Positions 1 through 64,000 of a DNA stretch of 64,000 nucleotides are shown here, in pieces; position 1 is the stretch's first letter, and every line of letters begins with the position of its first letter. Both the position numbers and the translations under genes were made by a program. The DNA is from Cyanobium sp. WAJ14-Wanaka. GTDB taxonomy: Bacteria; Cyanobacteriota; Cyanobacteriia; PCC-6307; Cyanobiaceae. The stretch lies in assembly GCF_024345375.1 (NCBI RefSeq), contig NZ_JAGQAZ010000001.1, positions 372,001 to 436,000 on the forward strand. Reading direction: 5' to 3'. The notes below the pieces were generated by a model. That model was not told the DNA's origin. It searched no databases and saw nothing but the letters and a program-made list of their open reading frames with translations.

Positions 1-92
1 AAGCAGTGCCCGATCCTGCATCGGCGATTCCAAGGCCCGGCTACGGCCGGCGCGGCAGCTGTAATACCCCCATCCTGCCCCATCCTGAAGGC

Positions 93-710
93 ATGACCAG
101 CAACTCCCATCTGCTGCCAAACCATGGGCTGCCCGATCTTGGGGCGCTGACCCTGGCCTGTGGCGAATGTCAGCAATGCTCCCTTGCGGCCAGCCGCCAG
201 CAGGTGGTGGTGGGCCGGGGTAATCCCGAGGCCCGGCTGATGTTGATTGGCGAGGCCCCCGGGGCCGAGGAGGATGCCACGGGCCTGCCGTTCGTGGGGC
301 GTTCGGGTCTGCTGCTGGATCAGTTGCTGGCCGAAGTGGGCCTTGATCGCGACCACGACCTCTACATCTGCAATGGGCTCAAGTGCCGCCCGCCCGCAAA
401 CCGTAAACCGAAACCCGCCGAGCTGGAGGCCTGCAGGCCCTGGCTCGAGCAGCAGATCAGCCTGGTGAATCCTGCCGTAATTGGCCTGGTTGGTGCCACC
501 GCCCTTGCTGCAGTGATGGGCATCAAGGCGGGGATTAGCCAGTTGCGGGGCCAATGGCTGGCAGGTGAGGGCCCGCTGCTGGGCGGTAGGGCCCTTATGC
601 CCCTTTTCCATCCCTCCTATCTATTGCGCAATCCCTCAAGGCTCGAGGGAAAACCCCGTTCGCTAACGGTTGGCGATCTGGCCAGGCTTGCCAGGCGAAT
701 TAGTCAGTAG
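93..710 (+). CDS. Uracil-DNA glycosylase, family 4 (Fe-S type)
   Basis: Removes uracil from DNA to start base-excision repair. The 205-residue product has the family 4 layout: paired cysteines CGECQQC near residues 23-29, the catalytic loop GEAPGAEED near 53-61, a second cysteine pair around 93-109 (YICNGLKC and the following EAC), and the HPSYLL motif near 175. Together these point to a 4Fe-4S cluster enzyme. The frame is open further upstream to base 6, but that extension looks like non-coding sequence, so the ATG at 93 is preferred. The stop lies 46 bases before the likely start of ispG on the same strand, so the two may be cotranscribed. Assignment by motif reading; I am confident of the family. 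Confidence 0.93.
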
Positions 711-756
711 CCAGCCCCTTTGTGACAGGCTTGATCCAGCAACTGGTGTCTTAGTG

Positions 757-1965
757 ATGGGCGGCAGCATGGATTGGGAGAACGATCCCCGCTTCGACAC
801 GGTCATCCATCGCCGCCAAACCCGCAATGTGCGGGTGGGAAGTGTCTGGATTGGCAGCGACCACCCGGTGGTTGTGCAGTCGATGATCAACGAGGACACC
901 CTTGACATCGAGGGTGCAACGGCCGGAATCCGCCGCCTGCATGAGGCTGGCTGCGAGATCGTGCGCCTCACCGTGCCGAGCCTGGCCCATGCCAAGGCGG
1001 TAAAGGAGATTCGCCAAAAGCTGGAAGACACCTACCAGCCGGTGCCCCTGGTGGCCGACGTGCACCACAACGGCATGAAGATTGCCCTGGAGGTGGCCCA
1101 GCACGTCGACAAGGTGCGGATCAATCCGGGGCTTTTTGTCTTCGATAAGCCAGATCCAAACCGCACTTCCTTCTCCGAGGAGGAAATCGCTGAGATTGGC
1201 GAGCGGATCGCCGCCACCTTCGAACCCCTGGTCAGCCTGCTCAAGGCCCAGGACAAGGCCCTGCGCATTGGCGTGAACCATGGCTCCCTGGCGGAGCGGA
1301 TGTTGTTTGCCTACGGCGACACCCCGGCAGGGATGGTGGAGTCGGCCTTGGAATTCATTCGCATCTGCGATCGGCTCGACTTCCACAACATCGTGGTTTC
1401 GATGAAGGCTTCCCGGGCGCCAGTGATGCTTTCGGCCTATCGCCTGATGGCCTATCGCATGGATGCCGAGGGTTTCAATTACCCCCTCCACCTGGGGGTT
1501 ACGGAAGCCGGCGATGGCGATTACGGCCGCATCAAAAGCACGGCGGGCATTGCCACCCTGCTGGCCGATGGCCTGGGCGACACGATCCGGGTATCCCTCA
1601 CCGAGGCCCCAGAGAAGGAAATCCCCGTCTGCTACTCGATTCTGCAGGCCCTAGGGCTGCGCAAGACGATGGTGGAATACGTGGCCTGCCCCAGCTGCGG
1701 GCGCACCCTCTTCAACCTCGAGGAGGTGCTGCATGTGGTGCGCAACGCCACTGCCCACCTAACGGGCCTAGACATCGCCGTGATGGGCTGCATTGTCAAT
1801 GGACCAGGTGAGATGGCTGATGCCGATTACGGCTATGTGGGCAAAACTCCCGGCACCATTTCCCTATATCGCGGTCGTGATGAGATCCGGCGGGTGCCCG
1901 AGGCCGAGGGCGTTGAGGCCCTAATTGCCCTGATTAAGGAAGACGGCCGTTGGTTTGATCCCTAG
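757..1965 (+). CDS. ispG: 4-hydroxy-3-methylbut-2-enyl-diphosphate synthase
   Basis: Reductively opens MEcPP to HMBPP in the MEP isoprenoid pathway, which feeds carotenoid, phytol and quinone synthesis. The 402-residue product carries an N-terminal TIM-barrel region ([26 protein letters not shown]) and a C-terminal Fe-S region with the cysteines of ACPSCGRT and [10 protein letters not shown]. Length is normal for the single-barrel bacterial type. The open frame reaches back to 670 across the end of the glycosylase gene. The ATG at 757 is the first start after that stop; an ATG at 769 (MDWENDP) is also possible. The usual cyanobacterial electron donor would be ferredoxin (family knowledge, not visible here). 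Confidence 0.96.
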
Positions 1966-2008
1966 GTCGCTAGCTTGAGTTGAGTAAAAGAGCTTGGGGG
2001 CTCACCGC

Positions 2009-3391
2009 ATGGCCAGTGGACGCAGCAGGCTGCTGGTTTTGGTGGGTGTGGGCACGGTTAGTGCCATGGCTGCGGTGGCGATACCTCCCCTGCTGGCCCC
2101 CAGCGGAGCTGCCCTGATTAGCGATAGCCCCAAGGAGGTAATCGACCAGACCTGGCAGATAGTTTTCCGCGATTACCTGGATATCAACGGCAAGTACACG
2201 CCGGAACAGTGGCGCAAATTGCGCCGCGATGTGCTCACCAAGAACTACGGCACCCCCAAGGAGGCCTACGAGGCAATCCGGGGCATGCTGGCCAGCCTCG
2301 ATGACCCCTACACCCGTTTCCTAGATCCCAGGGAATTCAAGGAGATGCAGATCGACACCTCCGGGGAGCTTTCCGGGGTGGGCATCCAGTTGAGCCTGGA
2401 TAAGGAGACTAAAAACCTGGTGGTGATCTCCCCGATAGATGGATCGCCAGCTTCTAAGGCGGGGGTCCAGCCCAAGGATGTGATCACAGCCATTGATGGC
2501 AAGAGCACCAAGGGCATGGGCACCGAGGACGCGGTCAAGTTGATTCGCGGCCAGGCCGGCACCACCGTGACCCTCACCCTCAGGCGCAAGGGTCAATTGC
2601 TTGAGGTGCCCCTCACCCGCCAGCGCATCGAGTTGCACGCGGTGGAGCACCAGATCAACACCGGCACCGAAGGGAGCAAGGTGGGCTATATCCGGCTTAA
2701 GCAGTTCACGGCAACTGCCGCCAAGGACATGCGCCTGGCCCTCCAAGACCTGGAGGCAAAAGGGGCCCAGGGCTATGTGCTCGATCTGCGCAGTAACCCC
2801 GGTGGCCTGCTGGTGGCAAGCGTGGAGATCGCCCGCCAGTGGCTCAACGAGGGCACGATCGTTTCCACTAAAACCCGCGATGGCATCCAGGATGTGAAGC
2901 GGGCCACGGGCCGGGCCCTCACCACCAAGCCGATGGTGATCCTGGTGAATGAGGGATCGGCCAGCGCCAGTGAAATTCTCTCTGGAGCCCTTCAGGACAA
3001 CCACCGGGCCCTGCTGGTGGGCCAGAAAACCTTCGGCAAGGGTTTGGTGCAATCGGTGCGGGGGCTCTCCGACGGCTCCGGCATGACCGTGACCATCGCC
3101 AAATACCTAACCCCCAGTGGGCGTGACATCCACAAACACGGCATCGCCCCAGATGTGAATGCCAAGCTCACCGATCAGGAAGCCCAGCGGATGAAGCTGG
3201 AGGACCTGGGCACCCGCAAGGATCCCCAATATCGGGTCGCAGAGAACACCCTGGTCAAGCAATTACGGGCCGCCAGCGCCACCGCAACTAGCGCTGGCCT
3301 AGCCCCTGGGGCCAGCTACAACCCCGCCAGCGCCAATGTGCCAGCTGCCCTACCTAATCCAAAGGCCCTAGCCAAGCCCATAGCTAAGTAG
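2009..3391 (+). CDS. ctpA: Carboxyl-terminal processing protease, S41 family
   Basis: Ser/Lys-dyad protease of the CtpA/CtpB/CtpC group; in cyanobacteria one member trims the C-terminus of the D1 protein. The 460-residue product has an N-terminal signal anchor (residues about 7-30), a PDZ domain (about 120-205), and the S41 core with the nucleophile region GSASASE near 317 and the lysine of FGKGLVQ near 343. The C-terminal tail is rich in Ala, Pro and Asn. Start chosen at ATG 2009; a TTG at 1994 is in frame. The last 24 bases overlap tail-to-tail with the DUF3598 gene. Which paralogue this is cannot be decided from one window, so the symbol is tentative. Confidence 0.9.
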   Translation: MASGRSRLLVLVGVGTVSAMAAVAIPPLLAPSGAALISDSPKEVIDQTWQIVFRDYLDINGKYTPEQWRKLRRDVLTKNYGTPKEAYEAIRGMLASLDDPYTRFLDPREFKEMQIDTSGELSGVGIQLSLDKETKNLVVISPIDGSPASKAGVQPKDVITAIDGKSTKGMGTEDAVKLIRGQAGTTVTLTLRRKGQLLEVPLTRQRIELHAVEHQINTGTEGSKVGYIRLKQFTATAAKDMRLALQDLEAKGAQGYVLDLRSNPGGLLVASVEIARQWLNEGTIVSTKTRDGIQDVKRATGRALTTKPMVILVNEGSASASEILSGALQDNHRALLVGQKTFGKGLVQSVRGLSDGSGMTVTIAKYLTPSGRDIHKHGIAPDVNAKLTDQEAQRMKLEDLGTRKDPQYRVAENTLVKQLRAASATATSAGLAPGASYNPASANVPAALPNPKALAKPIAK

Positions 3392-3991
3392 TTGGCCGCT
3401 GGCGCCGTAGTGCCTGGCCAGCCCTAGGGCCACGCCGGGCTCGGGCTCCCAGAGCAGGGCCACGTGTTGGGCCTCGCCAAACCGTCGATGGGCAGGAAAG
3501 CTGATCTTGAAGTGTTCGCTTTGATCTGCCTGGATAACCAACTGACCATCCAGCTGAGTTGGGGTCAAATTCAGCGGTGAAGCTGGAATTGGCAGCATCT
3601 CTCCTGGCCTGCCCTCCAACACCAGTACCACCGACTCAAGTTTTTCCGCAGCGCAGCGCAGCACGATGCGGCGGCGCTGCTGGCCCCACACCAGGCATAG
3701 CTCACTCACCCAGGGCCAGGCTCCAATCCGATCCGGCCCCAGGCTCCAATGGCCCCCTGGGCTGATCTGCATTTCGACCGGCGGCTCTGCAAAGCGCATC
3801 GAGCGCACCGAACCGGTGAGCCGGTTGGTCAGGGCTGCTTCAATTTGGCCAGCCTGTTCCGTCACCAGCAGGTGGCTGGTGAAGCGCTCCCGCTCCTGGC
3901 AACGGCCATCAAGGCGGATGAAGCTGCCCTGCCAAATGCCTGAGTTGTGGGCAAGAAGGGTCTGGCGCCTGGAAGATGGGTCCTGGATCAC
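3368..3991 (-). CDS. DUF3598-like protein
   Basis: About 207 residues if the GTG at 3991 is used. The N-terminal HNSGIWQGSFIRLD and the following Ser/Leu-rich strands match my memory of DUF3598, a calycin-like beta-barrel family found in cyanobacteria and plastids whose function is unsettled. The frame is open further upstream to 4195, but that part is Pro/Gln-rich nonsense antisense to the DUF6737 gene, so a short version is favoured. It faces the DUF6737 gene head-to-head only 9 bases away and overlaps the protease gene by 24 bases at its 3' end. No catalytic residues are assigned. Confidence 0.72.
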   Translation of the reverse strand: MIQDPSSRRQTLLAHNSGIWQGSFIRLDGRCQERERFTSHLLVTEQAGQIEAALTNRLTGSVRSMRFAEPPVEMQISPGGHWSLGPDRIGAWPWVSELCLVWGQQRRRIVLRCAAEKLESVVLVLEGRPGEMLPIPASPLNLTPTQLDGQLVIQADQSEHFKISFPAHRRFGEAQHVALLWEPEPGVALGLARHYGASGQLLSYGLG

Positions 3992-4000
3992 AGGGGCTAA

Positions 4001-4213
4001 ATGGCTGAAAATGGTTCTATGTGGGCCGAGAAACCCTGGTGGTGTCAGCCCTGGACCATTGTCCTGACCGGTCTGGGGGTGGGATCGGCCAGCTGGCTGT
4101 TTTGGCAGCGTTGGTGGGTTACGGCTCCGGTGGCCGCGGCAATTTTGGTGTGGTGGTGGCTGTTTCTGGTGCTGGTGCCAGCCACCTACCGCCAACAGAA
4201 TGGGGGGGATTGA
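4001..4213 (+). CDS. DUF6737 family small membrane protein
   Basis: A 70-residue protein with the pattern KPWWCQPWTIVLTGLGVG, then RWWVTAPVAA and WWWLFLVLVP: two hydrophobic segments (about 18-36 and 40-60) joined by a Trp-rich turn. This matches the cyanobacterial family DUF6737 as I remember it; function unknown. A second ATG at 4019 would remove six residues. It is transcribed divergently from the DUF3598 gene, so the two share a very short promoter region that must overlap coding sequence. Likely location is the thylakoid or plasma membrane (inference). Confidence 0.82.
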   Translation: MAENGSMWAEKPWWCQPWTIVLTGLGVGSASWLFWQRWWVTAPVAAAILVWWWLFLVLVPATYRQQNGGD

Positions 4214-4234
4214 TTTTGGAGCCCGGGAGGAGCC

Positions 4235-4411
4235 CTAGGCGACCGGCTGCATCAGCCCGCCACCGGGGGAAGAGTCGTCGTCGTCGTTGCCGGGCCCTTC
4301 CTGGGTGAGGGCAAACCAACCGATCGCCCCGAGGCTGACCAGGGCCGAAACCAGGCTGAGACCGCTGAATCCACTTGCAAGGCCTGAACCCAAGTCGATC
4401 ACCTCACCCAT
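4235..4411 (-). CDS. Small single-pass membrane protein, unknown
   Basis: A 58-residue frame, ATG at 4411 and TAG at 4235. It shows a Gly/Ser/Leu-rich hydrophobic helix (about residues 11-35, ending GWFALTQ) followed by a soluble tail with four aspartates in a row and a Gly-rich end. The architecture resembles small photosystem or NDH-1 accessory subunits, but I do not recognise the family. It is immediately downstream of mfd on the same strand but has its own spacer of 68 bases holding a 30-base inverted repeat, so separate control is possible. Confidence rests on the credible helix and on the gap it fills between neighbours. Confidence 0.6.
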   Translation of the reverse strand: MGEVIDLGSGLASGFSGLSLVSALVSLGAIGWFALTQEGPGNDDDDSSPGGGLMQPVA

Positions 4412-4417
4412 GGCGGC

Positions 4418-4447
4418 CCGTTACAGAACTTCTCACAAATGTAACGG
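4418..4447 (-). promoter_or_regulatory. Inverted repeat upstream of small membrane protein
   Basis: Perfect 8-base arms CCGTTACA / TGTAACGG separated by 14 bases, lying 7 bases before the ATG at 4411. On the minus strand the distal arm reads GTTACATT, which fits one half of the HLR1 element bound by RpaB in cyanobacteria; the second direct half is not present. It could be an operator or an mRNA hairpin near the ribosome-binding region. No binding evidence. Confidence 0.35.
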
Positions 4448-4479
4448 TAGTTTGCGCAAAGTGGTGGATATCGGCCCCC

Positions 4480-7400
4480 TTACACCGCCAGGACAGCTTC
4501 GTTCTTGGCCTTGATCGCCTCCAGTCGCTGACTTTCGTTGAGCCCATCGGCCCCTGGAATTTGGGCGGCCATGGCATTGAGCCATTCCATTAGCTGTTCG
4601 AGTTGTTTTTCCATCGGCAACATGCCCAGGCCCCTGGCCAGCACCTTGGCGGTGGTGCCAGAGCTGGGCTGGTAGACCAGGCGGCCATGCAGGTGCTGGG
4701 GCAGGCCCTGGCGCAGCAGCCGGAAGGCGGGCTCCTCCATCGGTGTTTCCAGGGCAATGTTGGGCTTGTCGGGTTTGATGCGGGCAAAGCCACAGCGCTT
4801 GGCCACCAGCTTCAGCTCCATCAGCATCAGCAGGGAGGCCACAGGTGCCGGAATGGCGCCATAGCGATCCACCCAGGCGGCGGCCAGTTCGACCAGGGCC
4901 TCCTTGCTGCTGCAATCGGCGGCGGCCCGGTAGGCGGCGATCTTTTCGTCGTTTTCGGTGATCCAATCGCCCGGGATGAAGGCCGTAATCGGCAGATCGA
5001 TCTGGGTGTCGTCTACGGAAGGGATGTCCTGACCCTGGATCTCGGCAAGGGATTCCTGCAGCATCTCCATGTAGAGGTCAAAGCCGATGGTTTCCATCTG
5101 GCCGCTCTGCTCCACCCCGAGCAAATTGCCGACCCCACGGATTTCCATGTCGCGCATGGCCAGCTGATATCCAGAACCCAGTTGGGCAAATTCCTGAATT
5201 GCCCTGAGCCGTTGCCGGGCCGCTTCGCTTAGGGAGGCATCGCCCGGATAGAACAGCCAGGCGTGGGCCTGGATGCCGCTGCGCCCCACCCGACCGCGCA
5301 ATTGATAGAGCTGGGAGAGGCCGAATTTGTGGGCGTCCTCGATCAGGATCGTGTTCACCCTGGGGATATCCAGCCCGCTCTCCACGATCGTGGTGCAGAG
5401 CATCACGTCCGCTTCACCGGCGTTGAAGGCCACCATGGCCGATTCCAGCTCCCCCTCTGCCATCTGGCCATGGGCCACCAGCAGCTTCAGGCCGGGGATC
5501 ATGCTGCGCAGCTGGGCGGCCACATCCTCAATGCCCTCCACCCGCGGCACCACATAAAACACCTGGCCGCCGCGGTCCAATTCCTGGCGCAGGGCGCTGC
5601 GCACCGCCTCCTCATCGAGGGCGGAGAGGTGGGTTTTGATCGGCCGTCTTAGGGGTGGCGGCGTGGTGATCAGGCTCATCTCCCGCACACCCGAGAGGCT
5701 CATGTAAAGGGTGCGGGGAATCGGTGTGGCCGAGAGCGTCAGCACGTCCACGTCTTTTCTGAGGGCCTTGATCTTTTCCTTTTGATTCACGCCAAAGCGC
5801 TGCTCCTCATCCACCACCAACAGCCCCAGTTCCTGGAAGTTGGTGCCCTTGCCCAGCAGCTGGTGGGTGCCCACCACCACGTCCACCTTGCCGGCCTCCA
5901 GGCCCTCGAGAATTGCCTTGCGCTCGCTGGTGGTGCGGAAGCGATTGAGTAGGGCCACCTTGAGGGGATAGGGGGCAAACCGCTCCGAGAGGGTGCGCCA
6001 GTGCTGTTGGGCCAGCACCGTGGTGGGCGCCAACATGGCCACCTGTTTGCCGGCGGTGACGGCCTTAAAGATCGCCCTAATCGCCACCTCGGTTTTGCCG
6101 AAGCCCACATCGCCGCAGACCAACCGGTCCATCGGCTGGGCCTTTTCCATGTCGCGCTTGACATCGCTGATCGCCTTCACCTGGTCGGTGGTGGGCTCGT
6201 AGGGGAAGGAGTCTTCGAGCTCGTTTTGCCAGGGGCCATCGGGGGGGAAGGCAAAACCAGCCACCTGGTGACGCTCCGCATAGAGCTTCACCAGATCCAT
6301 CGCCACCCGGCGGATCGTCTTCTGGGCGCGCTCCTTGGCCTTGGTCCAGGCGGTGCCGCCCATCCTGTTCAGGTCTGGGGGCGCATCGCTGGTGGCCCGA
6401 TAGCGGCCGAGGCTGCCGAGTTGGTCGGCGGCGACCCGCAGCAGGCCATCGCTGTATTGCACCACTAGGTAGTCGCGGGATTCCCCACTGATCGCCAGTT
6501 TTTCGAGCTTGAGGAATTTGCCGATGCCGTGGTTGCGGTGCACCACGAAATCGCCGGGCTGCATCTTGTTGGGATCGACCGTGCGACTCGCCGCCTTGCT
6601 GCGCCTGCGCACATAGCCGCTGGCGGCCAGGGAGTGCTGGCCGAAGAATTCCCGATCCGTGATCAGCACCAGCTTCCAGGCCGGCAGCTGCAGCCCCTCC
6701 AGTTCGGCGGTGCCCTTGCTCTTCAAGGCCACCGGGGTGTTTTGCTCCATCAGCCGCTCAATGGCTGGCCGATCGTCCGGGTTGGGCACAAACCTGGTTA
6801 CGCAGTCGTGCTCCTCCAGCAGGGCCACCGCCCGCGAGGGTTGGGCGGACAGCAGCCACACCCGGGCCCTTTCCGCCACGAAGCCCTTCACCAGGCCGGC
6901 CAACTTGCCAAAGGCATTGGGGTAGGAGGGCACCGAGCGACTGGCTAAATCGAAGCTGTTGGCGTGGTTGTCGGTTTCATGCAGTTCGGCCAGGTCAAAG
7001 CCGCCGTAGGCATCCAGCTGGGCTAGGGCCTGGCCTGGTTCCAGGTGCAGGCAGGTGGGCAGGCCGGGATGCTCCTGGGCCAATTCATCCGCTTGCTCAG
7101 CGGCGTGCTCAAACCACTGCTGGCCGTGGGCGAGGCAATGGCGGCGACCATCAACCGCAATAAGGGTTTGGGCGGGCAGGTAATCCAGCAAGGAGGCTGG
7201 CTGGCTCCAGGCCAGGCCCATAAGCCGCCGTAATCCCTCCGGGGTGCCCCCCTCCAGCAGCTGTTCGGTGGCCTGGACCCCCAGCAGGGCCTCCAGATTG
7301 CTGGGCAGTGATTCCCTCAACACATCGGCAACCAGGGGGCCGTAGCCGGTGGGGGTAAGCCTCACCACCTCAATGGCATCAAGGGAGCGCTGGCTGGCCG

Positions 7401-8049
7401 GATCAAATTCCCGCAACTTCTCCAGCTCATCGCCAAACAGCTCCAATCGCACCGGCAATTCGGCGCTCACCGGAAACAGGTCGACGATGTCGCCCCTGCG
7501 GCTCCAGCTGCCCTCCTGTTCAATCGTCGGTACGCGCTCGTAGCCCAGGCGGGTGAGGCTGGCGGCGAGCTGGTCGAGATCGATTAGATCGCCCTTGCGC
7601 AGGCTCAGGCATTGGGAGGAGAGGGCCGCCGGTGGGGGTAGGTGGGGCTGTAGGGCCCTTTCGGTGGCCACGATTGCAAAGCGTTTTGCACTGGCTGCCT
7701 TGCCGCCCTCCCCATCCATTAGTTCGCTGAGCACCTGCAGCTGCCCCCAGGTGATTTCGCTGGTGGGATCAAGGGGTTCGTAGGGGGATCCTTCGCTGGT
7801 GGGATACAGCTGGCTGCTGCCCCAGCCCATCAGCTCCAGCAGGGCCGCCCAGCGGCCGGCCTCCTCCAGGGTGGGCACGATCACCAGCAAGGGAGCCTCC
7901 GCACTGCCGGCCAGGGCACTGCTGATCAGGGCCCTCGCCAACCGTCCAGCGCCGCTAAGTCGCAGTCTTTCAGGGCGTTTACAGCGTTCCAGCACCTCCG
8001 CCGTGAGGGGCACCTGCTGCAGCTGGCGCACCAGGGGGGAGAGGGGCAT
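4480..8049 (-). CDS. mfd: Transcription-repair coupling factor Mfd
   Basis: Removes RNA polymerase stalled at DNA lesions and recruits UvrA. The 1189-residue product has the N-terminal UvrB-like region (PLLVIVPTLEEAGRW), the polymerase-interacting domain (PGDFVVHRNHGIGKF), the superfamily 2 translocase with Walker A GDVGFGKTEVA, the DEEQRFG box, SATPIPRTLYMSL, and the TRG/C-terminal part. Full length, no disruption. The frame extends to 8178, but the segment before ATG 8049 (MPLSPLVRQ) is not Mfd-like. An AT-rich orphan gene starts divergently at 8170. Identification is firm. Confidence 0.97.
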   Translation of the reverse strand: MPLSPLVRQLQQVPLTAEVLERCKRPERLRLSGAGRLARALISSALAGSAEAPLLVIVPTLEEAGRWAALLELMGWGSSQLYPTSEGSPYEPLDPTSEITWGQLQVLSELMDGEGGKAASAKRFAIVATERALQPHLPPPAALSSQCLSLRKGDLIDLDQLAASLTRLGYERVPTIEQEGSWSRRGDIVDLFPVSAELPVRLELFGDELEKLREFDPASQRSLDAIEVVRLTPTGYGPLVADVLRESLPSNLEALLGVQATEQLLEGGTPEGLRRLMGLAWSQPASLLDYLPAQTLIAVDGRRHCLAHGQQWFEHAAEQADELAQEHPGLPTCLHLEPGQALAQLDAYGGFDLAELHETDNHANSFDLASRSVPSYPNAFGKLAGLVKGFVAERARVWLLSAQPSRAVALLEEHDCVTRFVPNPDDRPAIERLMEQNTPVALKSKGTAELEGLQLPAWKLVLITDREFFGQHSLAASGYVRRRSKAASRTVDPNKMQPGDFVVHRNHGIGKFLKLEKLAISGESRDYLVVQYSDGLLRVAADQLGSLGRYRATSDAPPDLNRMGGTAWTKAKERAQKTIRRVAMDLVKLYAERHQVAGFAFPPDGPWQNELEDSFPYEPTTDQVKAISDVKRDMEKAQPMDRLVCGDVGFGKTEVAIRAIFKAVTAGKQVAMLAPTTVLAQQHWRTLSERFAPYPLKVALLNRFRTTSERKAILEGLEAGKVDVVVGTHQLLGKGTNFQELGLLVVDEEQRFGVNQKEKIKALRKDVDVLTLSATPIPRTLYMSLSGVREMSLITTPPPLRRPIKTHLSALDEEAVRSALRQELDRGGQVFYVVPRVEGIEDVAAQLRSMIPGLKLLVAHGQMAEGELESAMVAFNAGEADVMLCTTIVESGLDIPRVNTILIEDAHKFGLSQLYQLRGRVGRSGIQAHAWLFYPGDASLSEAARQRLRAIQEFAQLGSGYQLAMRDMEIRGVGNLLGVEQSGQMETIGFDLYMEMLQESLAEIQGQDIPSVDDTQIDLPITAFIPGDWITENDEKIAAYRAAADCSSKEALVELAAAWVDRYGAIPAPVASLLMLMELKLVAKRCGFARIKPDKPNIALETPMEEPAFRLLRQGLPQHLHGRLVYQPSSGTTAKVLARGLGMLPMEKQLEQLMEWLNAMAAQIPGADGLNESQRLEAIKAKNEAVLAV

Positions 8050-8169
8050 GGGAGGGGGCTCAATCGCCCTTGATCTTGGCAATAGGCTGGCCTGCATTGG
8101 GGCAGCACGGGCCAATGGCATCGCCCAGGGCAGGGCGCTCCCAAGACTTTCTAGGCCCACCTCCCTGAT

Positions 8170-8532
8170 ATGGATCAAGCAGTAAAGAACGAACTCCTCT
8201 CGACCTTGAAATCCCGATTAAAGGGAATCGATGAAAAAGATAGATTGATTTTGGTCGAGATCATAGAAAGTTTTGAACAGGAAGTTGCAGAACTAATGGC
8301 GACCTCACTTAGGGAGAAGCCAGCCGAAAGGCCCGCAGATGTTATTAATTCCGTTCTCCTAGGGGGCCTTGTCAAAACTGGACGGTTGGATGGGCAGGCG
8401 GATTTTCTTTGGAGTCGCTATGCCAATGACAGCACTAAATGTGAGCGGTGGACCAGGCAAGTGGTCAATGAAGCATTTCAATATTGGATGACAATCAGAT
8501 GGTGCAACGAAGCTCAGGGAGGCCGGGATTAG
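8170..8532 (+). CDS. Hypothetical protein, AT-rich orphan
   Basis: A 120-residue frame with no family I recognise. The N-terminal half is strongly charged and helical (KSRLKGIDEKDRLILVEIIE), the C-terminal half is rich in Trp, Arg and Tyr. Its base composition is visibly lower in GC than every neighbour, with A/T-ending codons (gaa, aaa, att, gat) that the flanking genes avoid. This suggests recent acquisition or relaxed selection. It starts divergently from mfd and ends with a 4-base overlap (8529-8532) against the stop of the next minus-strand gene. It could be a small regulator or a phage-type protein; no evidence decides. Confidence 0.62.
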   Translation: MDQAVKNELLSTLKSRLKGIDEKDRLILVEIIESFEQEVAELMATSLREKPAERPADVINSVLLGGLVKTGRLDGQADFLWSRYANDSTKCERWTRQVVNEAFQYWMTIRWCNEAQGGRD

Positions 8533-9257
8533 GAGTTTCCCCCAGGTTGATTGCTGGATTCAATTAGTTCACTTTCCAGCAGCATGTTGAATTGCAGCAG
8601 CTGGCTGTCATTGAGTTGCTGGCGGCTGGTCAGGGAGAAGTGTTGCTCCAGAAATGCCCGGCCTTGGCCCGCATCCCATTGCAATTGCTGCAGCAGCTGG
8701 TCGCACTGGTCAAGCAGATCTTTCCGCCGCAATGGCACGGGCACGGATGCCGGATCTTGGCCCGGCTCCATCGGCTCTAGGGCCTGTAGGTAGGCCATGA
8801 GGTCGCCGAAGTTGGTCAGGCGGTTGCGGCTTGGATGGCCAAAGGCCCGCTCCAGGTAAATCGCCTCCTCGTCTCGGCCCCAGCCGAGGCGTTGGAGCTG
8901 GAGATCGAGCCGGGCCAATTCACTGCTCCAATCCTCAGGCTCGCTGCTGGCGGATTCGTCGTTGGGTGCCGTAGCCACTGGCGCCTTCAACAACTCTTTT
9001 ACCGGCTTTGCAATGGGCTCCTGTTTTGTGACAGGCTCCGGCTTCAAGACCGGCTCTGGGATCTGGATCGGCTCTGGGATCGGTTCTTTTTGGGGCCCCA
9101 ATAGGCCGAGGATTCTCTGCCGGGCCCGATCCTCAGCCTCTTCTGCCGTGACCCCTTCCCCCAGGCTGCGGCCCAGCACCGTGCTGCCCTGGTAGGCGCT
9201 CACCCGCACAATCCGCTGGCCGGGCTCGGCGTGGACCAATTCGGCCTCCAGATGCAT
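8529..9257 (-). CDS. Conserved hypothetical with Pro/Glu linker
   Basis: About 242 residues from ATG 9257 (MHLEAELVHAEPGQR). Three parts can be seen: an N-terminal alpha/beta segment (about 1-58) that resembles a small nucleic-acid or double-stranded-RNA-binding fold only in outline, a low-complexity linker of alternating Pro, Glu, Ile and Lys (about 59-90), and a C-terminal helical domain with a repeated theme (LQRLGWGRDEEAIYLERAFG near 130, then LQWDAGQGRAFLEQHFS near 205). The two helical repeats suggest internal duplication. Function unknown. An ATG six codons upstream (9275) is possible but crowds the divergent gene. Confidence 0.72.
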   Translation of the reverse strand: MHLEAELVHAEPGQRIVRVSAYQGSTVLGRSLGEGVTAEEAEDRARQRILGLLGPQKEPIPEPIQIPEPVLKPEPVTKQEPIAKPVKELLKAPVATAPNDESASSEPEDWSSELARLDLQLQRLGWGRDEEAIYLERAFGHPSRNRLTNFGDLMAYLQALEPMEPGQDPASVPVPLRRKDLLDQCDQLLQQLQWDAGQGRAFLEQHFSLTSRQQLNDSQLLQFNMLLESELIESSNQPGGNS

Positions 9258-9289
9258 GGGCCCGTGTCTTGGCATACAGGCTTCCTAGA

Positions 9290-10063
9290 GTGGCGCCTTA
9301 TTGGACGCTCTGCAGCAATTTGGAAGCGGAGTCGATCCAGTCCATAAGCCCCCTAATTGAGCAGGCAGATCGCTGGAGCGAAGTGCTGTTGCTGCTCCCC
9401 CTGTTGGTGGCCCTGGAGGCGGTGCTCTCCGCCGACAACGCCATAGCCCTTGCTGCCATTGCCCGCTCCCTCAAGGAGCCGAAGACCCAGCGCCAGGCCC
9501 TCAACCTCGGTCTGGCCCTGGCCCTGGTGTTTCGTTTGGCCCTGATCGTGGCGGCCCAATGGGTCCTGAAGTTTTGGCCCCTGCAGCTGCTGGCCTCCGG
9601 CTATCTGTTTTGGCTGTGTGGCAGCCATCTGCTCAAGGTCTGGCGAGGCAACCAGGAGGAAGGGGCCGAGGGGGCTGAGGGGGCCGATCCGGTTCCAGCC
9701 CAGGGCTTGCGCTCGGGTCTGGGATCGGTGGTGGTCACCTTGGCTGTCACCGATTTGGCCTTTTCGCTCGACAGTGTGGCCGCAGCGGTGGCGGTCACCG
9801 ATCGAATCGTGTTGGTGATGGCCGGTGGGGTGATTGGGGTGGTGGCCCTACGCCTGACGGCGGAGCTGTTTATCCGCTGGCTCGAGGTTTATAGGCACCT
9901 GGAAACGGCGGGTTATTTGGCGGTGGGTTTTGTGGGGCTGCGCCTCTTGGCTCGCCTGATCCTGCCGGACCTCGATCCGCCGGAATGGGCGTTGCTGGCC
10001 GTGGTGGCCGCCCTATTTGCCTGGGGGTTTTCCCAACGCAACCCCAGCCTGGAGGAGGCCTAG
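9290..10063 (+). CDS. TerC/YjbE-like integral membrane protein
   Basis: Membrane protein of the TerC superfamily, related to the YkoY/Alx/YjbE manganese exporters. The family signature with acidic residues in membrane helices is present twice: LEAVLSADNAIALAAIARSL near residues 36-55 and VTDLAFSLDSVAAAVAVTD near 155-173. About seven helices, with a Glu/Gly-rich loop between (EEGAEGAEGAD). No ATG lies at the start; GTG 9290 is chosen, with TTG 9269 and TTG 9320 as alternatives. Family knowledge points to Mn(II) or tellurite-related transport; the substrate here is inferred. The DUF6464 gene follows after 6 bases, likely in one unit. Confidence 0.85.
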   Translation: MAPYWTLCSNLEAESIQSISPLIEQADRWSEVLLLLPLLVALEAVLSADNAIALAAIARSLKEPKTQRQALNLGLALALVFRLALIVAAQWVLKFWPLQLLASGYLFWLCGSHLLKVWRGNQEEGAEGAEGADPVPAQGLRSGLGSVVVTLAVTDLAFSLDSVAAAVAVTDRIVLVMAGGVIGVVALRLTAELFIRWLEVYRHLETAGYLAVGFVGLRLLARLILPDLDPPEWALLAVVAALFAWGFSQRNPSLEEA

Positions 10064-10069
10064 ATCCCT

Positions 10070-10429
10070 TTGCAGATCGAACTGCGCCAAATCGGCAGTG
10101 ACCGTTTGCTGGAATCGATCGAGGTTGAATCGCTGGCGGAGGTGCCCCATCCTGGCCGTTGGCTGGTGATAGATCAGCGCAGTTTTTTGGTGCTACAGCG
10201 CAGCCATCGCTACCAGCTGTGCAACGGTAGTTATGAGCTGGCAACGGTGGCTCTCCAGGTGAAGGCCCAGGTCCAGCCAAGGGATGCCCTCTGGTGGCAA
10301 AACCAGTGGGTGATTGGCAATCCGGACTGCCACTTCAACGCCCGCAGCCCCCTGTTGCGCTGTGCCGTCTTTCCCGACGGGCCCTGCACCAGCTGCGGCC
10401 ACTACAGGCCCCGGCCTGATGGCCCCTAG
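10070..10429 (+). CDS. DUF6464 family protein
   Basis: A 119-residue protein starting at TTG 10070, 6 bases after the TerC-like gene. The C-terminal part [20 protein letters not shown] followed by CTSCGHY is the conserved mark of DUF6464, with several cysteines that could bind metal. The N-terminal two-thirds is beta-rich. Function unknown; it is mostly cyanobacterial. It overlaps the open part of the next helicase frame by a few bases. Confidence 0.82.
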
Positions 10430-10455
10430 GCTTAACAGACAACGCTTCTGCGGCG

Positions 10456-11775
10456 ATTACCCAATCCATATCTGCTTCAACTGCTTTTGGCGAGGGCCAG
10501 GCTTCCTCCTTTGATGCCTTTGGCCTGGGTGCCCCAATTCTTAAAGCCGTAGCGGAGAAGGGCTACACCCAGCCTTCACCGATCCAGGCCCAGTGCATCC
10601 CCGCTGTGATGGCTGGCCGGGATGTGATGGCTGCCGCCCAAACAGGTACCGGCAAGACCGCCGGCTTCACCCTGCCGATGCTGGAGCGGCTCCGCCACGG
10701 CCCCCATGCCAAGGCCGGCATCGTGCGGGCCCTAGTGCTCACCCCCACCCGTGAACTGGCGGCCCAGGTGGCCGAAAGCGTGCGGGCCTACGGCCGCTAT
10801 CTCGACCTCCGCAGTGATGTGGTGTTCGGTGGGGTGAAGGTGAATCCCCAGATCTCGCGCCTCCAGAAGGGAACCGACATCCTGGTGGCCACCCCTGGCC
10901 GGCTGATGGACCTCCATCAGCAGCGGGCCCTGCGCCTGGACCGGGTGGAGATTCTGGTGCTGGATGAGGCGGATCGGATGCTCGACATGGGCTTCATCCG
11001 GGATATCCAAAAGATCCTGGCCCTGGTGCCGCCCAAGCGCCAAAACTTGCTTTTCTCAGCCACCTTTTCCGGCGAAATTCGCAAGCTGGCCACCGGGCTC
11101 CTGCACCAGCCAGTGCAGCTCCAGGCCAGCCCCGAAAACCGCACGGCAGCCACTGTTGAGCATTTGCTCCATCCCTGCGACATGGATCGCAAGGGGGATC
11201 TGCTCAGCCATTTGATTCGCAGCAACGACTGGCAGCAGGTGCTGGTGTTTTCGCGCACCAAGCACGGCGCCAACCGCATGGCCGAGCGCCTGGTGAGGGA
11301 GGGAATTGGGGCTGCGGCCATCCATGGCAACAAGAGCCAGGGTGCCCGTACCCGCGCCCTTGCCGACTTCAAGGGCGGCCAGTTGCGGGTGCTGGTGGCT
11401 ACCGATTTGGCTGCCCGGGGGATTGATATTCACCAGCTTCCCCATGTGGTCAACCTTGACCTGCCGAACCAGGCCGAGGACTATGTGCACCGCATCGGCC
11501 GCACTGGCCGGGCCGGCCACAACGGCCATGCCATCTCCCTGGTGGCGGCAGAGGAATGTGAGTTGCTGCGGGCGATCGAGCGGCTGATTGGTACGGCCCT
11601 GCCCCGTCAGGAAGTGCCCGGTTTTGAACCGAAGGTGCTCAGGGCCGCTCCCCTCGACCTCAGCGGTGGCCGGGGCAAGGGCAGGCGCCCTGGGGGCTCT
11701 GGTGCGGGGGCCGGTTCCCGCCGCCCGCCGACCAAGGCCCGGGGTAGCGCCCGGCCAGCTCGGCCCAATTGGTAG
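10456..11775 (+). CDS. DEAD-box ATP-dependent RNA helicase (start unresolved)
   Basis: RNA helicase of the RhlE type. All core motifs are visible: Q motif region ([10 protein letters not shown] to [10 protein letters not shown], encoded at 10504-10605), motif [27 protein letters not shown] and HRIGRTGR, then a Gly/Arg-rich basic tail that is usual for RNA contact. The frame is open from 10420, yet contains no ATG, GTG or TTG before the GTG at 10606, which would delete the Q motif. The coordinate given uses an ATT at 10456 as a placeholder. A rare start codon, a sequencing error or a true frameshift near 10420-10440 are the options. The rest of the protein is intact. Confidence 0.85.
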
Positions 11776-11838
11776 CAATCCGTACATGGGGCCACCGCCC
11801 GAGCGCCCCAGAATGGAAACGATTGCAGCCCCTTCTAG

Positions 11839-12018
11839 ATGCTTTACGAGCCCGGATCTCCTGAGTGCCGCGTGCTGATCGATTGCAAATCCCAGATTGA
11901 ATCGATGCTGCTTTCCCTTGAGCGGATTTCCAATAGTGAGCACATCCGCGACCAGCTCAAATCCGTCCACAACCAACTTGAGGGTCTCCATGCCCTGCAG
12001 CGCAAAGATCCCACCTAA
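11839..12018 (+). CDS. Short helical protein, unknown
   Basis: A 59-residue frame, ATG 11839 to TAA 12016-12018. After a short N-terminus with CRVLIDCKSQIE, the rest is one long amphipathic helical stretch (LLSLERISNSEHIRDQLKS and HNQLEGLHALQRK) that could form a coiled coil or helical hairpin. I do not recognise the family. It lies 63 bases after the helicase stop and is convergent with fmt, 16 bases from its stop. The coding look is good (sensible amino-acid mix, no repeats), but size limits certainty. Confidence 0.6.
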   Translation: MLYEPGSPECRVLIDCKSQIESMLLSLERISNSEHIRDQLKSVHNQLEGLHALQRKDPT

Positions 12019-12034
12019 TAGAAGCGATCTCTGG

Positions 12035-13063
12035 CTAGTCGAAACGATCGCCGGCTTTGGCACCCAGCTGCTGGACCATGCTCTGGCCGCTAGAGGCGGC
12101 CTTGCCCTCCAGTTGGCCTGAGCGCACCAGGATCGGACAGCCACCCGTGGCCACCACTAAGCCGAGCCCCTCCTCCACTGCGATCACCGTTCCGGCTTGA
12201 TCTTGGTCGCTGTTGCTGCTGTTGCTGCCGTAGCGCCCCAGCAGCGGTTGGACCTCGGGGCTCAGTTGCTCGATTAGGCGTGGGATCATGGGTTCGCTGC
12301 TCTGGACCTTGAAGCGCTTGTTTTGCCAGCTGGTGGTGGCTCCTGGATAGAGGCCCATCACCTGGCGGTGGATGGCCAGGGCCTGCCGACCCCAATCAAC
12401 CATGAAATCAGCCTTGGCCAACATGCGGGCATAGGTCATGGTGGCCTGCTCCTGGGGCACCACCCCAAGGCGCCCCAGCCTTTCGGCCTCCGGGCCAGCT
12501 CCCGCCGCTTCTATCGATGGCAGGGCTTCCACAAATAATTGCCCCGTGAGCTCCGCCAGTTGGGCGGCCAATTCCTGGGCGTTTTGGAGCAGGCCAATCG
12601 GGATGGCCCTCTCCAGCAATACCGGCCCGGTGTCGAGCCCGGCCTCCATGGCCATGATTCCGACCCCGGTTTGTTGATCCCCCTCCAGCAGCGACCACTG
12701 GATCGGGGCCGCTCCCCGCCAGCGGGGCAAAAGCGAGCCATGGCCGTTCCAGCAGCCCAGGGGCGGTTGGGCCAAAACCTCGGGGGGCAAAATCTGGCCA
12801 AAGGCCACCACCACAGAGATGGCTGCCCCCAGCTCCGCCAGCTGCCTTTGGCAGTCGAGATCGGTGCGGATGCGCTCTGGGGTGAACACAGGAATGCCCA
12901 GGCTGAGGGCCCGGGCCTTAACCGGAGAAGCCACCAAATCCTTGCCCCGGCCGCGCCGGCGATCGGGCTGGCTCACTACACCGCAGATGCGGTGACCGGC
13001 TGCTGCCAGGGCATCCAGGCTGGCTACGGCATAGGCGGGGGTGCCCCAGAAGAGAACGTCCAT
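12035..13063 (-). CDS. fmt: Methionyl-tRNA formyltransferase
   Basis: Formylates initiator Met-tRNA using 10-formyltetrahydrofolate. The 342-residue product starts MDVLFWGTPAYAVASL, has the SQPDRRRGRGK loop near 36-46, and the formyltransferase hallmark GCWNGHGSLLPRWRGAAPIQ near 101-120 (the more usual residue is Asn-His-Ser). The C-terminal OB-like domain follows. Start chosen at ATG 13063, since sequence upstream in the frame is not conserved. The stop of pmbA lies 20 bases upstream on the same strand, so fmt is probably the last gene of the acsF-tldD-pmbA-fmt unit. Confidence 0.95.
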   Translation of the reverse strand: MDVLFWGTPAYAVASLDALAAAGHRICGVVSQPDRRRGRGKDLVASPVKARALSLGIPVFTPERIRTDLDCQRQLAELGAAISVVVAFGQILPPEVLAQPPLGCWNGHGSLLPRWRGAAPIQWSLLEGDQQTGVGIMAMEAGLDTGPVLLERAIPIGLLQNAQELAAQLAELTGQLFVEALPSIEAAGAGPEAERLGRLGVVPQEQATMTYARMLAKADFMVDWGRQALAIHRQVMGLYPGATTSWQNKRFKVQSSEPMIPRLIEQLSPEVQPLLGRYGSNSSNSDQDQAGTVIAVEEGLGLVVATGGCPILVRSGQLEGKAASSGQSMVQQLGAKAGDRFD

Positions 13064-13083
13064 GGGCCGCTGCAGGGCTGGCC

Positions 13084-14454
13084 CTAGGCCTCGCCGGTGA
13101 TCGAAAGACCCTCTGCCCACACCTGGGGGCACAGGCCATCGGGGGTCACCTTGGCCGCCCCCTCAAAACCGACCAGGCTCTTCAACAGGGTGCGAATGTC
13201 ACCGGCGACGGTGGCCGCTTCGATCGAGTGCTTCTCGCCATCCTTGATCAGCCAGCCATCAAAGGGCAGGGAAAAGGAACCCTGGCTCGCCTTGACCCCG
13301 GCATGGAGGGCCGAGAGCGAATCGATTACCACCAGGGGAGATTGATGTTGGTTTTGGTTGAGGCCCTGCTGGCCACCACCGCTGCCCGGGGTGGGTCCAA
13401 TCTCAAACCAATCAGCCCCCACGGACACCTTGGCGCCCATGCCTGCATGGCCCGTGGGGTTCACCCCAAAGTGGCGGGCCGTGGCCTCGGAGTGGAGGAA
13501 GTTGCGGATCACCCCAGCCTCGAGCAGGGCCAAGGCGGCGGTGGGGGTGCCTTCGCCATCAAAGGCCGATGCGCCCACATTGCCCGGGTTGAGGCCGTTG
13601 TCCGTGATCGAGAGAAAGGGCACAGCCAGCTGCTCACCAACCGATTCTTGGTTGCTCAGGCTCACGCCATCAATGATCGCCCTGGCATTGAACAGGCTGC
13701 TAAACGCCCCGATCAAATCCAGGAATGCTTCCGGGCTGAACACACAGGTGTAGTGGCCAGTTTCAATTGGCCGGTAGTTGAGGTGGGAGATGGTGCGCTC
13801 GGCCGCCTCCTGGATACAGCCCTCGATGTCGAGGCTGCCGGCGCCATAGGCCAGGCGCACTGCCCCAGCACTTCGTGGTTTGCGGCCAGTTTCCTCTGCC
13901 CTGGCATAGAGATAGAGGCTGGCCGTTGTCAGTTTTTGCTGGCGGCAGGCCCCATCGCTATTGAGGTAGATCCGCTCACTACTGCGCTGGGCTAGGCCGT
14001 TGTAGGGCACCGTGCCAATGGCGGCATGGGAGTCGAGCAACTTGGCCTCAGCTCCTTTGAGGGTCTCGAGCATGGTCAGGATCGAGATCGGTTCCTGAAT
14101 CGGTTGCTCGAGGGGAGCTAAGGGGGCCGTCGCCAGGGGGGAGAAGGCGGGTATGTCGTCCGGGTTGCCAAAGGCACTGGCATCGCGGGCCCCGGCAAGC
14201 GCCTTGGCCAGGCCAGGCTCGGAGAGGTCGGAGGTGCTGGTGATTCCCACCAGGCCATCGCCATTCCAAACCCGCACCGTGATGGCACTGCGCTGGGCCC
14301 CCTTCATTTGCTTGGCTTCGCCCCGATCCACCTGCACCGAGGTGTCGGTGCTGCAGGAGGCCCCCAGATCCCAGCGGCTGATCCCATTGCTTTGGGCCAG
14401 GGCTTCGAGGCGGCCCCGTAGGGATGGGGCTTGAATTGATTCTGATTCGTTCAT
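13084..14454 (-). CDS. pmbA: TldE/PmbA-type metalloprotease subunit
   Basis: Partner of TldD in the TldD/TldE heterodimeric protease that degrades unfolded or modified peptides. The 456-residue product starts at ATG 14454 (MNESESIQAPS), just 2 bases after the tldD stop. It has the PmbA features GGGQQGLNQNQHQSPLVVID-like Gly/Gln-rich loop near 380-395 and the C-terminal LPFDGWLIKDGEK segment, and lacks the HExxxH zinc motif carried by TldD, as expected for TldE. The tight spacing implies translational coupling with tldD. Confidence 0.92.
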   Translation of the reverse strand: MNESESIQAPSLRGRLEALAQSNGISRWDLGASCSTDTSVQVDRGEAKQMKGAQRSAITVRVWNGDGLVGITSTSDLSEPGLAKALAGARDASAFGNPDDIPAFSPLATAPLAPLEQPIQEPISILTMLETLKGAEAKLLDSHAAIGTVPYNGLAQRSSERIYLNSDGACRQQKLTTASLYLYARAEETGRKPRSAGAVRLAYGAGSLDIEGCIQEAAERTISHLNYRPIETGHYTCVFSPEAFLDLIGAFSSLFNARAIIDGVSLSNQESVGEQLAVPFLSITDNGLNPGNVGASAFDGEGTPTAALALLEAGVIRNFLHSEATARHFGVNPTGHAGMGAKVSVGADWFEIGPTPGSGGGQQGLNQNQHQSPLVVIDSLSALHAGVKASQGSFSLPFDGWLIKDGEKHSIEAATVAGDIRTLLKSLVGFEGAAKVTPDGLCPQVWAEGLSITGEA

Positions 14455-14456
14455 GT

Positions 14457-15878
14457 TTAGCGGCCCCCCACGGTGATCGAATCGACCTTGATGTGGGGTT
14501 GGCCCACGGTCACAAAGATGCTGCCGCTCACCGAACCGCAGAAGCCCGCGGCCAGCTCCAGGTCGTTGGCGCACATCGAGATGCGGGGCATCACCTCCTT
14601 GGCTTCGCCGATCAAGGTGGCTCCCTTAACGGGTTTGGTCAATTGACCACCTTCAATGAGGTAGCCCTCCTCCACCGCAAAGTTGAACTGGCCCGTCGGT
14701 CCGACGCTGCCGCCACCCATTGATTTGCAGTAGAGACCCCGCTCCACCGAAGCGAGCAACTGCTCGGGGCTATGGGGGCCGGCGGCAATGAAGGTGTTTC
14801 GCATCCGACTGGCGGCTGCAAATGAATGGCCCTGGCGCCTGCCGCTGCCGGTGCGGCTATGGCCGGTGCGTAATTCGCCGGCGCGATCACTCAAGAAGCG
14901 CTTGAGCACACCGTTTTCAATCAGTACGGTGCGCTGGGGTTCCATGCCCTCGTCGTCCATCGAGAGGGAGCCAAAGGAACCATCGCTGAGGCCCTCATCG
15001 ATGGCGGTCACGGCTTCATGGGCGATTTGTTCGCCTACCTTGTCGGCAAATGGGGTGGTGCCCCGCTCCACCTGGGTGGTCTCCAGCAGGTGGCCGCAGG
15101 CCTCGTGGAAGATCACTCCGCCGAAGCGGTTGGCAAGTACCGCGGGCATTTGGCCCGCTTCCACGTAGTCGGCGTAGAGCATCGATGCGGCGCTTGAGCA
15201 GACCTCCTGGGCCGAAGCATCCGCATCCCACTGGCGCAATTCATCCGGACGGCCTGAGCTGCCGTAGCGGCGACCCATGCCGGCCCGGTGGTCACCATCG
15301 GCGGCGAGCACATTTAGGCCAAGGGATTGGTGCAGGCGGATGTCACGGGCAAAGGTGCCATCGCTGGCGGCCACCAGCACCTCCTGCCAATCGCGGGCGT
15401 AGCTGCCTCGGCGGGCCTGTAGATGGTCGCCGTGTTTTTCAAGGCGGGCCGTGCCCTCAAGCAACTTGGCTGTGGCATCCAGCAGGGGCGGACAACGCTC
15501 CAGCCAGTCGGCCTTGCTGAGCCCGAAATCGCGCAGGTCCTGCAGGCCGTCAAAGCCTGAACTGGCATGGCTGCTGCGCAATAGGCCGAGCATGCCAAGG
15601 GCCTGGTCAAGGGCGCTGAGCAGGCCAGCTTCCGAGAGGTCGTTGGTGCTGACAAAGCCATCCCGCTCGCCGCGGAATACGCGGATGCCTGCGCCCATGC
15701 CAAAGGCCGGACTGACACTGGTGATCGCGTCCTGTTCGGCAAGCATGCCGAGGTGGTCGGTGCGTTCCATGAACACCTCCACTAAATCAGCCCCGGCGCC
15801 ACTACCGGCGGAGAGCAGGCTTTCCAGCCTTAGGCGCCAGCTGGGGTCGAAGCAAGTGGCGGGATTGGTTGTAGACAC
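14457..15878 (-). CDS. tldD: Zinc metalloprotease TldD
   Basis: Catalytic subunit of the TldD/TldE protease. The 473-residue product shows the zinc-binding HEACGH within [16 protein letters not shown] near residue 255, followed by the conserved MDDEGM segment near 300 and the C-terminal [23 protein letters not shown] start at 15878, only 6 bases after the acsF stop. Downstream pmbA follows within 2 bases. In other bacteria TldD/TldE matures peptide antibiotics and CcdA; a cyanobacterial substrate is not known to me. Confidence 0.94.
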
Positions 15879-15884
15879 TACTAA

Positions 15885-16982
15885 TCAGCGAATGGCGGGC
15901 TGGAAGCGGTCGCTGCGGATGGGTGCCATCAGGAACAGCTTGGCCATCTCAACACCGTTGGCTGCCCAGAAGGGCAATTTGCGAAGCAACTTGATCGGAG
16001 CTGCGGCGCCGGAGGCGTCGGCTGCTGCCAAGGCCTCGTTGTTGTTCACCAGGCGCTCAAGCCGGGTATAGAACTTCGGATGCTCCACATTCAGCACCAC
16101 AGGAAATACCCGGGCTGAGGTCTCGTTGGTTTTGGCAATAACGAGCTTGTCGTATTCCCTGGCATCTAGACCGAGCGCACCGTAAAAATCCTTGCGGGCC
16201 ACGTCACGCACGTACATGGTGGCAAAAACTGCCAGCAGGAAGAAGCGGCACCAAAGGCGGGCGCGCAGGCCCCGCACGGTGTCGGGCTGGGCCTTCATCA
16301 GGGCATCAAAAAAGTCGCCGTGACGGTTCTCGTCTTGGCACCAGTTTTCGAAGAAGTTGAAGATAGGGAAGATCTTGCTTTCGGGGTGCTGTTCGAGGTG
16401 GCGATAGATGGCGATGTAGCGCCAGTAGCCAATTTTCTCAGAGAGATAGGTGGCGTAGAAGATGAACTTGGGCTTGAAGAAGGTGTAGGCCTTGTTGGCG
16501 GTAAGAAAGCCGAGGTCGAGCTGGAGCCCGAAATCACCCATCGACTTATTTAGGAAGCCGGCATGGCGCGCCTCATCGCGGGCCATGTGGGCGAAGCATT
16601 CAGCCAGCAGGGGGTTTTTGTCCTTGATGCGGCGGCTGAGCTCCTTGTAGAGCAGGAAGCCAGAAAACTCTGAGGTGCAGCTCTGCTCCAAAAACTCGAC
16701 GAAGACCTGGCGGGTCTGGGGGTCGAGTTGGTCAGCGGCTCCGTCGAATTCTTCGTTGCGCACGAAGTGGTGACGGTTGTAGTCCTTGCGAAATTCCTCG
16801 CAGATGGCCTCCAGTTCCACCTCATTTGGCCGCAGATCCATCGCCGCCATGGCGTCGAAATCCGTGGTGTAGAAGCGGGGGGTAAGGATCGTGTCCTTGG
16901 CGGGATCCTTTACCGCCGGTCCGTCGGCTAGCTGGGTGACCCCAGGGGTTACGGCTTCAGCTGTGGCGGAAGGAGGCACCAT
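15885..16982 (-). CDS. acsF: Mg-protoporphyrin IX monomethyl ester oxidative cyclase
   Basis: Diiron oxygenase that forms the fifth ring of chlorophyll (protochlorophyllide synthesis). The 365-residue product has the expected ferritin-like ligands: [12 protein letters not shown] near 60-71, the [10 protein letters not shown] segment near 137-146, and [13 protein letters not shown] near 215-227. Length is typical for cyanobacterial AcsF/CycI. GTG/ATG ambiguity is absent: the ATG at 16982 fits. The stop is 6 bases before tldD, so the protease pair is probably cotranscribed with this chlorophyll gene. Activity in the family needs oxygen and, in oxygenic phototrophs, a Ycf54 partner not seen here. 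Confidence 0.97.
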
Positions 16983-17043
16983 CGCGCTTTGCGAGTTCAG
17001 GCAGTTGATCCATGGTAGTGGGAGCGCCTGTTGGTGCGGGCCC

Positions 17044-17085
17044 AGCTAGTTGGGGCCAGCTAGTTGGGGCCAGCTAGTTGGGGCC
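17044..17085. repeat. Three perfect tandem copies of a 14-base unit
   Basis: The unit agctagttggggcc occurs three times in a row at 17044, 17058 and 17072. The stop codon of the DUF2996 gene (minus strand) falls in the copy at 17072, so copy-number change would leave the protein unaltered. It occupies part of the spacer toward acsF. Slippage product or a small regulatory element; no further evidence. Confidence 0.9.
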
Positions 17086-17505
17086 CAGCCACTTCTGGCC
17101 ATTGAGCCTTTGCACCAACCGGGAGACCAGCAGGGCCAAGCTCATTTTTTTCTCGTCGATCAAGAACGACTCCAGCAGGCTGGGTTCGCTTCCAGATTCG
17201 GCAATGGCAACGGTTTTGGCCGAGTTGATGTTGTCGCTGGTGAAGCAGAGCCAGAAACGGCGCTCTCCTGGGAGGCTGCCCTTCAACATCCAGCAATCCG
17301 ACCCCACCACTGGCATCGGGCCCTGCTCAAAACTGAGTTCGGCGGCGGGTCCGCCGTAGCTCTGGATTTCCTTGGCCAGGGCCGGCAGCAGTAGCTCGGG
17401 CACGAAGGTGGCGAAGGGTTCGTCCTCCGGAGCAGGTGGCTTGACCTTTACGGCTGGGCTTGCTGGGGCGGGGCTTGCCGGGGCTGGACTGGCTGAATCG
17501 CTCAC
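17074..17505 (-). CDS. DUF2996 domain protein
   Basis: A 143-residue protein with a Pro/Ala-rich N-terminus (about 1-28) and a DUF2996 domain: PELLLPALAKEI, QGPMPVVGSDCW, RRFWLCFTSDNI, then SLLESFLIDEKKM and the C-terminal VQRLNGQKWLGPN. Found in cyanobacteria and plastids; function unknown to me. Start at GTG 17505. It precedes acsF on the same strand, separated by 91 bases that contain a 14-base tandem repeat overlapping its stop codon. Confidence 0.88.
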   Translation of the reverse strand: MSDSASPAPASPAPASPAVKVKPPAPEDEPFATFVPELLLPALAKEIQSYGGPAAELSFEQGPMPVVGSDCWMLKGSLPGERRFWLCFTSDNINSAKTVAIAESGSEPSLLESFLIDEKKMSLALLVSRLVQRLNGQKWLGPN

Positions 17506-17546
17506 CTGGTCATACCTCGTACATCGTTTCAGAATTTTACGCTGGC

Positions 17547-18023
17547 TTACCAGTCGTCGCTGAGGTTTTGGCCCCAGCTGTCTTCACCACTTTCTGCCCT
17601 GGCCGGTGCTGAACCAACAGGGGCTGACGCCGTTGCGGCTTTGGTTGACGCCGTTGCGGCCGCGGTCCCCCTGCGGATCACCCGAAATGGCACGGCGACC
17701 GTGGGGGCAGGATCACCTGGGGGCCTGACCGGTCCGGTTGTGATATCAGGCCAGGGTGGGGCTTCCCGAGGGGGGCGAGGCCCGTCTTCAGATCGACGGA
17801 TCTGGGCTGGGGCGGTTTGCAGGGCCAGGGCTGAGGCCAGGGCGCTAAGACCGGCTCCGCCTGCGGCCGCCAGGCCCATCCAGATGCCAATTGGCAGGGC
17901 CGGTGAGCTCCATATCAGCAGGCGCAACGACACCATGGGCCTGGGGTTGATGGCGCCCACCAGCAGCACCACCAATAGGGGGGTGAGCAGGGGGATCAGC
18001 AGCAGGCGTTGCAGCAGAAACAA
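17547..18023 (-). CDS. Two-helix membrane protein with Ala/Pro-rich tail
   Basis: A 158-residue frame from TTG 18023. Two hydrophobic helices (about 4-25 and 32-65), then a long disordered tail rich in Pro, Arg, Thr and Ala, ending SGEDSWGQNLSDDW. The layout resembles LapA-like two-helix membrane proteins, but no signature fixes it. It sits between ubiX and DUF2996, all on the minus strand, 22 bases after the ubiX stop. Function unknown. Confidence 0.7.
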   Translation of the reverse strand: MFLLQRLLLIPLLTPLLVVLLVGAINPRPMVSLRLLIWSSPALPIGIWMGLAAAGGAGLSALASALALQTAPAQIRRSEDGPRPPREAPPWPDITTGPVRPPGDPAPTVAVPFRVIRRGTAAATASTKAATASAPVGSAPARAESGEDSWGQNLSDDW

Positions 18024-18045
18024 GGCGGGGTGGTGGTGCCTAGGG

Positions 18046-18690
18046 CTAGGGGGCTTGTGTGGTGGAGTCTGGGTGGGCGATGGGACCCTGCCAACGCTTC
18101 AGTTCACCCAGGTCGTAACCCAGCACATCAAACACGCGGATTACCAGGAAATCGACCATGTCATCGATTGATTGGGGCTGGTGATACCAGGCTGGTACTG
18201 GCGGGGCGATCCGGGCCCCCGCCTCGGCAAGAGCAGTGAGGTTGCGCAGGTGGATCAGGTTCCAGGGGGTTTCCCGGGGGCAGATCACCAGGGGCCTGCC
18301 CTCCTTGAGGTGCACATCGGCGGCCCTCTCGAGCAGGTCGAGGGCGACTCCGGAGGCAATTCGGCCGACGCTCCCCATCGAGGCCGGCAAAATCACCATC
18401 CCCTTGGTGCGGAAGCTGCCGCTGGCAATGCCGACCGATTGGTCACTCCAGCGATGACAGTGCAGGGTGCCCGTGGTTGTGCCGGTGCGCTCGCGCCAGA
18501 AGGATTCCTGGGCCACGGGATCACTGGGAACCCTTACCCCCATTTCGGCCTGCCAGACCACCATCGCCCCCTTCGAGGTGACCAGTTCCACGGTTTCTCC
18601 AGCCTGGAGCAGCAGCTGCAGGGCACGCTGGGCCAGCGGTTGGGCTGATGCCCCAGAAATCGCCAGGACGATGGGGTCCGCGCTGGCCAT
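18046..18690 (-). CDS. ubiX: Flavin prenyltransferase UbiX
   Basis: Makes prenylated FMN, the cofactor of UbiD-type decarboxylases; in cyanobacteria this supports plastoquinone synthesis. The 214-residue product begins with the nucleotide-binding [14 protein letters not shown], contains the [20 protein letters not shown] region near 85-105, [20 protein letters not shown] near 105-124, and [14 protein letters not shown] near 138-151. Length is slightly above the usual 190-200. The upstream RNB-domain gene ends 4 bases before this start, implying a coupled transcript. Confidence 0.93.
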
Positions 18691-18694
18691 GGAC

Positions 18695-20989
18695 CTAGGC
18701 CTCGCTCAGCACGGCAATCGGAGTGAACTCCTGGTCCTGATCCTGATCTTCGTCCTCGCCCTCGGGCAGCAGTACGGCCAGGTCGATCTGGTGGCGAAGG
18801 GCATCAACCTTCTGGATTTCCACCTCCACGGCATCGCCGAGCATGAAGGTGCGGCGGTTTTTGCGTCCCACCAGGCGGTTTTGACGCGAGCGGTACTCGT
18901 ACCAGTCGTCCTTGAGGGAGCTCACATGGACCAGCCCCTCCACCTGGGAAGGGGGCACCTCCACAAAGAAGCCGTAGCTCTGCACGCCGCTGATCACCCC
19001 AGGTAGCACTTGGCCCACCAGCGGTTCGGCTTGGCGGGCCTGCACCATTGCCAGCAGGTCGCGGTGCAATTCGGCCATGAAGCGGCGGCGGGTGTTGAGC
19101 CGCTGCACCAAGCCCTGTTGGAGAGCGTCCTTGAAGGGCACCAGGGCACTGGGGGCGAGCAGGGGCCAATCAATGGCGCCCAGGCAGCCATCGGCTGCCA
19201 GGTCGACGGAAGTCTTGTGGCGCACGCTGGGGCGGTCCTTGCCTTCAGTAAGCAGCAACACCAGCACGTGTTGGTTCCACAGGTCCAGGTAGTGGAGGGC
19301 TGGGGAGCACCAAGGCGCTAGGGCCGCTTCCTCTCCAGTTAGGCCAGCGAGGGCGTGGGGGCCAGGGGTGTCGCCGATTTCTACGGGCTTTAAGGCCGCC
19401 TGCAATTGCTGTTGGAGGCCCCGGCTGCGGTCGGTTTGACGGAAGGCCTGGGCGAGTTCGCTGGCACTGGCATTTCCTTCCTCACTTAGCTCCAGGGCTA
19501 TCTCAAGGGCCAAGGCAGCCTTAGCCACGTCGTTGAGATCGGCGGGGTCCGCGGCGGCATTGGTAGCAAAAAGGGCCGGCAGTTCGAGTCCCAGTAGGTG
19601 CTGGCCGAGGGCCCGCTCCGCCACCAAGACGTATTCGCGCAGCAGGGCAGCTGGGTGGTGCTCAGGCAGTTGCACAAACCAGCCCCTTTGCTGGCTATCT
19701 GGGCCGGGAATCGCCAAATCCCCCAGGCTTTCAATGGCGGGCAGGGCCAAGTCCAGGTCGAGGGAGCCCTGGGCGATGCGCCTGTTGCGCAGCAGAGCGG
19801 CCAGGGCCACCAGGTTCTCTAGCTGGGGCAGTTGGTCCTTGATGGCCTTGAGGGCAGCCGGCACGGTGCGGGATTTGGCCTTGCGCTCCGCCATGGCATC
19901 GAGGGCCGCCAGGTCAACTTGGGCCACGGGCTTGACCAGGCTGCGGCAGAAGCGGTAGTGCTCAAGCTCGCCTTCAGGGCTGAGCTCCAGTGCCACCGAT
20001 AGGGCCTCTTGCTTCTCACCTGCCTTGAAGGCGGAGGCCTTGGCGAGGGCGCTGGTCAATAGGGGCAGCCATTGGCGTCCCACGCAGAGGGCCTCTCCCT
20101 GGTCACGGAGAAAGAGATCGAGGGGCGACCCCATGCCCAGCCTTTCTGCCACCGCAGGACTGTGGACCCAGAGGGTCCAGCCGGCATCGCGGGCCTCCAG
20201 ATGAATTGCCGCCAGGGAGGGGCACTCCTTGCCCGACCAGGCCTCCAGTAGCAGGGTGGGCTGGGCCGTCAGGTCAGTGCGCTCACTGGCAGCGAGGGTC
20301 TTGAGGGTGGCCCGGGGGGCGGTTGGTCGCCCATGGAGGTGATGCTTGGTGAGCAGCAGATCGAGGTCTGCCGCTTCGCCGCCATTCACCGGCAGGCTGC
20401 GCGAAACATGGCCCAGGGGGGAGAACTGGCCCACCGGGTAACGGTCCAAATGGACCTCCACCACACTTTTTAGTTCGGGGTCCAGGTGCTTTGCGTCAGC
20501 CTCAGGCAGCTCAATGCTGGTGAGCAGGTGGTCATCGAGGGGGGTGGCCACCAGGCGGTTTTCCTGCTGACCCACCTGGGCCAACAGGGAGACGGTGCGG
20601 CGCTCAAGAATGCACTGCACGCCCCCCTCAGGGGAACGGCGGCGGCCGCCCTCGCGGGTCACCTTGACCAGCACCCGATCGCCATTCCAGGCGTGGTTGA
20701 GCTGGTGATCGCGGATGTAGATGTCTTCGCCGCCGTCTTCACGCAGGGCAAAGCAGAAGCCCTTGCTGGAGCAGCGCAGCCGGGCCGTAACGAAGTCAGG
20801 GGCTTCAAGGCGCTTGATGCCGGCTTCACCCTCCTCTATCAGGCCAAGCTTGATTAGGCCATCAAGGCCAATGCGCAGCTGGTTTTTTTCGGCCTTTTGG
20901 CTAAGGCCCAGGGCCTTTTCAAGCTTGGTTAGGGAAAGGGCTTCTTCGCTAGGAAGCTGGTCGAGCAGGTCGGCGACCGTGAACTTCAT
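18695..20989 (-). CDS. zam: RNB-domain (RNase II/R-like, Zam-type) protein, probable pseudoenzyme
   Basis: A 764-residue protein with RNase II/R architecture: winged-helix-like N-terminus (1-60), cold-shock-like segments (60-210), RNB domain (about 235-600) and C-terminal S1 domain ([20 protein letters not shown] near 670). Cyanobacterial homologues are named Zam (acetazolamide resistance). The RNB active site looks lost. Where RNase R has the DGEDARDFDDAV aspartates, this protein reads [14 protein letters not shown] (near 250-265), and the SPIRRY arginines are replaced in [11 protein letters not shown] (near 560). GSLDLDLAL near 390 and the S1 domain remain. It may bind RNA without cutting it. 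Stop is 4 bases from ubiX. Confidence 0.9.
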
Positions 20990-20998
20990 CGGTTTTGA

Positions 20999-21088
20999 CT
21001 ACTTGGCGGGCGGCGGATCCAGGGGCGGATCGGGCTGGTGGTCTGGGCTCGGAGCGATGCCCACGGCCACCTGGCCATTACTGGTCAT
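20999..21088 (-). CDS. Possible 29-residue Pro/Asp-rich peptide
   Basis: A tiny frame, ATG 21088 to TAG 20999-21001, encoding a peptide whose second half alternates Pro and Asp (HQPDPPLDPPPAK). It lies 9 bases upstream of the RNB-protein start on the same strand, so it could be a leader peptide. Length and composition are weak evidence and it may be chance. Confidence 0.2.
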   Translation of the reverse strand: MTSNGQVAVGIAPSPDHQPDPPLDPPPAK

Positions 21089-21120
21089 CTTAAGAGCATG
21101 GCGGCCCTGGAAAGAAGGCC

Positions 21121-21426
21121 CTAGGGCTTGATTTCTTCTTGGGTAGTTTCCTCAGCAGTAGAGCGCTGAATTAGGCGGATGCCAATGATCAGGAAGCCCA
21201 AGGCGGCGGCCAACTGAAGGGCATTGGTGGGGATCACGGCGGAGAGGGAGCCACCGGCGGCAGCCCCCAGCAAGCTTGCGAAGACAAGGGCGGCAGAGCT
21301 GCCGGCAAAAACGGCACCAGGACGGCTCGAGGTGCCACTGATCGTGACGATGGCAAGCTGGGTCTTGTCGCCCAATTCCGCCAGGAACACGGTCACAAAT
21401 GTGGAGGCCAGCAGGGCGATATCCAT
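21121..21426 (-). CDS. Half-size GDT1/UPF0016 manganese exporter subunit
   Basis: A 101-residue membrane protein with three helices and the family signature [10 protein letters not shown] near residues 16-25. Full-size GDT1 proteins carry two such halves; here the second half is the adjacent gene, so the functional unit is probably a heterodimer (the cyanobacterial Hmx1/Hmx2 type). Role by family: export of Mn(II), possibly Ca(II), from the cytoplasm, important because photosynthesis demands high manganese. The partner stop lies 35 bases upstream on the same strand. Confidence 0.88.
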   Translation of the reverse strand: MDIALLASTFVTVFLAELGDKTQLAIVTISGTSSRPGAVFAGSSAALVFASLLGAAAGGSLSAVIPTNALQLAAALGFLIIGIRLIQRSTAEETTQEEIKP

Positions 21427-21461
21427 GGGAATGGGGCTTTGCCTCCGAGGGGGGGTGCGGG

Positions 21462-21800
21462 TTAGGTGAGGTGGATGCTGAGGTCGGGGGCCAGGGCCAC
21501 TACGGCCTGTCGACCTAGCCAGAGGCCCAGGGCCACCATCAGGATTCCGGCCAGGCGCTCAAGTTGCTGGGGCTGCATCACCTTGGCCAGCCAGCGGCCC
21601 AGCAGCACCCCCACCAGGCTGGAGCAGATCAGGGCCAGGGAGGCCCCGACAAAGACCACCACAGGTTTGCCCGATTGGGCCGAAAGCAGTAGGGCCGCCA
21701 ATTGGGTCTTGTCGCCCAACTCGGCCAGAAACACCGTCGTGAAAGTGGTTAAAAAGGCCGCTCCCCAGCTGCCGGCGTTGGTTGAGGTATCGCTGCTCAT
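21462..21800 (-). CDS. Half-size GDT1/UPF0016 manganese exporter subunit
   Basis: A 112-residue three-helix protein with the same signature, [17 protein letters not shown] near residues 25-41. It is clearly related to the downstream 101-residue protein but not identical, as expected for the two halves of a GDT1 transporter encoded separately. The ATG at 21800 overlaps the stop of the ykgJ-like gene by 4 bases (ATGA), so translation of the two is coupled. The functional assignment rests on the family motif. Confidence 0.89.
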
Positions 21801-22168
21801 GGGTGGCGGCGAATTGCCTGCAAAAAACGCTTCATCACCCTGCCACGGCCACCGTATTCACTGCGAATTTGCTGCTTGCAGCAGGCGATTGCCAGGTCAT
21901 TGCCGTTGCTTGTTTGATCAGGTGCTCCAAACAGGTTCACCAGGTTGCTGACTCGGCAGAAATCGGGCCTTTGCTCGTAGATGCCGCAGCTGCGGGCACC
22001 GCTGTTGTAGTGGATGCACCAGCCATCGGCGCCAACCATCGAAAGGTAGAGCTCCCGTTGGCCCGGTTCCAGGGCATCCAGGGCCTCTGGCCGTTGGCTT
22101 GGATCCAGGCGGCAACAGGCCCCGCACTGGCTAATGCACTGCCATCTTTCGCTGTAACAAGCCATCAC
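21797..22168 (-). CDS. YkgJ-type cysteine cluster protein
   Basis: A 123-residue protein with the cysteine spacing of the YkgJ/Fe-S-binding family: CISQCGACC near 11-19, [21 protein letters not shown] near 48-68, FC and ACC later. Such proteins are predicted to bind a metal or iron-sulfur cluster; the exact role is unknown. A second ATG one codon in (22165) is equally good. It overlaps the GDT1-half gene by 4 bases, so it may work with manganese handling, a link I only infer from context. Confidence 0.85.
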
Positions 22169-22217
22169 AGGGGGGCTGAGGGCCCGGTGGTACTGCCACT
22201 TTGGCCCCTAGGATGTG

Positions 22218-22236
22218 CCCAAGAGCTTTTCTTGGG
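22218..22236 (+). repeat. Short inverted repeat just before psb30
   Basis: Arms cccaag / cttggg with a 7-base loop, ending 7 bases before the psb30 ATG. In RNA it would form a six-pair hairpin right at the ribosome-binding region. It could modulate translation or mRNA stability. The short stem makes chance occurrence possible. Confidence 0.4.
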
Positions 22237-22243
22237 TATTGCC

Positions 22244-22351
22244 ATGGGCATCGACATTCACCTGATCGCCAACTTTGCATCCCTTGCCCTGATCACATTG
22301 GCTGGCCCGGCGGTGATCTTTGTGCTCTTCTTCCGCCGCGGCGCCCTCTGA
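22244..22351 (+). CDS. psb30: Photosystem II protein Psb30 (Ycf12)
   Basis: A 35-residue single-helix subunit at the periphery of the photosystem II core near cytochrome b559. The sequence [20 protein letters not shown] followed by [15 protein letters not shown] is typical of the picocyanobacterial form: short N-terminus, one membrane helix (about 7-29), and the basic RRGAL end. It is the only plus-strand gene in a long minus-strand run and has its own terminator at 22374-22405. A small hairpin precedes the ATG. Confidence 0.94.
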
Positions 22352-22373
22352 GCCCGATTTTCTTTTAGCTGTT

Positions 22374-22405
22374 GCCCCAGATCCCCCTGCGGATTGGGGC
22401 TTTTT
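22374..22405 (+). terminator. Rho-independent terminator after psb30
   Basis: Stem gccccagatcc / ggattggggc (one bulged base) with a short C-rich loop, followed directly by five T residues, 23 bases after the psb30 stop. The hairpin abuts the stop codon of the convergent ClC gene, so it may also stop readthrough into it. Confidence 0.8.
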
Positions 22406-23766
22406 CATGGCTTCTTTTCGGCTAGGGGGCTTCTGCCCAGGCCCCATAGGGCGTGGTAGATGGCCTCTGGTTGCAGTTTTCGGCCCACGCTTGCCCCCAC
22501 GAAGGCACTGATCAGCAGGCCAAACAACCACTGCTGATCACCCAGCATTCGCAGGGAGAACAGGATTGTCATTAGGGGCAGTTGGGTGGCTCCAGCCAGG
22601 GCCCCTGCCATGCCAAGGGCTAGGCCCAACTGGGCATTGCCCCCAAGCAACTCGAAGCTGCCACTGCCAAATACCGAGCCAATGGCAAAGGCCGGATCGA
22701 TTAGGCCCCCGGGGATGCCAGCTGCCAGGGCCAGGATTGGGGCCACGATGCGTGCCGCTAAAAGCAGCAGCCAGCCAAAGATGTCCAGGGGAGAACCCGG
22801 CACCGGGATCGGTCCGCTGTCGCTGAGTAGGAGCCCCATTAGGGCCTCCCCATCCCCACCGCTCCTGCCGCCACTGACCACGGCAATCAGGGCCAGGGCA
22901 GCGCCGAGAATTAAGCCCCAGCGCAGGGGTTGGCGCAGTACTTGGGGCCGCAACCAAGCTGTGCTCTTCAACAACAACTTGGCAAAAAGGCCCCCCAAGC
23001 CACCGGCCACTAACCCCACCGGCAGGGCAAAAAGTAACTGCAGGACCTCAGGTTCGGGGGTTTGGATGGTGCTGAGGATGAAGATCGGAATCCCGGTGAG
23101 GTTGCTGATCAAGGCCGCCACAGCGCATACCAGGGCTGAGGCACAAAGCACCTTGGCCTGGAAGCGGCCGGTGAGTTCCTCAAACACAAACACCGCTCCC
23201 ATCAGGGGGCTGTTGAATCCCCCCGCCAGGCCAGCCCCAGCGCCAATGGCCAGAAGGGAGCCATCCGGCAATCCAGCCAGAAGCCTCGGGAAGCGCTTGC
23301 GTAGGGCCACGGCTACCGCCGCCCCAACCTGCACCACGGGCCCCTCCCGACCCATGGGCATCAGGGCCAGGCTGGCGGCAGTCCAGAGGCTCAGGCGCTG
23401 AATCAGCGGTTTGCTGCCCATCAGCTCGTCGGTGGAGCTGGGGTTCTCCAGGCACTCAATTGTTTGGGGGATCCCCGATCCCGCCCCTCGACGCATCGGG
23501 CCGGCCTGGAGCCAGAGCAGGGCTGGCATCACCACGACCGGTGCGACAGCCATCAGCAGGGTTGGCAGTTCCCAGGACTGATTGGTGAAGCCCGGCAGGC
23601 GGTGCAGCATCGCGGCTTGCCAGCCATCCACCAGATTCAGGGGCAGGCAGGCCAGGCCCACAAGGGCCCCCAATGCCAGCAGCTGCAACAGGGTGATTAG
23701 GGGCCCTTTGCTAGCTGGACTGCCCGGGCTGGCGGATCCGCCAGGAAAGGCTGGGCTAGGGGGCAT
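22405..23766 (-). CDS. ClC-family chloride channel/transporter
   Basis: A 453-residue membrane protein with about 10-12 helices. Selectivity-filter motifs are visible: GSGIPQ near 92-97, GREGP near 142-146 (its Glu is the gating glutamate, pointing to a Cl-/H+ exchanger or gated channel), and GGLIDPAF near 350 in place of the more common GxFxP. Start at ATG 23766 (MPPSPAFPGG); upstream sequence in frame is not ClC-like. It follows recJ by 17 bases on the same strand. The in vivo anion and direction are not shown by sequence. Confidence 0.92.
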   Translation of the reverse strand: MPPSPAFPGGSASPGSPASKGPLITLLQLLALGALVGLACLPLNLVDGWQAAMLHRLPGFTNQSWELPTLLMAVAPVVVMPALLWLQAGPMRRGAGSGIPQTIECLENPSSTDELMGSKPLIQRLSLWTAASLALMPMGREGPVVQVGAAVAVALRKRFPRLLAGLPDGSLLAIGAGAGLAGGFNSPLMGAVFVFEELTGRFQAKVLCASALVCAVAALISNLTGIPIFILSTIQTPEPEVLQLLFALPVGLVAGGLGGLFAKLLLKSTAWLRPQVLRQPLRWGLILGAALALIAVVSGGRSGGDGEALMGLLLSDSGPIPVPGSPLDIFGWLLLLAARIVAPILALAAGIPGGLIDPAFAIGSVFGSGSFELLGGNAQLGLALGMAGALAGATQLPLMTILFSLRMLGDQQWLFGLLISAFVGASVGRKLQPEAIYHALWGLGRSPLAEKKP

Positions 23767-23783
23767 TGCTATTTCTTGGAGGT

Positions 23784-25685
23784 CTAGGCCACCAAACCCA
23801 AGGCCATGGCAGCTTCTTGTAGCAGCGAGCTTACGTAGGGGTGGGGCTGATCGCCAGCGGATTCGGGGCTGATTTCCTGGCCGGAGGCATTGCGCACCAC
23901 CCAGCCCTGCCCCTGGCGACTGCACCAATAGGTGTGAGCCCCCCGCCGTAAAACCAACTCGGGGGTTCCCTCCCAACCGCTGCTGGCCTTCACGCCAGCA
24001 AGCTCCAGTTGGAAGCGCTCCTGGCCCTGCCAGTTGTCTAGCCGGAGCCGGAAGGCCACATCCAGGAGCGCCGGCAAATCCGCCTGGCCCTGCCAGCCCC
24101 AGCCCATGGCCCGGATGGTGCGCTCACCCTGGGCTAGCTCCAGTTGCAGGTGTCCGCCCCGCAGCAGCCGTTGCGATACCAGGCGGCAGCCGGCGCTCCA
24201 AAACAGGGGTTGGGGATGGCCAATGCCAAATGGTTCAAGCCTCTGGAGTTGTCGATAGAAATCCCGATCAATTGCCTCGAAGTCGAGCAGGGCCTCCGGT
24301 TCGATGGGCAGCCCTGCGCCGCTCTCCTGCAGCCATAGGCCCGCAAGGCCGTTGAGCTGTTCGTGGAGGGCCGCCACCGATTCCGCCTTCACCGTGAAGC
24401 CGCCGGCGGCGGGGTGGCCGCCGAAGCGCTCCAGCAGGGGCGCACAGGCCTGCAGAGCCCTATCCACGGCAAATCCCCTGGGGGCCCGCACGGAGGCCCT
24501 CATGCGACCGTTGCCTTCCCCGGCCAGCAGGGCCGCCGGCCGACCAAAGCGTTCGCTAAGGCGGGCGGCAACGATGCCAATTACGCCGTGGTGCCAATGG
24601 TTTTGGGCAAGTAGCAGGAAGGGAGTGCGGGCCGGTCCATCGGCTTCAAGCAGGGCCATGGCCTCCGCTTCGATGGCGCTGCACAGATCCCGGCGCTGCC
24701 GGTTGAGGGCTTCACACTCCCGGGCCAGGGCCAGGGCCTGGTTGGGATCTTCAGTGGTGAGTAACTCCACCACCAGCTGGGGATCGCCCAGGCGCCCCAC
24801 CGCATTGATCCTTGGGGCGATTTGGAAGCCCACGGCCTGGGCATCAAGTTGTTTTTCCTCCAGGCCTGCCACCTGTTGGAGGGCCTGGAGACCGGCCAGG
24901 GGGCTCTGGGCCAGTTGGGGCAGGCCATCCATCAGCCAGCGCCGGTTGACCCCCACCAGGGGCGCCATGTCGGCAATGGTGCCGATGCAATACAAGTGAC
25001 TGGCCACCTGGAGGCCGTCCTTGCGTTTAAGGCTTTGGCAAAGGCTGGCGGCCAGCACGTAGGCCAGGCCCACCCCTGCCAGGCCCCGATAGGGGGATTT
25101 TGCGGGGGTGCACTCCGGATGGAGCAGGGCCAGGTGGGGGGGCAGGGGATCGGGCAGGGTGTGGTGGTCGGTGAGGATCACCTCCACCCCAAGGGCCTGG
25201 GCCCGCTCCAGGGCCTCGAGGGCCGAGACGCCGTTATCCACCGTTACCAGCAGCCTGATCCCTTCGCCGGCCAGCCGCTCGACCATCGCCGCATTGAGCC
25301 CATAGCCCTCCTCCATGCGGCTGGGGATGGCAGCCACTGGCTGGGCGCCCAATCGCTGCAAAACCCCCACCAGCAGGGCGGTGCTGGTCATGCCATCGGC
25401 GTCGTAGTCGCCGCAAATGGCCAGCCGTTCGCCGCTGGAGCAGGCCAGTTGCAGCCGTTGGATCGCCACGGCAAGGTCGGGAAAGTGCCGCTTGGCGGCG
25501 GGGGCGGCCGGCGGATCCAGCAGCTCAGCAATCGCTTTGGCCTGGCGAAACCCCCTCCGCCAGAGCAGGGCAACTAGGGATTCGGGTAGGGGCTGCTCCT
25601 GGGAATTGAGCTCCGCCTCCCAGCCCTCCTGTTGGGGCAGGGCCTCGGGGAGGTGCCAGCGTTGCTCAGCGAGGGCAGGGAGCAA
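23784..25685 (-). CDS. recJ: Single-stranded-DNA-specific exonuclease RecJ
   Basis: 5'-3' ssDNA exonuclease in recombination and mismatch or base-excision repair. The 633-residue protein has the DHH phosphoesterase motifs ICGDYDADGMTSTALL near 89-104, VTVDNGVSALEALE near 145-158, and LTDHHTLPDPLPPH near 170, then DHHA1 with FGGHPAAGGFTVKAES near 425, and an OB-like C-terminal region. Start at TTG 25685. It is divergent from cbbY with 49 bases between. The ClC gene follows 17 bases downstream. Confidence 0.95.
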   Translation of the reverse strand: MLPALAEQRWHLPEALPQQEGWEAELNSQEQPLPESLVALLWRRGFRQAKAIAELLDPPAAPAAKRHFPDLAVAIQRLQLACSSGERLAICGDYDADGMTSTALLVGVLQRLGAQPVAAIPSRMEEGYGLNAAMVERLAGEGIRLLVTVDNGVSALEALERAQALGVEVILTDHHTLPDPLPPHLALLHPECTPAKSPYRGLAGVGLAYVLAASLCQSLKRKDGLQVASHLYCIGTIADMAPLVGVNRRWLMDGLPQLAQSPLAGLQALQQVAGLEEKQLDAQAVGFQIAPRINAVGRLGDPQLVVELLTTEDPNQALALARECEALNRQRRDLCSAIEAEAMALLEADGPARTPFLLLAQNHWHHGVIGIVAARLSERFGRPAALLAGEGNGRMRASVRAPRGFAVDRALQACAPLLERFGGHPAAGGFTVKAESVAALHEQLNGLAGLWLQESGAGLPIEPEALLDFEAIDRDFYRQLQRLEPFGIGHPQPLFWSAGCRLVSQRLLRGGHLQLELAQGERTIRAMGWGWQGQADLPALLDVAFRLRLDNWQGQERFQLELAGVKASSGWEGTPELVLRRGAHTYWCSRQGQGWVVRNASGQEISPESAGDQPHPYVSSLLQEAAMALGLVA

Positions 25686-25734
25686 CGGGAACGGGCGACC
25701 TTCCCCCTAGTTTGGCGTCTGGGGTGCTGCTGCC

Positions 25735-26487
25735 ATGGCCCTGGGGGCATTGCTTTGGGATGTGGATGGCACCCTCGCCGAGACCGAGCGGGACGGCCAT
25801 CGCCTTGCCTTTAACCGGGCCTTTGCCGATGCCGGGCTGCCCTTGCATTGGGATCCCGGGGCCTATGGCAGGCATTTGGCGACCACGGGTGGGGCCGAGA
25901 GGATCGCGGCAGCCCTGGCGGAATTGGAGGGCCAGCCGCCGGCGGCGGATCGGGTCAGGGCCCTCCAGGCCAGCAAGCAAACCCACTACGCCGACCTGGT
26001 GGCCGGGGGTTGCCTGGAGCTGAGGCCAGGGGTTAGGGCCCTGATGGAGGAGGCCCATGGGGCGGGGCTGCGCCAGGTGCTCGTGACCACCAGTGGGCGG
26101 GTGGCGGTGCGGGCACTTGTGGCCCAGTTGCTGCCTACCCAGTTGCTGCACCAAGACCAGCAATGGCTCGATTTTTGGATCTGCGGCGAAGACGTCAGCC
26201 GCAAAAAGCCGGATCCGGAGGCCTATGCCCAGGCCCTGGCGAGGTTGGATCTGGAGCCGGGCCAGGCCCTGGCCCTGGAGGATTCCCGGGCGGGATTGAT
26301 GGCGGCCCAGGCAGCTGGGGTTCCCTGCCTGGTGAGCTTGAGCCACTACGGCCGCCTCGAACCCCTAGATAGCTTTGCTATGGCGGTGGCCGTGGTGGAC
26401 CAACTTGGTTCCGGTGCCAGGGTGTTGCGGGGCCCGGCTTGTCAGGAGGGCCGGATCACGCTCTCCTATCTGCAGTCGTTGAGGTGA
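25735..26487 (+). CDS. cbbY: CbbY-type HAD phosphatase
   Basis: HAD-superfamily phosphatase closely resembling CbbY, which hydrolyses xylulose 1,5-bisphosphate, a misfire product that inhibits RuBisCO. The 250-residue product has motif 1 DVDGTLAETERDGHRLAFN near 9-27, the CbbY-type cap with TTGGAERI near 50-57, motif 2 TTSGRVAVRAL near 118, and motifs 3/4 KKPDPEAY and LEDSRAGLMAAQ near 160-190. It overlaps the next gene by 4 bases (GTGA), forming a tight unit with ycf20 and glycerate kinase. Substrate assignment is by family. Confidence 0.88.
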   Translation: MALGALLWDVDGTLAETERDGHRLAFNRAFADAGLPLHWDPGAYGRHLATTGGAERIAAALAELEGQPPAADRVRALQASKQTHYADLVAGGCLELRPGVRALMEEAHGAGLRQVLVTTSGRVAVRALVAQLLPTQLLHQDQQWLDFWICGEDVSRKKPDPEAYAQALARLDLEPGQALALEDSRAGLMAAQAAGVPCLVSLSHYGRLEPLDSFAMAVAVVDQLGSGARVLRGPACQEGRITLSYLQSLR

Positions 26488-26861
26488 TAGCGCTGGCCCA
26501 AACCCCCGAACCCAGCAAGGCACCCCGCCTGCAGCCCACCCGCTTTCAGCAGCTCACCACCCTGCTGGGGGAGAGGCTACTGGGCAATTTGCAGGGCAGC
26601 TGGCGCTTCCGCAGTGGTGTGCTGTTGGCCCTGCTGCTGGGTTCATACCTGGGCAACAACCTGACGGCCTGGTTGCTGCCCTATTTCCCCGGTGGCAGGC
26701 CTTTCCTGGTCTTGGCTCTGGTGCTGGCGATTGAGCTGATCGTCAGGTTGCGGGGCCGACTTGTGGGGCGATCACCAGCGGTCGGCTGGATTCTTTGCGA
26801 CAACTTCCGGATCGGTTTTGTCTATTCGGTGGTGTTGGAGGCCTTCAAACTCGGCTCTTGA
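26484..26861 (+). CDS. ycf20: DUF565/Ycf20 membrane protein
   Basis: A 125-residue protein of the Ycf20 (DUF565) family found in cyanobacteria and plastids; plant homologues affect photoprotective quenching. TRFQQLTTLLGERLLGN precedes helices at about 40-60 and 70-85, and the C-terminus CDNFRIGFVYSVVLEAFKLGS is characteristic. GTG start at 26484 gives a 4-base overlap with cbbY. An earlier in-frame start at 26439 lies inside cbbY and is less likely. The next gene begins 9 bases after the stop. Confidence 0.87.
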   Translation: MIALAQTPEPSKAPRLQPTRFQQLTTLLGERLLGNLQGSWRFRSGVLLALLLGSYLGNNLTAWLLPYFPGGRPFLVLALVLAIELIVRLRGRLVGRSPAVGWILCDNFRIGFVYSVVLEAFKLGS

Positions 26862-26870
26862 GCTCCGTCG

Positions 26871-27725
26871 GTGATTGATCCCCTGCTGCTTGAGCAATTC
26901 GCCAGGCCCATGCTGTTGTCGTTGCAGCAGGCGGTGGCCGCTGGCAGAAGCCCCCTGCTGGCCCTAAATGGTCCGGTGGGGGCAGGCAAAAGTAGTTTTT
27001 GCGCCGAACTGATCCAGCTGGCCAGCGGCATGGGCCTGGAGTTGGCCGTGGCCTCGATCGACGACCTCTACCTGCCTTGGCAGCAGCGGCTGGAGGCCAT
27101 GGCCGGCAATCCCTTTGGGGTAAATCGGGTGCCCCCCGGCAGCCACGATGTGGGCCTGTTGCTGGAGCGCCTATCGGTGTGGCGCAGGGGCGGCCCCCTG
27201 CAACTCCCCCGCTTTGATAAAACCCTGCGGGTCGGAGCCGGTGACCGGCTGCCCTTTTCTCAGGAACCCTTGCCTGGGCGACCCGGGTGCCAGAGACCCC
27301 AAGCCCTGATCCTGGAGGGTTGGCTGATGGGCTGCCGCCCCCTCGGCCCCGGGGGACTGGCGGATCTTGGTGCGTTGGTGGGGCTCGCTCCAGCCCCAGG
27401 CCTGGAGCCCATAGGCGAGCAGGAGGCGGCCTGGATACCCCACTGGGACAGGCAGCTGGGGGCCTATGGGCCCCTCTTCGATAGTTGTGATGGACTCTGG
27501 TTGCTGCGCCCCGAAAGCTGGAGCTCGGTGCGCCGTTGGCGCTTTCAAGCCGAGGCAAGGCAGCGCCGCCGCGGGGGTGCTTGGCTAGCTCCAGCCGAAC
27601 TGGATGCCCTGGTGCGCTCCAGCCTGGCCTCGCTGCCGCCGATTCTTTACCAGGATCCGCTAGTTGCCATAGCAAAAGCCTCCGCCCAATTGGATGGACG
27701 GAGGCGTTGCACTGCGATCAGCTAG
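26871..27725 (+). CDS. glyK: D-glycerate 3-kinase (plant GLYK type)
   Basis: P-loop kinase that phosphorylates D-glycerate to 3-phosphoglycerate, the last step of photorespiration. The 284-residue product shows Walker A NGPVGAGKSSF near 30-40, IDDLYLPWQQR near 64-74, GNPFGVNRVPPGSHDVGLL near 80-99, FDKTLRVGAGDR near 115-126, and ILEGWLMGCRPL near 145-156, the layout shared with plant GLYK. Starts at GTG 26871. Its last codons contain a hairpin that reads as a terminator for the convergent rpmF gene. The symbol is used by analogy. Confidence 0.85.
   Translation: MIDPLLLEQFARPMLLSLQQAVAAGRSPLLALNGPVGAGKSSFCAELIQLASGMGLELAVASIDDLYLPWQQRLEAMAGNPFGVNRVPPGSHDVGLLLERLSVWRRGGPLQLPRFDKTLRVGAGDRLPFSQEPLPGRPGCQRPQALILEGWLMGCRPLGPGGLADLGALVGLAPAPGLEPIGEQEAAWIPHWDRQLGAYGPLFDSCDGLWLLRPESWSSVRRWRFQAEARQRRRGGAWLAPAELDALVRSSLASLPPILYQDPLVAIAKASAQLDGRRRCTAIS
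27674..27705 (-). terminator. rpmF terminator inside the glycerate kinase 3' end
   Basis: On the minus strand: stem GCCTCCG / CGGAGGC with a 14-base loop, followed by TTTT, 51 bases past the rpmF stop. The whole element lies within the last codons of the convergent kinase gene, so the coding sequence and the terminator share bases. Confidence 0.65.
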
Positions 27726-27755
27726 TTCCCTAACTGAATTTCAGAAATAAGTGCT

Positions 27756-27935
27756 TCAGCCTTCGCCGTCGTCGTCCCCGTCCTTCATCGGATAAATAAA
27801 GCCTTGGGCTCTGCCGCTAAGCACGGCCTTGCCGATCGAAAGGGCCTTTTGGGCTGCCACTGCGGCCTTGCCTTTCCAGGTGGCATGGCGCTGGTTGCGC
27901 TTGCCCTTCGACGTTTTCTTCTTGGGTACAGCCAT
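27756..27935 (-). CDS. rpmF: 50S ribosomal protein L32
   Basis: A 59-residue large-subunit protein. [20 protein letters not shown] is the classic L32 N-terminus, followed by [20 protein letters not shown] and an acidic cyanobacterial tail with three aspartates (KDGDDDGEG). The zinc-binding cysteines of some L32 proteins are absent, as in other cyanobacteria. It is divergent from ftsH with 87 bases between, and a terminator lies downstream inside the convergent kinase gene. Confidence 0.96.
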
Positions 27936-28022
27936 CCCAGTTATTCAGCAACCAAGCAATGATCTTCCGCTGCAGCATGGCCATCCGTCAAATCGCTAAG
28001 CTCCGCTCAAAGTTTCTTTCCA

Positions 28023-29846
28023 GTGAGCGGCAGCCTTTCTCCTGTATCGAATGGCTCCCCTCCCGCAACGAAGGGCCCCCTTCAACGGCCGGCTAACCCC
28101 GCTGAGGTCTCCTACAGCAGCCTGATTAAGGCGATTGGCCAGGGCCAGGTAAAGGATCTGGAGCTGTCCCTGAAGCAACGGGAGGTGCAGGTGCGCTTCA
28201 GCGATGGCCTTAGGGCCAGCGTGCCCGTCTTCAGCAACGACCAGGTGCTGTTGCGCACGGCCCAGCAGGCAAAAGTGCCCCTCACCGTCCGCGACGACCG
28301 CCAGGATGCGGCCGTGGCAGGTCTGGTGGGAAACGGCCTGCTTGTTTTGCTGCTGCTTGGTGGCCTCACCCTGCTGATCCGCCGTTCCGCCCAGGTGGCC
28401 AACCGGGCCATGGGCTTTGGCACCAGTAAGGCCCGCGTGCAGCCAGAGGGCGGGGTGCCGGTTCGCTTTGAAGATGTGGCAGGTATCTCGGAGGCCAAGG
28501 AGGAGCTGGCCGAGGTGGTCACCTTCTTGAAGTCGCCTGAACGGTTCACCTCCGTGGGCGCAAAGATCCCCAAGGGCGTGCTTTTGGTGGGCCCGCCAGG
28601 TACGGGTAAAACCCTGCTCGCCAAGGCGATTGCCGGTGAGGCGGGCGTTCCCTTTTTCTCGATTTCCGGCTCGGAATTTGTCGAGATGTTCGTGGGGGTC
28701 GGCGCCTCAAGGGTGCGGGATCTGTTCCGCAAGGCCAAGGCCAAGGCACCCTGCATCGTCTTTATTGACGAAATTGATGCGGTGGGCCGCCAGCGGGGCG
28801 CCGGTATTGGCGGTGGCAACGATGAAAGGGAGCAGACCCTCAACCAGCTGCTCACCGAAATGGACGGTTTTGCAGACAATTCCGGTGTGATCCTGCTGGC
28901 GGCCACCAACCGGGCAGACGTGCTCGATACGGCCCTGATGCGGCCGGGTCGATTTGACCGCCGGATCCATGTCGACCTGCCAGATCGCAGGGGTAGGGAA
29001 GCAATCCTGGCGGTTCATGCCCGCACCAGACCCTTGGCTGAGGAGATTTCCCTGGCCGATTGGGCCAGCCGCACCCCGGGCTTTTCCGGGGCAGATCTGG
29101 CCAACCTGCTCAATGAGGCGGCGATTCTCACGGCCCGTTGGCACAGGCAGTCGATCGACGCCGAAGCCCTCAATGGCGCCCTGGAGCGGATCACCATGGG
29201 TCTGGCGGCTTCACCGCTCCAGGACAGTGCCAAAAAGCGGCTTATCGCTTACCACGAAGTGGGCCATGCCCTGCTCACCAGCCTGGTGCCCCACGCCGAC
29301 AAGCTCGACAAGGTGACCCTGTTGCCCCGCGCCGGCGGGGTCGGTGGTTTTGCCCGCACGATGCCGGATGAGGAGATCCTCGATTCGGGACTGATCAGTA
29401 AGGCCTACCTGCGGGCCCGCATGGTGGTGGCCCTCGGGGGCAGGGCTGCGGAAATCATGGTTTTTGGACCTGCTGAGGTGACCCAGGGGGCCTCCAGCGA
29501 TTTGGAGATGGTGGCGCGCATCGCCCGGGAGATGGTTACTCGCTACGGCTTTTCAAGCCTGGGTCCGGTGGCCCTGGAGGGGGATGGGGCTGAGGTTTTC
29601 CTGGGCCGCGACTGGCTGAGGAGTGAGCCTGGCTACTCCAGGGAAACCGGCAACCGAATAGATGGCCAGGTGCGTCAACTAGCAGTAGGTGCCCTCGAGC
29701 AGGCCCTGGCCGTGCTCACCCCGCGCCGCGCCCTAATGGACGCCCTGGTTGAGCGCTTGATCGAGGAGGAAACAATTGAGGGTGATTCATTTCGCGCCTT
29801 GCTAGGGCAGCACGAGGCCTTGGCCCAGGTGGTGGTTGGAGTTTGA
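28023..29846 (+). CDS. ftsH: ATP-dependent zinc metalloprotease FtsH
   Basis: Membrane AAA+ protease; in cyanobacteria some members clear damaged D1. The 607-residue product has Walker [10 protein letters not shown] near 188-196, Walker [11 protein letters not shown], the second region of homology, the zinc site HEVGH near 411-415 (Val in place of the usual Ala), and the third ligand region [12 protein letters not shown] near 490. Only one membrane helix is evident (about 97-119). The usual N-terminal helix before the [13 protein letters not shown] segment is missing from GTG 28023, and upstream sequence does not supply one. Which of the FtsH paralogues this is remains open. Confidence 0.93.
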
Positions 29847-29850
29847 GGGC

Positions 29851-30819
29851 TCAGGCGAAGCGGATATCGAGGCTGCGCAGGTAGGTCATCAGGCCCGCAT
29901 CCTGGATGGGGAGGAGATAGGCAGTACTGCCGCTTTCATTCACATGGGCATGCCAGTGGCCAGGGGGAGTGATGAAGGCTCCTCCGGCCTGCCAATCGAT
30001 CCGCTTTGGATCCCGGATGGAGCCGTCGGCCTCCAGCTCCGTGCCCACCAGGGTGTAGCAGCCTGGCTCGCACTCGGTAATCAGATCTAGGGCCACCGAT
30101 TGGTGCCGGTGGGGGGCCTGGCTGGCGCCGGCAGGCACCATGCCAAACATCGCCCAGAGCACGTGCGTGACCGTGCGGGTGTTGGGCAGGTCGCTGTTGG
30201 CAAGCAGCAGGCTGAGGCGATTACTGCGGGCGCTGCTGAGATCGGCCGCCAGCTTGAGGAGCTCTTCCTTAAGCCAGGTACCGGGGTAATAGGTGGTCTC
30301 AAACCTGGGCAGGCTCGGCACCACGCCGAGGTAGTTGAGTAGGGGAGCGTCGTGCACCCAGTACAAAACGCTGGTGCTGTCTGCTTCCAGTAGGGGCGCC
30401 GCCCCCGCCGGCAGCACGAACAGATCACCCTGGTTCCAATTCAGGCACACAGGTTCGCTTTTGGCCTCACCGGGGCGTCCGCACCGACCACTGCCGGAGA
30501 GCACAAAGAACAGTGAGCTGGTGGCATTGGCGGCGGCTTTTACCGCCTCGCCGGCATCTAGACGGATGAAGTGGGCCGCTAACCCTGGACTGGTGGCCGG
30601 TCCAGCCGCACCAAGCTCGGCACTGAGATCGAGGGGCAGGATGGCGCTGGAGCCTGAAGCATGGAGCTCGGGCCCCCAGGAGTGGTAGGGGATTGGATCG
30701 CTCAGGCCCCGGCGCACCGGATTGGCGGCCTGGCGGTAATCGAACAGCAGCGCCTTGCTGTCATTGTTGGGGTGGATCGCTGCCGAACACACCATCGGAT
30801 GGGGACCAGGATCTGCCAT
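29851..30819 (-). CDS. Two-domain cupin protein
   Basis: A 322-residue protein with two beta-barrel cupin domains. The C-terminal one keeps likely metal ligands: APHRHQSVALDLIT near 235 and PPGHWHAHVN near 290. The N-terminal one (LFFVLSGSGRCGR and GDLFVLPAG) lacks a clear histidine pair. This is broadly like gentisate-dioxygenase-type bicupins, but no substrate can be assigned. Start at ATG 30819; a TTG at 30837 would overlap the sulfur-carrier gene by 3 to 4 bases. The neighbours are a CysO-like carrier and thrC on the same strand, suggesting a sulfur or amino-acid role (inference). Confidence 0.82.
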   Translation of the reverse strand: MADPGPHPMVCSAAIHPNNDSKALLFDYRQAANPVRRGLSDPIPYHSWGPELHASGSSAILPLDLSAELGAAGPATSPGLAAHFIRLDAGEAVKAAANATSSLFFVLSGSGRCGRPGEAKSEPVCLNWNQGDLFVLPAGAAPLLEADSTSVLYWVHDAPLLNYLGVVPSLPRFETTYYPGTWLKEELLKLAADLSSARSNRLSLLLANSDLPNTRTVTHVLWAMFGMVPAGASQAPHRHQSVALDLITECEPGCYTLVGTELEADGSIRDPKRIDWQAGGAFITPPGHWHAHVNESGSTAYLLPIQDAGLMTYLRSLDIRFA

Positions 30820-30833
30820 AGGAATTGGCTTCC

Positions 30834-31109
30834 TCAACCCCCAGCTACGGCGGGCACAATGCTCACCTCATCACCATCGGCCAGGGGGGTGGCCTGGTTA
30901 TCGAGGAAGCGGATGTCTTCGCTGTTTACATAGACATTCAGGAAGCGGCGCAGCTTGCCCGCCTCGTCACAGAGCCTGCCCTTGATGCCGGGGTATCGGG
31001 CCTCCAGGGCATCCAGCAGGGCGTCCACGCTGGTGGCCTCGAGTTCGGCGCTGGCCTCGTCGTTGGTGAACTTCTGGAGGGGGGTGGGGATCAGAACCTG
31101 AACGGCCAT
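30834..31109 (-). CDS. MoaD/ThiS-family sulfur carrier, CysO-like
   Basis: A 91-residue ubiquitin-fold protein ending in the diglycine tail PAVAGG, used for thiocarboxylate formation. [13 protein letters not shown] and [14 protein letters not shown] closely resemble the mycobacterial cysteine-synthesis carrier CysO as I remember it, more than MoaD or ThiS. It lies 54 bases downstream of thrC and just before the cupin gene. In Mycobacterium CysO works with CysM and the peptidase Mec; neither is in this window. An adenylating MoeB-like partner would be needed elsewhere. Confidence 0.88.
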
Positions 31110-31163
31110 TGGTTTTAGTTAGGGCGTAATTGGAGGCAGGTGGGGTCAATCAGCAGCTTGGTC

Positions 31164-32429
31164 CTAATGGCTTGCCTGGGCCTTCTGCCAGGCGGCCTTA
31201 AAGCTGTCGAGCTGGGCTTCGATTAGGTAGGGCTCACCAATGGAGCCGGCAATCGCTTCAGTGGTTTTGAGGCCGTTGCCGGTGATGTAGGCCACGGTGG
31301 TTTCATCGGGATTGATCTTGCCCTGTTCCACCAGCTTTTTCAGCACGGCAATAGTTGTGCCACCGGCTGTTTCGGTGAACACACCCTCGGTTTCGGCCAG
31401 CAACTTGATTCCTTCGATGATTTCGTCGTCGTTGACGGCGGCAATCGTGCCCTTGGTTTTATTGGCGATGTCGATGGCGTAGGGGCCGTCGGCGGGGTTG
31501 CCAATCGCAATCGACTTGGCGATGGTGTTGGGCTTCACCGGAGTGATGAAATCGCGGCCCTCGGCAAAGGCTTGGGCGATGGGGCTGCAGCCCTCGGCCT
31601 GGGCGCCGCTGAAGCGCACGGACTTCTCTTCCACCAGGCCCACCTTGATGAATTCATCAAAGCCCTTGCGGATTTTGGTGAACAGGGAGCCAGAAGCCAG
31701 GGGGGCCACGATGTGGTCAGGCAATTGCCAGCCCAGCTGCTCGATCACCTCATAGCCAAGGGTTTTGGAACCTTCGGAGTAGTAGGGACGCAGGTTGATA
31801 TTTACAAAGCCCCAGCCAAAGGTGTTGGCCACCTCTGAACAGAGGCGATTTACCTGGTCGTAGTTGCCATGCACCGCCATCAGAGTCGGGTTGTAAACCA
31901 GGGTGCCCAGCACCTTGCCCAGCTCCAGGTCGCTGGGGATAAACACACAGCACTCGAGGCCGGCGTGGGCGGCGATGGCAGCCGTGGAATTGGCCAGGTT
32001 GCCCGTGGATGCACAGCTCACCGTGGTGAAGCCCAGCTCCTTGGCGCGGGTGAGGGCCACCGAAACCACCCTGTCCTTGAAGGAGAGGGTGGGCATGTTT
32101 ACGCCGTCGTTTTTGATGTAAAGGCTTTTGAGGCCAAGGCGCTTGGCCAGGTTGTTGGCCTTCAGCAGGGGGGTAAAACCAGTGCCCACATCGATCGGAT
32201 CGCCCTCTATGGGCAGGAAATCCCTGTAGCGCCAGATCGATGCGGGGCCGGCTTCGATCGTGGCGCGGCTGACTCGATTTTTGATCGCCTCGTAGTCGTA
32301 GACGACCTCCAGGGGGCCAAAGCAGACGTCTTCACAGACGTGGCGGGCCGTTGCCTCGTAGGGATGGCCGCATTCCTTGCAGCGCAAGCCAGTGAAGGTG
32401 GAGCGAGAAAGGGTGGCTGTCACGGTCAC
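31164..32429 (-). CDS. thrC: Threonine synthase
   Basis: PLP enzyme converting O-phosphohomoserine to threonine. The 421-residue product has an N-terminal zinc-ribbon-like segment (LRCKECGHPYEATARHVCED), the PLP lysine in TLSFKDRVVSVAL near 113-125, the phosphate loop in ASTGNLANSTAAIAAH near 140-155, and the C-terminal ETAGGTTIAVLKKL. GTG start at 32429. It is divergent from the UPF0182 gene with 74 bases between. The CysO-like carrier and the cupin follow on the same strand. Confidence 0.95.
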   Translation of the reverse strand: MTVTATLSRSTFTGLRCKECGHPYEATARHVCEDVCFGPLEVVYDYEAIKNRVSRATIEAGPASIWRYRDFLPIEGDPIDVGTGFTPLLKANNLAKRLGLKSLYIKNDGVNMPTLSFKDRVVSVALTRAKELGFTTVSCASTGNLANSTAAIAAHAGLECCVFIPSDLELGKVLGTLVYNPTLMAVHGNYDQVNRLCSEVANTFGWGFVNINLRPYYSEGSKTLGYEVIEQLGWQLPDHIVAPLASGSLFTKIRKGFDEFIKVGLVEEKSVRFSGAQAEGCSPIAQAFAEGRDFITPVKPNTIAKSIAIGNPADGPYAIDIANKTKGTIAAVNDDEIIEGIKLLAETEGVFTETAGGTTIAVLKKLVEQGKINPDETTVAYITGNGLKTTEAIAGSIGEPYLIEAQLDSFKAAWQKAQASH

Positions 32430-32503
32430 GCCTAGCGATACCAGACCTTAACAGCGACTTTTGATCCGCCTGCTAAAAGCCGACCTTCGACATCGGGATT
32501 TAT

Positions 32504-35434
32504 TTGGATGGTTTTGCTAGGGCGCTGCGGCTGCCCCTTGCGCAGACGCAGCTCCTGCTTAGGGTCGGCTACAGAAGCGCTGCAGGCATTTCCTTGGCTC
32601 CTCGGCAGTCCCCCCGATTAGGCGTCCGCTCCGGGGCCGGCACTGCGCTTGCTGGCATTGCGCCTCTTGCCTGGCTTTGCCTTGGTTTGGCGCTGGCCTT
32701 GGGCCTGTTTGTGCTGGCAGGACGCCTCAGTATTGAGTGGCAGTGGTTTAGTGAATTCCAGGCCCAGGGCATGCTTTTGCGCCGCTGGCTGCTGCAGCTG
32801 AGCGCCTTTGTCCTGGTGATGGGCCTAGGGGTTCCCCTGCAGCTGCGGCAGCTGCAGCGCTGCTGGCGATTACGGCTCGAGGCATCTCGTAAGCAACTTC
32901 CCAACTCACCCCTTTTCCCCCTGGCGCGCCTGGGCTTGATCGGGCTGCTTCTGCTGCTGCTTGCCCTTCTGGCCGGTGGCCTCACCTATTTGATGGTGCA
33001 GGCCCAGGATTTGATTGCGGCACCCTTTAGCGGCCAGGTGATCACTGGCATCCCGGTGCTCGCCGACCTGCCCCCACTGCTGCTGGTGGGTTTGGCGGCC
33101 GGCCTGGTGCTGCCCCTGTTGCGGTGGCCGCTAACGACCCTGCGGATTGCCCTGGCGGCGGCCCTGGCCGGTTCAGCGACGGCCCTGGCCCGGGGTTGGA
33201 GCCTCTGGCTGCCTGCCCTTTTGGCTGTGCCCTTTGGCCAGGCCGATCCGATTACGGGTCTGGATATCAGCTTCACGGTGCTGCAATTGCCCGCCTTTCG
33301 CCTGTTTTTGAGCGTGCTGCTGGCCCAGGGACTGGTGGGTTTTGCTGCTTGCCTCTGGCTCACCTTCACAGAGGGCAAAACCCTCTCCGAACTGGCATTT
33401 GTGGGGCTGAGTAGGGCCCAGAAAAAGGTCCTGCAGCCCCAGCTGGCCCTTCTGGCCCTGGCCGCCGCCCTGGGCACGGCGCTTGCCCCCTTCGCCCTGA
33501 TGGTGGAGGGCAGTGGGGTGGCCAGTGGGGCTGGTTTTGTCGATCTGCACGTGCGCCTGCCCCTGCGCCTGCTGTTGGCCCTGCTCCTGGCCCTCACCGC
33601 CGGTGGCCTGATGGTGCCCCTGCCTGGGGGCTGGTTGCGGCGAGGAATTTTGGTGCCCTTGGCCACCGCGGCAGCCCTGGTGCCGATCACCGAAGGGGTG
33701 GTGGCCCCCCTGGTACAGCGCCTGGTGGTGCAGCCGCGGGAATTGTTGCTGGAGACGCCATACCTCAAGCGCAGCATCAGGGCCACCCGGGAGGCATTTG
33801 GCCTCTCGACCATGCACAGCAGCGTGTTTGAGCCCCGCCAAAGGCTTACGCCTGGGGATTTGAAGCAGGCCTCCGGCACCATTGCCAATATCCGCCTCTG
33901 GGATAGCCAACCCCTACTTGCCACCAATCGGCAGCTGCAGCAGCTTCGCCTCTATTACAGCTTTCCCTCTGCGGCGGTCGACCGCTATCCCCTGCTCGGC
34001 GACCCCCAGCGCAATGGCTCCCAGCAGGTGTTGATTTCTGCCCGGGAGCTCGATACGGCTGCCCTGCCGAGTGGCTCAGATACCTGGCTGAACCGCCACC
34101 TGGTCTTTACCCATGGCTATGGCTTTACGGTCTCGGCCGTAAATGCAGCCGGGCCCGATGGTCTGCCCCTTTATTTCGTAAGGGACCTGGGCCGGGGGGG
34201 CAAGGTTCAAGGCATCCCCCAGCTTGGGGTCAGCAATGGCCGTGCCCGGGAGGTCTTGCCGGTGGGCCGCCCCCAGCTCTATTTCGCCTCGGCCAAGGCC
34301 CCCTATGTGATCGCCCCCTCCCAGGTGCGGGAGTTCGACTACCCGGATGGGGATCTGAATGTCTACACCCGCTACGACGGCGAAGCGGGTGTGCCGATTG
34401 GAACGCCCCTGCGGCGCCTGCTGGTGGCGAGCTACCTGGGGGAACCGCGCCTGTTGGCTAGTGGTTCGCTCAATCCCCAATCCAAGCTATTGATTCGCCG
34501 CCAGGTGAACCAGCGGCTTGCTGCCCTATTTCCATTTTTGCGCTTTGAAAGCCAGCCCTATCTCGTAACTGCCCGGGTGGAGCAGGGGGCGGGATACGTG
34601 GCGGGTCAGCACCAGTACTGGATGCTCGATGGCTTTACGACTAGCCGCAGCTATCCCTATTCCGATCCGAACCCGGCGGGAATTCGCTACTTCCGCAACC
34701 CCGTAAAGGCGGTGGTGGATGCCTTTAACGGCAGGGTTTGGCTCTATGTGAGTGATCCTGCCGATCCGATCCTGCGCACCTGGCGCCGCGCCTTCCCGGA
34801 GCTGTTTCAGCCCTTAACGGCCATGCCCAAACCGCTCCTGGCCCATATCCAGGTGCCCCAGAGCCAATTCAATATCCAGGCCGAGCGCCTACTTCGTTAT
34901 CACGTCACCGACGTGCGCACCTTCTACAACGGTGACGACGTCTGGTCGGTGCCCCTGGAGATCTATGGATCCAGCAATACCCCGGTGCGTCCCTATCACG
35001 TAACGATCCAGTTGCCGGGCCAGAGCAACCCTGAATTTGTGCTGCTGCTGCCCTTCTCACCCCTCAAGCGCGCCAACATGGTGGGTTGGTTGGCCGCCCG
35101 CAACGACCTGCCCCACTACGGCCAGACCCGCCTGGTGCGTTTCCCCCAACAGCGCCTTTTGCTCGGGCCCCAACAGATTTCAGCCCTGATCGAGCAGGAT
35201 CCGGCCATTAGCTATCAATTTGGGCTCTGGAACCGGGTGGGTTCGAAGCTGATCCACGGCAATCTGCTGGTTTTGCCCGTGGGTAAGGGGCTCTTGTATG
35301 TGGAGCCGATCTATTTGCAATCTAAAAACAATGAGTTGCCCACCCTGGTGCGGGTGGTGGTGACCGATGGGGTCAATTTTGTGATGGAGCGCAATTTGCA
35401 GGATGCCCTTAAGCGCTTGGCCAGCAGGCTTTAG
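32504..35434 (+). CDS. UPF0182 family integral membrane protein
   Basis: A 976-residue protein (COG1615) with about seven to eight helices in the first 420 residues, including WLCLGLALALGLFVLAG and RLGLIGLLLLLLALLAGGL, then a large extracytoplasmic domain. Family marks include YLKRSIRATREAFGL near 425 and YHVTIQLPGQSNPEFVLLL near 830. Function is unknown across bacteria. No ATG or GTG is available; TTG 32504 is the most upstream start and the true start could be slightly later. The convergent fba terminator lies between the two stops. Confidence 0.9.
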   Translation: MDGFARALRLPLAQTQLLLRVGYRSAAGISLAPRQSPRLGVRSGAGTALAGIAPLAWLCLGLALALGLFVLAGRLSIEWQWFSEFQAQGMLLRRWLLQLSAFVLVMGLGVPLQLRQLQRCWRLRLEASRKQLPNSPLFPLARLGLIGLLLLLLALLAGGLTYLMVQAQDLIAAPFSGQVITGIPVLADLPPLLLVGLAAGLVLPLLRWPLTTLRIALAAALAGSATALARGWSLWLPALLAVPFGQADPITGLDISFTVLQLPAFRLFLSVLLAQGLVGFAACLWLTFTEGKTLSELAFVGLSRAQKKVLQPQLALLALAAALGTALAPFALMVEGSGVASGAGFVDLHVRLPLRLLLALLLALTAGGLMVPLPGGWLRRGILVPLATAAALVPITEGVVAPLVQRLVVQPRELLLETPYLKRSIRATREAFGLSTMHSSVFEPRQRLTPGDLKQASGTIANIRLWDSQPLLATNRQLQQLRLYYSFPSAAVDRYPLLGDPQRNGSQQVLISARELDTAALPSGSDTWLNRHLVFTHGYGFTVSAVNAAGPDGLPLYFVRDLGRGGKVQGIPQLGVSNGRAREVLPVGRPQLYFASAKAPYVIAPSQVREFDYPDGDLNVYTRYDGEAGVPIGTPLRRLLVASYLGEPRLLASGSLNPQSKLLIRRQVNQRLAALFPFLRFESQPYLVTARVEQGAGYVAGQHQYWMLDGFTTSRSYPYSDPNPAGIRYFRNPVKAVVDAFNGRVWLYVSDPADPILRTWRRAFPELFQPLTAMPKPLLAHIQVPQSQFNIQAERLLRYHVTDVRTFYNGDDVWSVPLEIYGSSNTPVRPYHVTIQLPGQSNPEFVLLLPFSPLKRANMVGWLAARNDLPHYGQTRLVRFPQQRLLLGPQQISALIEQDPAISYQFGLWNRVGSKLIHGNLLVLPVGKGLLYVEPIYLQSKNNELPTLVRVVVTDGVNFVMERNLQDALKRLASRL

Positions 35435-35463
35435 CCCGGGTGCTCCCCCACCAGTGGGGACAT

Positions 35464-35487
35464 AAAAAAGGGGGCCCTTAGGCCCCC
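35464..35487 (-). terminator. Rho-independent terminator after fba
   Basis: On the minus strand a seven-pair stem GGGGGCC / GGCCCCC with loop TAAG, followed by six T residues. It lies about 50 bases past the fba stop and closes the long minus-strand run starting at hisA. Textbook form. Confidence 0.9.
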
Positions 35488-35538
35488 GAAACTCAAATTT
35501 GCGAACTGCCCGTTTGCGAACTGCCCGCCTGCGTCTGA

Positions 35539-36588
35539 TCAAAGAGCGCCTTTCTCGTAGAGACCGGCGTAGTAGTTGATGTCGCGCTGCTTGATCTTGC
35601 TGGCGTTGCCGGCACACCAGAACTGCTGGTAGCGATCCAGGCACACCTGCTTCATGTACTGGCGGGCAGGCTTGTTGAAGTGGCGGGGATCGAAGTTCGC
35701 GGGATCCTTGGCGGCAGCTTCCCGGACAGCGGCGGTGAAGGCCAGACGGTTGTCGGTGTCGATGTTGACCTTGCGCACACCGTTGCGGATGCCTTCCTGG
35801 ATTTCTTCTACGGGCACGCCGTAGGTCTCTGGGATGGCGCCTCCGAACTTGTTGATCATGTCCAGCCATTCCTGGGGAACGGAGCTGGAGCCGTGCATCA
35901 CCAGGTGGGTGTTGGGGATGGCCTTGTGGATTTCGGCGATGCGGCTGATGGCCAGCACTTCGCCGGTGGGTTTGCGGGTGAACTTGTAGGCGCCGTGGCT
36001 GGTGCCGATGGCAATAGCCAGGGCATCTACCTTGGTCTTGGCGACGAAGTCAGCCGCTTCGGCGGGGTCGGTGAGCAGCTGGCTGTGGTCGAGCTTGCCC
36101 TCGAAGCCGTGGCCGTCTTCGGCCTCACCCATGCCGGTTTCCAGGGAACCGAGGCAACCCAGTTCGCCCTCCACACTGACGCCGATGGCGTGGGCCACGT
36201 CCACCACTTCCTTGGTGACGGCCACGTTGTACTCGTAGCTGGCGGGGCTCTTGGCATCGGCCATCAATGAGCCGTCCATCATCACCGAGGTGAAGCCGTT
36301 GGCAGCGGCGCCAAAGCAGGTGGCGGGGCTGTTGCCGTGGTCCTGGTGCATCACCACCGGGATGTCGGGATAGGTCTCAACTGCGGCCAGGATCAGGTGG
36401 CGCAGGAAGTTTTCACCTGCGTACTGGCGGGCACCGCGGGAAGCCTGGAGGATGACCGGGCTGTCGGTCTCCTGGGCAGCCTCCATGATCGACTGGACCT
36501 GCTCCAGGTTGTTTACGTTGAAGGCAGGAATGCCATAGCCGTTTTCTGCGGCATGGTCGAGCAGCAGCCGAAGCGGTACGAGCGCCAT
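35539..36588 (-). CDS. fba: Fructose-bisphosphate aldolase, class II
   Basis: Zinc-dependent aldolase of the Calvin cycle, gluconeogenesis and glycolysis; the cyanobacterial form also makes sedoheptulose bisphosphate. The 349-residue protein has [20 protein letters not shown] near 19-38, [11 protein letters not shown] near 79 (metal-binding His and Asp), [15 protein letters not shown] near 140, [13 protein letters not shown] near 190 and [12 protein letters not shown] near 225, then [15 protein letters not shown] near 275. Followed by a strong terminator at 35464-35487. High expression would be expected. Confidence 0.96.
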
Positions 36589-36640
36589 AGGAAATCCTCT
36601 GGGAGCAGGAGGGAACTGGCGGCGACTCTACGGGATGCCC

Positions 36641-37741
36641 CTAAAGGGTCTGGGTGTCGCCAAAGCCCTTGCGGGACCAGTCGCAACACCTCTGACTCAG
36701 GAATGCTTCCCCCAGCCCTGGCACCATCGGTCGCCCTTCCCTAATGGCGGCACTCCACCAGCCCTGGAGGCGCTCCACTGGGGCGATGCGCCCGTCCTCC
36801 CAGGCGCGACCAAAGCGCAGGGCGGGATCGGCTTCCAGGGGGCGAAGGGGCTCTCCGTTTTGGGCTAGCCAGAGGCCGAATCCATGCACGTAATCGGCCT
36901 GGTTACTCGATCCGAGCACGGCCGTCGCCTCGCTGCCATAGAGCTCAATCCAGTAGCCCCGGCCCTGGCGGGTGACGGCCCCGAGGTTCAGTTGGGCCGG
37001 AACCATATGGCCCTGGCAGGTTTCCAGCTCCATTTGCACCAGGGCAATATCTTCCGCGTCCACCGTGGCCATCTGGCCGCCAGGGCCGGATGGCTGGGCA
37101 TCTGGAATCGGTCGCTGGCGGATGGCCGTGTGGAGCTGGCTGCGCAGGCTGCTGGTGGGGCCCACCAACCAGTGCAGGGTGTCGAAGGCATGGGTGCCCA
37201 GGGACCCCAGTACGCCTCCCCCCTCACTGACCTGGGAATACCAGTTCCAGGGTCGACTGGCGTCGGCTCGGCTGCCCATCAACCAATCGAGTTTGACGAG
37301 GTAAAGCTCCCCGAGGGCACCGGATTTGACCAGGGCCGCAAGCTGCTGAAACAGCGGTACCGCCCGATATTCGAAATCCACCGCCACCGTGAGCCCTAGC
37401 CCGATGGCCAGCCGCTGCAGTTCTGCCACTTCCTGGCTGTTTAGGCCAACGGGTTTTTCCAGTAGCAGGTGCTTGCCGGCCTCCAGGGCCCGGCGGGCGA
37501 GCCCAAAGCGCGGGGCCGGTGGCGTGGCAATCACGATCGCTTCCACGGCCGGATCGGCCAGCAGGCCATCGAAATCATTGTGGCCAGGTAGTTCCTGCTG
37601 CCGGCAAGCGGATTCCAGCCGCTCTGGCCTGGGGTGCCATAGGGCCACGGGTTCGGTGTCGGGGCAGGCCCTAAGGGCAGCCAGGTGCACTTTTTCGCCA
37701 AAGCCGAGGCCGGCAACGGCAACTTTCAAGGGGGCGCTCAT
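36641..37741 (-). CDS. Gfo/Idh/MocA-family oxidoreductase
   Basis: NAD(P)-dependent sugar or cyclitol dehydrogenase family. The 366-residue product has the Rossmann start VAVAGLGFGEKVHLAALRA near 6-24, ATPPAPRFGLARRALEAGKH near 75-94, and the catalytic-region EKPVGLNSQE near 97-106. The substrate is not predictable. ATG 37741 overlaps the stop of the upstream secreted-protein gene by 4 bases (ATGA). With accD upstream of that, three genes run head-to-tail with overlaps. fba follows 52 bases downstream. Confidence 0.9.
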   Translation of the reverse strand: MSAPLKVAVAGLGFGEKVHLAALRACPDTEPVALWHPRPERLESACRQQELPGHNDFDGLLADPAVEAIVIATPPAPRFGLARRALEAGKHLLLEKPVGLNSQEVAELQRLAIGLGLTVAVDFEYRAVPLFQQLAALVKSGALGELYLVKLDWLMGSRADASRPWNWYSQVSEGGGVLGSLGTHAFDTLHWLVGPTSSLRSQLHTAIRQRPIPDAQPSGPGGQMATVDAEDIALVQMELETCQGHMVPAQLNLGAVTRQGRGYWIELYGSEATAVLGSSNQADYVHGFGLWLAQNGEPLRPLEADPALRFGRAWEDGRIAPVERLQGWWSAAIREGRPMVPGLGEAFLSQRCCDWSRKGFGDTQTL

Positions 37742-38115
37742 GCCGGCAGGGCAGCGCAGGAGGCTTCGATTACGCCGTTGATCAGGCTGTCCCCTGCCGC
37801 CGGCAGCCATTGGGCTCCGAATTGGGGCAGGCCATTGACGGATGTGTCGCGGTAGAGCTGCTGGCCGCAGTCGATCTCCATCACATAGAGATCACCCATG
37901 CGGGGTTTTTCCCCCTCCTTAGTGGCTGGCAGGAAGCGGCTCAACACCGATATGTAGCCGTCTTTTGTGTTGCGCAGGCTGCCGCTATCCCACCACTGCT
38001 GGCCTTGATCGCTGGCGGGAAGCTCCTGCCAATTAACTGGTCCGGCCCAGGCGGGCCTGCCGGATCCCAGTAGCAGCAGTAGGGCTAAAAGGGCGCTAGC
38101 AAGCAATTTGGCCAT
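37738..38115 (-). CDS. Secreted small protein, unknown
   Basis: A 125-residue protein with a clear Sec signal peptide ([20 protein letters not shown], cleavage likely after PAWA near residue 24). The mature part has a Trp/Gln-rich start and two cysteines (DCGQQLYRD and EASCAALP) that may form a disulfide. The segment GDLYVMEIDC resembles small cyanobacterial exported proteins with no assigned role. It overlaps accD by 1 base (TGATG) and the oxidoreductase gene by 4, so it is embedded in an operon. Confidence 0.8.
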   Translation of the reverse strand: MAKLLASALLALLLLLGSGRPAWAGPVNWQELPASDQGQQWWDSGSLRNTKDGYISVLSRFLPATKEGEKPRMGDLYVMEIDCGQQLYRDTSVNGLPQFGAQWLPAAGDSLINGVIEASCAALPA

Positions 38116-38990
38116 CAGGCGGGTACCAGTTGGCGACTGCCGTGCATTTTCAGCAGGGAGGCCAGGGTGGCCTTGAAGCTGGTGCGGGCCACGATTGCGT
38201 CGACAAAGCCGTGGTCCTGGAGATATTCGGCGGTTTGGAAGCCCTCCGGCAGCTTCTCGCGCAAAGTTTGTTCAATTACCCGCCTGCCAGCGAAGCCAAT
38301 TAGGGCCTTGGGTTCGGCCAGGATTAGGTCGCCGAGCATGGCGAAACTGGCCGTTACCCCGCCGGTGGTGGGGTGGGTGAGCAGCGGCAAATAGAGCAAT
38401 TCGGCTGCCTGGTGCCGCTGAAGTGCACCGGAAATCTTGGCCATCTGCATCAGGCTCAGCATGCCCTCCTGCATTCGCGCCCCACCGGAGGCACAGACGA
38501 TCAAAACGGGATAGCGGCGGGAGGTTGCCTTTTCAATAAGGCGAGTCAGTTTTTCACCCACCACCGAGCCCATTGATCCGCCCATGAAGCGGAAATCCAT
38601 TACGCCAAGGGCGAGGGGATGGCCGCTGCTCAGGCACAGGCCCGTGGTTACCGCATCCTTGAGGCCCGTGGTCTGCTGGCTGTCGCGGATGCGATCGGCG
38701 TAGCTACGGCGATCCTTGAAGGCCAGGGGATCGGTGGGTGACAACTCGGTATCAAGGGGCTCAAAGCTGCCTGGATCAGCGATCAGGCGGATGCGCTCTT
38801 CGCTGTTGATGCGGTGGTGATAGCCGCAGTTTTTGCAGACACTGGCGTTAGCCAGCAGGTCCTTGCGGTAGACAACCGTGCCGCAATCGGGGCACTTACT
38901 CCAGAGACCATCGCCCTCTTCAACCTCCTGGTTGATGCGCACCAGGGGGGCATTCTTTTGGCGATCGGCAAACCAGTCGAATAGCGACAA
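38115..38990 (-). CDS. accD: Acetyl-CoA carboxylase carboxyltransferase subunit beta
   Basis: Transfers the carboxyl group from biotin to acetyl-CoA in the first committed step of fatty-acid synthesis, with AccA. The 291-residue protein has the N-terminal zinc ribbon ([20 protein letters not shown] and CGYH, residues about 34-58) and the crotonase-like core: [19 protein letters not shown] near 129-147, [11 protein letters not shown] near 167, and [18 protein letters not shown] near 205. ATG at 38990. Its stop overlaps the next gene by 1 base. Confidence 0.96.
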
Positions 38991-39029
38991 GGGTATGGAG
39001 GCCTCGGGATCAATTCAATTTAGGCGCCC

Positions 39030-39866
39030 CTAGCCCACCATCCCCCATAGGCCGAGCCAAAACTGCGGGCCGCCTATCCAGACAACTATTCCCCCTGCGG
39101 CCAGGAAAGGGCCAAAGGGAAAGGGTTCCTTGGGGCCGAGTTTGCCGCTGATTCGGGCCAGACCCCCCACCAAGGCACCGCCAAAAACCGCCAGGAGCAC
39201 TGTGGCCCCAAGGCCAGCCAGGCCCAGCCAGGCCCCCAGAAGGGCGGCCAATTTGGCATCACCCAGACCCAGGGCTGGTTTGCCCAGAAGGCGCTGAGCC
39301 CCCCGACTCACCAGCTCAAAACCCACCAGGCCGAGGCCCGCCGCCAAGAGGTGATGGCTCAGTAACCGAGCGCCCACTGCACCGCCCTGGCTCCAGCCCA
39401 GGCCCGCCGTGGTCAGCAGTCCCAGCAGTAGGCCAAAACGGCAGAGGGGTTCCGGCAGCCACAGGTGATCGAGGTCGATCAAGACCAGGGGAATCAGCCA
39501 GCTCACCAGTAGCCATCCGGCCAGCATCAGGGCCAGGGCTGGTGCTTGGGGCCCCATAACCACCGGCTGGGATTGGCTGATGGCCACCCAGAGGCCGGCG
39601 CTCAGCAGCTCGACCAGGGGATAGCGCAGGGAAATGGGGGCGGCGCAATAGCCGCAGTGGCCCCGCAGTAGCAGCCAGCCCAGCAGGGGAATGTTTTGCC
39701 ACCAGCGCAACCTGGTGCCGCAATGGGGGCAATGGCTGGGGGGCAGCACGATTGATTCCTGGCGGGGTAGGCGCCAGGCCACCACGTTCAGAAAGCTGCC
39801 AAAGCAGGCCCCTAAAACGGCGGCCACCAATGGCAGCAGTGGGGTGTTTAGGGCCGGATCATTCAT
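39030..39866 (-). CDS. pilD: Prepilin peptidase (leader peptidase, A24 family)
   Basis: Cleaves and N-methylates type IV pilin precursors. The 278-residue membrane protein has GACFGSFLNVVAWRLPR near 19-35, the two cysteine pairs CPHCGTRLRWWQNIP and CGYCAAPISLRYPLVE, the first catalytic Asp region LVLIDLDHLWLPE near 145, and the GLGDAKLAALLGAWLG motif near 210. Start at ATG 39866, overlapping the preceding small gene by 4 bases. It implies type IV pili or competence in this organism. Confidence 0.94.
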   Translation of the reverse strand: MNDPALNTPLLPLVAAVLGACFGSFLNVVAWRLPRQESIVLPPSHCPHCGTRLRWWQNIPLLGWLLLRGHCGYCAAPISLRYPLVELLSAGLWVAISQSQPVVMGPQAPALALMLAGWLLVSWLIPLVLIDLDHLWLPEPLCRFGLLLGLLTTAGLGWSQGGAVGARLLSHHLLAAGLGLVGFELVSRGAQRLLGKPALGLGDAKLAALLGAWLGLAGLGATVLLAVFGGALVGGLARISGKLGPKEPFPFGPFLAAGGIVVWIGGPQFWLGLWGMVG

Positions 39867-40168
39867 CGGTTTCGGATGGGGCGCTGGGGGCGGGCCCGTA
39901 GCCAATCAATGGCCACAAACTGCTCTTCCGGCAGAAGCACCGGCGTTGCAAACACAACACGCCCTGCCAAGCCCGGAGGGTTGAGAACCACACCCGTGGG
40001 CTCTGGGCCCCCCGGACAATTCAGCTTGTACTCAATGAGTACCCTGCGGCAAGCCTGCAATACCAGCTGACTATTTATTTGATCCCATCGCAAAGTGGGA
40101 ACGGCTGTAGGCACCGTGCCCGCAATGCGGAAGGAAGGGGTGGAAGTGGGGAAGGAAATAGACCTCAC
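39863..40168 (-). CDS. Hypothetical protein before prepilin peptidase
   Basis: A 101-residue frame starting at GTG 40168; a GTG at 40114 would give 83 residues. It has no signal peptide or helix. Visible elements are QLVLQACRRVLIEYKLNCPG and TGVVLNPPGLAGRVVFATPV, a mixed alpha/beta pattern. I do not recognise it. The stop overlaps the pilD ATG by 4 bases (ATGA), which supports real translation. It lies 31 bases downstream of prk. Confidence 0.6.
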   Translation of the reverse strand: MRSISFPTSTPSFRIAGTVPTAVPTLRWDQINSQLVLQACRRVLIEYKLNCPGGPEPTGVVLNPPGLAGRVVFATPVLLPEEQFVAIDWLRARPQRPIRNR

Positions 40169-40199
40169 CCATGTAGGCGTTTGCCCAGATTAGGGCTTC

Positions 40200-41102
40200 C
40201 TAGGAAAGTTTCTTCTTCTCTTCAATCATCCTGTGAATGACGGGAGTGAGGATCAGTTCCATGGCAAAGCCCATCTTGCCGCCATCTACCACGATCGATG
40301 TGGGGCTAGACATGAAGGAATCGTGGATCATGTCGAGCAGGTAGGTGAAGTCGATACCCCACTTTTCCCTGGCCCCTTTGCGGAAATGCACGATCACGAA
40401 GGATTCATCCGGGCTCGGAATGTTCCTGATCATGAAGGGGTTGGAGGTGTCCACCGTTGACACCCGCTGGAAGTTGATGTCGGTGAGACTGAACTGCGGG
40501 CAGATGTGGTTGATGTAATCCGGCATGCGGCGCAGGATCGTATCGACCGTGGCCTCGGCGGAGTAGCCGCGCTCCTGGTTGTCGCGGGCGATCTTCTGGA
40601 TCCATTCGAGGTTGACCACGGGCACCACACCGACCAGCAGGTCGGCCATGGCGGCCACGTCGTAGCCATCTCCCCTCACGCCGCCGTGGAGACCTTCGTA
40701 GAAGAGCAGGTCGGAGCCGGAGGGGATTTCCTCCCAGGGGGTGAACTGGCCGGGCTCCAGGTTGGTGCTGAGGCGGGCATTGTGCTCAGCGGCCTCCTCT
40801 AGGGAGTGGAGGTAGTAGCGCTTTTGGCCGCTGCCGGTTTCGCCGTAGACCCGGAAGAGTTCTCCGAGCTTGTCGAACAGGTTTGCTTCTGGGCCGAAGT
40901 GGGAGAAGTTTTCACCCTTAGCAAGGGCTGAGGCCATGGCCTCCTTCATCGGGCCCCTTTCGTAGCGGTGGTAGCTGTCGCCCTCCACCACCGCAGGGGT
41001 GATGCCTTCGCGTTTAAAAATCTGCTCAAAAGCGCGTTTGACGGTGCTGGTCCCTGCGCCAGAGGAACCGGTGACAGAAACAACCGGATGACGCTTCGAC
41101 AT
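40200..41102 (-). CDS. prk: Phosphoribulokinase, class I-like
   Basis: Makes ribulose 1,5-bisphosphate for RuBisCO. The 300-residue protein has P-loop VTGSSGAGTSTVKRAF near 10-25, VEGDSYHRYERGPMKEAM near 39-56, FYEGLHGGV near 128-136 and PDYINHICPQFS near 193. Both length and motifs fit the class I type known from proteobacteria. The class II enzyme of plants and beta-cyanobacteria is longer and has a P-loop cysteine (GDSGCGKST) used in thioredoxin and CP12 regulation, which is absent here. It starts at ATG 41102, 48 bases after leuB. Confidence 0.95.
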   Translation of the reverse strand: MSKRHPVVSVTGSSGAGTSTVKRAFEQIFKREGITPAVVEGDSYHRYERGPMKEAMASALAKGENFSHFGPEANLFDKLGELFRVYGETGSGQKRYYLHSLEEAAEHNARLSTNLEPGQFTPWEEIPSGSDLLFYEGLHGGVRGDGYDVAAMADLLVGVVPVVNLEWIQKIARDNQERGYSAEATVDTILRRMPDYINHICPQFSLTDINFQRVSTVDTSNPFMIRNIPSPDESFVIVHFRKGAREKWGIDFTYLLDMIHDSFMSSPTSIVVDGGKMGFAMELILTPVIHRMIEEKKKLS

Positions 41103-41150
41103 GCGCAGAGATCAACGAAACTGTTCGCGAGTTTGGCAGGTCGCCGGCGC

Positions 41151-42236
41151 CTACCCCGCCAGGGCCGCCAGCAACTGCTCGCCCATGGCCGTGCAGCCCA
41201 GCTGGGTGCAGCCCGCTGCCATCAAATCGCCCGTGCGATAGCCAGCGGCCAGCACCCGTTCGACTGCTGTTTCTAGGGCCGTGGCAGCGGCCTCTTGCTG
41301 CAGGCCGACCCGCAGCATCATGGCGGCGCTGAGCACCATCGCCATCGGGTTGGCCTTGTCCTGGCCGGCAATGTCGGGGGCGGAGCCATGGATCGGTTCA
41401 AACAGGCCAGGCCCGCCGCTGCCCAGGGAGGCCGATGGCAGCATGCCGATCGAGCCGGTGAGCATGGCGGCCTCGTCGCTGAGGATGTCGCCGAAGAGGT
41501 TGCTAGTGAGCAGCACGTCGAACTGCTTGGGGGCCCGCACCAGCTGCATGGCTGCGTTGTCGACATACATGTGGCTGAGCTCCACGGCGGGGTAGGAGTT
41601 GCTGTGGAGGGCCTCCACCTGGTCGCGCCAGAGCTGGCTCACATCCAGCACGTTGGCCTTGTCGACGGAACAGAGCCTGCCGCTGCGTACCACGGCCAGC
41701 TCGAAGGCCACCTTGGCAATCCGGTCGATTTCGTAGTCGGAGTAGGCCATCGTGTTAAACGCCCGCACGTGGCCATCGGCCTCGATTCGACCCTTTGGGG
41801 TGCCGAAGTAGACACCGCCGGTGAGCTCGCGCACCACCATCAAGTCGACCCCCTCAATCACCTCCCGTTTGAGGGTGCTGGCATCGACCAGGGAGGGAAT
41901 GATTTTTACGGGCCTGAGGTTGGCAAACAGCCCCAGCCCAGAGCGGAGGGCCAAAAGGCCAGTTTCGGGGCGCTTCTCGCGGGGCAGGCTGTCGTATTGG
42001 GGGCTGCCAATGGCGGCCAAAAGCACCGCATCGGATTCGCTGCAGGCCGCGAGGGTGCTTTCGGGTAGGGGCTCGCCGGTGGCATCGATTGCGGCGCCCC
42101 CCATCGGTTGCTCGTTGTAGACGAGCTCAAAGCCATGGCTGCTGCTCACCGCATCGAGGAGCTGGCGGGTTACGGCCGTGATTTCTGGGCCGATCCCATC
42201 GCCGGGGAGCAGGGTGATCCGGAAGCGGCTGGTCAT
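41151..42236 (-). CDS. leuB: 3-isopropylmalate dehydrogenase
   Basis: Oxidative decarboxylation step of leucine synthesis. The 361-residue protein begins [20 protein letters not shown], and carries [20 protein letters not shown] near 72-91, [15 protein letters not shown] near 96, [16 protein letters not shown] near 133-148, the substrate-binding [15 protein letters not shown] near 168, and [20 protein letters not shown] near 280. Full length, intact. Downstream of lpxD by 50 bases on the same strand. Confidence 0.96.
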
Positions 42237-42286
42237 GGCGGAGTGGCCTGGCTCAGGGGTTTGATGCAGCTGGCGAGGCTAGGGGA

Positions 42287-43324
42287 TCAGCCCTGGCGTG
42301 CCTGGAGCTGGCGCAGGCTCTTGGCCATCTCGGGGAGTTTGTTGAAGGTGGCTGAACAGCGCAGCCAGAGGCGGTTGGGGATGGCGGGGTAACCGCTGAC
42401 CACTTCGCCGGGGGCGACTTCGCCGTGGATGCCGGATTTTGAGGAGGCGATCGCCCGATCGCCGATCACGGCCCGGTTGGCCACACCCACCTGGCCGGCC
42501 AGGATCACGCCATTTCCCAACTTGGCGCCCCCGGCAATCCCCACCTGGGAGGCCAGGGCGCAGCCCCTGCCAGTGACCACCCCATGGCCGATTTGCACCA
42601 GGTTGTCGATCTTGCTGCCGGCGCCGATTCGGGTTTCCCCCACTGAAGGTCTGTCGATCGTGGTGCCGCAGCCCACCTCAACGGCCTCTTCTAGAACCAC
42701 CAGGCCGGTCTGGGGCATTTTTCGCCAACCCTGGGCCGTGGGCACAAAACCAAATCCCTCGCTGCCAATTACTGCATTGGAATGCACCACGCACTGGGCC
42801 GCCAGGCGGCTGCCGGGATGGAGTACGGCGCCGGAGTGGATCTCGCAGGCTGGGCCCAGCTGCACGTCTTCGTAAAGGATCGCGCCGGGGTGGAGGATGC
42901 AGCCCTCAGCGATCTGGCAGTGCTCGCCGATTACCACCCGGGCACCGATGTGGGCCGTGGGGGAAACCAGGGCGCTGGCCGCCACGACAGCGGTGGCATC
43001 GATCCCAGGGGCCTTGGGCTGGCGCGGATATAGGGCATCAAGTGCTTCTGCAAAGCCCAGGCGGGGATCCTTGAGGGCCACCCAGGCCAGGCCCTGGGCG
43101 CTGGCCTGGCTTTGAAGCTCTGGGTCTAGGGGCAGCAGCACGGCCCCAGCCTTGGTGCCCTCCAGGGCTGCCGCTAGGGCATTGCCCCGCTCCAGAAAAC
43201 CGAGTTGACCGGCAACCGCCTGATCTAGGGCCTGGGCTCCCACCAGCTCGGGATCGCTCCCCAAATCCCTGGGGCTGGCATCACCCACCTCGCCGAGGTG
43301 AGCGAGCAGGTCGCTGAAGCGCAT
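42287..43324 (-). CDS. lpxD: UDP-3-O-acylglucosamine N-acyltransferase
   Basis: Third step of lipid A synthesis, so the cell makes some lipopolysaccharide. The 345-residue protein has an N-terminal uridine-binding domain (1-105) and a left-handed beta-helix of hexapeptide repeats (about 110-290), with the catalytic-histidine region [20 protein letters not shown] near 238-257. The C-terminal helix follows. A single HIP1-type octamer gcgatcgc lies inside it at 42447-42454. It sits between proB and leuB in the codirectional run. Confidence 0.93.
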
Positions 43325-43369
43325 GGCGGGCGAAGGGCGATACGGAGCTGGGCCGGATCGTAGGTGTCC

Positions 43370-44458
43370 CTACCGGGGGCTGATCACCAACTGGTCGCGG
43401 TGAACCACCTCAATGCCTGCCCTGCCCATGCATTGGCGCAGCTCTTCGCTGTCTAGGGCGCTGAGCCCCCGACCCAATTCCCGTCCGTCGGCGCTGATCA
43501 GGCGCACGGCATCACTTCTGCCGAATTGGCCCTCTACCCCAATCACTCCCACCGCCAACAAGGAGGCCCCTTTCTTTAAAACCGCAGTTTCCGCGCCCGG
43601 ATCCAGCTGGAGGGTCCCCTGGGGCATCAGGGCGTGGGCCAGCCAGCCCTTGCGATCTGGCAGGGGCGTCGCCGATGGCTGGAAGACGGTGCCTAGCCGT
43701 TCGCCGGCAAAGAGGGCCTTGAGAACGGCTGGATCGCGACCATCGACCAGGTGCACCCGGATGCCGCTGGAGGTGGCGATGCGGGCGGCGGCAATTTTGG
43801 TGGTCATGCCCCCCGTGCCCCATTGGCCCCCACCGGTGGCCCCTTGGCCGTATTGCTCAAGCTCCCTGAGGTTGAGCACCTCATGGATTGGTTTTGCATT
43901 GGCATCGCTACGGGGATCGCCGGAGTAGAGCCCGTCAACGTCGGTGAGCAGGATCAATTCATCGGCGCCGATGGCGACAGCCACCAGGGCAGAGAGGGTG
44001 TCGTTGTCGCCGAAGCGCAATTCGTCGCTGGCCAGGGTGTCGTTTTCATTGATTACCGGCAGCACCCCCCAGCTGAGCAGCTGCTCAAGCGTTCGACAGG
44101 CGTTTTGGTAGCGCCGGCGGGAGGCCAGATCGCCCCTGGTGAGCAGCACTTGGGCCACGGCCAGGCCATCGCGGCCAAAGGCTTCCTGATACATGGCCAT
44201 CAGGCGGCCCTGGCCCACGGCCGCCGCCGCCTGGAGCGCTACCAACTCCGTGGGGCGCTTGGCCATCTGCAGGGCAATGCAACCGAGGCCCACGGCCCCA
44301 CTGGTCACCAGGGCCAGGCTGTCTCCCTGGGCCTGTTGCTGGGCCATCGTGGCCGCCAGTTCAGCGACCACCTCGGCGGTGCTGCGTTTGCTCTGGCCCC
44401 GCAGCAGGCTGGTGCCCACTTTGATTACCCGGCGCCGGCCCCTGGAGCCCGTCCGCAT
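43370..44458 (-). CDS. proB: Glutamate 5-kinase
   Basis: First step of proline synthesis from glutamate. The 362-residue protein has the kinase domain (VIKVGTSLLRGQSKRST near 12-28, LVTSGAVGLG near 53, GVLPVINENDTLASDELRFGDNDTL-type segment near 130, LLTDVDGLYSGDP near 170) and a C-terminal PUA domain (about 275-360, KKGASLLAVGVIGVEG). ATG 44458 overlaps the stop of the YqeG-like gene by 1 base (TGATG), so the two are likely coupled. Confidence 0.95.
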   Translation of the reverse strand: MRTGSRGRRRVIKVGTSLLRGQSKRSTAEVVAELAATMAQQQAQGDSLALVTSGAVGLGCIALQMAKRPTELVALQAAAAVGQGRLMAMYQEAFGRDGLAVAQVLLTRGDLASRRRYQNACRTLEQLLSWGVLPVINENDTLASDELRFGDNDTLSALVAVAIGADELILLTDVDGLYSGDPRSDANAKPIHEVLNLRELEQYGQGATGGGQWGTGGMTTKIAAARIATSSGIRVHLVDGRDPAVLKALFAGERLGTVFQPSATPLPDRKGWLAHALMPQGTLQLDPGAETAVLKKGASLLAVGVIGVEGQFGRSDAVRLISADGRELGRGLSALDSEELRQCMGRAGIEVVHRDQLVISPR

Positions 44459-44967
44459 CAGCCCAGGCCAGTGCCGATCAGGGCGGCCATGCGCAGTTCG
44501 AATCTTTGCAGTCGATCCCGCTGGCAGGGGCGCCCCTCCGGATCGATGGGCTTCACCAGCACGGTGAACAGGCCCAGTCGGTTGCCGGCGATCACATCGG
44601 TGAATAGCCGGTCACCCACAAGCGCCACCTGGCTGGCCGGTATTTGCAGCTGGGCGAGCACCCTGCGTAGGGCGGTGCGCCGTGGCTTGCCGGCACTGGT
44701 GGTGAAGGGCAGATCCAGCAGCTGGGCCACTGAACCAATTCGCTGACGCGATGGGTTGTTGCTGAGCAGGTGGATCGGGAAATGCTGCTTGGCCTCTGCC
44801 AGCCAGCGCTGGGCGCTGGCTGGCACCACACCGTGGTGCCTGGGCAGGAGGGTGCGATCGACATCCAGCACCAGGGCTTTGATGCCCCGCTCCTGGAGGG
44901 CCTCAATCGGCAATTCCGCCAGGGTGCACTCCATCAACCAGTTGGGCCGCAGCAGCTCCCGCAGCAT
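44458..44967 (-). CDS. YqeG-family HAD-IIIA phosphatase
   Basis: A 169-residue HAD-type phosphatase with motif 1 VLDVDRTLLPR near 33-43, HLLSNNPSRQRI near 72-83 as motif 2, and GKPRRTALRRVL followed by VALVGDRLFTDVIAGNRLG near 118-136 as motifs 3 and 4. The family includes the mitochondrial phosphatidylglycerophosphate phosphatase Gep4, so a lipid role is possible; pgsA lies about 9 kb away in this window. Overlaps the start of proB and the stop of DUF3727 by 1 base each. Confidence 0.9.
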   Translation of the reverse strand: MLRELLRPNWLMECTLAELPIEALQERGIKALVLDVDRTLLPRHHGVVPASAQRWLAEAKQHFPIHLLSNNPSRQRIGSVAQLLDLPFTTSAGKPRRTALRRVLAQLQIPASQVALVGDRLFTDVIAGNRLGLFTVLVKPIDPEGRPCQRDRLQRFELRMAALIGTGLG

Positions 44968-45539
44968 CAGAAATCCCCCTCCCCCTCCCGCTCAGCTAAT
45001 TCGGCTTCGATGCGGGGTTGCACCCGATCAAATTCCTCGCCTTCGACCAGCAGGGCACCATTGCCATCAATCCGGGCGACCACGAAGAAGGGATCCAGGG
45101 GGATGTAGAGGCCGTATTCCTCCTCGTCGACCAGGAAGCTCACGAGTAGTTCGTAGCTTTCGGTGTCGTCCTCATCGTCTTCTTCGTCGCTGAGTTCGTC
45201 GGGCTCGGGTTCGTCCAGTTCACCGCTGACGGTGAGGGTCACGGCTGAACGCACCAGGGTCAGGTCGTGCTCCTGCAGCACCACATCGGCCACCGACAGG
45301 ATCGGTTCGGTGGCATCAATCGTGTCAATCAACTCGGGATCCGCATCGTCTTCGAGGCGAAACAGGCAAACCGGGGTGTCTACCGGCGTTAGCAGTACGT
45401 AGTCGTGGCCATCGAGGGGGATCAATTGCTCCAGGAAGCAGAGCAGTTGGCGCCCCCTGGTATCGCTCACTAAAAGAGTTGGCACATCACCGGAATTGTC
45501 CATGGATGAAGCGTCGTTCGCCGAACTGTCGTTTGTCAT
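44967..45539 (-). CDS. DUF3727 protein with acidic linker
   Basis: About 190 residues from ATG 45539. An N-terminal DUF1292-like beta segment (LEQLIPLDGHDYVLLTPVDT near 36-55), a long acidic stretch with runs of Glu and Asp (about 108-128), then a DUF3727 C-terminal part (YGLYIPLDPFFVVARIDGNG near 146-165). Mostly cyanobacterial and plastid; unknown role. ATG 45503 is an alternative start. The stop abuts the YqeG-like start. Confidence 0.85.
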   Translation of the reverse strand: MTNDSSANDASSMDNSGDVPTLLVSDTRGRQLLCFLEQLIPLDGHDYVLLTPVDTPVCLFRLEDDADPELIDTIDATEPILSVADVVLQEHDLTLVRSAVTLTVSGELDEPEPDELSDEEDDEDDTESYELLVSFLVDEEEYGLYIPLDPFFVVARIDGNGALLVEGEEFDRVQPRIEAELAEREGEGDF

Positions 45540-45569
45540 TAAAGGTGCCAATCGGGGCAGTCTGTCTAC

Positions 45570-46043
45570 TCAGGATGGATCAGGGGCGGGCGTTGTGCCG
45601 CGAATGTCCGCAACCAGCATCGCTGCCGGACCGTCGGCCAGCCACTGTTCAAGTAACAAAGCAGCCGCCGCACTGTCTAGGGCCCCGCTTCTGTCGCCAT
45701 GGAGACCATGGCGCTCGGCCGCAGCCCAACTGCTGGAGTGCTCATTCACCCAGGCCAGTGGCAGGGCGAAATGGCTGGCAAGGCGCTGTCCATAGCGGTG
45801 GCAGTGGAGGGCCTGCTCCGTCAGCTGGCCGGCGCTGTCGAGGGGTAGGCCAACCACCAGGGCCCGGACCCGCCGCTGCTGCACCAGGCGTTCTAGCCGC
45901 AGGAGGTCGGCTGCAAACTTTCCCCGGGCCAGGGGCGCCAGGGGTGTCACGGTCAGGCCGAGGGGATCGCAGCCAGCCAGGCCAATGCGCCTGCGGCCCA
46001 CGTCGAGGGCAAGGGCGGAACAGGGCTCGGATTTATTGGGCAT
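45570..46043 (-). CDS. ruvX: RuvX/YqgF-type nuclease (pre-16S rRNA processing)
   Basis: RNase H-fold protein, proposed to finish 16S rRNA 5'-end maturation or act as a Holliday-junction resolvase. The 157-residue protein has LALDVGRRRIGLAGCD near 11-26 (first catalytic Asp), VVGLPLDSAGQLTEQA near 63-78 and WVNEHSSSWAAAE near 97-109, then LDSAAAALLLEQWL near 122-135 with the last catalytic Asp. The usual Glu in the middle motif is present. It is downstream of the GNAT-like gene by 12 bases. Confidence 0.9.
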   Translation of the reverse strand: MPNKSEPCSALALDVGRRRIGLAGCDPLGLTVTPLAPLARGKFAADLLRLERLVQQRRVRALVVGLPLDSAGQLTEQALHCHRYGQRLASHFALPLAWVNEHSSSWAAAERHGLHGDRSGALDSAAAALLLEQWLADGPAAMLVADIRGTTPAPDPS

Positions 46044-46055
46044 CGGGCTGAAGTC

Positions 46056-47111
46056 CTAGCGGGGGGCCACCGGTGTGGGCATGGGCCTGCGCTGGGGTTG
46101 CAGTTGGCCCAGCACCGCCTCCAGTCCCTTCCCAACCTTGGCCTGGGCTGGATGCTCCTGGCGGCGCCAGACACTGCGGGCCATCAACACCCTTTCACCA
46201 TGCTGTTGGGCACCTTGCTGCTCGAGCCAATGCTGACGGCCCTGGTCGCGCACATCAGAGCGCAGCCAAAGGGGCTCGCCACTGCCCAGGCGCTGGCTAG
46301 CGATCTGGAGCAGCTGCTCGCAGCCATCGCCAATCAGGTGTTCCCAGCCGGGATGGACCGTGAGCTCCACGTCATGGCCACCTCCGGCGTGTTCCCCAAT
46401 CCAGCGGACGGCGGCTACGGCCTGGTTGCGGCTGGGATCCACCCACATCCAGCCCTTGCCATGGCTTTGATCGAGCAGATCCTCTACCCGCCGATCCAGT
46501 AGTTGGCGCAGTTGGGCTGGATTGGCGGCCTGCTCCAGGAGCCAAAGCAGGGCACCGCTACGGGGATTGAGGGTCCGAAGTTGCAGCTCCCCCAGGGAAC
46601 TGGGGGCTGCGGGGCTGGTTGTGGAGCCGGGGGCAGTGGCGCCGGAGGCTTGCCAGCACCAGAGCTGGTCCGTGCGCAGGGGTTGGAATCCCTGCTCCCT
46701 CAGCATCGCCAGCCGCTGGCTATCGAGGCTGGAGGCGGAGGCAATCCAGCTAGCCGCATCTTTGGCCCGGTGAATGGCCTCCCTCAGCAGGGTTGTGCCC
46801 AGGTCCTGCTGCCCTGCCGGACTGGCCAGGCGCAGGTGCTGGACCTGCCAGCAGCTGCCGCTGCGGTTCAGACGTCTGGTGATGATTAATCCGAGCGGGT
46901 CCTTGTGACTGAAGGCCACCAGCACCACCGGGGCTATTGCCTGGCGGGCGGTCAGGGCGTGGATCAGGCGCTCCGGCAGCCCCAGCAGCACCGCCCTTTG
47001 CAGGACCGGCTGCAGGGGTACAAAGGCCGGGTCGCTCAGCAGGGGAAGGTGCCAGCCCGCCAAGGGCTCCAGACGCCAACTGGTTGGTATGGGTTGGGGC
47101 TCAGCTGCCAT
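46056..47111 (-). CDS. GNAT-like acetyltransferase, possibly two-domain
   Basis: A 351-residue protein. The first half looks like a GNAT fold (LIITRRLNRSGSCWQVQHLR, then GTTLLREAIHRAKDAASWI near 105-123, with SLDSQRLAMLREQGFQPL near 128-145). The second half repeats a similar pattern (GKGWMWVDPSRNQAVAAVRW, DVELTVHPGWEHL). The coenzyme-A loop is not canonical, so the activity is uncertain. Ends with a basic Pro/Arg tail. In the codirectional run between the F420-ligase-like gene and ruvX. Confidence 0.72.
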   Translation of the reverse strand: MAAEPQPIPTSWRLEPLAGWHLPLLSDPAFVPLQPVLQRAVLLGLPERLIHALTARQAIAPVVLVAFSHKDPLGLIITRRLNRSGSCWQVQHLRLASPAGQQDLGTTLLREAIHRAKDAASWIASASSLDSQRLAMLREQGFQPLRTDQLWCWQASGATAPGSTTSPAAPSSLGELQLRTLNPRSGALLWLLEQAANPAQLRQLLDRRVEDLLDQSHGKGWMWVDPSRNQAVAAVRWIGEHAGGGHDVELTVHPGWEHLIGDGCEQLLQIASQRLGSGEPLWLRSDVRDQGRQHWLEQQGAQQHGERVLMARSVWRRQEHPAQAKVGKGLEAVLGQLQPQRRPMPTPVAPR

Positions 47112-47162
47112 GGCGGGTCCAGTGGTAGCTCTCGCTGCAACTTTAGGGCGGCCAGACCGGCG

Positions 47163-48344
47163 CTATGGGCGCACCAGCACCAGGGGTGTGCGTTCGTTGG
47201 CGTTTCCGGCCGGATTTGGGCGCAGGGCCCGCTGCAGCAGGGCCTCATCGCAGCCGGGGCTGGCGGCCAGAACCTTGACCCGGCCCAGGTCGTTTACGTC
47301 AACCACGGCCACGGCCACGCCCAGGGCCCGGGCCATCTCAGCGCAGAAGGCGGCGGGCTGTTCTGGTCCAAGGACAATCGTCTGGTCGTAGGGGGGAGTG
47401 GTGCCGGTGATGTCGTCGATCAGGCGGGCCTGGTCTCCGGCCAAGCGGTAGAACCAGCCCTTGGATCCCAGGGCCTTCAGGGCTGTGCCTATTAACCAGG
47501 CCCCAAGCACCCTGGCAGGCCCTTCCACGTCGATCAGGCTCTGCAGTCCGCAGGCGGTGGCCAGGCTGCTGGTGGGGTGGAACACCCGGCAAAGCAGGCG
47601 GGCCAGGGCCGAGGGCTCCACGGTGGCAGGGTGGTGGTAGCGGCCCTGCATCACGGCAAGGGGGGTTTCACCAATCGTGAGGACATCCCCTGGCTGGATC
47701 AGGTCGCTGGCGTAACGGCTCAAAACTTCCCCAGGGCTGTCGAGTACGCCAAGCAGGTGGGTACGCAGGGGCAGAACCTGGCAGTTATCGCCTTTGCGCC
47801 ATTGGGCGCTGGCGGCATTGATGGTTTCGGGCTGGCGCAGGGGCACAAGCCAGCCATCCCGGCGATTCAGTCGGCCGAATGGTCCGTAGTTGATCCAGTG
47901 GAGATCTAGCCAGAGGCTGTCTACGAGGCGCTCCAGGGATAGGCCTGGATCTGTGCTGAGCTGGATCTCGATCCTGGCCCTGGTGCTTTTGCGGCCCTTA
48001 ACGATGTAGGCCGCCCAGTAATTGTCGGGCCGTGTTTCCTCGTCGGGGTGGAGGGCCACAACCCGGCTTTTGATAATCACATCACGCAGATCACCCTGGC
48101 CAAGCAGCACGGGCTCCACTGCTATCTCAGGCACCATCACCTCCATCCGTCGATGGGGGTTGCTGATCGTGATTTCGCCCTGCACCGTGACCCCCTGGGG
48201 GCTGGATTGAACGCTGAAATCGTGGGCCTTCAGCTCCAGTGGCGAGGCGGGCCGCAGCCGATGGCGTAGCTCCAGCCACACCAGGGTCAGGCCCAGGGCC
48301 AGGGCGGCCAGGAGGAGGACCGAAAGCAGGGGGTTCAGCAACAA
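47163..48344 (-). CDS. F420-0:gamma-glutamyl ligase-like membrane protein
   Basis: A 393-residue protein with an N-terminal membrane helix (about 4-24), a beta-rich LEA-like region (about 35-150), and a C-terminal domain with similarity to CofE-type ligases: RYASDLIQPGDVLTIGETPL near 210-229, RLIDDITGTTPPYDQTIVLG near 310-329 and VAVAVVDVNDLGRVKVLA near 345-362. Cyanobacteria of this type are not known to me to make F420 by this route, so the name reflects homology only. Start TTG 48344, directly after a 22-base inverted repeat. Confidence 0.75.
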   Translation of the reverse strand: MLLNPLLSVLLLAALALGLTLVWLELRHRLRPASPLELKAHDFSVQSSPQGVTVQGEITISNPHRRMEVMVPEIAVEPVLLGQGDLRDVIIKSRVVALHPDEETRPDNYWAAYIVKGRKSTRARIEIQLSTDPGLSLERLVDSLWLDLHWINYGPFGRLNRRDGWLVPLRQPETINAASAQWRKGDNCQVLPLRTHLLGVLDSPGEVLSRYASDLIQPGDVLTIGETPLAVMQGRYHHPATVEPSALARLLCRVFHPTSSLATACGLQSLIDVEGPARVLGAWLIGTALKALGSKGWFYRLAGDQARLIDDITGTTPPYDQTIVLGPEQPAAFCAEMARALGVAVAVVDVNDLGRVKVLAASPGCDEALLQRALRPNPAGNANERTPLVLVRP

Positions 48345-48346
48345 GG

Positions 48347-48368
48347 CCGGCGGGGCGTTAACCGCCGG
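48347..48368. repeat. Intergenic inverted repeat between fumC and ligase-like gene
   Basis: Arms ccggcgg / ccgccgg with an 8-base loop in the 48-base spacer. On the minus strand there is no T-run after it, and it ends 2 bases before the TTG start, so it is more likely a hairpin affecting translation or processing than a terminator. Confidence 0.4.
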
Positions 48369-48392
48369 AGCGTAATGGCAGCCCCACCTTCT

Positions 48393-49793
48393 TCAGACCA
48401 TCAGCTCAGGCTTTACCCACTGGTCAAATTCCCCGGCACTGATTTCGCCCAGCACCAGGGCGGCCTCCTTGAGGCTCAGCCCGTGTTTATGGGCATGCTT
48501 GGCAATGCCGCAGGCCCGGTCGTAGCCAATGGCCGGGGTTAGGGCAGTCACCAGCATCAAGCTCTGGTTGAGCAGCCGTTCGATTCTTGAAATATCCGCT
48601 TCCAATCCCTCTAGGCAAAAGGCCCTAAAGCCTTCGCAGGCGCCAGTCAGCAGCTCGATGCTCTCCAGCACGTTGTGGGCGATCAGGGGTTTAAAAACGT
48701 TGAGCTCAAAATTGCCCTGGCTGGCTGCTGTTTGAACAGCACTGTTGTTGCCAATCACCTGCACGGCCACCATGGTCAGGCTTTCGCACTGGGTGGGATT
48801 GACCTTGCCCGGCATGATCGAGGAGCCCGGCTCGTTCTCCGGGATTACCAGTTCGCCGAGGCCGCAGCGGGGTCCGCTACCGAGCCAGCGCACATCGTTG
48901 GCGATCTTCATCAAGGAGCCGGCCAGCACCGTCAGGGCCCCGTGGGTGGCGGCCAGGGCCTCTTGACCGGCTAGGGCCTGAAACTTATTTGGTGCACTGG
49001 TGAAGGGCAGTCCAATCCGTTCGGCCAGCCTTGCCGCCACCGCCTCTCCAAAGCCGCTTGGGGCATTGAGACCGGTGCCTACGGCCGTGCCCCCAATGGC
49101 CAGCTGGTAGAGCTGCGGCAGGGAGTGGCGCAGGGTCCCAAGGCCCATATCCAGTTGGGCCCCATAGCCGCCGAATTCCTGGCCCAGGCTCAGGGGCACG
49201 GCATCCTGCAGGTGGGTGCGGCCGATCTTGATGATCGAAGCAAAGGCCTCCGCCTTGACGGCCAGGACAGCCCGTAGGGCTTCCACCGCCGGGATGAGGC
49301 TGCGTTCCAGCTCGATCGCCACGGCCACATGCAGGGCGGCCGGAAAGGTGTCGTTGCTCGATTGGCTCAGGTTCACATGGTCGTTGGGGTGCACGGGGCT
49401 CTTGCTGCCCAGCACGCCCCCGGAGGCCTCGATCGCCCGGTTGGCGATCACCTCGTTGGCGTTCATGTTTGTTTGGGTGCCAGAGCCCGTCTGCCACACC
49501 TTCAGGGGAAACTCCCGATCCAGTTTTCCGCCCGCCACCTCTTCTGAGGCGGCCACAATCAGGGCACAAATTTCCGCGCTGAGCTTGCCCTTATCGCGAT
49601 TCACCTCGGCGCAGGCCGCCTTTAGCTGGCCGAAGGCATGCACCACCTCCAGGGGCATCAGCTGGCCGAAGGGAAAAAAGTGGATCGAGCGTTGGGTTTG
49701 GGCGCCCCAGTAGTGCTTTGAGGGCACCTCAATGGCCCCCATGCTGTCTGTTTCGCGCCGCATGCCGCCATCGGGCCCCAACCCAGCCATCAT
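48393..49793 (-). CDS. fumC: Fumarate hydratase, class II
   Basis: Iron-independent fumarase of the TCA cycle. The 466-residue protein has [20 protein letters not shown] near 28-47, [19 protein letters not shown] near 101-119, [20 protein letters not shown] near 134-153, [13 protein letters not shown] near 234, and the family signature [15 protein letters not shown] near 323-337. ATG 49793 overlaps the upstream gene by 4 bases; an ATG at 49763 ([10 protein letters not shown]) matches the usual N-terminus better and may be the true start. Confidence 0.95.
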
Positions 49794-50356
49794 CTGCTCA
49801 CCACTTCGGAGTTGAGTTCGTTGAAGCTCACGGTGCTGCTGTTTGTGCCCCCCTCGGGCAGGGCAATGCCGGTGATCTCGCTGACTACCCCATTGATGCT
49901 GTCCACATCCACCTGGCCACTGGCGTCGAAGCGCACCTTGCCCTGGCCATCGAATACGACCACCTGGGGTATTTGGCCTTTCCAGTGGTGGGCAGGATCA
50001 GTGGGGCCCAGCTCGGGCCGGTTCTGGAGTGGGTCGGTGACCAGGGGTATCAACTCGATGCTATTGCCCCATAGGCGCTGCAGTTCCGAGACAACCGGGG
50101 AAAATTGCTTGCTCTCGGCATCGTCGTCGAGGTAGTAGACCACCACCGCTGGCCGCTGGTCGGCCATGGCCTGGGCCAGGCTGCTGCGGGGGGGCACCAG
50201 GGAGCCGTTGCCGGCATAAAGGGCGTAAATGTTGCCGTCGTAGCTGTTGGTGGTGAGGGCAGCCAGGGCGGGCTGGGAACCCCAAACCTGAAAAGCAATG
50301 ATTAGGGCCAGCAGGGCCCTTGGCAGCCACCAACCCAGGTTGGGCAACAGGTTCAA
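49790..50356 (-). CDS. Thioredoxin-like thylakoid PSI accumulation factor
   Basis: A 188-residue protein with an N-terminal signal or membrane segment (about 8-33, ending PALA) and a thioredoxin-like domain ([20 protein letters not shown] near 68-87, [19 protein letters not shown] near 129-147). The CxxC redox motif is absent. It matches the cyanobacterial family annotated as thylakoid membrane photosystem I accumulation factor ([20 protein letters not shown] near 35-54). Lumenal location is inferred. Overlaps fumC by 4 bases. Confidence 0.8.
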
Positions 50357-50365
50357 AGCAGCCTT

Positions 50366-52000
50366 TCAGTTGGCGCCATTTTGGCCTCTGGCCAGGCCCT
50401 GGCGTATCCCCCTGCCCACAAGGCCAATCGATCTCCCCATCACCTGGGTGAGCAGCACCACCAGCAAATCTCCCAATCCCTTGATCAGGCCCTGAACCTG
50501 GGGTGCAAGGGCGTCGCGGCTCTCCAGGGCCAGGGTTACTAGCTGCTGGAGCCAGCCCAGTTGGCGCAGCTCCCCATCCCTGGGCTCAGTGAGCGAAAGG
50601 GTACCTATGGCCTTGGCCTGCAGGATGAAAAGGTTGCGGCGACTCTCGTAGAGGGCCACCGGCCGGCCATACCAGTTGAGCCAACGTTGTTGGGCATTGA
50701 GCTGGTTGCGGAGCCGCTCGAGCTGGCGGGTCGCCAGCAGGTTTGGCTGCAGCAGGTAGCGGCGCAATTCGGGCCAGCTTGAGCAGCAGGAAAGCAATTC
50801 CGCGCTCACCAATTCGGCGCTGCGCACCAACCAATTGCTGAGCAACTGCTCAAGGAACAGCACTGCCCTCGGTTCATCAATGGCCACCAGTTGGCCTTCT
50901 GTTAGCAGGGGATTGCCATGAACCAGGGCACCGAGCATGGCCAGGGGGGCAGGCAGCTCCGGGTCGGCGCCAGCCAGTTCGGTGCTGCTGATCAGGGTTT
51001 CGGCCACGGATTGCATGCCGCCCCCGTAGGGCAGCTGCACATAGGGGCTCACGGTGGTTTGCAGGGCCTGCTGCCGCAGTTCGAGCTGGAGGCCATTCCA
51101 GCGTTCTTGAAGCTCCTGCCCATGGAGATTTTCAGCCAGCAGGCGCTCCCGCAACAGGGCGCACTGCTCAATCAGGGCCAGGAGTAAATCCCTACGCCTT
51201 TGGGGAGTGAGGCCCTCGATTGCTAGCAACTGGCCGCTGCCATTGGCCAGCTCAGTGCGGACCCCAGCCTCCAGCCGGCTGCGCAGGGTTTGCCAGATGC
51301 CGGAGGCATTTGGCTGGGCCAGGGTGAGCTGGGTCCCCAGGGTTGGGCGGCTGGGGATTGGAGCGAGGGCTGCCGGATAGGCGCTGACAAGCGAACTGAT
51401 GGGCCCCCAGAGCACGATCAACAATTGGCGGGCGCTGGCCAATTCCCGCAGCCTGCCCTGGAGCACCAACAGGCTCACCAAGCCCGTAGGTGGTGGATTC
51501 AGCAGGCGCTGGCAGGCCAGCAGATCCGCGTCTATTTGCTGCAGACCTCCCAGCAGCAAACGGTGGCCCAGGCCCACGCCCGCAGGAATTGGCAGGCACT
51601 CTGGCAAGGGGCCATCGGCCAGGCTGACCACCCGGCCGCCCTGGAGCAGGGTGGTCAGTGCCTCCAGCAGGGTGGTTGTTTCAGGGGCCTCCAGTAGGCC
51701 CTGCACTGGCAGCTGCAGCAGGTTGTTGGTGGGGTGGCCGTGGCCACTGGCCAGCAAAAGGAGAAGGGGGGCGGGCTTCCAGCGCAGCCTGAGGGCTTCG
51801 AGCTCCTCGCCCAGGTTCTCTAGGTGCTGGTTGGCCCCTGCCTGCCAGATCACCAGTTTTGGAGCACCCTCTAGCTGGTCTGCAGCCGTAACCACCTTGA
51901 AATCGCCAGCCGAGCGCTCCAGCAGGCGCACCAGGCCTTCTCGAAGGAGCGGCTCAGCGAACAGCAACAGCTGCGATGGCACGTTGGTAGAAACTTCCAA
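50366..52000 (-). CDS. DUF3685 (Ycf55-like) protein
   Basis: A 544-residue protein. The N-terminal 130 residues look like a degenerate receiver domain (LLFAEPLLREGLVRLLERS, KLVIWQAGANQH, LLLLASGHGHP, GLLEAPETTTLLEALTTLL), but the phospho-acceptor Asp is not convincing. The rest is a long helical DUF3685 region related to plastid Ycf55 (RRNLFILQAKAIGTLSLTEP near 460). TTG start. Function unknown; it may be a signalling remnant tied to the thylakoid. It lies 9 bases upstream of the thioredoxin-like gene. Confidence 0.8.
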   Translation of the reverse strand: MEVSTNVPSQLLLFAEPLLREGLVRLLERSAGDFKVVTAADQLEGAPKLVIWQAGANQHLENLGEELEALRLRWKPAPLLLLLASGHGHPTNNLLQLPVQGLLEAPETTTLLEALTTLLQGGRVVSLADGPLPECLPIPAGVGLGHRLLLGGLQQIDADLLACQRLLNPPPTGLVSLLVLQGRLRELASARQLLIVLWGPISSLVSAYPAALAPIPSRPTLGTQLTLAQPNASGIWQTLRSRLEAGVRTELANGSGQLLAIEGLTPQRRRDLLLALIEQCALLRERLLAENLHGQELQERWNGLQLELRQQALQTTVSPYVQLPYGGGMQSVAETLISSTELAGADPELPAPLAMLGALVHGNPLLTEGQLVAIDEPRAVLFLEQLLSNWLVRSAELVSAELLSCCSSWPELRRYLLQPNLLATRQLERLRNQLNAQQRWLNWYGRPVALYESRRNLFILQAKAIGTLSLTEPRDGELRQLGWLQQLVTLALESRDALAPQVQGLIKGLGDLLVVLLTQVMGRSIGLVGRGIRQGLARGQNGAN

Positions 52001-52053
52001 TTGACCAAAGCTACCTAGGGCGAGCCCTTTTCTCCAGGGGGGCTGGCTGGGAT

Positions 52054-52482
52054 TTAGGGGCTTTGGCGGGGCCTGCCGCTCAGGCTGAGGGTGTAGCCCT
52101 CGATGGCGAAGCCTGTCTGGGCTTCGATTTGTTCGAGCAGTTCCGCAGGCAGCTGCACATCCAGATCCTGGATCGCCCCTGTTTGCAGGCAGGTGAGATG
52201 GCTGTGGGGGTCGCTGCGGTAGCCGTAGAGGCGGCCATTGGCCCGGTCAAGACACTCAATCACCCCTGCGGATTGGAGTGCCTCGAGGTTTTGATAAACG
52301 GAAGTGTGGCCAATATTGCGATCAATGCTATTGAGCTGCTCAAAAATATCCCTCGCACTCAGGTGGCTCTTGCCACTCCAAAGCAAATCGAGCACAAGCT
52401 TGCGCTGGCGGCTCAGGCGCATGCCCAGGTCCCGGCAGCGCCGGTACACCTCATGGACATCTTGGGGGGTGCCGGTGCTCAC
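52054..52482 (-). CDS. Fur-family transcriptional regulator
   Basis: A 142-residue metal- or peroxide-sensing repressor candidate. The winged helix is visible (RLSRQRKLVLDLLWSGKSHL near 22-41, NIGHTSVYQNLEALQSAGVI near 56-75), followed by a metal-site region PHSHLTCLQTG near 92-102. The usual CxxC of the structural zinc site is here CLQT, with only one cysteine, and no C-terminal CxxC exists. So it is not a canonical Fur or Zur; a PerR-like or diverged role is possible. It sits between DUF3685 and hisA. Confidence 0.9.
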   Translation of the reverse strand: MSTGTPQDVHEVYRRCRDLGMRLSRQRKLVLDLLWSGKSHLSARDIFEQLNSIDRNIGHTSVYQNLEALQSAGVIECLDRANGRLYGYRSDPHSHLTCLQTGAIQDLDVQLPAELLEQIEAQTGFAIEGYTLSLSGRPRQSP

Positions 52483-52558
52483 GCGACCCGCCTTGCTTAA
52501 CTTTTTTAGTTATAGGTCAACAGGCAAGGGCCTGCTATGCCAATCGGCCAGGGGCCTG

Positions 52559-53326
52559 CTAGGCCATCCCTTCCAATGGGCTGAGGGGATCCTGCAGACG
52601 GCCATCGCCAATGGCCTGCAGGGCTTCGCCAAGGTCGACTCGGCCGTCGTAGAGGGCCCTGCCGACGATCACCCCGGTTACCCCGAGCGGTTCAAGGGCC
52701 AGCAAGGAGAGCAGGTGCTCCAGGTTGCCGATCCCACCGGAGGCAATTACCGGCACCGCACTGGCAAGCGCCATGGCCCTGAGGGCCCCCAGGTTTGGCC
52801 CGGCGAGGGTGCCATCGGTGGCAATGTCGGTGCTGATGATCGCGGCAATGCCTGAGTTGGCAAAGCGTTGCGCCAGCTCGGTTGCATCCGTATGGCTTTG
52901 TTCGATCCAGCCGCGGGTGGCGACCTTGCCGTTGTTGGCGTCGATGCCCACAATTATTTGGCCGGGGTGGTCGGCGGCCAGCTGTTCCACCAGCTCCGGT
53001 TGCTCCAGGGCCACCGTGCCCAAAATCACGCTGCTGAGGCCGTAGGCAAGTAGTTCCTGGGCCCGCGCCACCGTTCTGACCCCACCCCCCAGTTGGACCG
53101 GAATCGAGAGGGCTGCTGTGATTGCCTTGACGCTGGCGTCATTGCTGGCTTGGCCGCTCCTGGCGCCATCGAGATCCACCAGGTGCAGCCGCTGGGCCCC
53201 CTGCTCCTGCCAACTCAGGGCCTGGGCCACCGGATCGTCGGAGAAGCGGGTCACCTGGCCGTAGTCGCCCTGGTGCAGGCGTACACATTGGCCATCGAGC
53301 AGGTCAATGGCGGGAATTATCTGCAT
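52559..53326 (-). CDS. hisA: ProFAR isomerase HisA
   Basis: Phosphoribosylformimino-5-aminoimidazole carboxamide ribotide isomerase, histidine synthesis step 4. The 255-residue TIM barrel has IIPAIDLLDGQCVRLHQGDY near 3-22 (catalytic Asp), LHLVDLDGARSGQ near 47-59, VQLGGGVRT near 77-85, IVGIDANNGKVATRGW near 123-138, and ISTDIATDGTLAGPN near 163-177 with the second Asp. It heads the 18-kb codirectional minus run and is divergent from the CSP41-like gene. Confidence 0.96.
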   Translation of the reverse strand: MQIIPAIDLLDGQCVRLHQGDYGQVTRFSDDPVAQALSWQEQGAQRLHLVDLDGARSGQASNDASVKAITAALSIPVQLGGGVRTVARAQELLAYGLSSVILGTVALEQPELVEQLAADHPGQIIVGIDANNGKVATRGWIEQSHTDATELAQRFANSGIAAIISTDIATDGTLAGPNLGALRAMALASAVPVIASGGIGNLEHLLSLLALEPLGVTGVIVGRALYDGRVDLGEALQAIGDGRLQDPLSPLEGMA

Positions 53327-53385
53327 GGGCGGCGGCGGTCTTGAATGGCGCCCAGTTTGCGCGGCCGCTGGCGCCCCATTAACCG

Positions 53386-54306
53386 ATGAAGATTCTCGTG
53401 ATGGGTGGCACCCGCTTTGTGGGCAAGCCTCTGGTGGCCCATTGGCTGCGGGCTGGCCATTCCCTAACCCTGTTTACCCGGGGCAAGAAGGCCGCTCCAG
53501 AGGGGGTGGAGCACCTGGTGGGGGACCGCACCGACTCTGAGTCGCTCGACCAGCTCAAGGGCCGGCAGTTTGATGTGATCGCCGATAGCTCCGGCCGCAG
53601 CCTCGAGGATTCCCGGGCGGTGATTGAGCGCACCGGTGCCCCCAGCCATCGCTTTGTGTATGTCAGCTCGGCGGGGGTCTATGCCGACAGTGAGCTCTGG
53701 CCCCTCGACGAGGACAGCCCCACCGATCCGGCCAGCCGCCACGCCGGTAAGCAGGAAACGGAAACCTGGTTGCGCAGCCAGGGCATTGCCTTCACAAGCT
53801 TTCGGCCCACTTACATCTATGGCCCGGGCAATTACAACCCTGTTGAGGCCTGGTTTTTTGATCGGATCGTCCATGGCCAGCCGATCCCCCTTCCCGGAGA
53901 TGGCAGCACCATCACCCAGCTGGGCCATGTGGCCGATCTGGCGGTGGCGATGGCCCGTTGCATCGATGTGGATGCGGCCAGCAACCGGATTTACAACTGC
54001 AGTGGCGCCCAGGGCGTGACCTTCCGGGGCCTGGTCTTTGCGGCAGCCAGGGCCTGTGGCAAGGATCCCGAGTCTGTCGATATACGCAGTTTTGATCCAT
54101 CTGCCCTGGACCCAAAGGCCCGTAAGGCCTTCCCCCTGCGGATTGCCCATTTCCTTACCGATATCCATCGGCTGCAAAGGGAATTGGCCTGGCAGCCCGC
54201 CTACGACCTGGAGCGCGGTCTGGCCGATAGCTACCAAAACGACTACGCCAAGCGCCCAGCCACAACCCCTGATTTCAGCGGCGATTCCCTGCTTTTAGGT
54301 AACTAA
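53386..54306 (+). CDS. CSP41-like NAD-dependent epimerase/dehydratase
   Basis: Extended short-chain dehydrogenase fold, 306 residues, related to plastid CSP41 RNA-binding proteins. Visible are the N-terminal MKILVMGGTRFVGKPLVAHW (glycine-rich NAD loop altered to GGTRFVG, as in CSP41), FVYVSSAGVYADSELWPLDE near 91-110, and RPTYIYGPGNYNPVEAWFFD near 143-162, where the YxxxK catalytic pair is not complete. It may bind RNA or a nucleotide sugar rather than act as an epimerase. It overlaps pgsA by 32 bases at the 3' ends. Confidence 0.88.
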   Translation: MKILVMGGTRFVGKPLVAHWLRAGHSLTLFTRGKKAAPEGVEHLVGDRTDSESLDQLKGRQFDVIADSSGRSLEDSRAVIERTGAPSHRFVYVSSAGVYADSELWPLDEDSPTDPASRHAGKQETETWLRSQGIAFTSFRPTYIYGPGNYNPVEAWFFDRIVHGQPIPLPGDGSTITQLGHVADLAVAMARCIDVDAASNRIYNCSGAQGVTFRGLVFAAARACGKDPESVDIRSFDPSALDPKARKAFPLRIAHFLTDIHRLQRELAWQPAYDLERGLADSYQNDYAKRPATTPDFSGDSLLLGN

Positions 54307-54829
54307 TTGCCGAGCTGAGGGCCAGCCCTAGGGAGGGCCAAAACAGCCACCAGCCGAGGCCGTGCAGACCTACGCCCAGCTGGGGAGCCAGACCAAGGCC
54401 CATGCCCCAGCTGTTCGGCCAGAGCAGTAATAGCAGCGCCGCAAATTGCAGGATCGTTTTGGCCTTACCGGCCAGGGAGGCGGGTCCGCCACTGCTCTGG
54501 GCGGATCGCCACCCTGAAATCAGCAGTTCCCGCGCCAGCAACAGCCACACCGCCCAGAGGGGCAGTGCCCCACTGGCCGCCAGCCAGAGCAGGGGGGCGG
54601 AGATCAGGATCTTGTCGGTGAGGGGATCGAGTCGGGCACCCCAGGTCGAGCCACCACCCGCCTGGCGGGCCAGCCAGCCATCGGCCGCATCACTGAGTCC
54701 GCCGAGGGCCAGGAGCCACCAGGCCAGGGATTGCTGGCCCATGGCCAGGGCCACTAGCAGGGGCAAGCCCACAACGGCACGGCCAATGGTGAGTCCATCG
54801 GCAAGTTGGCGTAGGCGGCATGGCCCCAT
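54275..54829 (-). CDS. pgsA: CDP-alcohol phosphatidyltransferase, PgsA-like
   Basis: Makes phosphatidylglycerol-phosphate from CDP-diacylglycerol; phosphatidylglycerol is the only thylakoid phospholipid. The 184-residue membrane protein has the family motif spread over DAADGWLARQAGG and WGARLDPLTDK near 47-74, and about five helices. Start at ATG 54829. It is divergent from the CBS-domain gene (51 bases) and convergent with the CSP41-like gene with a 32-base overlap. Confidence 0.9.
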   Translation of the reverse strand: MGPCRLRQLADGLTIGRAVVGLPLLVALAMGQQSLAWWLLALGGLSDAADGWLARQAGGGSTWGARLDPLTDKILISAPLLWLAASGALPLWAVWLLLARELLISGWRSAQSSGGPASLAGKAKTILQFAALLLLLWPNSWGMGLGLAPQLGVGLHGLGWWLFWPSLGLALSSAISYLKAGNRR

Positions 54830-54880
54830 TCGAAACCTCAGGCTCGCCCCCAGAATGCTTGCAGTTCAGCAATTTTGCCC

Positions 54881-55345
54881 GTGGTGCAACAGCCCGTATC
54901 TGCCGTGATGTCGAGCCCCGTGCTGACGGTCACGGCCGAGAGCCCCCTGCAGGAAGCTGTGCAGTTGATGAGTGATCACCACATCAGTGGCCTACCGGTG
55001 GTGGATGCCAATGGCCAGTTGGTCGGTGAACTCACCGAACAGGACCTAATGGTCCGTGAAAGCGGTTTTGACGCCGGCCCCTATGTGTTGCTGCTCGATT
55101 CCGTGATCTACCTGCGCAATCCCCTGCAGTGGGACAAGCAGGTTCACCAGGTGCTTGGCAACAACGTGGGTGATGTGATGGGCCATTCGCCCCACACCTG
55201 TCTGTCTGATTTGGGCTTGCCCGCCGCCGCCAAACTCCTGCACGAACGCAGTACCCAGAGGCTGATCGTGGTTGACGACCAAAAACATCCCGTGGGCATG
55301 CTCACCCGCGGCGATGTGGTTCGGGCCCTAGCGGCGGCCGGCTGA
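54881..55345 (+). CDS. CBS-domain pair protein
   Basis: A 154-residue protein consisting of two CBS domains: VSAVMSSPVLTVTAESPLQE near 6-25 with HHISGLPVVDANGQLVGELT, and VGDVMGHSPHTCLSDLGLPA near 100 with STQRLIVVDDQKHPVGMLTR near 128-147. Between them lies YVLLLDSVIYLRNPLQWDKQ, typical of the picocyanobacterial family. Such modules bind adenine nucleotides and regulate partners. Start at GTG 54881; a TTG at 54875 is possible. Confidence 0.88.
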   Translation: MVQQPVSAVMSSPVLTVTAESPLQEAVQLMSDHHISGLPVVDANGQLVGELTEQDLMVRESGFDAGPYVLLLDSVIYLRNPLQWDKQVHQVLGNNVGDVMGHSPHTCLSDLGLPAAAKLLHERSTQRLIVVDDQKHPVGMLTRGDVVRALAAAG

Positions 55346-55364
55346 GCTATGGCTGCAGGCTGAT

Positions 55365-56765
55365 CTAGGGCGGTGGCAGTGGCGGTGCGGCAGGGGCCCC
55401 GGGTTTAACCGAGCCCACGGTTGGTGGTGGCGGTGCCGTCGGCGGCTGGCTTGCACCTTCCCCATTGGGGTCGCCACTCTCCTCAGGAGCTGTTGCTGCT
55501 GCCGGCTCCGCTGGTTCAGTTAGGCCATATCCATCTGGAAGTAGCAGTGGTGGTGGCAAATCCGCGGGCAGGTTTAGTTCTTTATTTGGTTTCTGGTAGT
55601 CGGCTCCCTGGGTCGCCTCTTGCTGCTGCTGACGGAGGGCAAGGGGGTCGGCGCTGATTGGTGTCTCCCGGAAGGGGGCCCTGTCGCTGTTGCTTCCACC
55701 CTTGCCCTTGGGTGCCCAGATCAGCCGGGCGATCGGATCAACCCCCTTTTCCATCAACCGGTTGAAGCCGGCTAGGGCCCTATCCACCAATTGGCCGCCG
55801 AGGGTCTGGCCGCATTGGAAGGGGTTGCCGCAACCGGATGGACCACTGCGGCTGGCCATGCCCGCCAATAGCGAACCCTGCAGGATTTGATGGCGGCGGC
55901 TGAGCCGCAGCATGTAGGGCACGTGCACAAAACTGGTGGCCCCGCCACTGATCCAATTGGCGTCAGCATCACTGAAGCCCTTCACCCCGGGGATGATGAA
56001 GCGGCTTTTTGAGGCGTGGTCGGGCAGGTAGGCAGCTCTGAGGCCGCGGCTTCTGGCCAGCTCCCTGGTTTGCTCCAGGGTGAGGCCGTCCCTGCTCATC
56101 AGCACTTCCACCCTGCCATCGGGCCGCAGGCCGATCACCATTCTGATTCGCGGCAGAAAGTAGCGAATCTGCTGGCCCATGGAGATGCTGTAGGCCCCCT
56201 TGTAGGCAGAGGGGGGCCTACCCAAGTCGTTGTAGAGGCTGTGCAGGCCACCAATAAAGCTTTCGAATTCCCGGGCCCTGGCGGGGGTCAGTTCGCCATA
56301 ACCGAATTCGACGCTGCCGTCATGGCGAATGCCAATGAAGGCGCGCTGCCGCGCTGCCGTGCGGTTTAGGCCCCGCCAGACCCGATCCCCCAGTTTGATG
56401 TCGCCCAACGGCACGGTGATTTCCTGGCCCCTGCGGTCCACATGGCGCTCGTACATCGGCCCGGAGATGTAGGCCAGGGCTGAGCGGTCGTCGTAGGCCT
56501 GCTGTTCCCTGTCCCAGCCCTCAAATAAATCCAGCTGTACCGCCCGGGGGTCGAAATCGAGGGCGTAGGTCTGGTCGTTTGGAATGTACCGAAAGGGCTG
56601 GCCATCGGCGGCGGTGATCAGGGGTGCGCCGGCGTCGGGGCGCCCATTGCCGATCGGCGGGGCAATGGCCACCAAAAAGGTGAGTAGGCCCGCTGGAATG
56701 GCCACCACCAGGGCCCTTTTCCTCTTCAAAAGGGGTTTGGGCGCTCTCGCCGCAGCGGTTTCCAA
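55365..56765 (-). CDS. Membrane-anchored hypothetical with proline-rich tail
   Basis: A 466-residue protein with an N-terminal anchor (about 16-40), a globular domain (about 50-340) and a Pro/Ala-rich C-terminal tail (from about 395) ending in PPLPPP. In the globular part, ALAYISGPMYERHV near 95-108, AFIGIRHDGSVEFGYGE near 140-156 and GVKGFSDADANWISGGATS near 262 recall phosphodiester-glycosidase-like (NAGPA) or related cyanobacterial folds, but I cannot assign an activity. It is probably exported. No close operon partners; its start faces the 32-residue gene across 161 bases. Confidence 0.72.
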   Translation of the reverse strand: METAAARAPKPLLKRKRALVVAIPAGLLTFLVAIAPPIGNGRPDAGAPLITAADGQPFRYIPNDQTYALDFDPRAVQLDLFEGWDREQQAYDDRSALAYISGPMYERHVDRRGQEITVPLGDIKLGDRVWRGLNRTAARQRAFIGIRHDGSVEFGYGELTPARAREFESFIGGLHSLYNDLGRPPSAYKGAYSISMGQQIRYFLPRIRMVIGLRPDGRVEVLMSRDGLTLEQTRELARSRGLRAAYLPDHASKSRFIIPGVKGFSDADANWISGGATSFVHVPYMLRLSRRHQILQGSLLAGMASRSGPSGCGNPFQCGQTLGGQLVDRALAGFNRLMEKGVDPIARLIWAPKGKGGSNSDRAPFRETPISADPLALRQQQQEATQGADYQKPNKELNLPADLPPPLLLPDGYGLTEPAEPAAATAPEESGDPNGEGASQPPTAPPPPTVGSVKPGAPAAPPLPPP

Positions 56766-56926
56766 AACGGGGGAGCCTGCGGCCGGCTAGCCAGAAGCAC
56801 CCACGTTGGGAGCGGGTGGCTCCCGGCGTCAAGTGGCCGGCTTTACCCATGTCCCGGGTGTAGAGCGGCTAGACAAAGCCCGGCTCCGATTGCGAGGCTG
56901 CCCCATTGGTGATAGTTAAATTATTT

Positions 56927-57025
56927 ATGGATTCTTCCTTCGTGACGATCGGCCTACTGTTGGCCCTTGGCGGCTCCCTGGCCTTGATGGCCCTGATTGT
57001 CAAAAGATTGGAGAAGGCTTCCTAG
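56927..57025 (+). CDS. 32-residue single-helix membrane peptide
   Basis: ATG 56927 to TAG 57025 encodes [20 protein letters not shown] then [12 protein letters not shown]: one helix and a basic C-terminus, the build of small photosystem or cytochrome complex subunits. It does not match PetG, PetL, PetM, PetN, PsbM, PsbX, PsbY or PsaM as I recall them. An AT-rich stretch (gatagttaaattattt) sits right upstream. The stop shares the CTAG palindrome with the nadA stop on the other strand. Confidence 0.55.
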
Positions 57026-58005
57026 GCGCTCATGGCGAGCATCCGCTCGATTGGTGCCAGGGCCCTTTGGCGCAGGCCCTCCTCAAGTTCGATGGCAGGG
57101 CTGAGGGTCTCTAAACAGCTCCAGACCTTCTCCAGGGTGTTGAGCCGCATGTAGGGGCAGGCATTGCAGCTGCAGCCATCGGCTCCGGGCACCTCGTAAA
57201 AGGCCTTGCCGGGCACCTGCAGGCGCATTTGGTGCAGGATCCCCGGCTCGGTGAGCACCAGAAAGCTGCTGGCCTCACTGCTGGCGGCCCGGCGCAGCAG
57301 GGCGCTGGTGGAACCGATGAAATCGGCCTGATCAAGCAAATGCTCCTGGCATTCCGGATGGGCCAGCACCTCCGCCTCCGGGTGGGCCAGTTTTAGGCGC
57401 AGCAGGGCCTCCTCGCTGAAGGTTTCGTGCACGATGCAGCTGCCTGGCCAGAGGGTGAGCTCCCGGCCGCTTTGCTGTTGAACCCAGCGCCCCAGGTTTT
57501 GGTCCGGGGCAAAAAGAATCGGCCGATCCGCAGGTAGCTGCTGCACCAGCGACACCGCATTGCTGCTGGTGCAAATCAAATCGCTCTGGGCTTTCACCGC
57601 CGCCGAGCAGTTGATGTAACTGACCACAAAGTGGTCGGGATGCTGGGCCCTAAAGCTGGCGAAGCCATCGGCTGGGCAGGCATCGGCCAGGCTGCAACCC
57701 GCCTCCAGATCAGGAATCAGCACCGTTTTATCGGGGCTGAGAATTTTGGCCGTTTCGGCCATGAAGTGCACACCGCAAAACACGATTACCTCGGCGTCGG
57801 TGGCCGCGGCCTTACGGGAGAGCTCTAGGGAATCGCCAATGAAGTCGGCGATGTCCTGGATCGAGTCGTCTTGGTAGTAATGGGCCAGGATGATGGCCTT
57901 GCGTTGCTTTCGCAGCTCCGCTATTGCCCCTGGAAGGTCAGCCGGAACCGTGTTCGAACCTCTCGCAAAAACCAACGAAATCCCCAGCTGATGCAGGATT
58001 ATCAC
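57022..58005 (-). CDS. nadA: Quinolinate synthase A
   Basis: 4Fe-4S enzyme that condenses iminoaspartate and DHAP to quinolinate for NAD synthesis. The 327-residue protein has [20 protein letters not shown] near 37-56, [20 protein letters not shown] near 74-93 (first Fe-S Cys), [18 protein letters not shown] near 102-119, [14 protein letters not shown] near 216-229, and [19 protein letters not shown] near 277. Length is normal. GTG 58005 is given; TTG 57975 would relieve crowding, since the divergent gene starts 16 bases away. Confidence 0.95.
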
Positions 58006-58021
58006 AGCCTAGGCACCGGGG

Positions 58022-58909
58022 TTGGCTGATTTGCGCATCGCCATTGCGGGCGATCTTCACGGCGCGTGGGACCACACCGACCAGGCGCTGCTTGAGACCC
58101 TCGCTCCAGATGCGTTGCTGGTGGTCGGCGACCTCAGCGATGGTCAGCAGCGCATCCCTGCCCTGCTGCGCCAGCTGACCCTGCCGGTGGCTTGCATCCT
58201 GGGCAACCACGACACGGGCAAGGACTCCTCGGGGTTAACCCTGCAGCGCCAAATTGCGGCCCTGGGCCAGCTCCACTGCGGCTGGCGGCTGCGGGAATTG
58301 CCCGGCCTGTCCGTGGTGGGTGGGCGGCCAGCTACGGCCGGCGGCGGCTATCACCTTTCCCAGGCAGCCCTGTCCGCCTTTGGCCCAGTCACTCTGCAGG
58401 ATTCGGTGAACAGGATCACCACCGCCGCCCAGGGGGCCAGCCCCCAATGGCCCCTGGTGCTCCTGGGCCATAGCGGTCCCACGGGCCTCGGCAGTGATGC
58501 CACATCCCCCTGCGGCAAGGATTGGAAGCCCCCAGCCTGTGATTGGGGTGATCAGGATCTGGCCCTGGCCGTCCAGCAGATCCAACGCCAGCGGCCCCTG
58601 CCCCTGGTGGTCTTTGGCCACATGCATCACGTCCTGCGGCGGGGCCAGGGACACCGTCTGACTTTTTGCACAGATCGGGCCGGCACTGCCTACCTAAATA
58701 CGGCTTCCGTGCCTCGCCATGGCACCGATGAACAGGGTCGGGCGCTGCGCCATTTCAGCTGGGTGGAATTTGAAGGCATGCACTTGGTGCATGTCAGCCA
58801 CCGTTGGTTTGGCCTGGGGGGCGAGTGTCTCTATGAGGAGAAGCTCTTTTCTGCCCCATCCCCAGCTCTGGCACCGCAAGTCGCCACTGGCGTTCTAGGC
58901 AAGTGCTGA
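58022..58909 (+). CDS. TIGR04168 family metallophosphoesterase
   Basis: A 295-residue calcineurin-like phosphoesterase with the metal motifs IAIAGDLHGAWDHTDQALLE near 6-25, LLVVGDLSDGQQR near 33-45, CILGNHDTGKDSSG near 58-71, LLGHSGPTGLGSDA near 147-160 and VVFGHMHHVLRRGQ near 199-212. The family is shared by cyanobacteria and plants; substrate unknown. TTG start, 16 bases from the divergent nadA start. It overlaps the next gene by 7 bases. Confidence 0.9.
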   Translation: MADLRIAIAGDLHGAWDHTDQALLETLAPDALLVVGDLSDGQQRIPALLRQLTLPVACILGNHDTGKDSSGLTLQRQIAALGQLHCGWRLRELPGLSVVGGRPATAGGGYHLSQAALSAFGPVTLQDSVNRITTAAQGASPQWPLVLLGHSGPTGLGSDATSPCGKDWKPPACDWGDQDLALAVQQIQRQRPLPLVVFGHMHHVLRRGQGHRLTFCTDRAGTAYLNTASVPRHGTDEQGRALRHFSWVEFEGMHLVHVSHRWFGLGGECLYEEKLFSAPSPALAPQVATGVLGKC

Positions 58910-59973
58910 TCCTGGCCTGTATCAGCGGCCACGGCTTTGGCCATGGTTCGCGCAGCGCGGCGGTATTGACGGCCTTGCACCAGCTGCGGCCCGACTGGAG
59001 GCTGGTGCTCTCCACCTCCTTGCCGGAGTCGTTTTTAACCATGGCCCTGGGGCCCGTGCCCTTCGAGAGGCGCCATTGCCAGTGGGATGTGGGTGTGGTC
59101 CAGGCCGACGCCCTCGGGGCTGATCCAGTGGCGACCCTGTTGGCCCTGGAGGTCCTGGAGCAACAGCTGCCTGGCCAACTGGAAAGGGAGGTGGACTGGC
59201 TGTTGAGTCAGGCGGAACCAATCCTGGTGATGGCGGATGTGCCGCCAGCGGCGGCCCTTTTGGCCCAACGGCTCGGGGCGCCGCTGGTGTGGCTGGCCAA
59301 TTTTGGCTGGGATGGCATCTACGGGGCCATGGGCCCCCAGTTTTCAGGCTGGGCCGATGGGGCCCTGGCCCTCTATCGCCAGGGCCAGCTTCTGCTCCAG
59401 GCCCCCCTGGCGATGCCGATGCCCTGGGGATTGCCAACACTCAGCTTGGGTTTGACCGCAGGCACCCCGCGACTGGAGGCGTCGGCCCTGGCCACGCAGC
59501 TGGGCTTGCCCGCCGATCCGGCTCGCTGCGTTTTGATCAGTTTTGGGGGGTTGGGCATGGCTCTTAGGCCCGAGCTGCTCGACCTTTGGCCCGGCCATAC
59601 TTTCATCAGCACCGATCCGCTGGTGGCGAGCCGGGCAAACGGCCGGCTGTTACCTCCGGGGATTCGCCCATTGGAGGTCATGCGATTGTGCGAAAGGGTC
59701 ATCACCAAGCCCGGCTATAGCAGCTTTTGTGAGGCCCTCAGCCAGGGAGTGGGGATCCACCTGGTCCATCGCTCCGGTTTTGCCGAGGCAGCTGTTCTTG
59801 AGGAGGCCCTGCAGCGCCATGGCCGCCACCGCCTGCTGAGCCAGGAGCAGTGGCATCGCGGCGACTGGCAGCTCGATCGTCCCCTGCTGGCGGCTAGCCG
59901 GTCCCCCCTGCCGTCAGACGGTTGCGAGCAGGCCGCCCAGACAATCATTCAAGTTGCCATAGGCCAGTCGTAG
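58903..59973 (+). CDS. GT-B type glycosyltransferase-like protein
   Basis: A 356-residue protein starting at GTG 58903. The N-terminal ACISGHGFGHGSRSAAVLTA near 5-24 and the C-terminal RVITKPGYSSFCEALSQGVG near 264-283 are like MurG/UDP-glucosyltransferase folds. ILVMADVPPAAALLAQRLGA and FISTDPLVASRANGR also fit. Acceptor and donor are unknown. A 7-base overlap with the phosphoesterase gene implies coupling. The gene ends just before a set of inverted repeats. Confidence 0.8.
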   Translation: MLILACISGHGFGHGSRSAAVLTALHQLRPDWRLVLSTSLPESFLTMALGPVPFERRHCQWDVGVVQADALGADPVATLLALEVLEQQLPGQLEREVDWLLSQAEPILVMADVPPAAALLAQRLGAPLVWLANFGWDGIYGAMGPQFSGWADGALALYRQGQLLLQAPLAMPMPWGLPTLSLGLTAGTPRLEASALATQLGLPADPARCVLISFGGLGMALRPELLDLWPGHTFISTDPLVASRANGRLLPPGIRPLEVMRLCERVITKPGYSSFCEALSQGVGIHLVHRSGFAEAAVLEEALQRHGRHRLLSQEQWHRGDWQLDRPLLAASRSPLPSDGCEQAAQTIIQVAIGQS

Positions 59974-59990
59974 CAGTCGTTTTGCTGTCA

Positions 59991-60073
59991 TGCCAATTGA
60001 CCTATTGGCATCCAAGACTTGCCTGTTTGACAGATATTTGGCAAATTGGCGCCAAGTTGTTGGCCCTGCCAAC
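59991..60073. promoter_or_regulatory. Cluster of TTGGC/GCCAA inverted repeats
   Basis: Three dyads in 83 bases between a glycosyltransferase stop and a secreted endolysin gene: tgccaat-tgacct-attggca (59991-60010), the palindrome ttggcgccaa (60046-60055), and gttggc-cct-gccaac (60059-60073). A further ttggc occurs at 60038. The stretch is AT-richer than the genes around it. It may be a multi-site operator or leader structure for the downstream gene. Confidence 0.5.
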
Positions 60074-60092
60074 TAATTGCGAGTTATTTGTT

Positions 60093-60815
60093 TTGCCAAA
60101 GCTCCGCACCAGTTGTTTGTTGTTATCCGCACTGGTGGCGTCAGCTTTTACGGTCCCCCTTGCTTCCGCGTCAGAGGCGTCTGTACCTGAGACGTCTGCA
60201 TCTCAGCCTGAGGAGGCCGGCGAGCGCCTGGTGTTCCGGTTGCCTCCTCCGGCGCCACGGCTTTTCGCCATCACCCCCGAGCGGCGGGCCCTTTTAAACA
60301 CCATTCGCTACGCAGAGGGCACCTGGGCTGGCGGCACTGCCGTTGGCTATCGGGTGATGTTTGGCGGCGGCTTGATGCCCTCCCTCGATCGGCACCCGGA
60401 TCGGGTGATCCGCAAATCCGGCTATGCCAGTGCGGCTGCCGGGGCCTATCAATTCATGCCCTTCACCTGGTCACTGGCCTCCCGCAGCCTGGGGCTCACT
60501 GCCTTTGGGCCGGAGGTTCAGGACCAGGCAGCGATCTTTTTGATCCAACGGCGCGGCGCCCTGGCCCTGGCTGATCTGGGGCTGTTTACCCCCCATTTGG
60601 CGGCCAGGCTGGCACCGGAATGGGCCTCTTTCCCGACCATGGCCGGCAGGAGTTTCTATGGCCAGCCGGTGCGGCGCTTCCACGATCTCAGGCGCTTCTA
60701 TGAAGACAACCTCAGCCAGTTGCGAGGTGAAGTGGCCCAGGTGGCCGTTGAGCCCAGCTGCCTGCCGGCCGAATCAATTGAGTGCCGCCTTGAGGCCCTG
60801 AAGCGGCTTCCTTAG
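60093..60815 (+). CDS. Secreted lambda-endolysin-like (GH104) muramidase
   Basis: A 240-residue protein with a signal peptide (about 1-26, cleaved near ASAS if TTG 60093 is the start) and a domain like the phage lambda endolysin: LLNTIRYAEGTWAGGTAVGY near 67-86 with the probable catalytic Glu, YRVMFGGGLMPS, HPDRVI, SAAAGAYQFMPFTWSLASRS near 115-134, and QDQAAIFLIQRRGALAL near 146. It would cut peptidoglycan as a lytic transglycosylase. The longer frame from 59922 runs through the repeat cluster and is rejected. The domain is also known in cellular cyanobacterial proteins, so prophage origin is not implied. Confidence 0.82.
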   Translation: MPKLRTSCLLLSALVASAFTVPLASASEASVPETSASQPEEAGERLVFRLPPPAPRLFAITPERRALLNTIRYAEGTWAGGTAVGYRVMFGGGLMPSLDRHPDRVIRKSGYASAAAGAYQFMPFTWSLASRSLGLTAFGPEVQDQAAIFLIQRRGALALADLGLFTPHLAARLAPEWASFPTMAGRSFYGQPVRRFHDLRRFYEDNLSQLRGEVAQVAVEPSCLPAESIECRLEALKRLP

Positions 60816-60821
60816 GCCGAC

Positions 60822-61631
60822 CTATTCCTGAGGCTTTGGTTTACCCACGGTCTTTTGGGCCACCAGGTAGGCCACCACAATTCCACCCAGGAAGGCCAGG
60901 CTGTTGCGCAGTAGGGGCAGCACCTCTGTGGTGCGGGTGAGGATTGGCCCCAGGCCCAGGGCCCCAAACATGATCAGCCACAGGGGCGAGAGCAGCAAGA
61001 CCCAACCCCATTCGAAGCGGCGGCCCTCCTTGCGGGGATAGCCGGCGAAGCCCACCACCAGACCGCCCACAACAGAGGTGGAAAGGGTCAGTAACCACTG
61101 CTCCCTGGGCAGGCCGGGCACCACTTGGCAGCCGCCTTTCTCGAGGCAATCCTCCACCACTTGCACTGAATCCAGGATCGCTGCGGCCTGGCCGTGGTCG
61201 CGCACGTAGTACTGGTTGCCAAAGCGGGTTTGCAGCTCCACCCAGTAGGTGCGAGGCATCAGGGCAAATAGGCCCTCGCCCACGTTGAAGTTCAACAGGT
61301 TGCCGCCCCTTTCATCACCCACCACCAGCAGGCTGCGTTCATCCAGGTTCCAGAAACTTTTCACTGCCTGGCCAGGGGTGCGGTCGTATTGGGTTAACAC
61401 CCGCACTTTCCAGCCATTTTCTGCTTCGAATTTGGTGAGCTGCTCCTCCAGGCTGGTGCGCTGGGCGTCACTAAAAATTTTCGCCAGATCAATCACCGGG
61501 GTTGGGTGATCGGGCAGCAGGTCCGGGTTGTCATAGGCCAGTGCTGGCCCGCAGAAACCAGGCAGAATCAGCACCAGGGCTGCCACCAGCGCGAACAACT
61601 GCCGGCCCCATGCCCTGGCTAAACGACCCAT
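60822..61631 (-). CDS. TPM-domain protein, Psb32-like
   Basis: A 269-residue protein with an N-terminal signal (about 8-32, ending PALA), a TPM domain (TPVIDLAKIFSDAQRTSLEE near 43-62, WKVRVLTQYDR near 72-82, RSLLVVGDERGGNLLNFNVG near 98-117), and two C-terminal helices. The layout matches cyanobacterial Psb32, a thylakoid protein that protects photosystem II from photodamage. Start at ATG 61631; the frame before it is not conserved. Convergent with the endolysin gene, 6 bases between stops. Confidence 0.87.
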   Translation of the reverse strand: MGRLARAWGRQLFALVAALVLILPGFCGPALAYDNPDLLPDHPTPVIDLAKIFSDAQRTSLEEQLTKFEAENGWKVRVLTQYDRTPGQAVKSFWNLDERSLLVVGDERGGNLLNFNVGEGLFALMPRTYWVELQTRFGNQYYVRDHGQAAAILDSVQVVEDCLEKGGCQVVPGLPREQWLLTLSTSVVGGLVVGFAGYPRKEGRRFEWGWVLLLSPLWLIMFGALGLGPILTRTTEVLPLLRNSLAFLGGIVVAYLVAQKTVGKPKPQE

Positions 61632-61680
61632 GCCCCTGCTTCGATGCTCGCAGCATTGTGTCTGAGCCGGGATATGGACC

Positions 61681-62877
61681 GTGGTTGAACTCCAAGTGCC
61701 CGATTGGCTGCGGCTGCGAATCGCTGCGGCGGGCGGTGCGGTGTCATTTGCCACCTACATGGATTGGGTGCTGCATGACGCTGAGCACGGGGCCTATGGC
61801 GCTGGCAAATTGCGGATTGGTCCAGAAGGGGATTTCGCCACTTCCCCGTCCCTCGGCCCCGACTTCGCGGGCCTCCTGGCCGTGCAGTTGGCCGATTGGT
61901 TAGGGCAATTCCCCCACGACCAGCCCCTGGGCCTGGTCGAGGCCGGCCCTGGGGAGGGCAGCCTGGCCCTAGACCTGGCCTGGCAAATGCAGCGCCACTG
62001 GCCCGATTTGGCCGGGCGGCTCAGCCTGGTGTTGGTGGAGCCCAATCCCGGCATGGCCGAGCGCCAGCGGACACTCCTTTCCAACTGCCCCCTACCCCTG
62101 CGTTGGAGCACTTTTGCCGAGCTGGCCGCAGACCCGGTGCAGGGGGTGGTGTTGGCCCATGAGGTACTTGACGCCCTGGCGGTCGAGCGGATTGTCTGGA
62201 GTGATGGCAAGTGGTGTCAGCAGTTGGTTTGCCTGGTGGATGGTGACGCTGAAGCGTCGCTCCAGTTGCTGCCTGGCCCTGCCCTTTCCCCTGCTGCGGA
62301 TGGTCAGCTGGTTCAGCTGGGCCTGCTGCCGGCCAATCCCCAGCGGGGCGAGGGCTGGAGTAGCGAGCTCCATCCGGGGCTGGAGCCCTGGCTAGGGGAT
62401 TGCGCCGCCGCCCTCAGCGCCGGGATGTTGCTGGTGGTCGACTACGCCCATGAGGCCTGGCGTTACTACGCACCCCCGCGCAGTGAAGGCACCCTGATGG
62501 CCTACCGGGACCAGCGGGCCAGCGGCGATCCGCTGCTTGATCCCGGCAGCTGGGACCTCACCGCCCATATCTGTATTGAAAGCCTGGAGGCCGCTGCCGC
62601 CGCCAGTGGCTGGCAGGCCCTTGGCCAGTGCCGCCAGGGGCAGGCGCTGTTGGCCCTGGGTTTGGCGGAGCGTCTGCATGGGCTGCAACAACTCGAACTA
62701 GGGGAGCTGCTGCCCCGGCGTGAGGCCCTGCTGCGGCTTGTAGATCCCATTGCCCTGGGCGATTTCCGCTGGCTTGCCTTTAGTCGTAACCAGGCCCCAC
62801 TCCAGCCCCTATTCAGCCGGGAACCTGGGCCGCCAACCACTGCTGCAGATTCGGGGCAGCCGGATCGGGTCGGCTAG
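61681..62877 (+). CDS. MidA-type class I SAM methyltransferase
   Basis: A 398-residue protein of the MidA/NDUFAF7 family (DUF185). It has SFATYMDWVLHDAEHGAYGA near 22-41, DFATSPSLGPDFAGLLAVQL near 50-69, the SAM loop EAGPGEGSLALDLAWQMQ near 87-104, VLVEPNPGMAERQRTLL near 117-133 and VLAHEVLDALAVERIVW near 157-173. Mitochondrial relatives methylate a complex I arginine; an NDH-1 role here is conjecture. GTG start at 61681. It overlaps the convergent NmrA-like gene by 65 bases. Confidence 0.9.
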   Translation: MVELQVPDWLRLRIAAAGGAVSFATYMDWVLHDAEHGAYGAGKLRIGPEGDFATSPSLGPDFAGLLAVQLADWLGQFPHDQPLGLVEAGPGEGSLALDLAWQMQRHWPDLAGRLSLVLVEPNPGMAERQRTLLSNCPLPLRWSTFAELAADPVQGVVLAHEVLDALAVERIVWSDGKWCQQLVCLVDGDAEASLQLLPGPALSPAADGQLVQLGLLPANPQRGEGWSSELHPGLEPWLGDCAAALSAGMLLVVDYAHEAWRYYAPPRSEGTLMAYRDQRASGDPLLDPGSWDLTAHICIESLEAAAAASGWQALGQCRQGQALLALGLAERLHGLQQLELGELLPRREALLRLVDPIALGDFRWLAFSRNQAPLQPLFSREPGPPTTAADSGQPDRVG

Positions 62878-63517
62878 TGATTTCGACAATCTGGCCAATG
62901 GCTGCCTGCGTTTCCAGGGCATCCAGGCAGACGCGAGCCACCAGCCGTCGGGGAATGCTGTCGCTTTCCTGTTGGTCTGCGCCGCTGAAAACAACCCCCT
63001 CCTTTTCCAGTTCCGCTTCGCTCTCCTTGAGGCCACCTGGGCGGATCACGGTCCAGTTGATACCGCTCTGCTCGAGCCAGCTTTCGCCGAGCCGCTTCCA
63101 GACCAGGATCAGGCCAAACAGGTTTAGGGGGTGCAGCCAGCGACCGGCGCAAAGTGAACTGACCAGCACCACCCGCTTCAGTCCCACCGCCCGACAGGCC
63201 CGTATTTGGTCTGCCACACCAAAGGCATCGACCTTCAGGGGGCCCAGTAAATCCACCGAAGGCCTGGCGCCGGTGGCGATCACCAGGCCATCACAGCCGC
63301 GCAGGGCCGCTTCCAGCGCCTGGCTTTGATGCAGCTCCAGCCGCACCACCTCGGCCCCCTCCAGCCCCGCTGGCAGTTCGGATCCTGGCCGCACCAAGGC
63401 TTTCACCCGGTAACCGCGCTCCAGGGCTTCCTGCACCACCCGCCAACCGGTTTTGCCCGATGCGCCGCTGACGGCAAGGGTTGATCCAGGTACTGGTGAC
63501 GCGGCAGGGCTTTGCAT
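62813..63517 (-). CDS. NmrA/Ycf39-like NAD(P)-binding SDR protein
   Basis: An atypical short-chain dehydrogenase of 234 residues with LAVSGASGKTGWRVVQEALE near 13-32, KALVRPG near 38-44, GLVIATGARPSVDLLGPLKV near 75-94, VVLVSSLCAGRWLHPL near 115-130, and INWTVIRPGGLKESE near 151-165. The family includes chaperone-like or NADPH-sensing proteins of photosystem assembly; a classic Tyr-Lys catalytic pair is not obvious. The 65-base tail-to-tail overlap with the MidA gene is the longest in this window. Confidence 0.87.
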   Translation of the reverse strand: MQSPAASPVPGSTLAVSGASGKTGWRVVQEALERGYRVKALVRPGSELPAGLEGAEVVRLELHQSQALEAALRGCDGLVIATGARPSVDLLGPLKVDAFGVADQIRACRAVGLKRVVLVSSLCAGRWLHPLNLFGLILVWKRLGESWLEQSGINWTVIRPGGLKESEAELEKEGVVFSGADQQESDSIPRRLVARVCLDALETQAAIGQIVEITSRPDPAAPNLQQWLAAQVPG

Positions 63518-63581
63518 TGATCGGTTTGCGCAATCAGCGCCTCAGGCTAGGCAGAGTGACAGCCCCCTGAACCTTTCTGAT

Positions 63582-64000
63582 TTGAGCTGGAGCGAGCAGT
63601 GGTACCCGGTGGCCTACGAGGTCGACCTTGATCCGACCCGGCCTACGGCCTTCACCCTGTTGGACCAGGACCTGGTGCTCTGGTGTGATCGCCATGGCGA
63701 TAGCTGGCAGGCCTTTGCCGATGTTTGCCCCCATCGCCTAGTGCCCCTAAGTGAGGGCCGCATCAATGGCAGGGGCGAATTGGAATGCCCGTATCACGGT
63801 TGGAGCTTCGATGGCATGGGGGCCTGTACAACCATTCCCCAGCAGCGGGAGCCGGCCGAAGCCCTTCCCCAACGCAGCTGTGCCAAGCGCTTTGAGACGC
63901 GACTGGCCCAGGGGTTGTTGTTTGTTTTTGCCGGGCCTCCCGAGCATGCCGATGCCGTGCCTTTGCCCTTGGTGCCGGAGGTGGAGGCACCGGGCTGGGT
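63582..64000 (+). CDS. Rieske 2Fe-2S oxygenase (PAO/TIC55-like), partial
   Basis: The gene runs off the window end; 139 codons are present. The Rieske centre is complete: CPHRLVPLSEG near residues 49-59 and CPYHGWSFDGMG near 69-80, with the two Cys-His pairs. The start SWSEQWYPVAYEVDLDPTRP and the spacing resemble cyanobacterial pheophorbide a oxygenase / TIC55-type proteins. No ATG or GTG is found; TTG 63582 is chosen, CTG 63567 is possible. The non-heme iron domain lies outside the window, so the substrate cannot be judged. Confidence 0.85.
   Translation, partial: MSWSEQWYPVAYEVDLDPTRPTAFTLLDQDLVLWCDRHGDSWQAFADVCPHRLVPLSEGRINGRGELECPYHGWSFDGMGACTTIPQQREPAEALPQRSCAKRFETRLAQGLLFVFAGPPEHADAVPLPLVPEVEAPGW

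What the first reader, a model, noticed from the sequence alone, without database searches (positions are those of the whole stretch)
29851..32429. thrC - CysO-like sulfur carrier - bicupin gene set
The carrier resembles the mycobacterial CysO that delivers thiocarboxylate sulfur for cysteine. Here it sits between threonine synthase and a metal-binding bicupin. Threonine synthase and CysM share the PLP fold type II, and O-phosphohomoserine resembles O-phosphoserine. A protein-thiocarboxylate route to homocysteine or cysteine, with the cupin as an oxygenase or sensor, is conceivable.
Basis: partly seen in the sequence, partly recalled or inferred. Interest (0 to 1): 0.5.

Follow-up and report, generated by a model that had tools for sequence, protein, structure and literature searches.

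The report
Cyanobacterial homocysteine-making gene pair (metM-metO)
A gene labelled threonine synthase and the small sulfur-carrier gene beside it are very probably a cyanobacterial copy of a recently described bacterial route to homocysteine, the precursor of methionine, which could explain how many cyanobacteria make methionine without the textbook enzymes.

Summary
The three genes are real. The carrier is a CysO-type sulfur carrier, not the genome's MoaD or ThiS. The genome also has one MoeB-rhodanese activator beside a Mec-type peptidase, and a second, canonical ThrC. The window "thrC" lacks canonical ThrC motifs and groups with an actinobacterial gene that has a SAM riboswitch upstream and a carrier gene downstream: the metM-metO arrangement reported for Streptomyces albulus (homocysteine from O-phosphohomoserine and a carrier thiocarboxylate).

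In 291 genomes of the phylum, enzyme and carrier occur in the same 109, adjacent in 103. In the window's family, the 5 genomes with the pair have no MetB/MetC/MetY-type enzyme; the 31 without it have three each. The window genome lacks MetX and MetA matches but has MetH.

The bicupin is a neighbour only in the Cyanobium-type lineage and is probably unrelated. New here: a conserved palindrome (CCGA-N9-TCGG) upstream of metM in most Cyanobacteriia tested, where no riboswitch was found.

The mechanism was published in 2024 and a cyanobacterial homologue discussed in 2025, so this is a new member of a known kind. Homocysteine formation is unproven in cyanobacteria; a DUF39 protein present in 108 of the 109 genomes is the main rival.

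The parts
31164..32429 (-). metM-like gene annotated as threonine synthase (thrC); PLP fold-type II enzyme proposed to make homocysteine from O-phosphohomoserine and carrier thiocarboxylate
   Evidence: one clade with the Nonomuraea gene that follows a SAM riboswitch, support 100/99 with a long-branch warning; motifs differ from canonical ThrC
30834..31109 (-). metO-like gene, CysO-type sulfur carrier ending in Gly-Gly
   Evidence: adjacent to metM in 103 of 109 genomes and 79 of 80 named loci
32480..32496 (.). core of a conserved inverted repeat CCGA-N9-TCGG, about 50 bases upstream of the metM start; candidate operator
   Evidence: 76 of 80 named own-family loci, rate in shuffles 0.0075; 35 of 40 other genomes, 24 of 28 families, rate in Markov controls 0.0035; window copy
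29851..30819 (-). bicupin gene, gentisate-dioxygenase-like; neighbour only in the Cyanobium-type lineage, probably not part of the system
   Evidence: neighbour in 5 of 5 own-family loci, 0 of 25 others (two of the 25 too short to tell); 71 of 80 named relatives

Best explanation
The pair is a cyanobacterial metM-metO operon for homocysteine synthesis. Proposed steps: (1) the genome's single MoeB-rhodanese E1 adenylates the C-terminal glycine of MetO and its rhodanese domain turns it into a thiocarboxylate (inferred); (2) MetM, a ThrC paralogue with a changed active site, binds O-phosphohomoserine, releases phosphate and adds the carrier's sulfur at the gamma carbon (inferred from homology and the published Streptomyces work); (3) the MetO-homocysteine adduct is cleaved by the Mec-type JAMM peptidase encoded beside the E1, as in the CysM/CysO/Mec route (inferred); (4) homocysteine is methylated by MetH. 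Shown here by sequence: presence of these parts, strict co-occurrence and adjacency of metM and metO, no match to the usual homocysteine enzymes in the window genome, and a conserved inverted repeat in front of metM where a regulator of methionine supply could bind.
For: Carrier is CysO-type and distinct from ThiS and MoaD. One E1 (MoeB-rhodanese) over the family cut-off, beside one JAB/Mec peptidase. A canonical ThrC is encoded elsewhere, so the window gene should not be needed for threonine. Enzyme and carrier in the same 109 of 291 genomes at my thresholds, 0 discordant; 103 adjacent, median gap between matches 143 bases. Window genome: no PF01053 match (MetB/MetC/MetY family) at E 1e-10, no MetX at 1e-30, no MetA at 0.1, MetH present. 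In family f1: 5 of 36 genomes have the pair and no PF01053; 31 of 36 lack the pair and have three PF01053 members each. 68 of all 109 pair-bearing genomes have no PF01053 at E 1e-10. A Nonomuraea orthologue (53.7% identical, one clade, support 100/99) has a SAM riboswitch (68.7 bits) ending 13 bases before its likely ATG and a 91-aa carrier gene 24 bases downstream. Passages of PMC12172450: in Microcystis the metO-like neighbour and thrC rise 6.8- and 10.5-fold with threonine, methionine reverses the thrC rise and relieves the toxicity, and this ThrC is 51.6% identical to S. albulus MetM.
Against: I know of no homocysteine assay with carrier thiocarboxylate for a cyanobacterial pair. The Microcystis orthologue made threonine from O-phosphohomoserine and deaminated threonine in vitro; with Na2S an unidentified peak near methionine was seen; [quoted passage not shown] A DUF39/HcyBio protein, another possible homocysteine route, is in the window genome and in 108 of 109 pair-bearing genomes. 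41 of 109 have a PF01053 match at E 1e-10 (35 below 1e-30), so the pair is not always the only candidate; one pair-bearing family member (G169) has a partial MetX-like match. The carriers do not mirror the enzymes: the window carrier is 47% identical to the Nonomuraea MetO and 51% to its CysO, and an unrooted tree of 9 carriers puts the Nonomuraea MetO on the side of the actinobacterial CysO proteins (100/100), apart from the cyanobacterial ones. The enzyme tree carries a long-branch warning. No SAM riboswitch was found in the cyanobacterial loci. The S. albulus proteins were not available for direct comparison.
Confidence: 0.73

Rival explanations
1. The window enzyme is simply a second threonine synthase/deaminase, and the carrier serves something else (for example a CysK-type enzyme or tRNA thiolation).
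For: TIGR00260 thrC match E 1.7e-98; the Microcystis orthologue was reported to have threonine synthase and threonine deaminase activity in vitro (PMC12172450).
Against: A canonical ThrC is already present. Changes at the motifs NSVNPYR to N(I/V)NLRPYY, GNAGN to ASGS and EPASA to ETAGG are shared with the Nonomuraea gene that follows a SAM riboswitch. At my thresholds enzyme and carrier never occur apart in 291 genomes.
Confidence: 0.12
2. Homocysteine in these cyanobacteria is made mainly by the DUF39/HcyBio protein from aspartate semialdehyde, and the pair has an accessory role.
For: PF01837 in the window genome (E 1.4e-54) and in 108 of 109 pair-bearing genomes; no match at E 1e-10 in the 31 family members that lack the pair.
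Against: PMC12068725 (passages) says archaeal L-ASST needs Cys54 and nearly always has Cys131. In the cyanobacterial sequences aligned no cysteine is conserved in the region around residue 54. The Cys of a DCYP motif is kept in the 10 best-scoring proteins aligned (and in G046) but lost in the 5 own-family ones. G112 has the pair and no DUF39 match. No archaeal sequence was aligned, and the NIL/ferredoxin and COG2122 partners were not tested.
Confidence: 0.16
3. The pair makes cysteine from O-phosphoserine, as CysM/CysO do in mycobacteria.
For: The carrier is about 50% identical to three CysO proteins; a Mec-type peptidase and MoeB-rhodanese are present.
Against: The enzyme is 18% identical to the Nonomuraea CysM against 33% to its own genome's ThrC; two CysK-type enzymes are present; the Nonomuraea orthologue follows a SAM riboswitch.
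Confidence: 0.05

Closest known systems
MetM/MetO of Streptomyces albulus (Hasebe et al. 2024, PMC11497804: not held, abstract recalled; described in passages of PMC12172450)
   Same: ThrC-like enzyme directly upstream of a sulfur-carrier gene; an actinobacterial orthologue (Nonomuraea, 53.7%) shows the same order
   Different: No SAM riboswitch found in the cyanobacterial loci; instead a conserved inverted repeat; activity in cyanobacteria unproven
Threonine-responsive thrC and neighbouring metO-like gene of Microcystis aeruginosa (PMC12172450)
   Same: Same two-gene neighbourhood in a cyanobacterium; the paper itself links it to MetM
   Different: Authors favour a threonine synthase/deaminase role; in the passages read they tried Na2S, not the carrier thiocarboxylate, as sulfur source
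CysM-CysO-Mec cysteine route of mycobacteria
   Same: Carrier of the same type (50% identity), Mec-type peptidase and MoeB-type activator in the genome
   Different: Partner enzyme is ThrC-like, not CysM-like; activator and peptidase lie elsewhere in the genome
Thiocarboxylate-dependent methionine route of Wolinella succinogenes (HcyS with MetY; recalled)
   Same: Homocysteine made with sulfur from a carrier thiocarboxylate
   Different: That route uses a MetY-type enzyme (PF01053), not found in the window genome

Membership tests
MetM/MetO | Enzyme related to MetM rather than to canonical ThrC | tested here: met
   53.7% identical to the Nonomuraea riboswitch-metM-metO gene against 34% to the genome's own ThrC; one clade, support 100/99, with a long-branch warning. 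Indirect: S. albulus MetM itself was not available.
MetM/MetO | Sulfur-carrier gene with C-terminal Gly-Gly next to the enzyme gene | tested here: met
   Window; 103 of 109 genomes; 79 of 80 named loci, the other ending at a contig edge
MetM/MetO | Carrier closer to MetO than to CysO | tested here: inconclusive
   47% to Nonomuraea MetO, 51% to Nonomuraea CysO; the tree separates cyanobacterial from actinobacterial carriers only
MetM/MetO | Activating E1 for the carrier in the genome | tested here: met
   One MoeB-rhodanese; that it acts on this carrier is inferred
MetM/MetO | Homocysteine from O-phosphohomoserine plus carrier thiocarboxylate | not testable with these tools
   Needs an enzyme assay; Microcystis data inconclusive
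MetM/MetO | SAM riboswitch upstream (a feature of the actinobacterial locus, not of the enzyme) | tested here: not met
   No SAM match in the window region, in 17 loci, 5 of them with long upstream DNA, or in 400 bases upstream in 40 further genomes; present in Nonomuraea. I treat it as regulation, not as defining.
Canonical threonine synthase | Canonical active-site and PLP-loop motifs | tested here: not met
   NPYR and GNAGN motifs replaced
Canonical threonine synthase | Threonine from O-phosphohomoserine | not testable with these tools
   Reported for the Microcystis orthologue
CysM/CysO | CysM-type partner beside the carrier | tested here: not met
   Partner is ThrC-like; 18% identical to Nonomuraea CysM
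MoaD or ThiS of the genome | Sole carrier, or within moa or thi genes | tested here: not met
   Separate ThiS (thiE neighbour) and MoaD (in a moa cluster) exist

The most novel reading that the evidence does not exclude
The metM-metO pair is the ancestral homocysteine route of Cyanobacteriia, controlled by an unidentified regulator through the palindrome, and the cyanobacterial DUF39 protein (without the conserved cysteine reported for the archaeal enzyme) is a working partner of it, for example in sulfur supply. Both were lost together when part of the Synechococcus/Prochlorococcus family took up PF01053 enzymes.
Probability: 0.2. Interest if true: 0.75.

Novelty: new member of a known kind. 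Interest (0 to 1): 0.5.

Why it matters
Of the pair-bearing cyanobacterial genomes sampled, 68 of 109 have no match to the MetB/MetC/MetY family, so textbook pathways do not explain their homocysteine. The pair gives a specific, testable answer, with DUF39 as the one rival seen, and would recast many cyanobacterial 'thrC' genes and the reported threonine toxicity in Microcystis as methionine metabolism. The conserved palindrome offers a handle on an unknown regulator.

Tried and rejected
Cysteine route: rejected as leading idea because the enzyme is not CysM-like. Bicupin as part of the system: rejected, clade-limited. Riboswitch in cyanobacteria: none found. The first scan held only 1-190 bases upstream of metM for 12 of its 17 loci, so I repeated it on 400 bases upstream in 40 genomes; it listed only a tRNA, an SRP RNA and a sub-threshold microRNA match. 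Conserved wider neighbourhood: neighbours beyond the pair differ between the 11 loci looked at. A consensus promoter scan gave nothing. Paper searches were seen as listings, often a capped part (20 of 45, 20 of 24, 15 of 152). The only paper noticed there on this pair in cyanobacteria was PMC12172450; none evidently named a regulator. No structure prediction was run. MetA was searched only in the window genome, and the E1 and Mec families likewise.

Rows dropped: G032 (E 2.5e-8, 34%), and six weak matches (36-41% identity), were left out of the 109. In one search the Nonomuraea enzyme was translated in the wrong frame and its tree is void; the identities cited do not involve that row. In one search two rows (Aeromonas, Azospirillum) were wrong reading frames; that enzyme tree is void and both rows were removed. 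IlvA, CysK, CysK-like and CysM rows were left out. MoaD and ThiS were left out of the second carrier tree. In one search two rows (L073, L077) picked a wrong protein; DUF39 statements for those loci rest. In one search one row (L070) was cut short by the script; one search shows that it has the DCYP motif. The 10 DUF39 proteins are the ten best-scoring, not a random sample; four DUF39 proteins from outside the class, from genomes without the pair, lack DCYP too. The 80 named loci are the best 80 of 564 confirmed relatives, hence close relatives by construction.

Full report
The observation. The window is part of a 2.14 Mb genome; the best matches to its enzyme in a named collection are Cyanobium and freshwater Synechococcus. 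The carrier is a ThiS-family protein whose best solved relatives are 3dwg_C (CysO) and 4n6e_B. One E1 protein is over the family cut-off, a MoeB-rhodanese fusion, encoded beside one JAB/Mec-type peptidase. PMC1779556 (passages) lists such an E1-rhodanese plus JAB pair as an uncharacterised operon that occurs in cyanobacteria.

The enzyme. Six fold-type II PLP enzymes were found: IlvA, a canonical ThrC, two CysK-type enzymes, TrpB and the window gene (assignments other than the two ThrC-type ones are my reading of length and motifs). The canonical ThrC matches a solved threonine synthase (2zsj) at E 7e-135; the window enzyme matches the same chain at 1e-57. The cyanobacterial orthologues and the Nonomuraea enzyme share motifs that differ from canonical ThrC: SFKDRVV, STGNLA, N(I/V)NLRPYY, ASGS and ETAGG. 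I read these as active-site and cofactor-loop positions from general knowledge of the family.

Who has it. I searched 291 genomes of the phylum (at least 90% complete requested). The carrier was found in 110 at E 1e-6 and the enzyme in 115 at E 1e-60. Leaving out one and six weak matches respectively, both sets are the same 109 genomes. Enzyme and carrier are neighbours on one strand in 103, with a median gap of 143 bases between the matches; in the other six they lie apart or on different contigs. Among 80 named loci, 79 have the carrier next to the enzyme and in the last the contig ends 123 bases on.

What they lack. The window genome has no PF01053 match (the family of MetB, MetC, MetY) at E 1e-10, no MetX at 1e-30 and no MetA at 0.1, but has MetH. 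In its family, 5 of 36 genomes carry the pair and none of these has a PF01053 match; the 31 without the pair have three PF01053 members each. One of the five, G169, has a partial MetX-like match. Over all 109 pair-bearing genomes, 68 have no PF01053 match at E 1e-10 and 74 none below 1e-30. So exclusion is complete in this family but not in the class.

The link to MetM/MetO. PMC12172450 (abstract, outline and passages) reports that the Microcystis thrC lies next to a metO-like gene and is 51.6% identical to MetM of S. albulus, a homocysteine synthase described by Hasebe et al. 2024. That paper is not held; from recall, MetM converts O-phosphohomoserine to homocysteine with sulfur from thiocarboxylated MetO. 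In a plasmid collection the best match to the window enzyme is in Nonomuraea gerenzanensis (53%). There a SAM riboswitch (RF00162, 68.7 bits) ends 13 bases before the likely ATG, and a 91-aa carrier gene follows 24 bases downstream. The same organism has a separate CysO-CysM set with a Mec-like ORF upstream. A tree of 14 enzymes puts the cyanobacterial and Nonomuraea enzymes on one side with support 100/99; the program warns that the Nonomuraea branch is long. The carriers do not show the same split: the Nonomuraea MetO falls with the actinobacterial CysO proteins, apart from the cyanobacterial carriers. Still, the riboswitch ties this gene type to methionine independently of the cyanobacterial data.

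A reading of published data. In Microcystis, threonine raised thrC 10.5-fold and the metO-like gene 6.8-fold, methionine reversed the thrC rise and relieved toxicity, and methionine and SAM fell. I infer that threonine starves the cell of O-phosphohomoserine and so of methionine. The authors instead propose threonine deamination, and report threonine synthase and deaminase activity in vitro; this counts against a pure MetM role.

The DUF39 rival. A DUF39/HcyBio protein is in the window genome and in 108 of 109 pair-bearing genomes, and has no match at E 1e-10 in the 31 family members that lack the pair. In methanogens and Desulfovibrio such proteins take part in making homocysteine from aspartate semialdehyde (PMC5764234, passages). 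PMC12068725 (passages) says that Cys54 is essential and Cys131 nearly universal in that enzyme. The cyanobacterial proteins I aligned have no conserved cysteine in the Cys54 region (the window's has one nearby, its family relatives do not). The own-family proteins have also lost the DCYP cysteine kept in the 10 best-scoring ones. I could not align an archaeal sequence, so the correspondence of positions is inferred. One genome (G112) has the pair without DUF39, and one (G046) has DUF39 without the pair or PF01053. The near-perfect co-occurrence is unexplained and may mean a shared pathway.

The bicupin. It follows the carrier in 5 of 5 own-family loci and 0 of 25 loci from other families, two of which were too short to tell. 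It is present in 71 of 80 named relatives; in 3 of the other 9 the contig ends, and in 6 (RCC307 and similar) it was not found within 3 kb. It is a lineage-specific neighbour.

A conserved operator-like repeat. Upstream of metM an inverted repeat CCGA-N9-TCGG occurs in 76 of 80 named loci, always with spacer 9 (7 to 11 allowed), against 0.75% in shuffles, and in the window at 32480-32496. I chose 40 of the 104 pair-bearing genomes outside the family (one for each of 28 families, plus 12). The exact core occurs in 35, covering 24 of 28 families, against 0.35% in order-1 Markov controls; of the five misses, G036 shows nothing alike. The core was not found in the fetched loci of metH, DUF39, the E1 or ThrC of the window genome. 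No SAM or other riboswitch was found in the window region, 17 loci, or 400 bases upstream in those 40 genomes. I take it as a candidate regulator site; the regulator is unknown to me.

Verdict. The pair is most likely a cyanobacterial MetM/MetO system. The kind is known and a cyanobacterial homologue was noted in print. What is added here is the strict pairing across the phylum sample, the replacement pattern in picocyanobacteria, the operator-like repeat and the DUF39 co-occurrence.

Noticed in passing
L067 (G000:C1:187407-188441): DUF39/HcyBio protein that co-occurs with metM-metO in 108 of 109 genomes but lacks conserved cysteines reported for the archaeal enzyme; function open.
   Followed up: partly
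window 32480-32496; L098-L177; L187-L226: Conserved inverted repeat CCGA-N9-TCGG upstream of metM across Cyanobacteriia; in most genomes outside the family the spacer is A/T-rich.
   Followed up: partly
G046 (L083): A genome with DUF39 but neither the pair nor a PF01053 match at the thresholds used: a possible methionine auxotroph or a test case for DUF39.
   Followed up: no
31 genomes of family f1: They have three PF01053 proteins but no MetX match at E 1e-30, so how they activate homoserine was not established here.
   Followed up: no
window 29851-30819: By eye only the C-terminal cupin half keeps the usual His ligands (HRH and a later His); the N-terminal half seems to have lost them (motif recalled).
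   Followed up: no
L126: A genome contigs record titled Bifidobacterium breve MAG carries a Cyanobium-type metM-metO-cupin locus; probably a mislabelled or mixed assembly.
   Followed up: no
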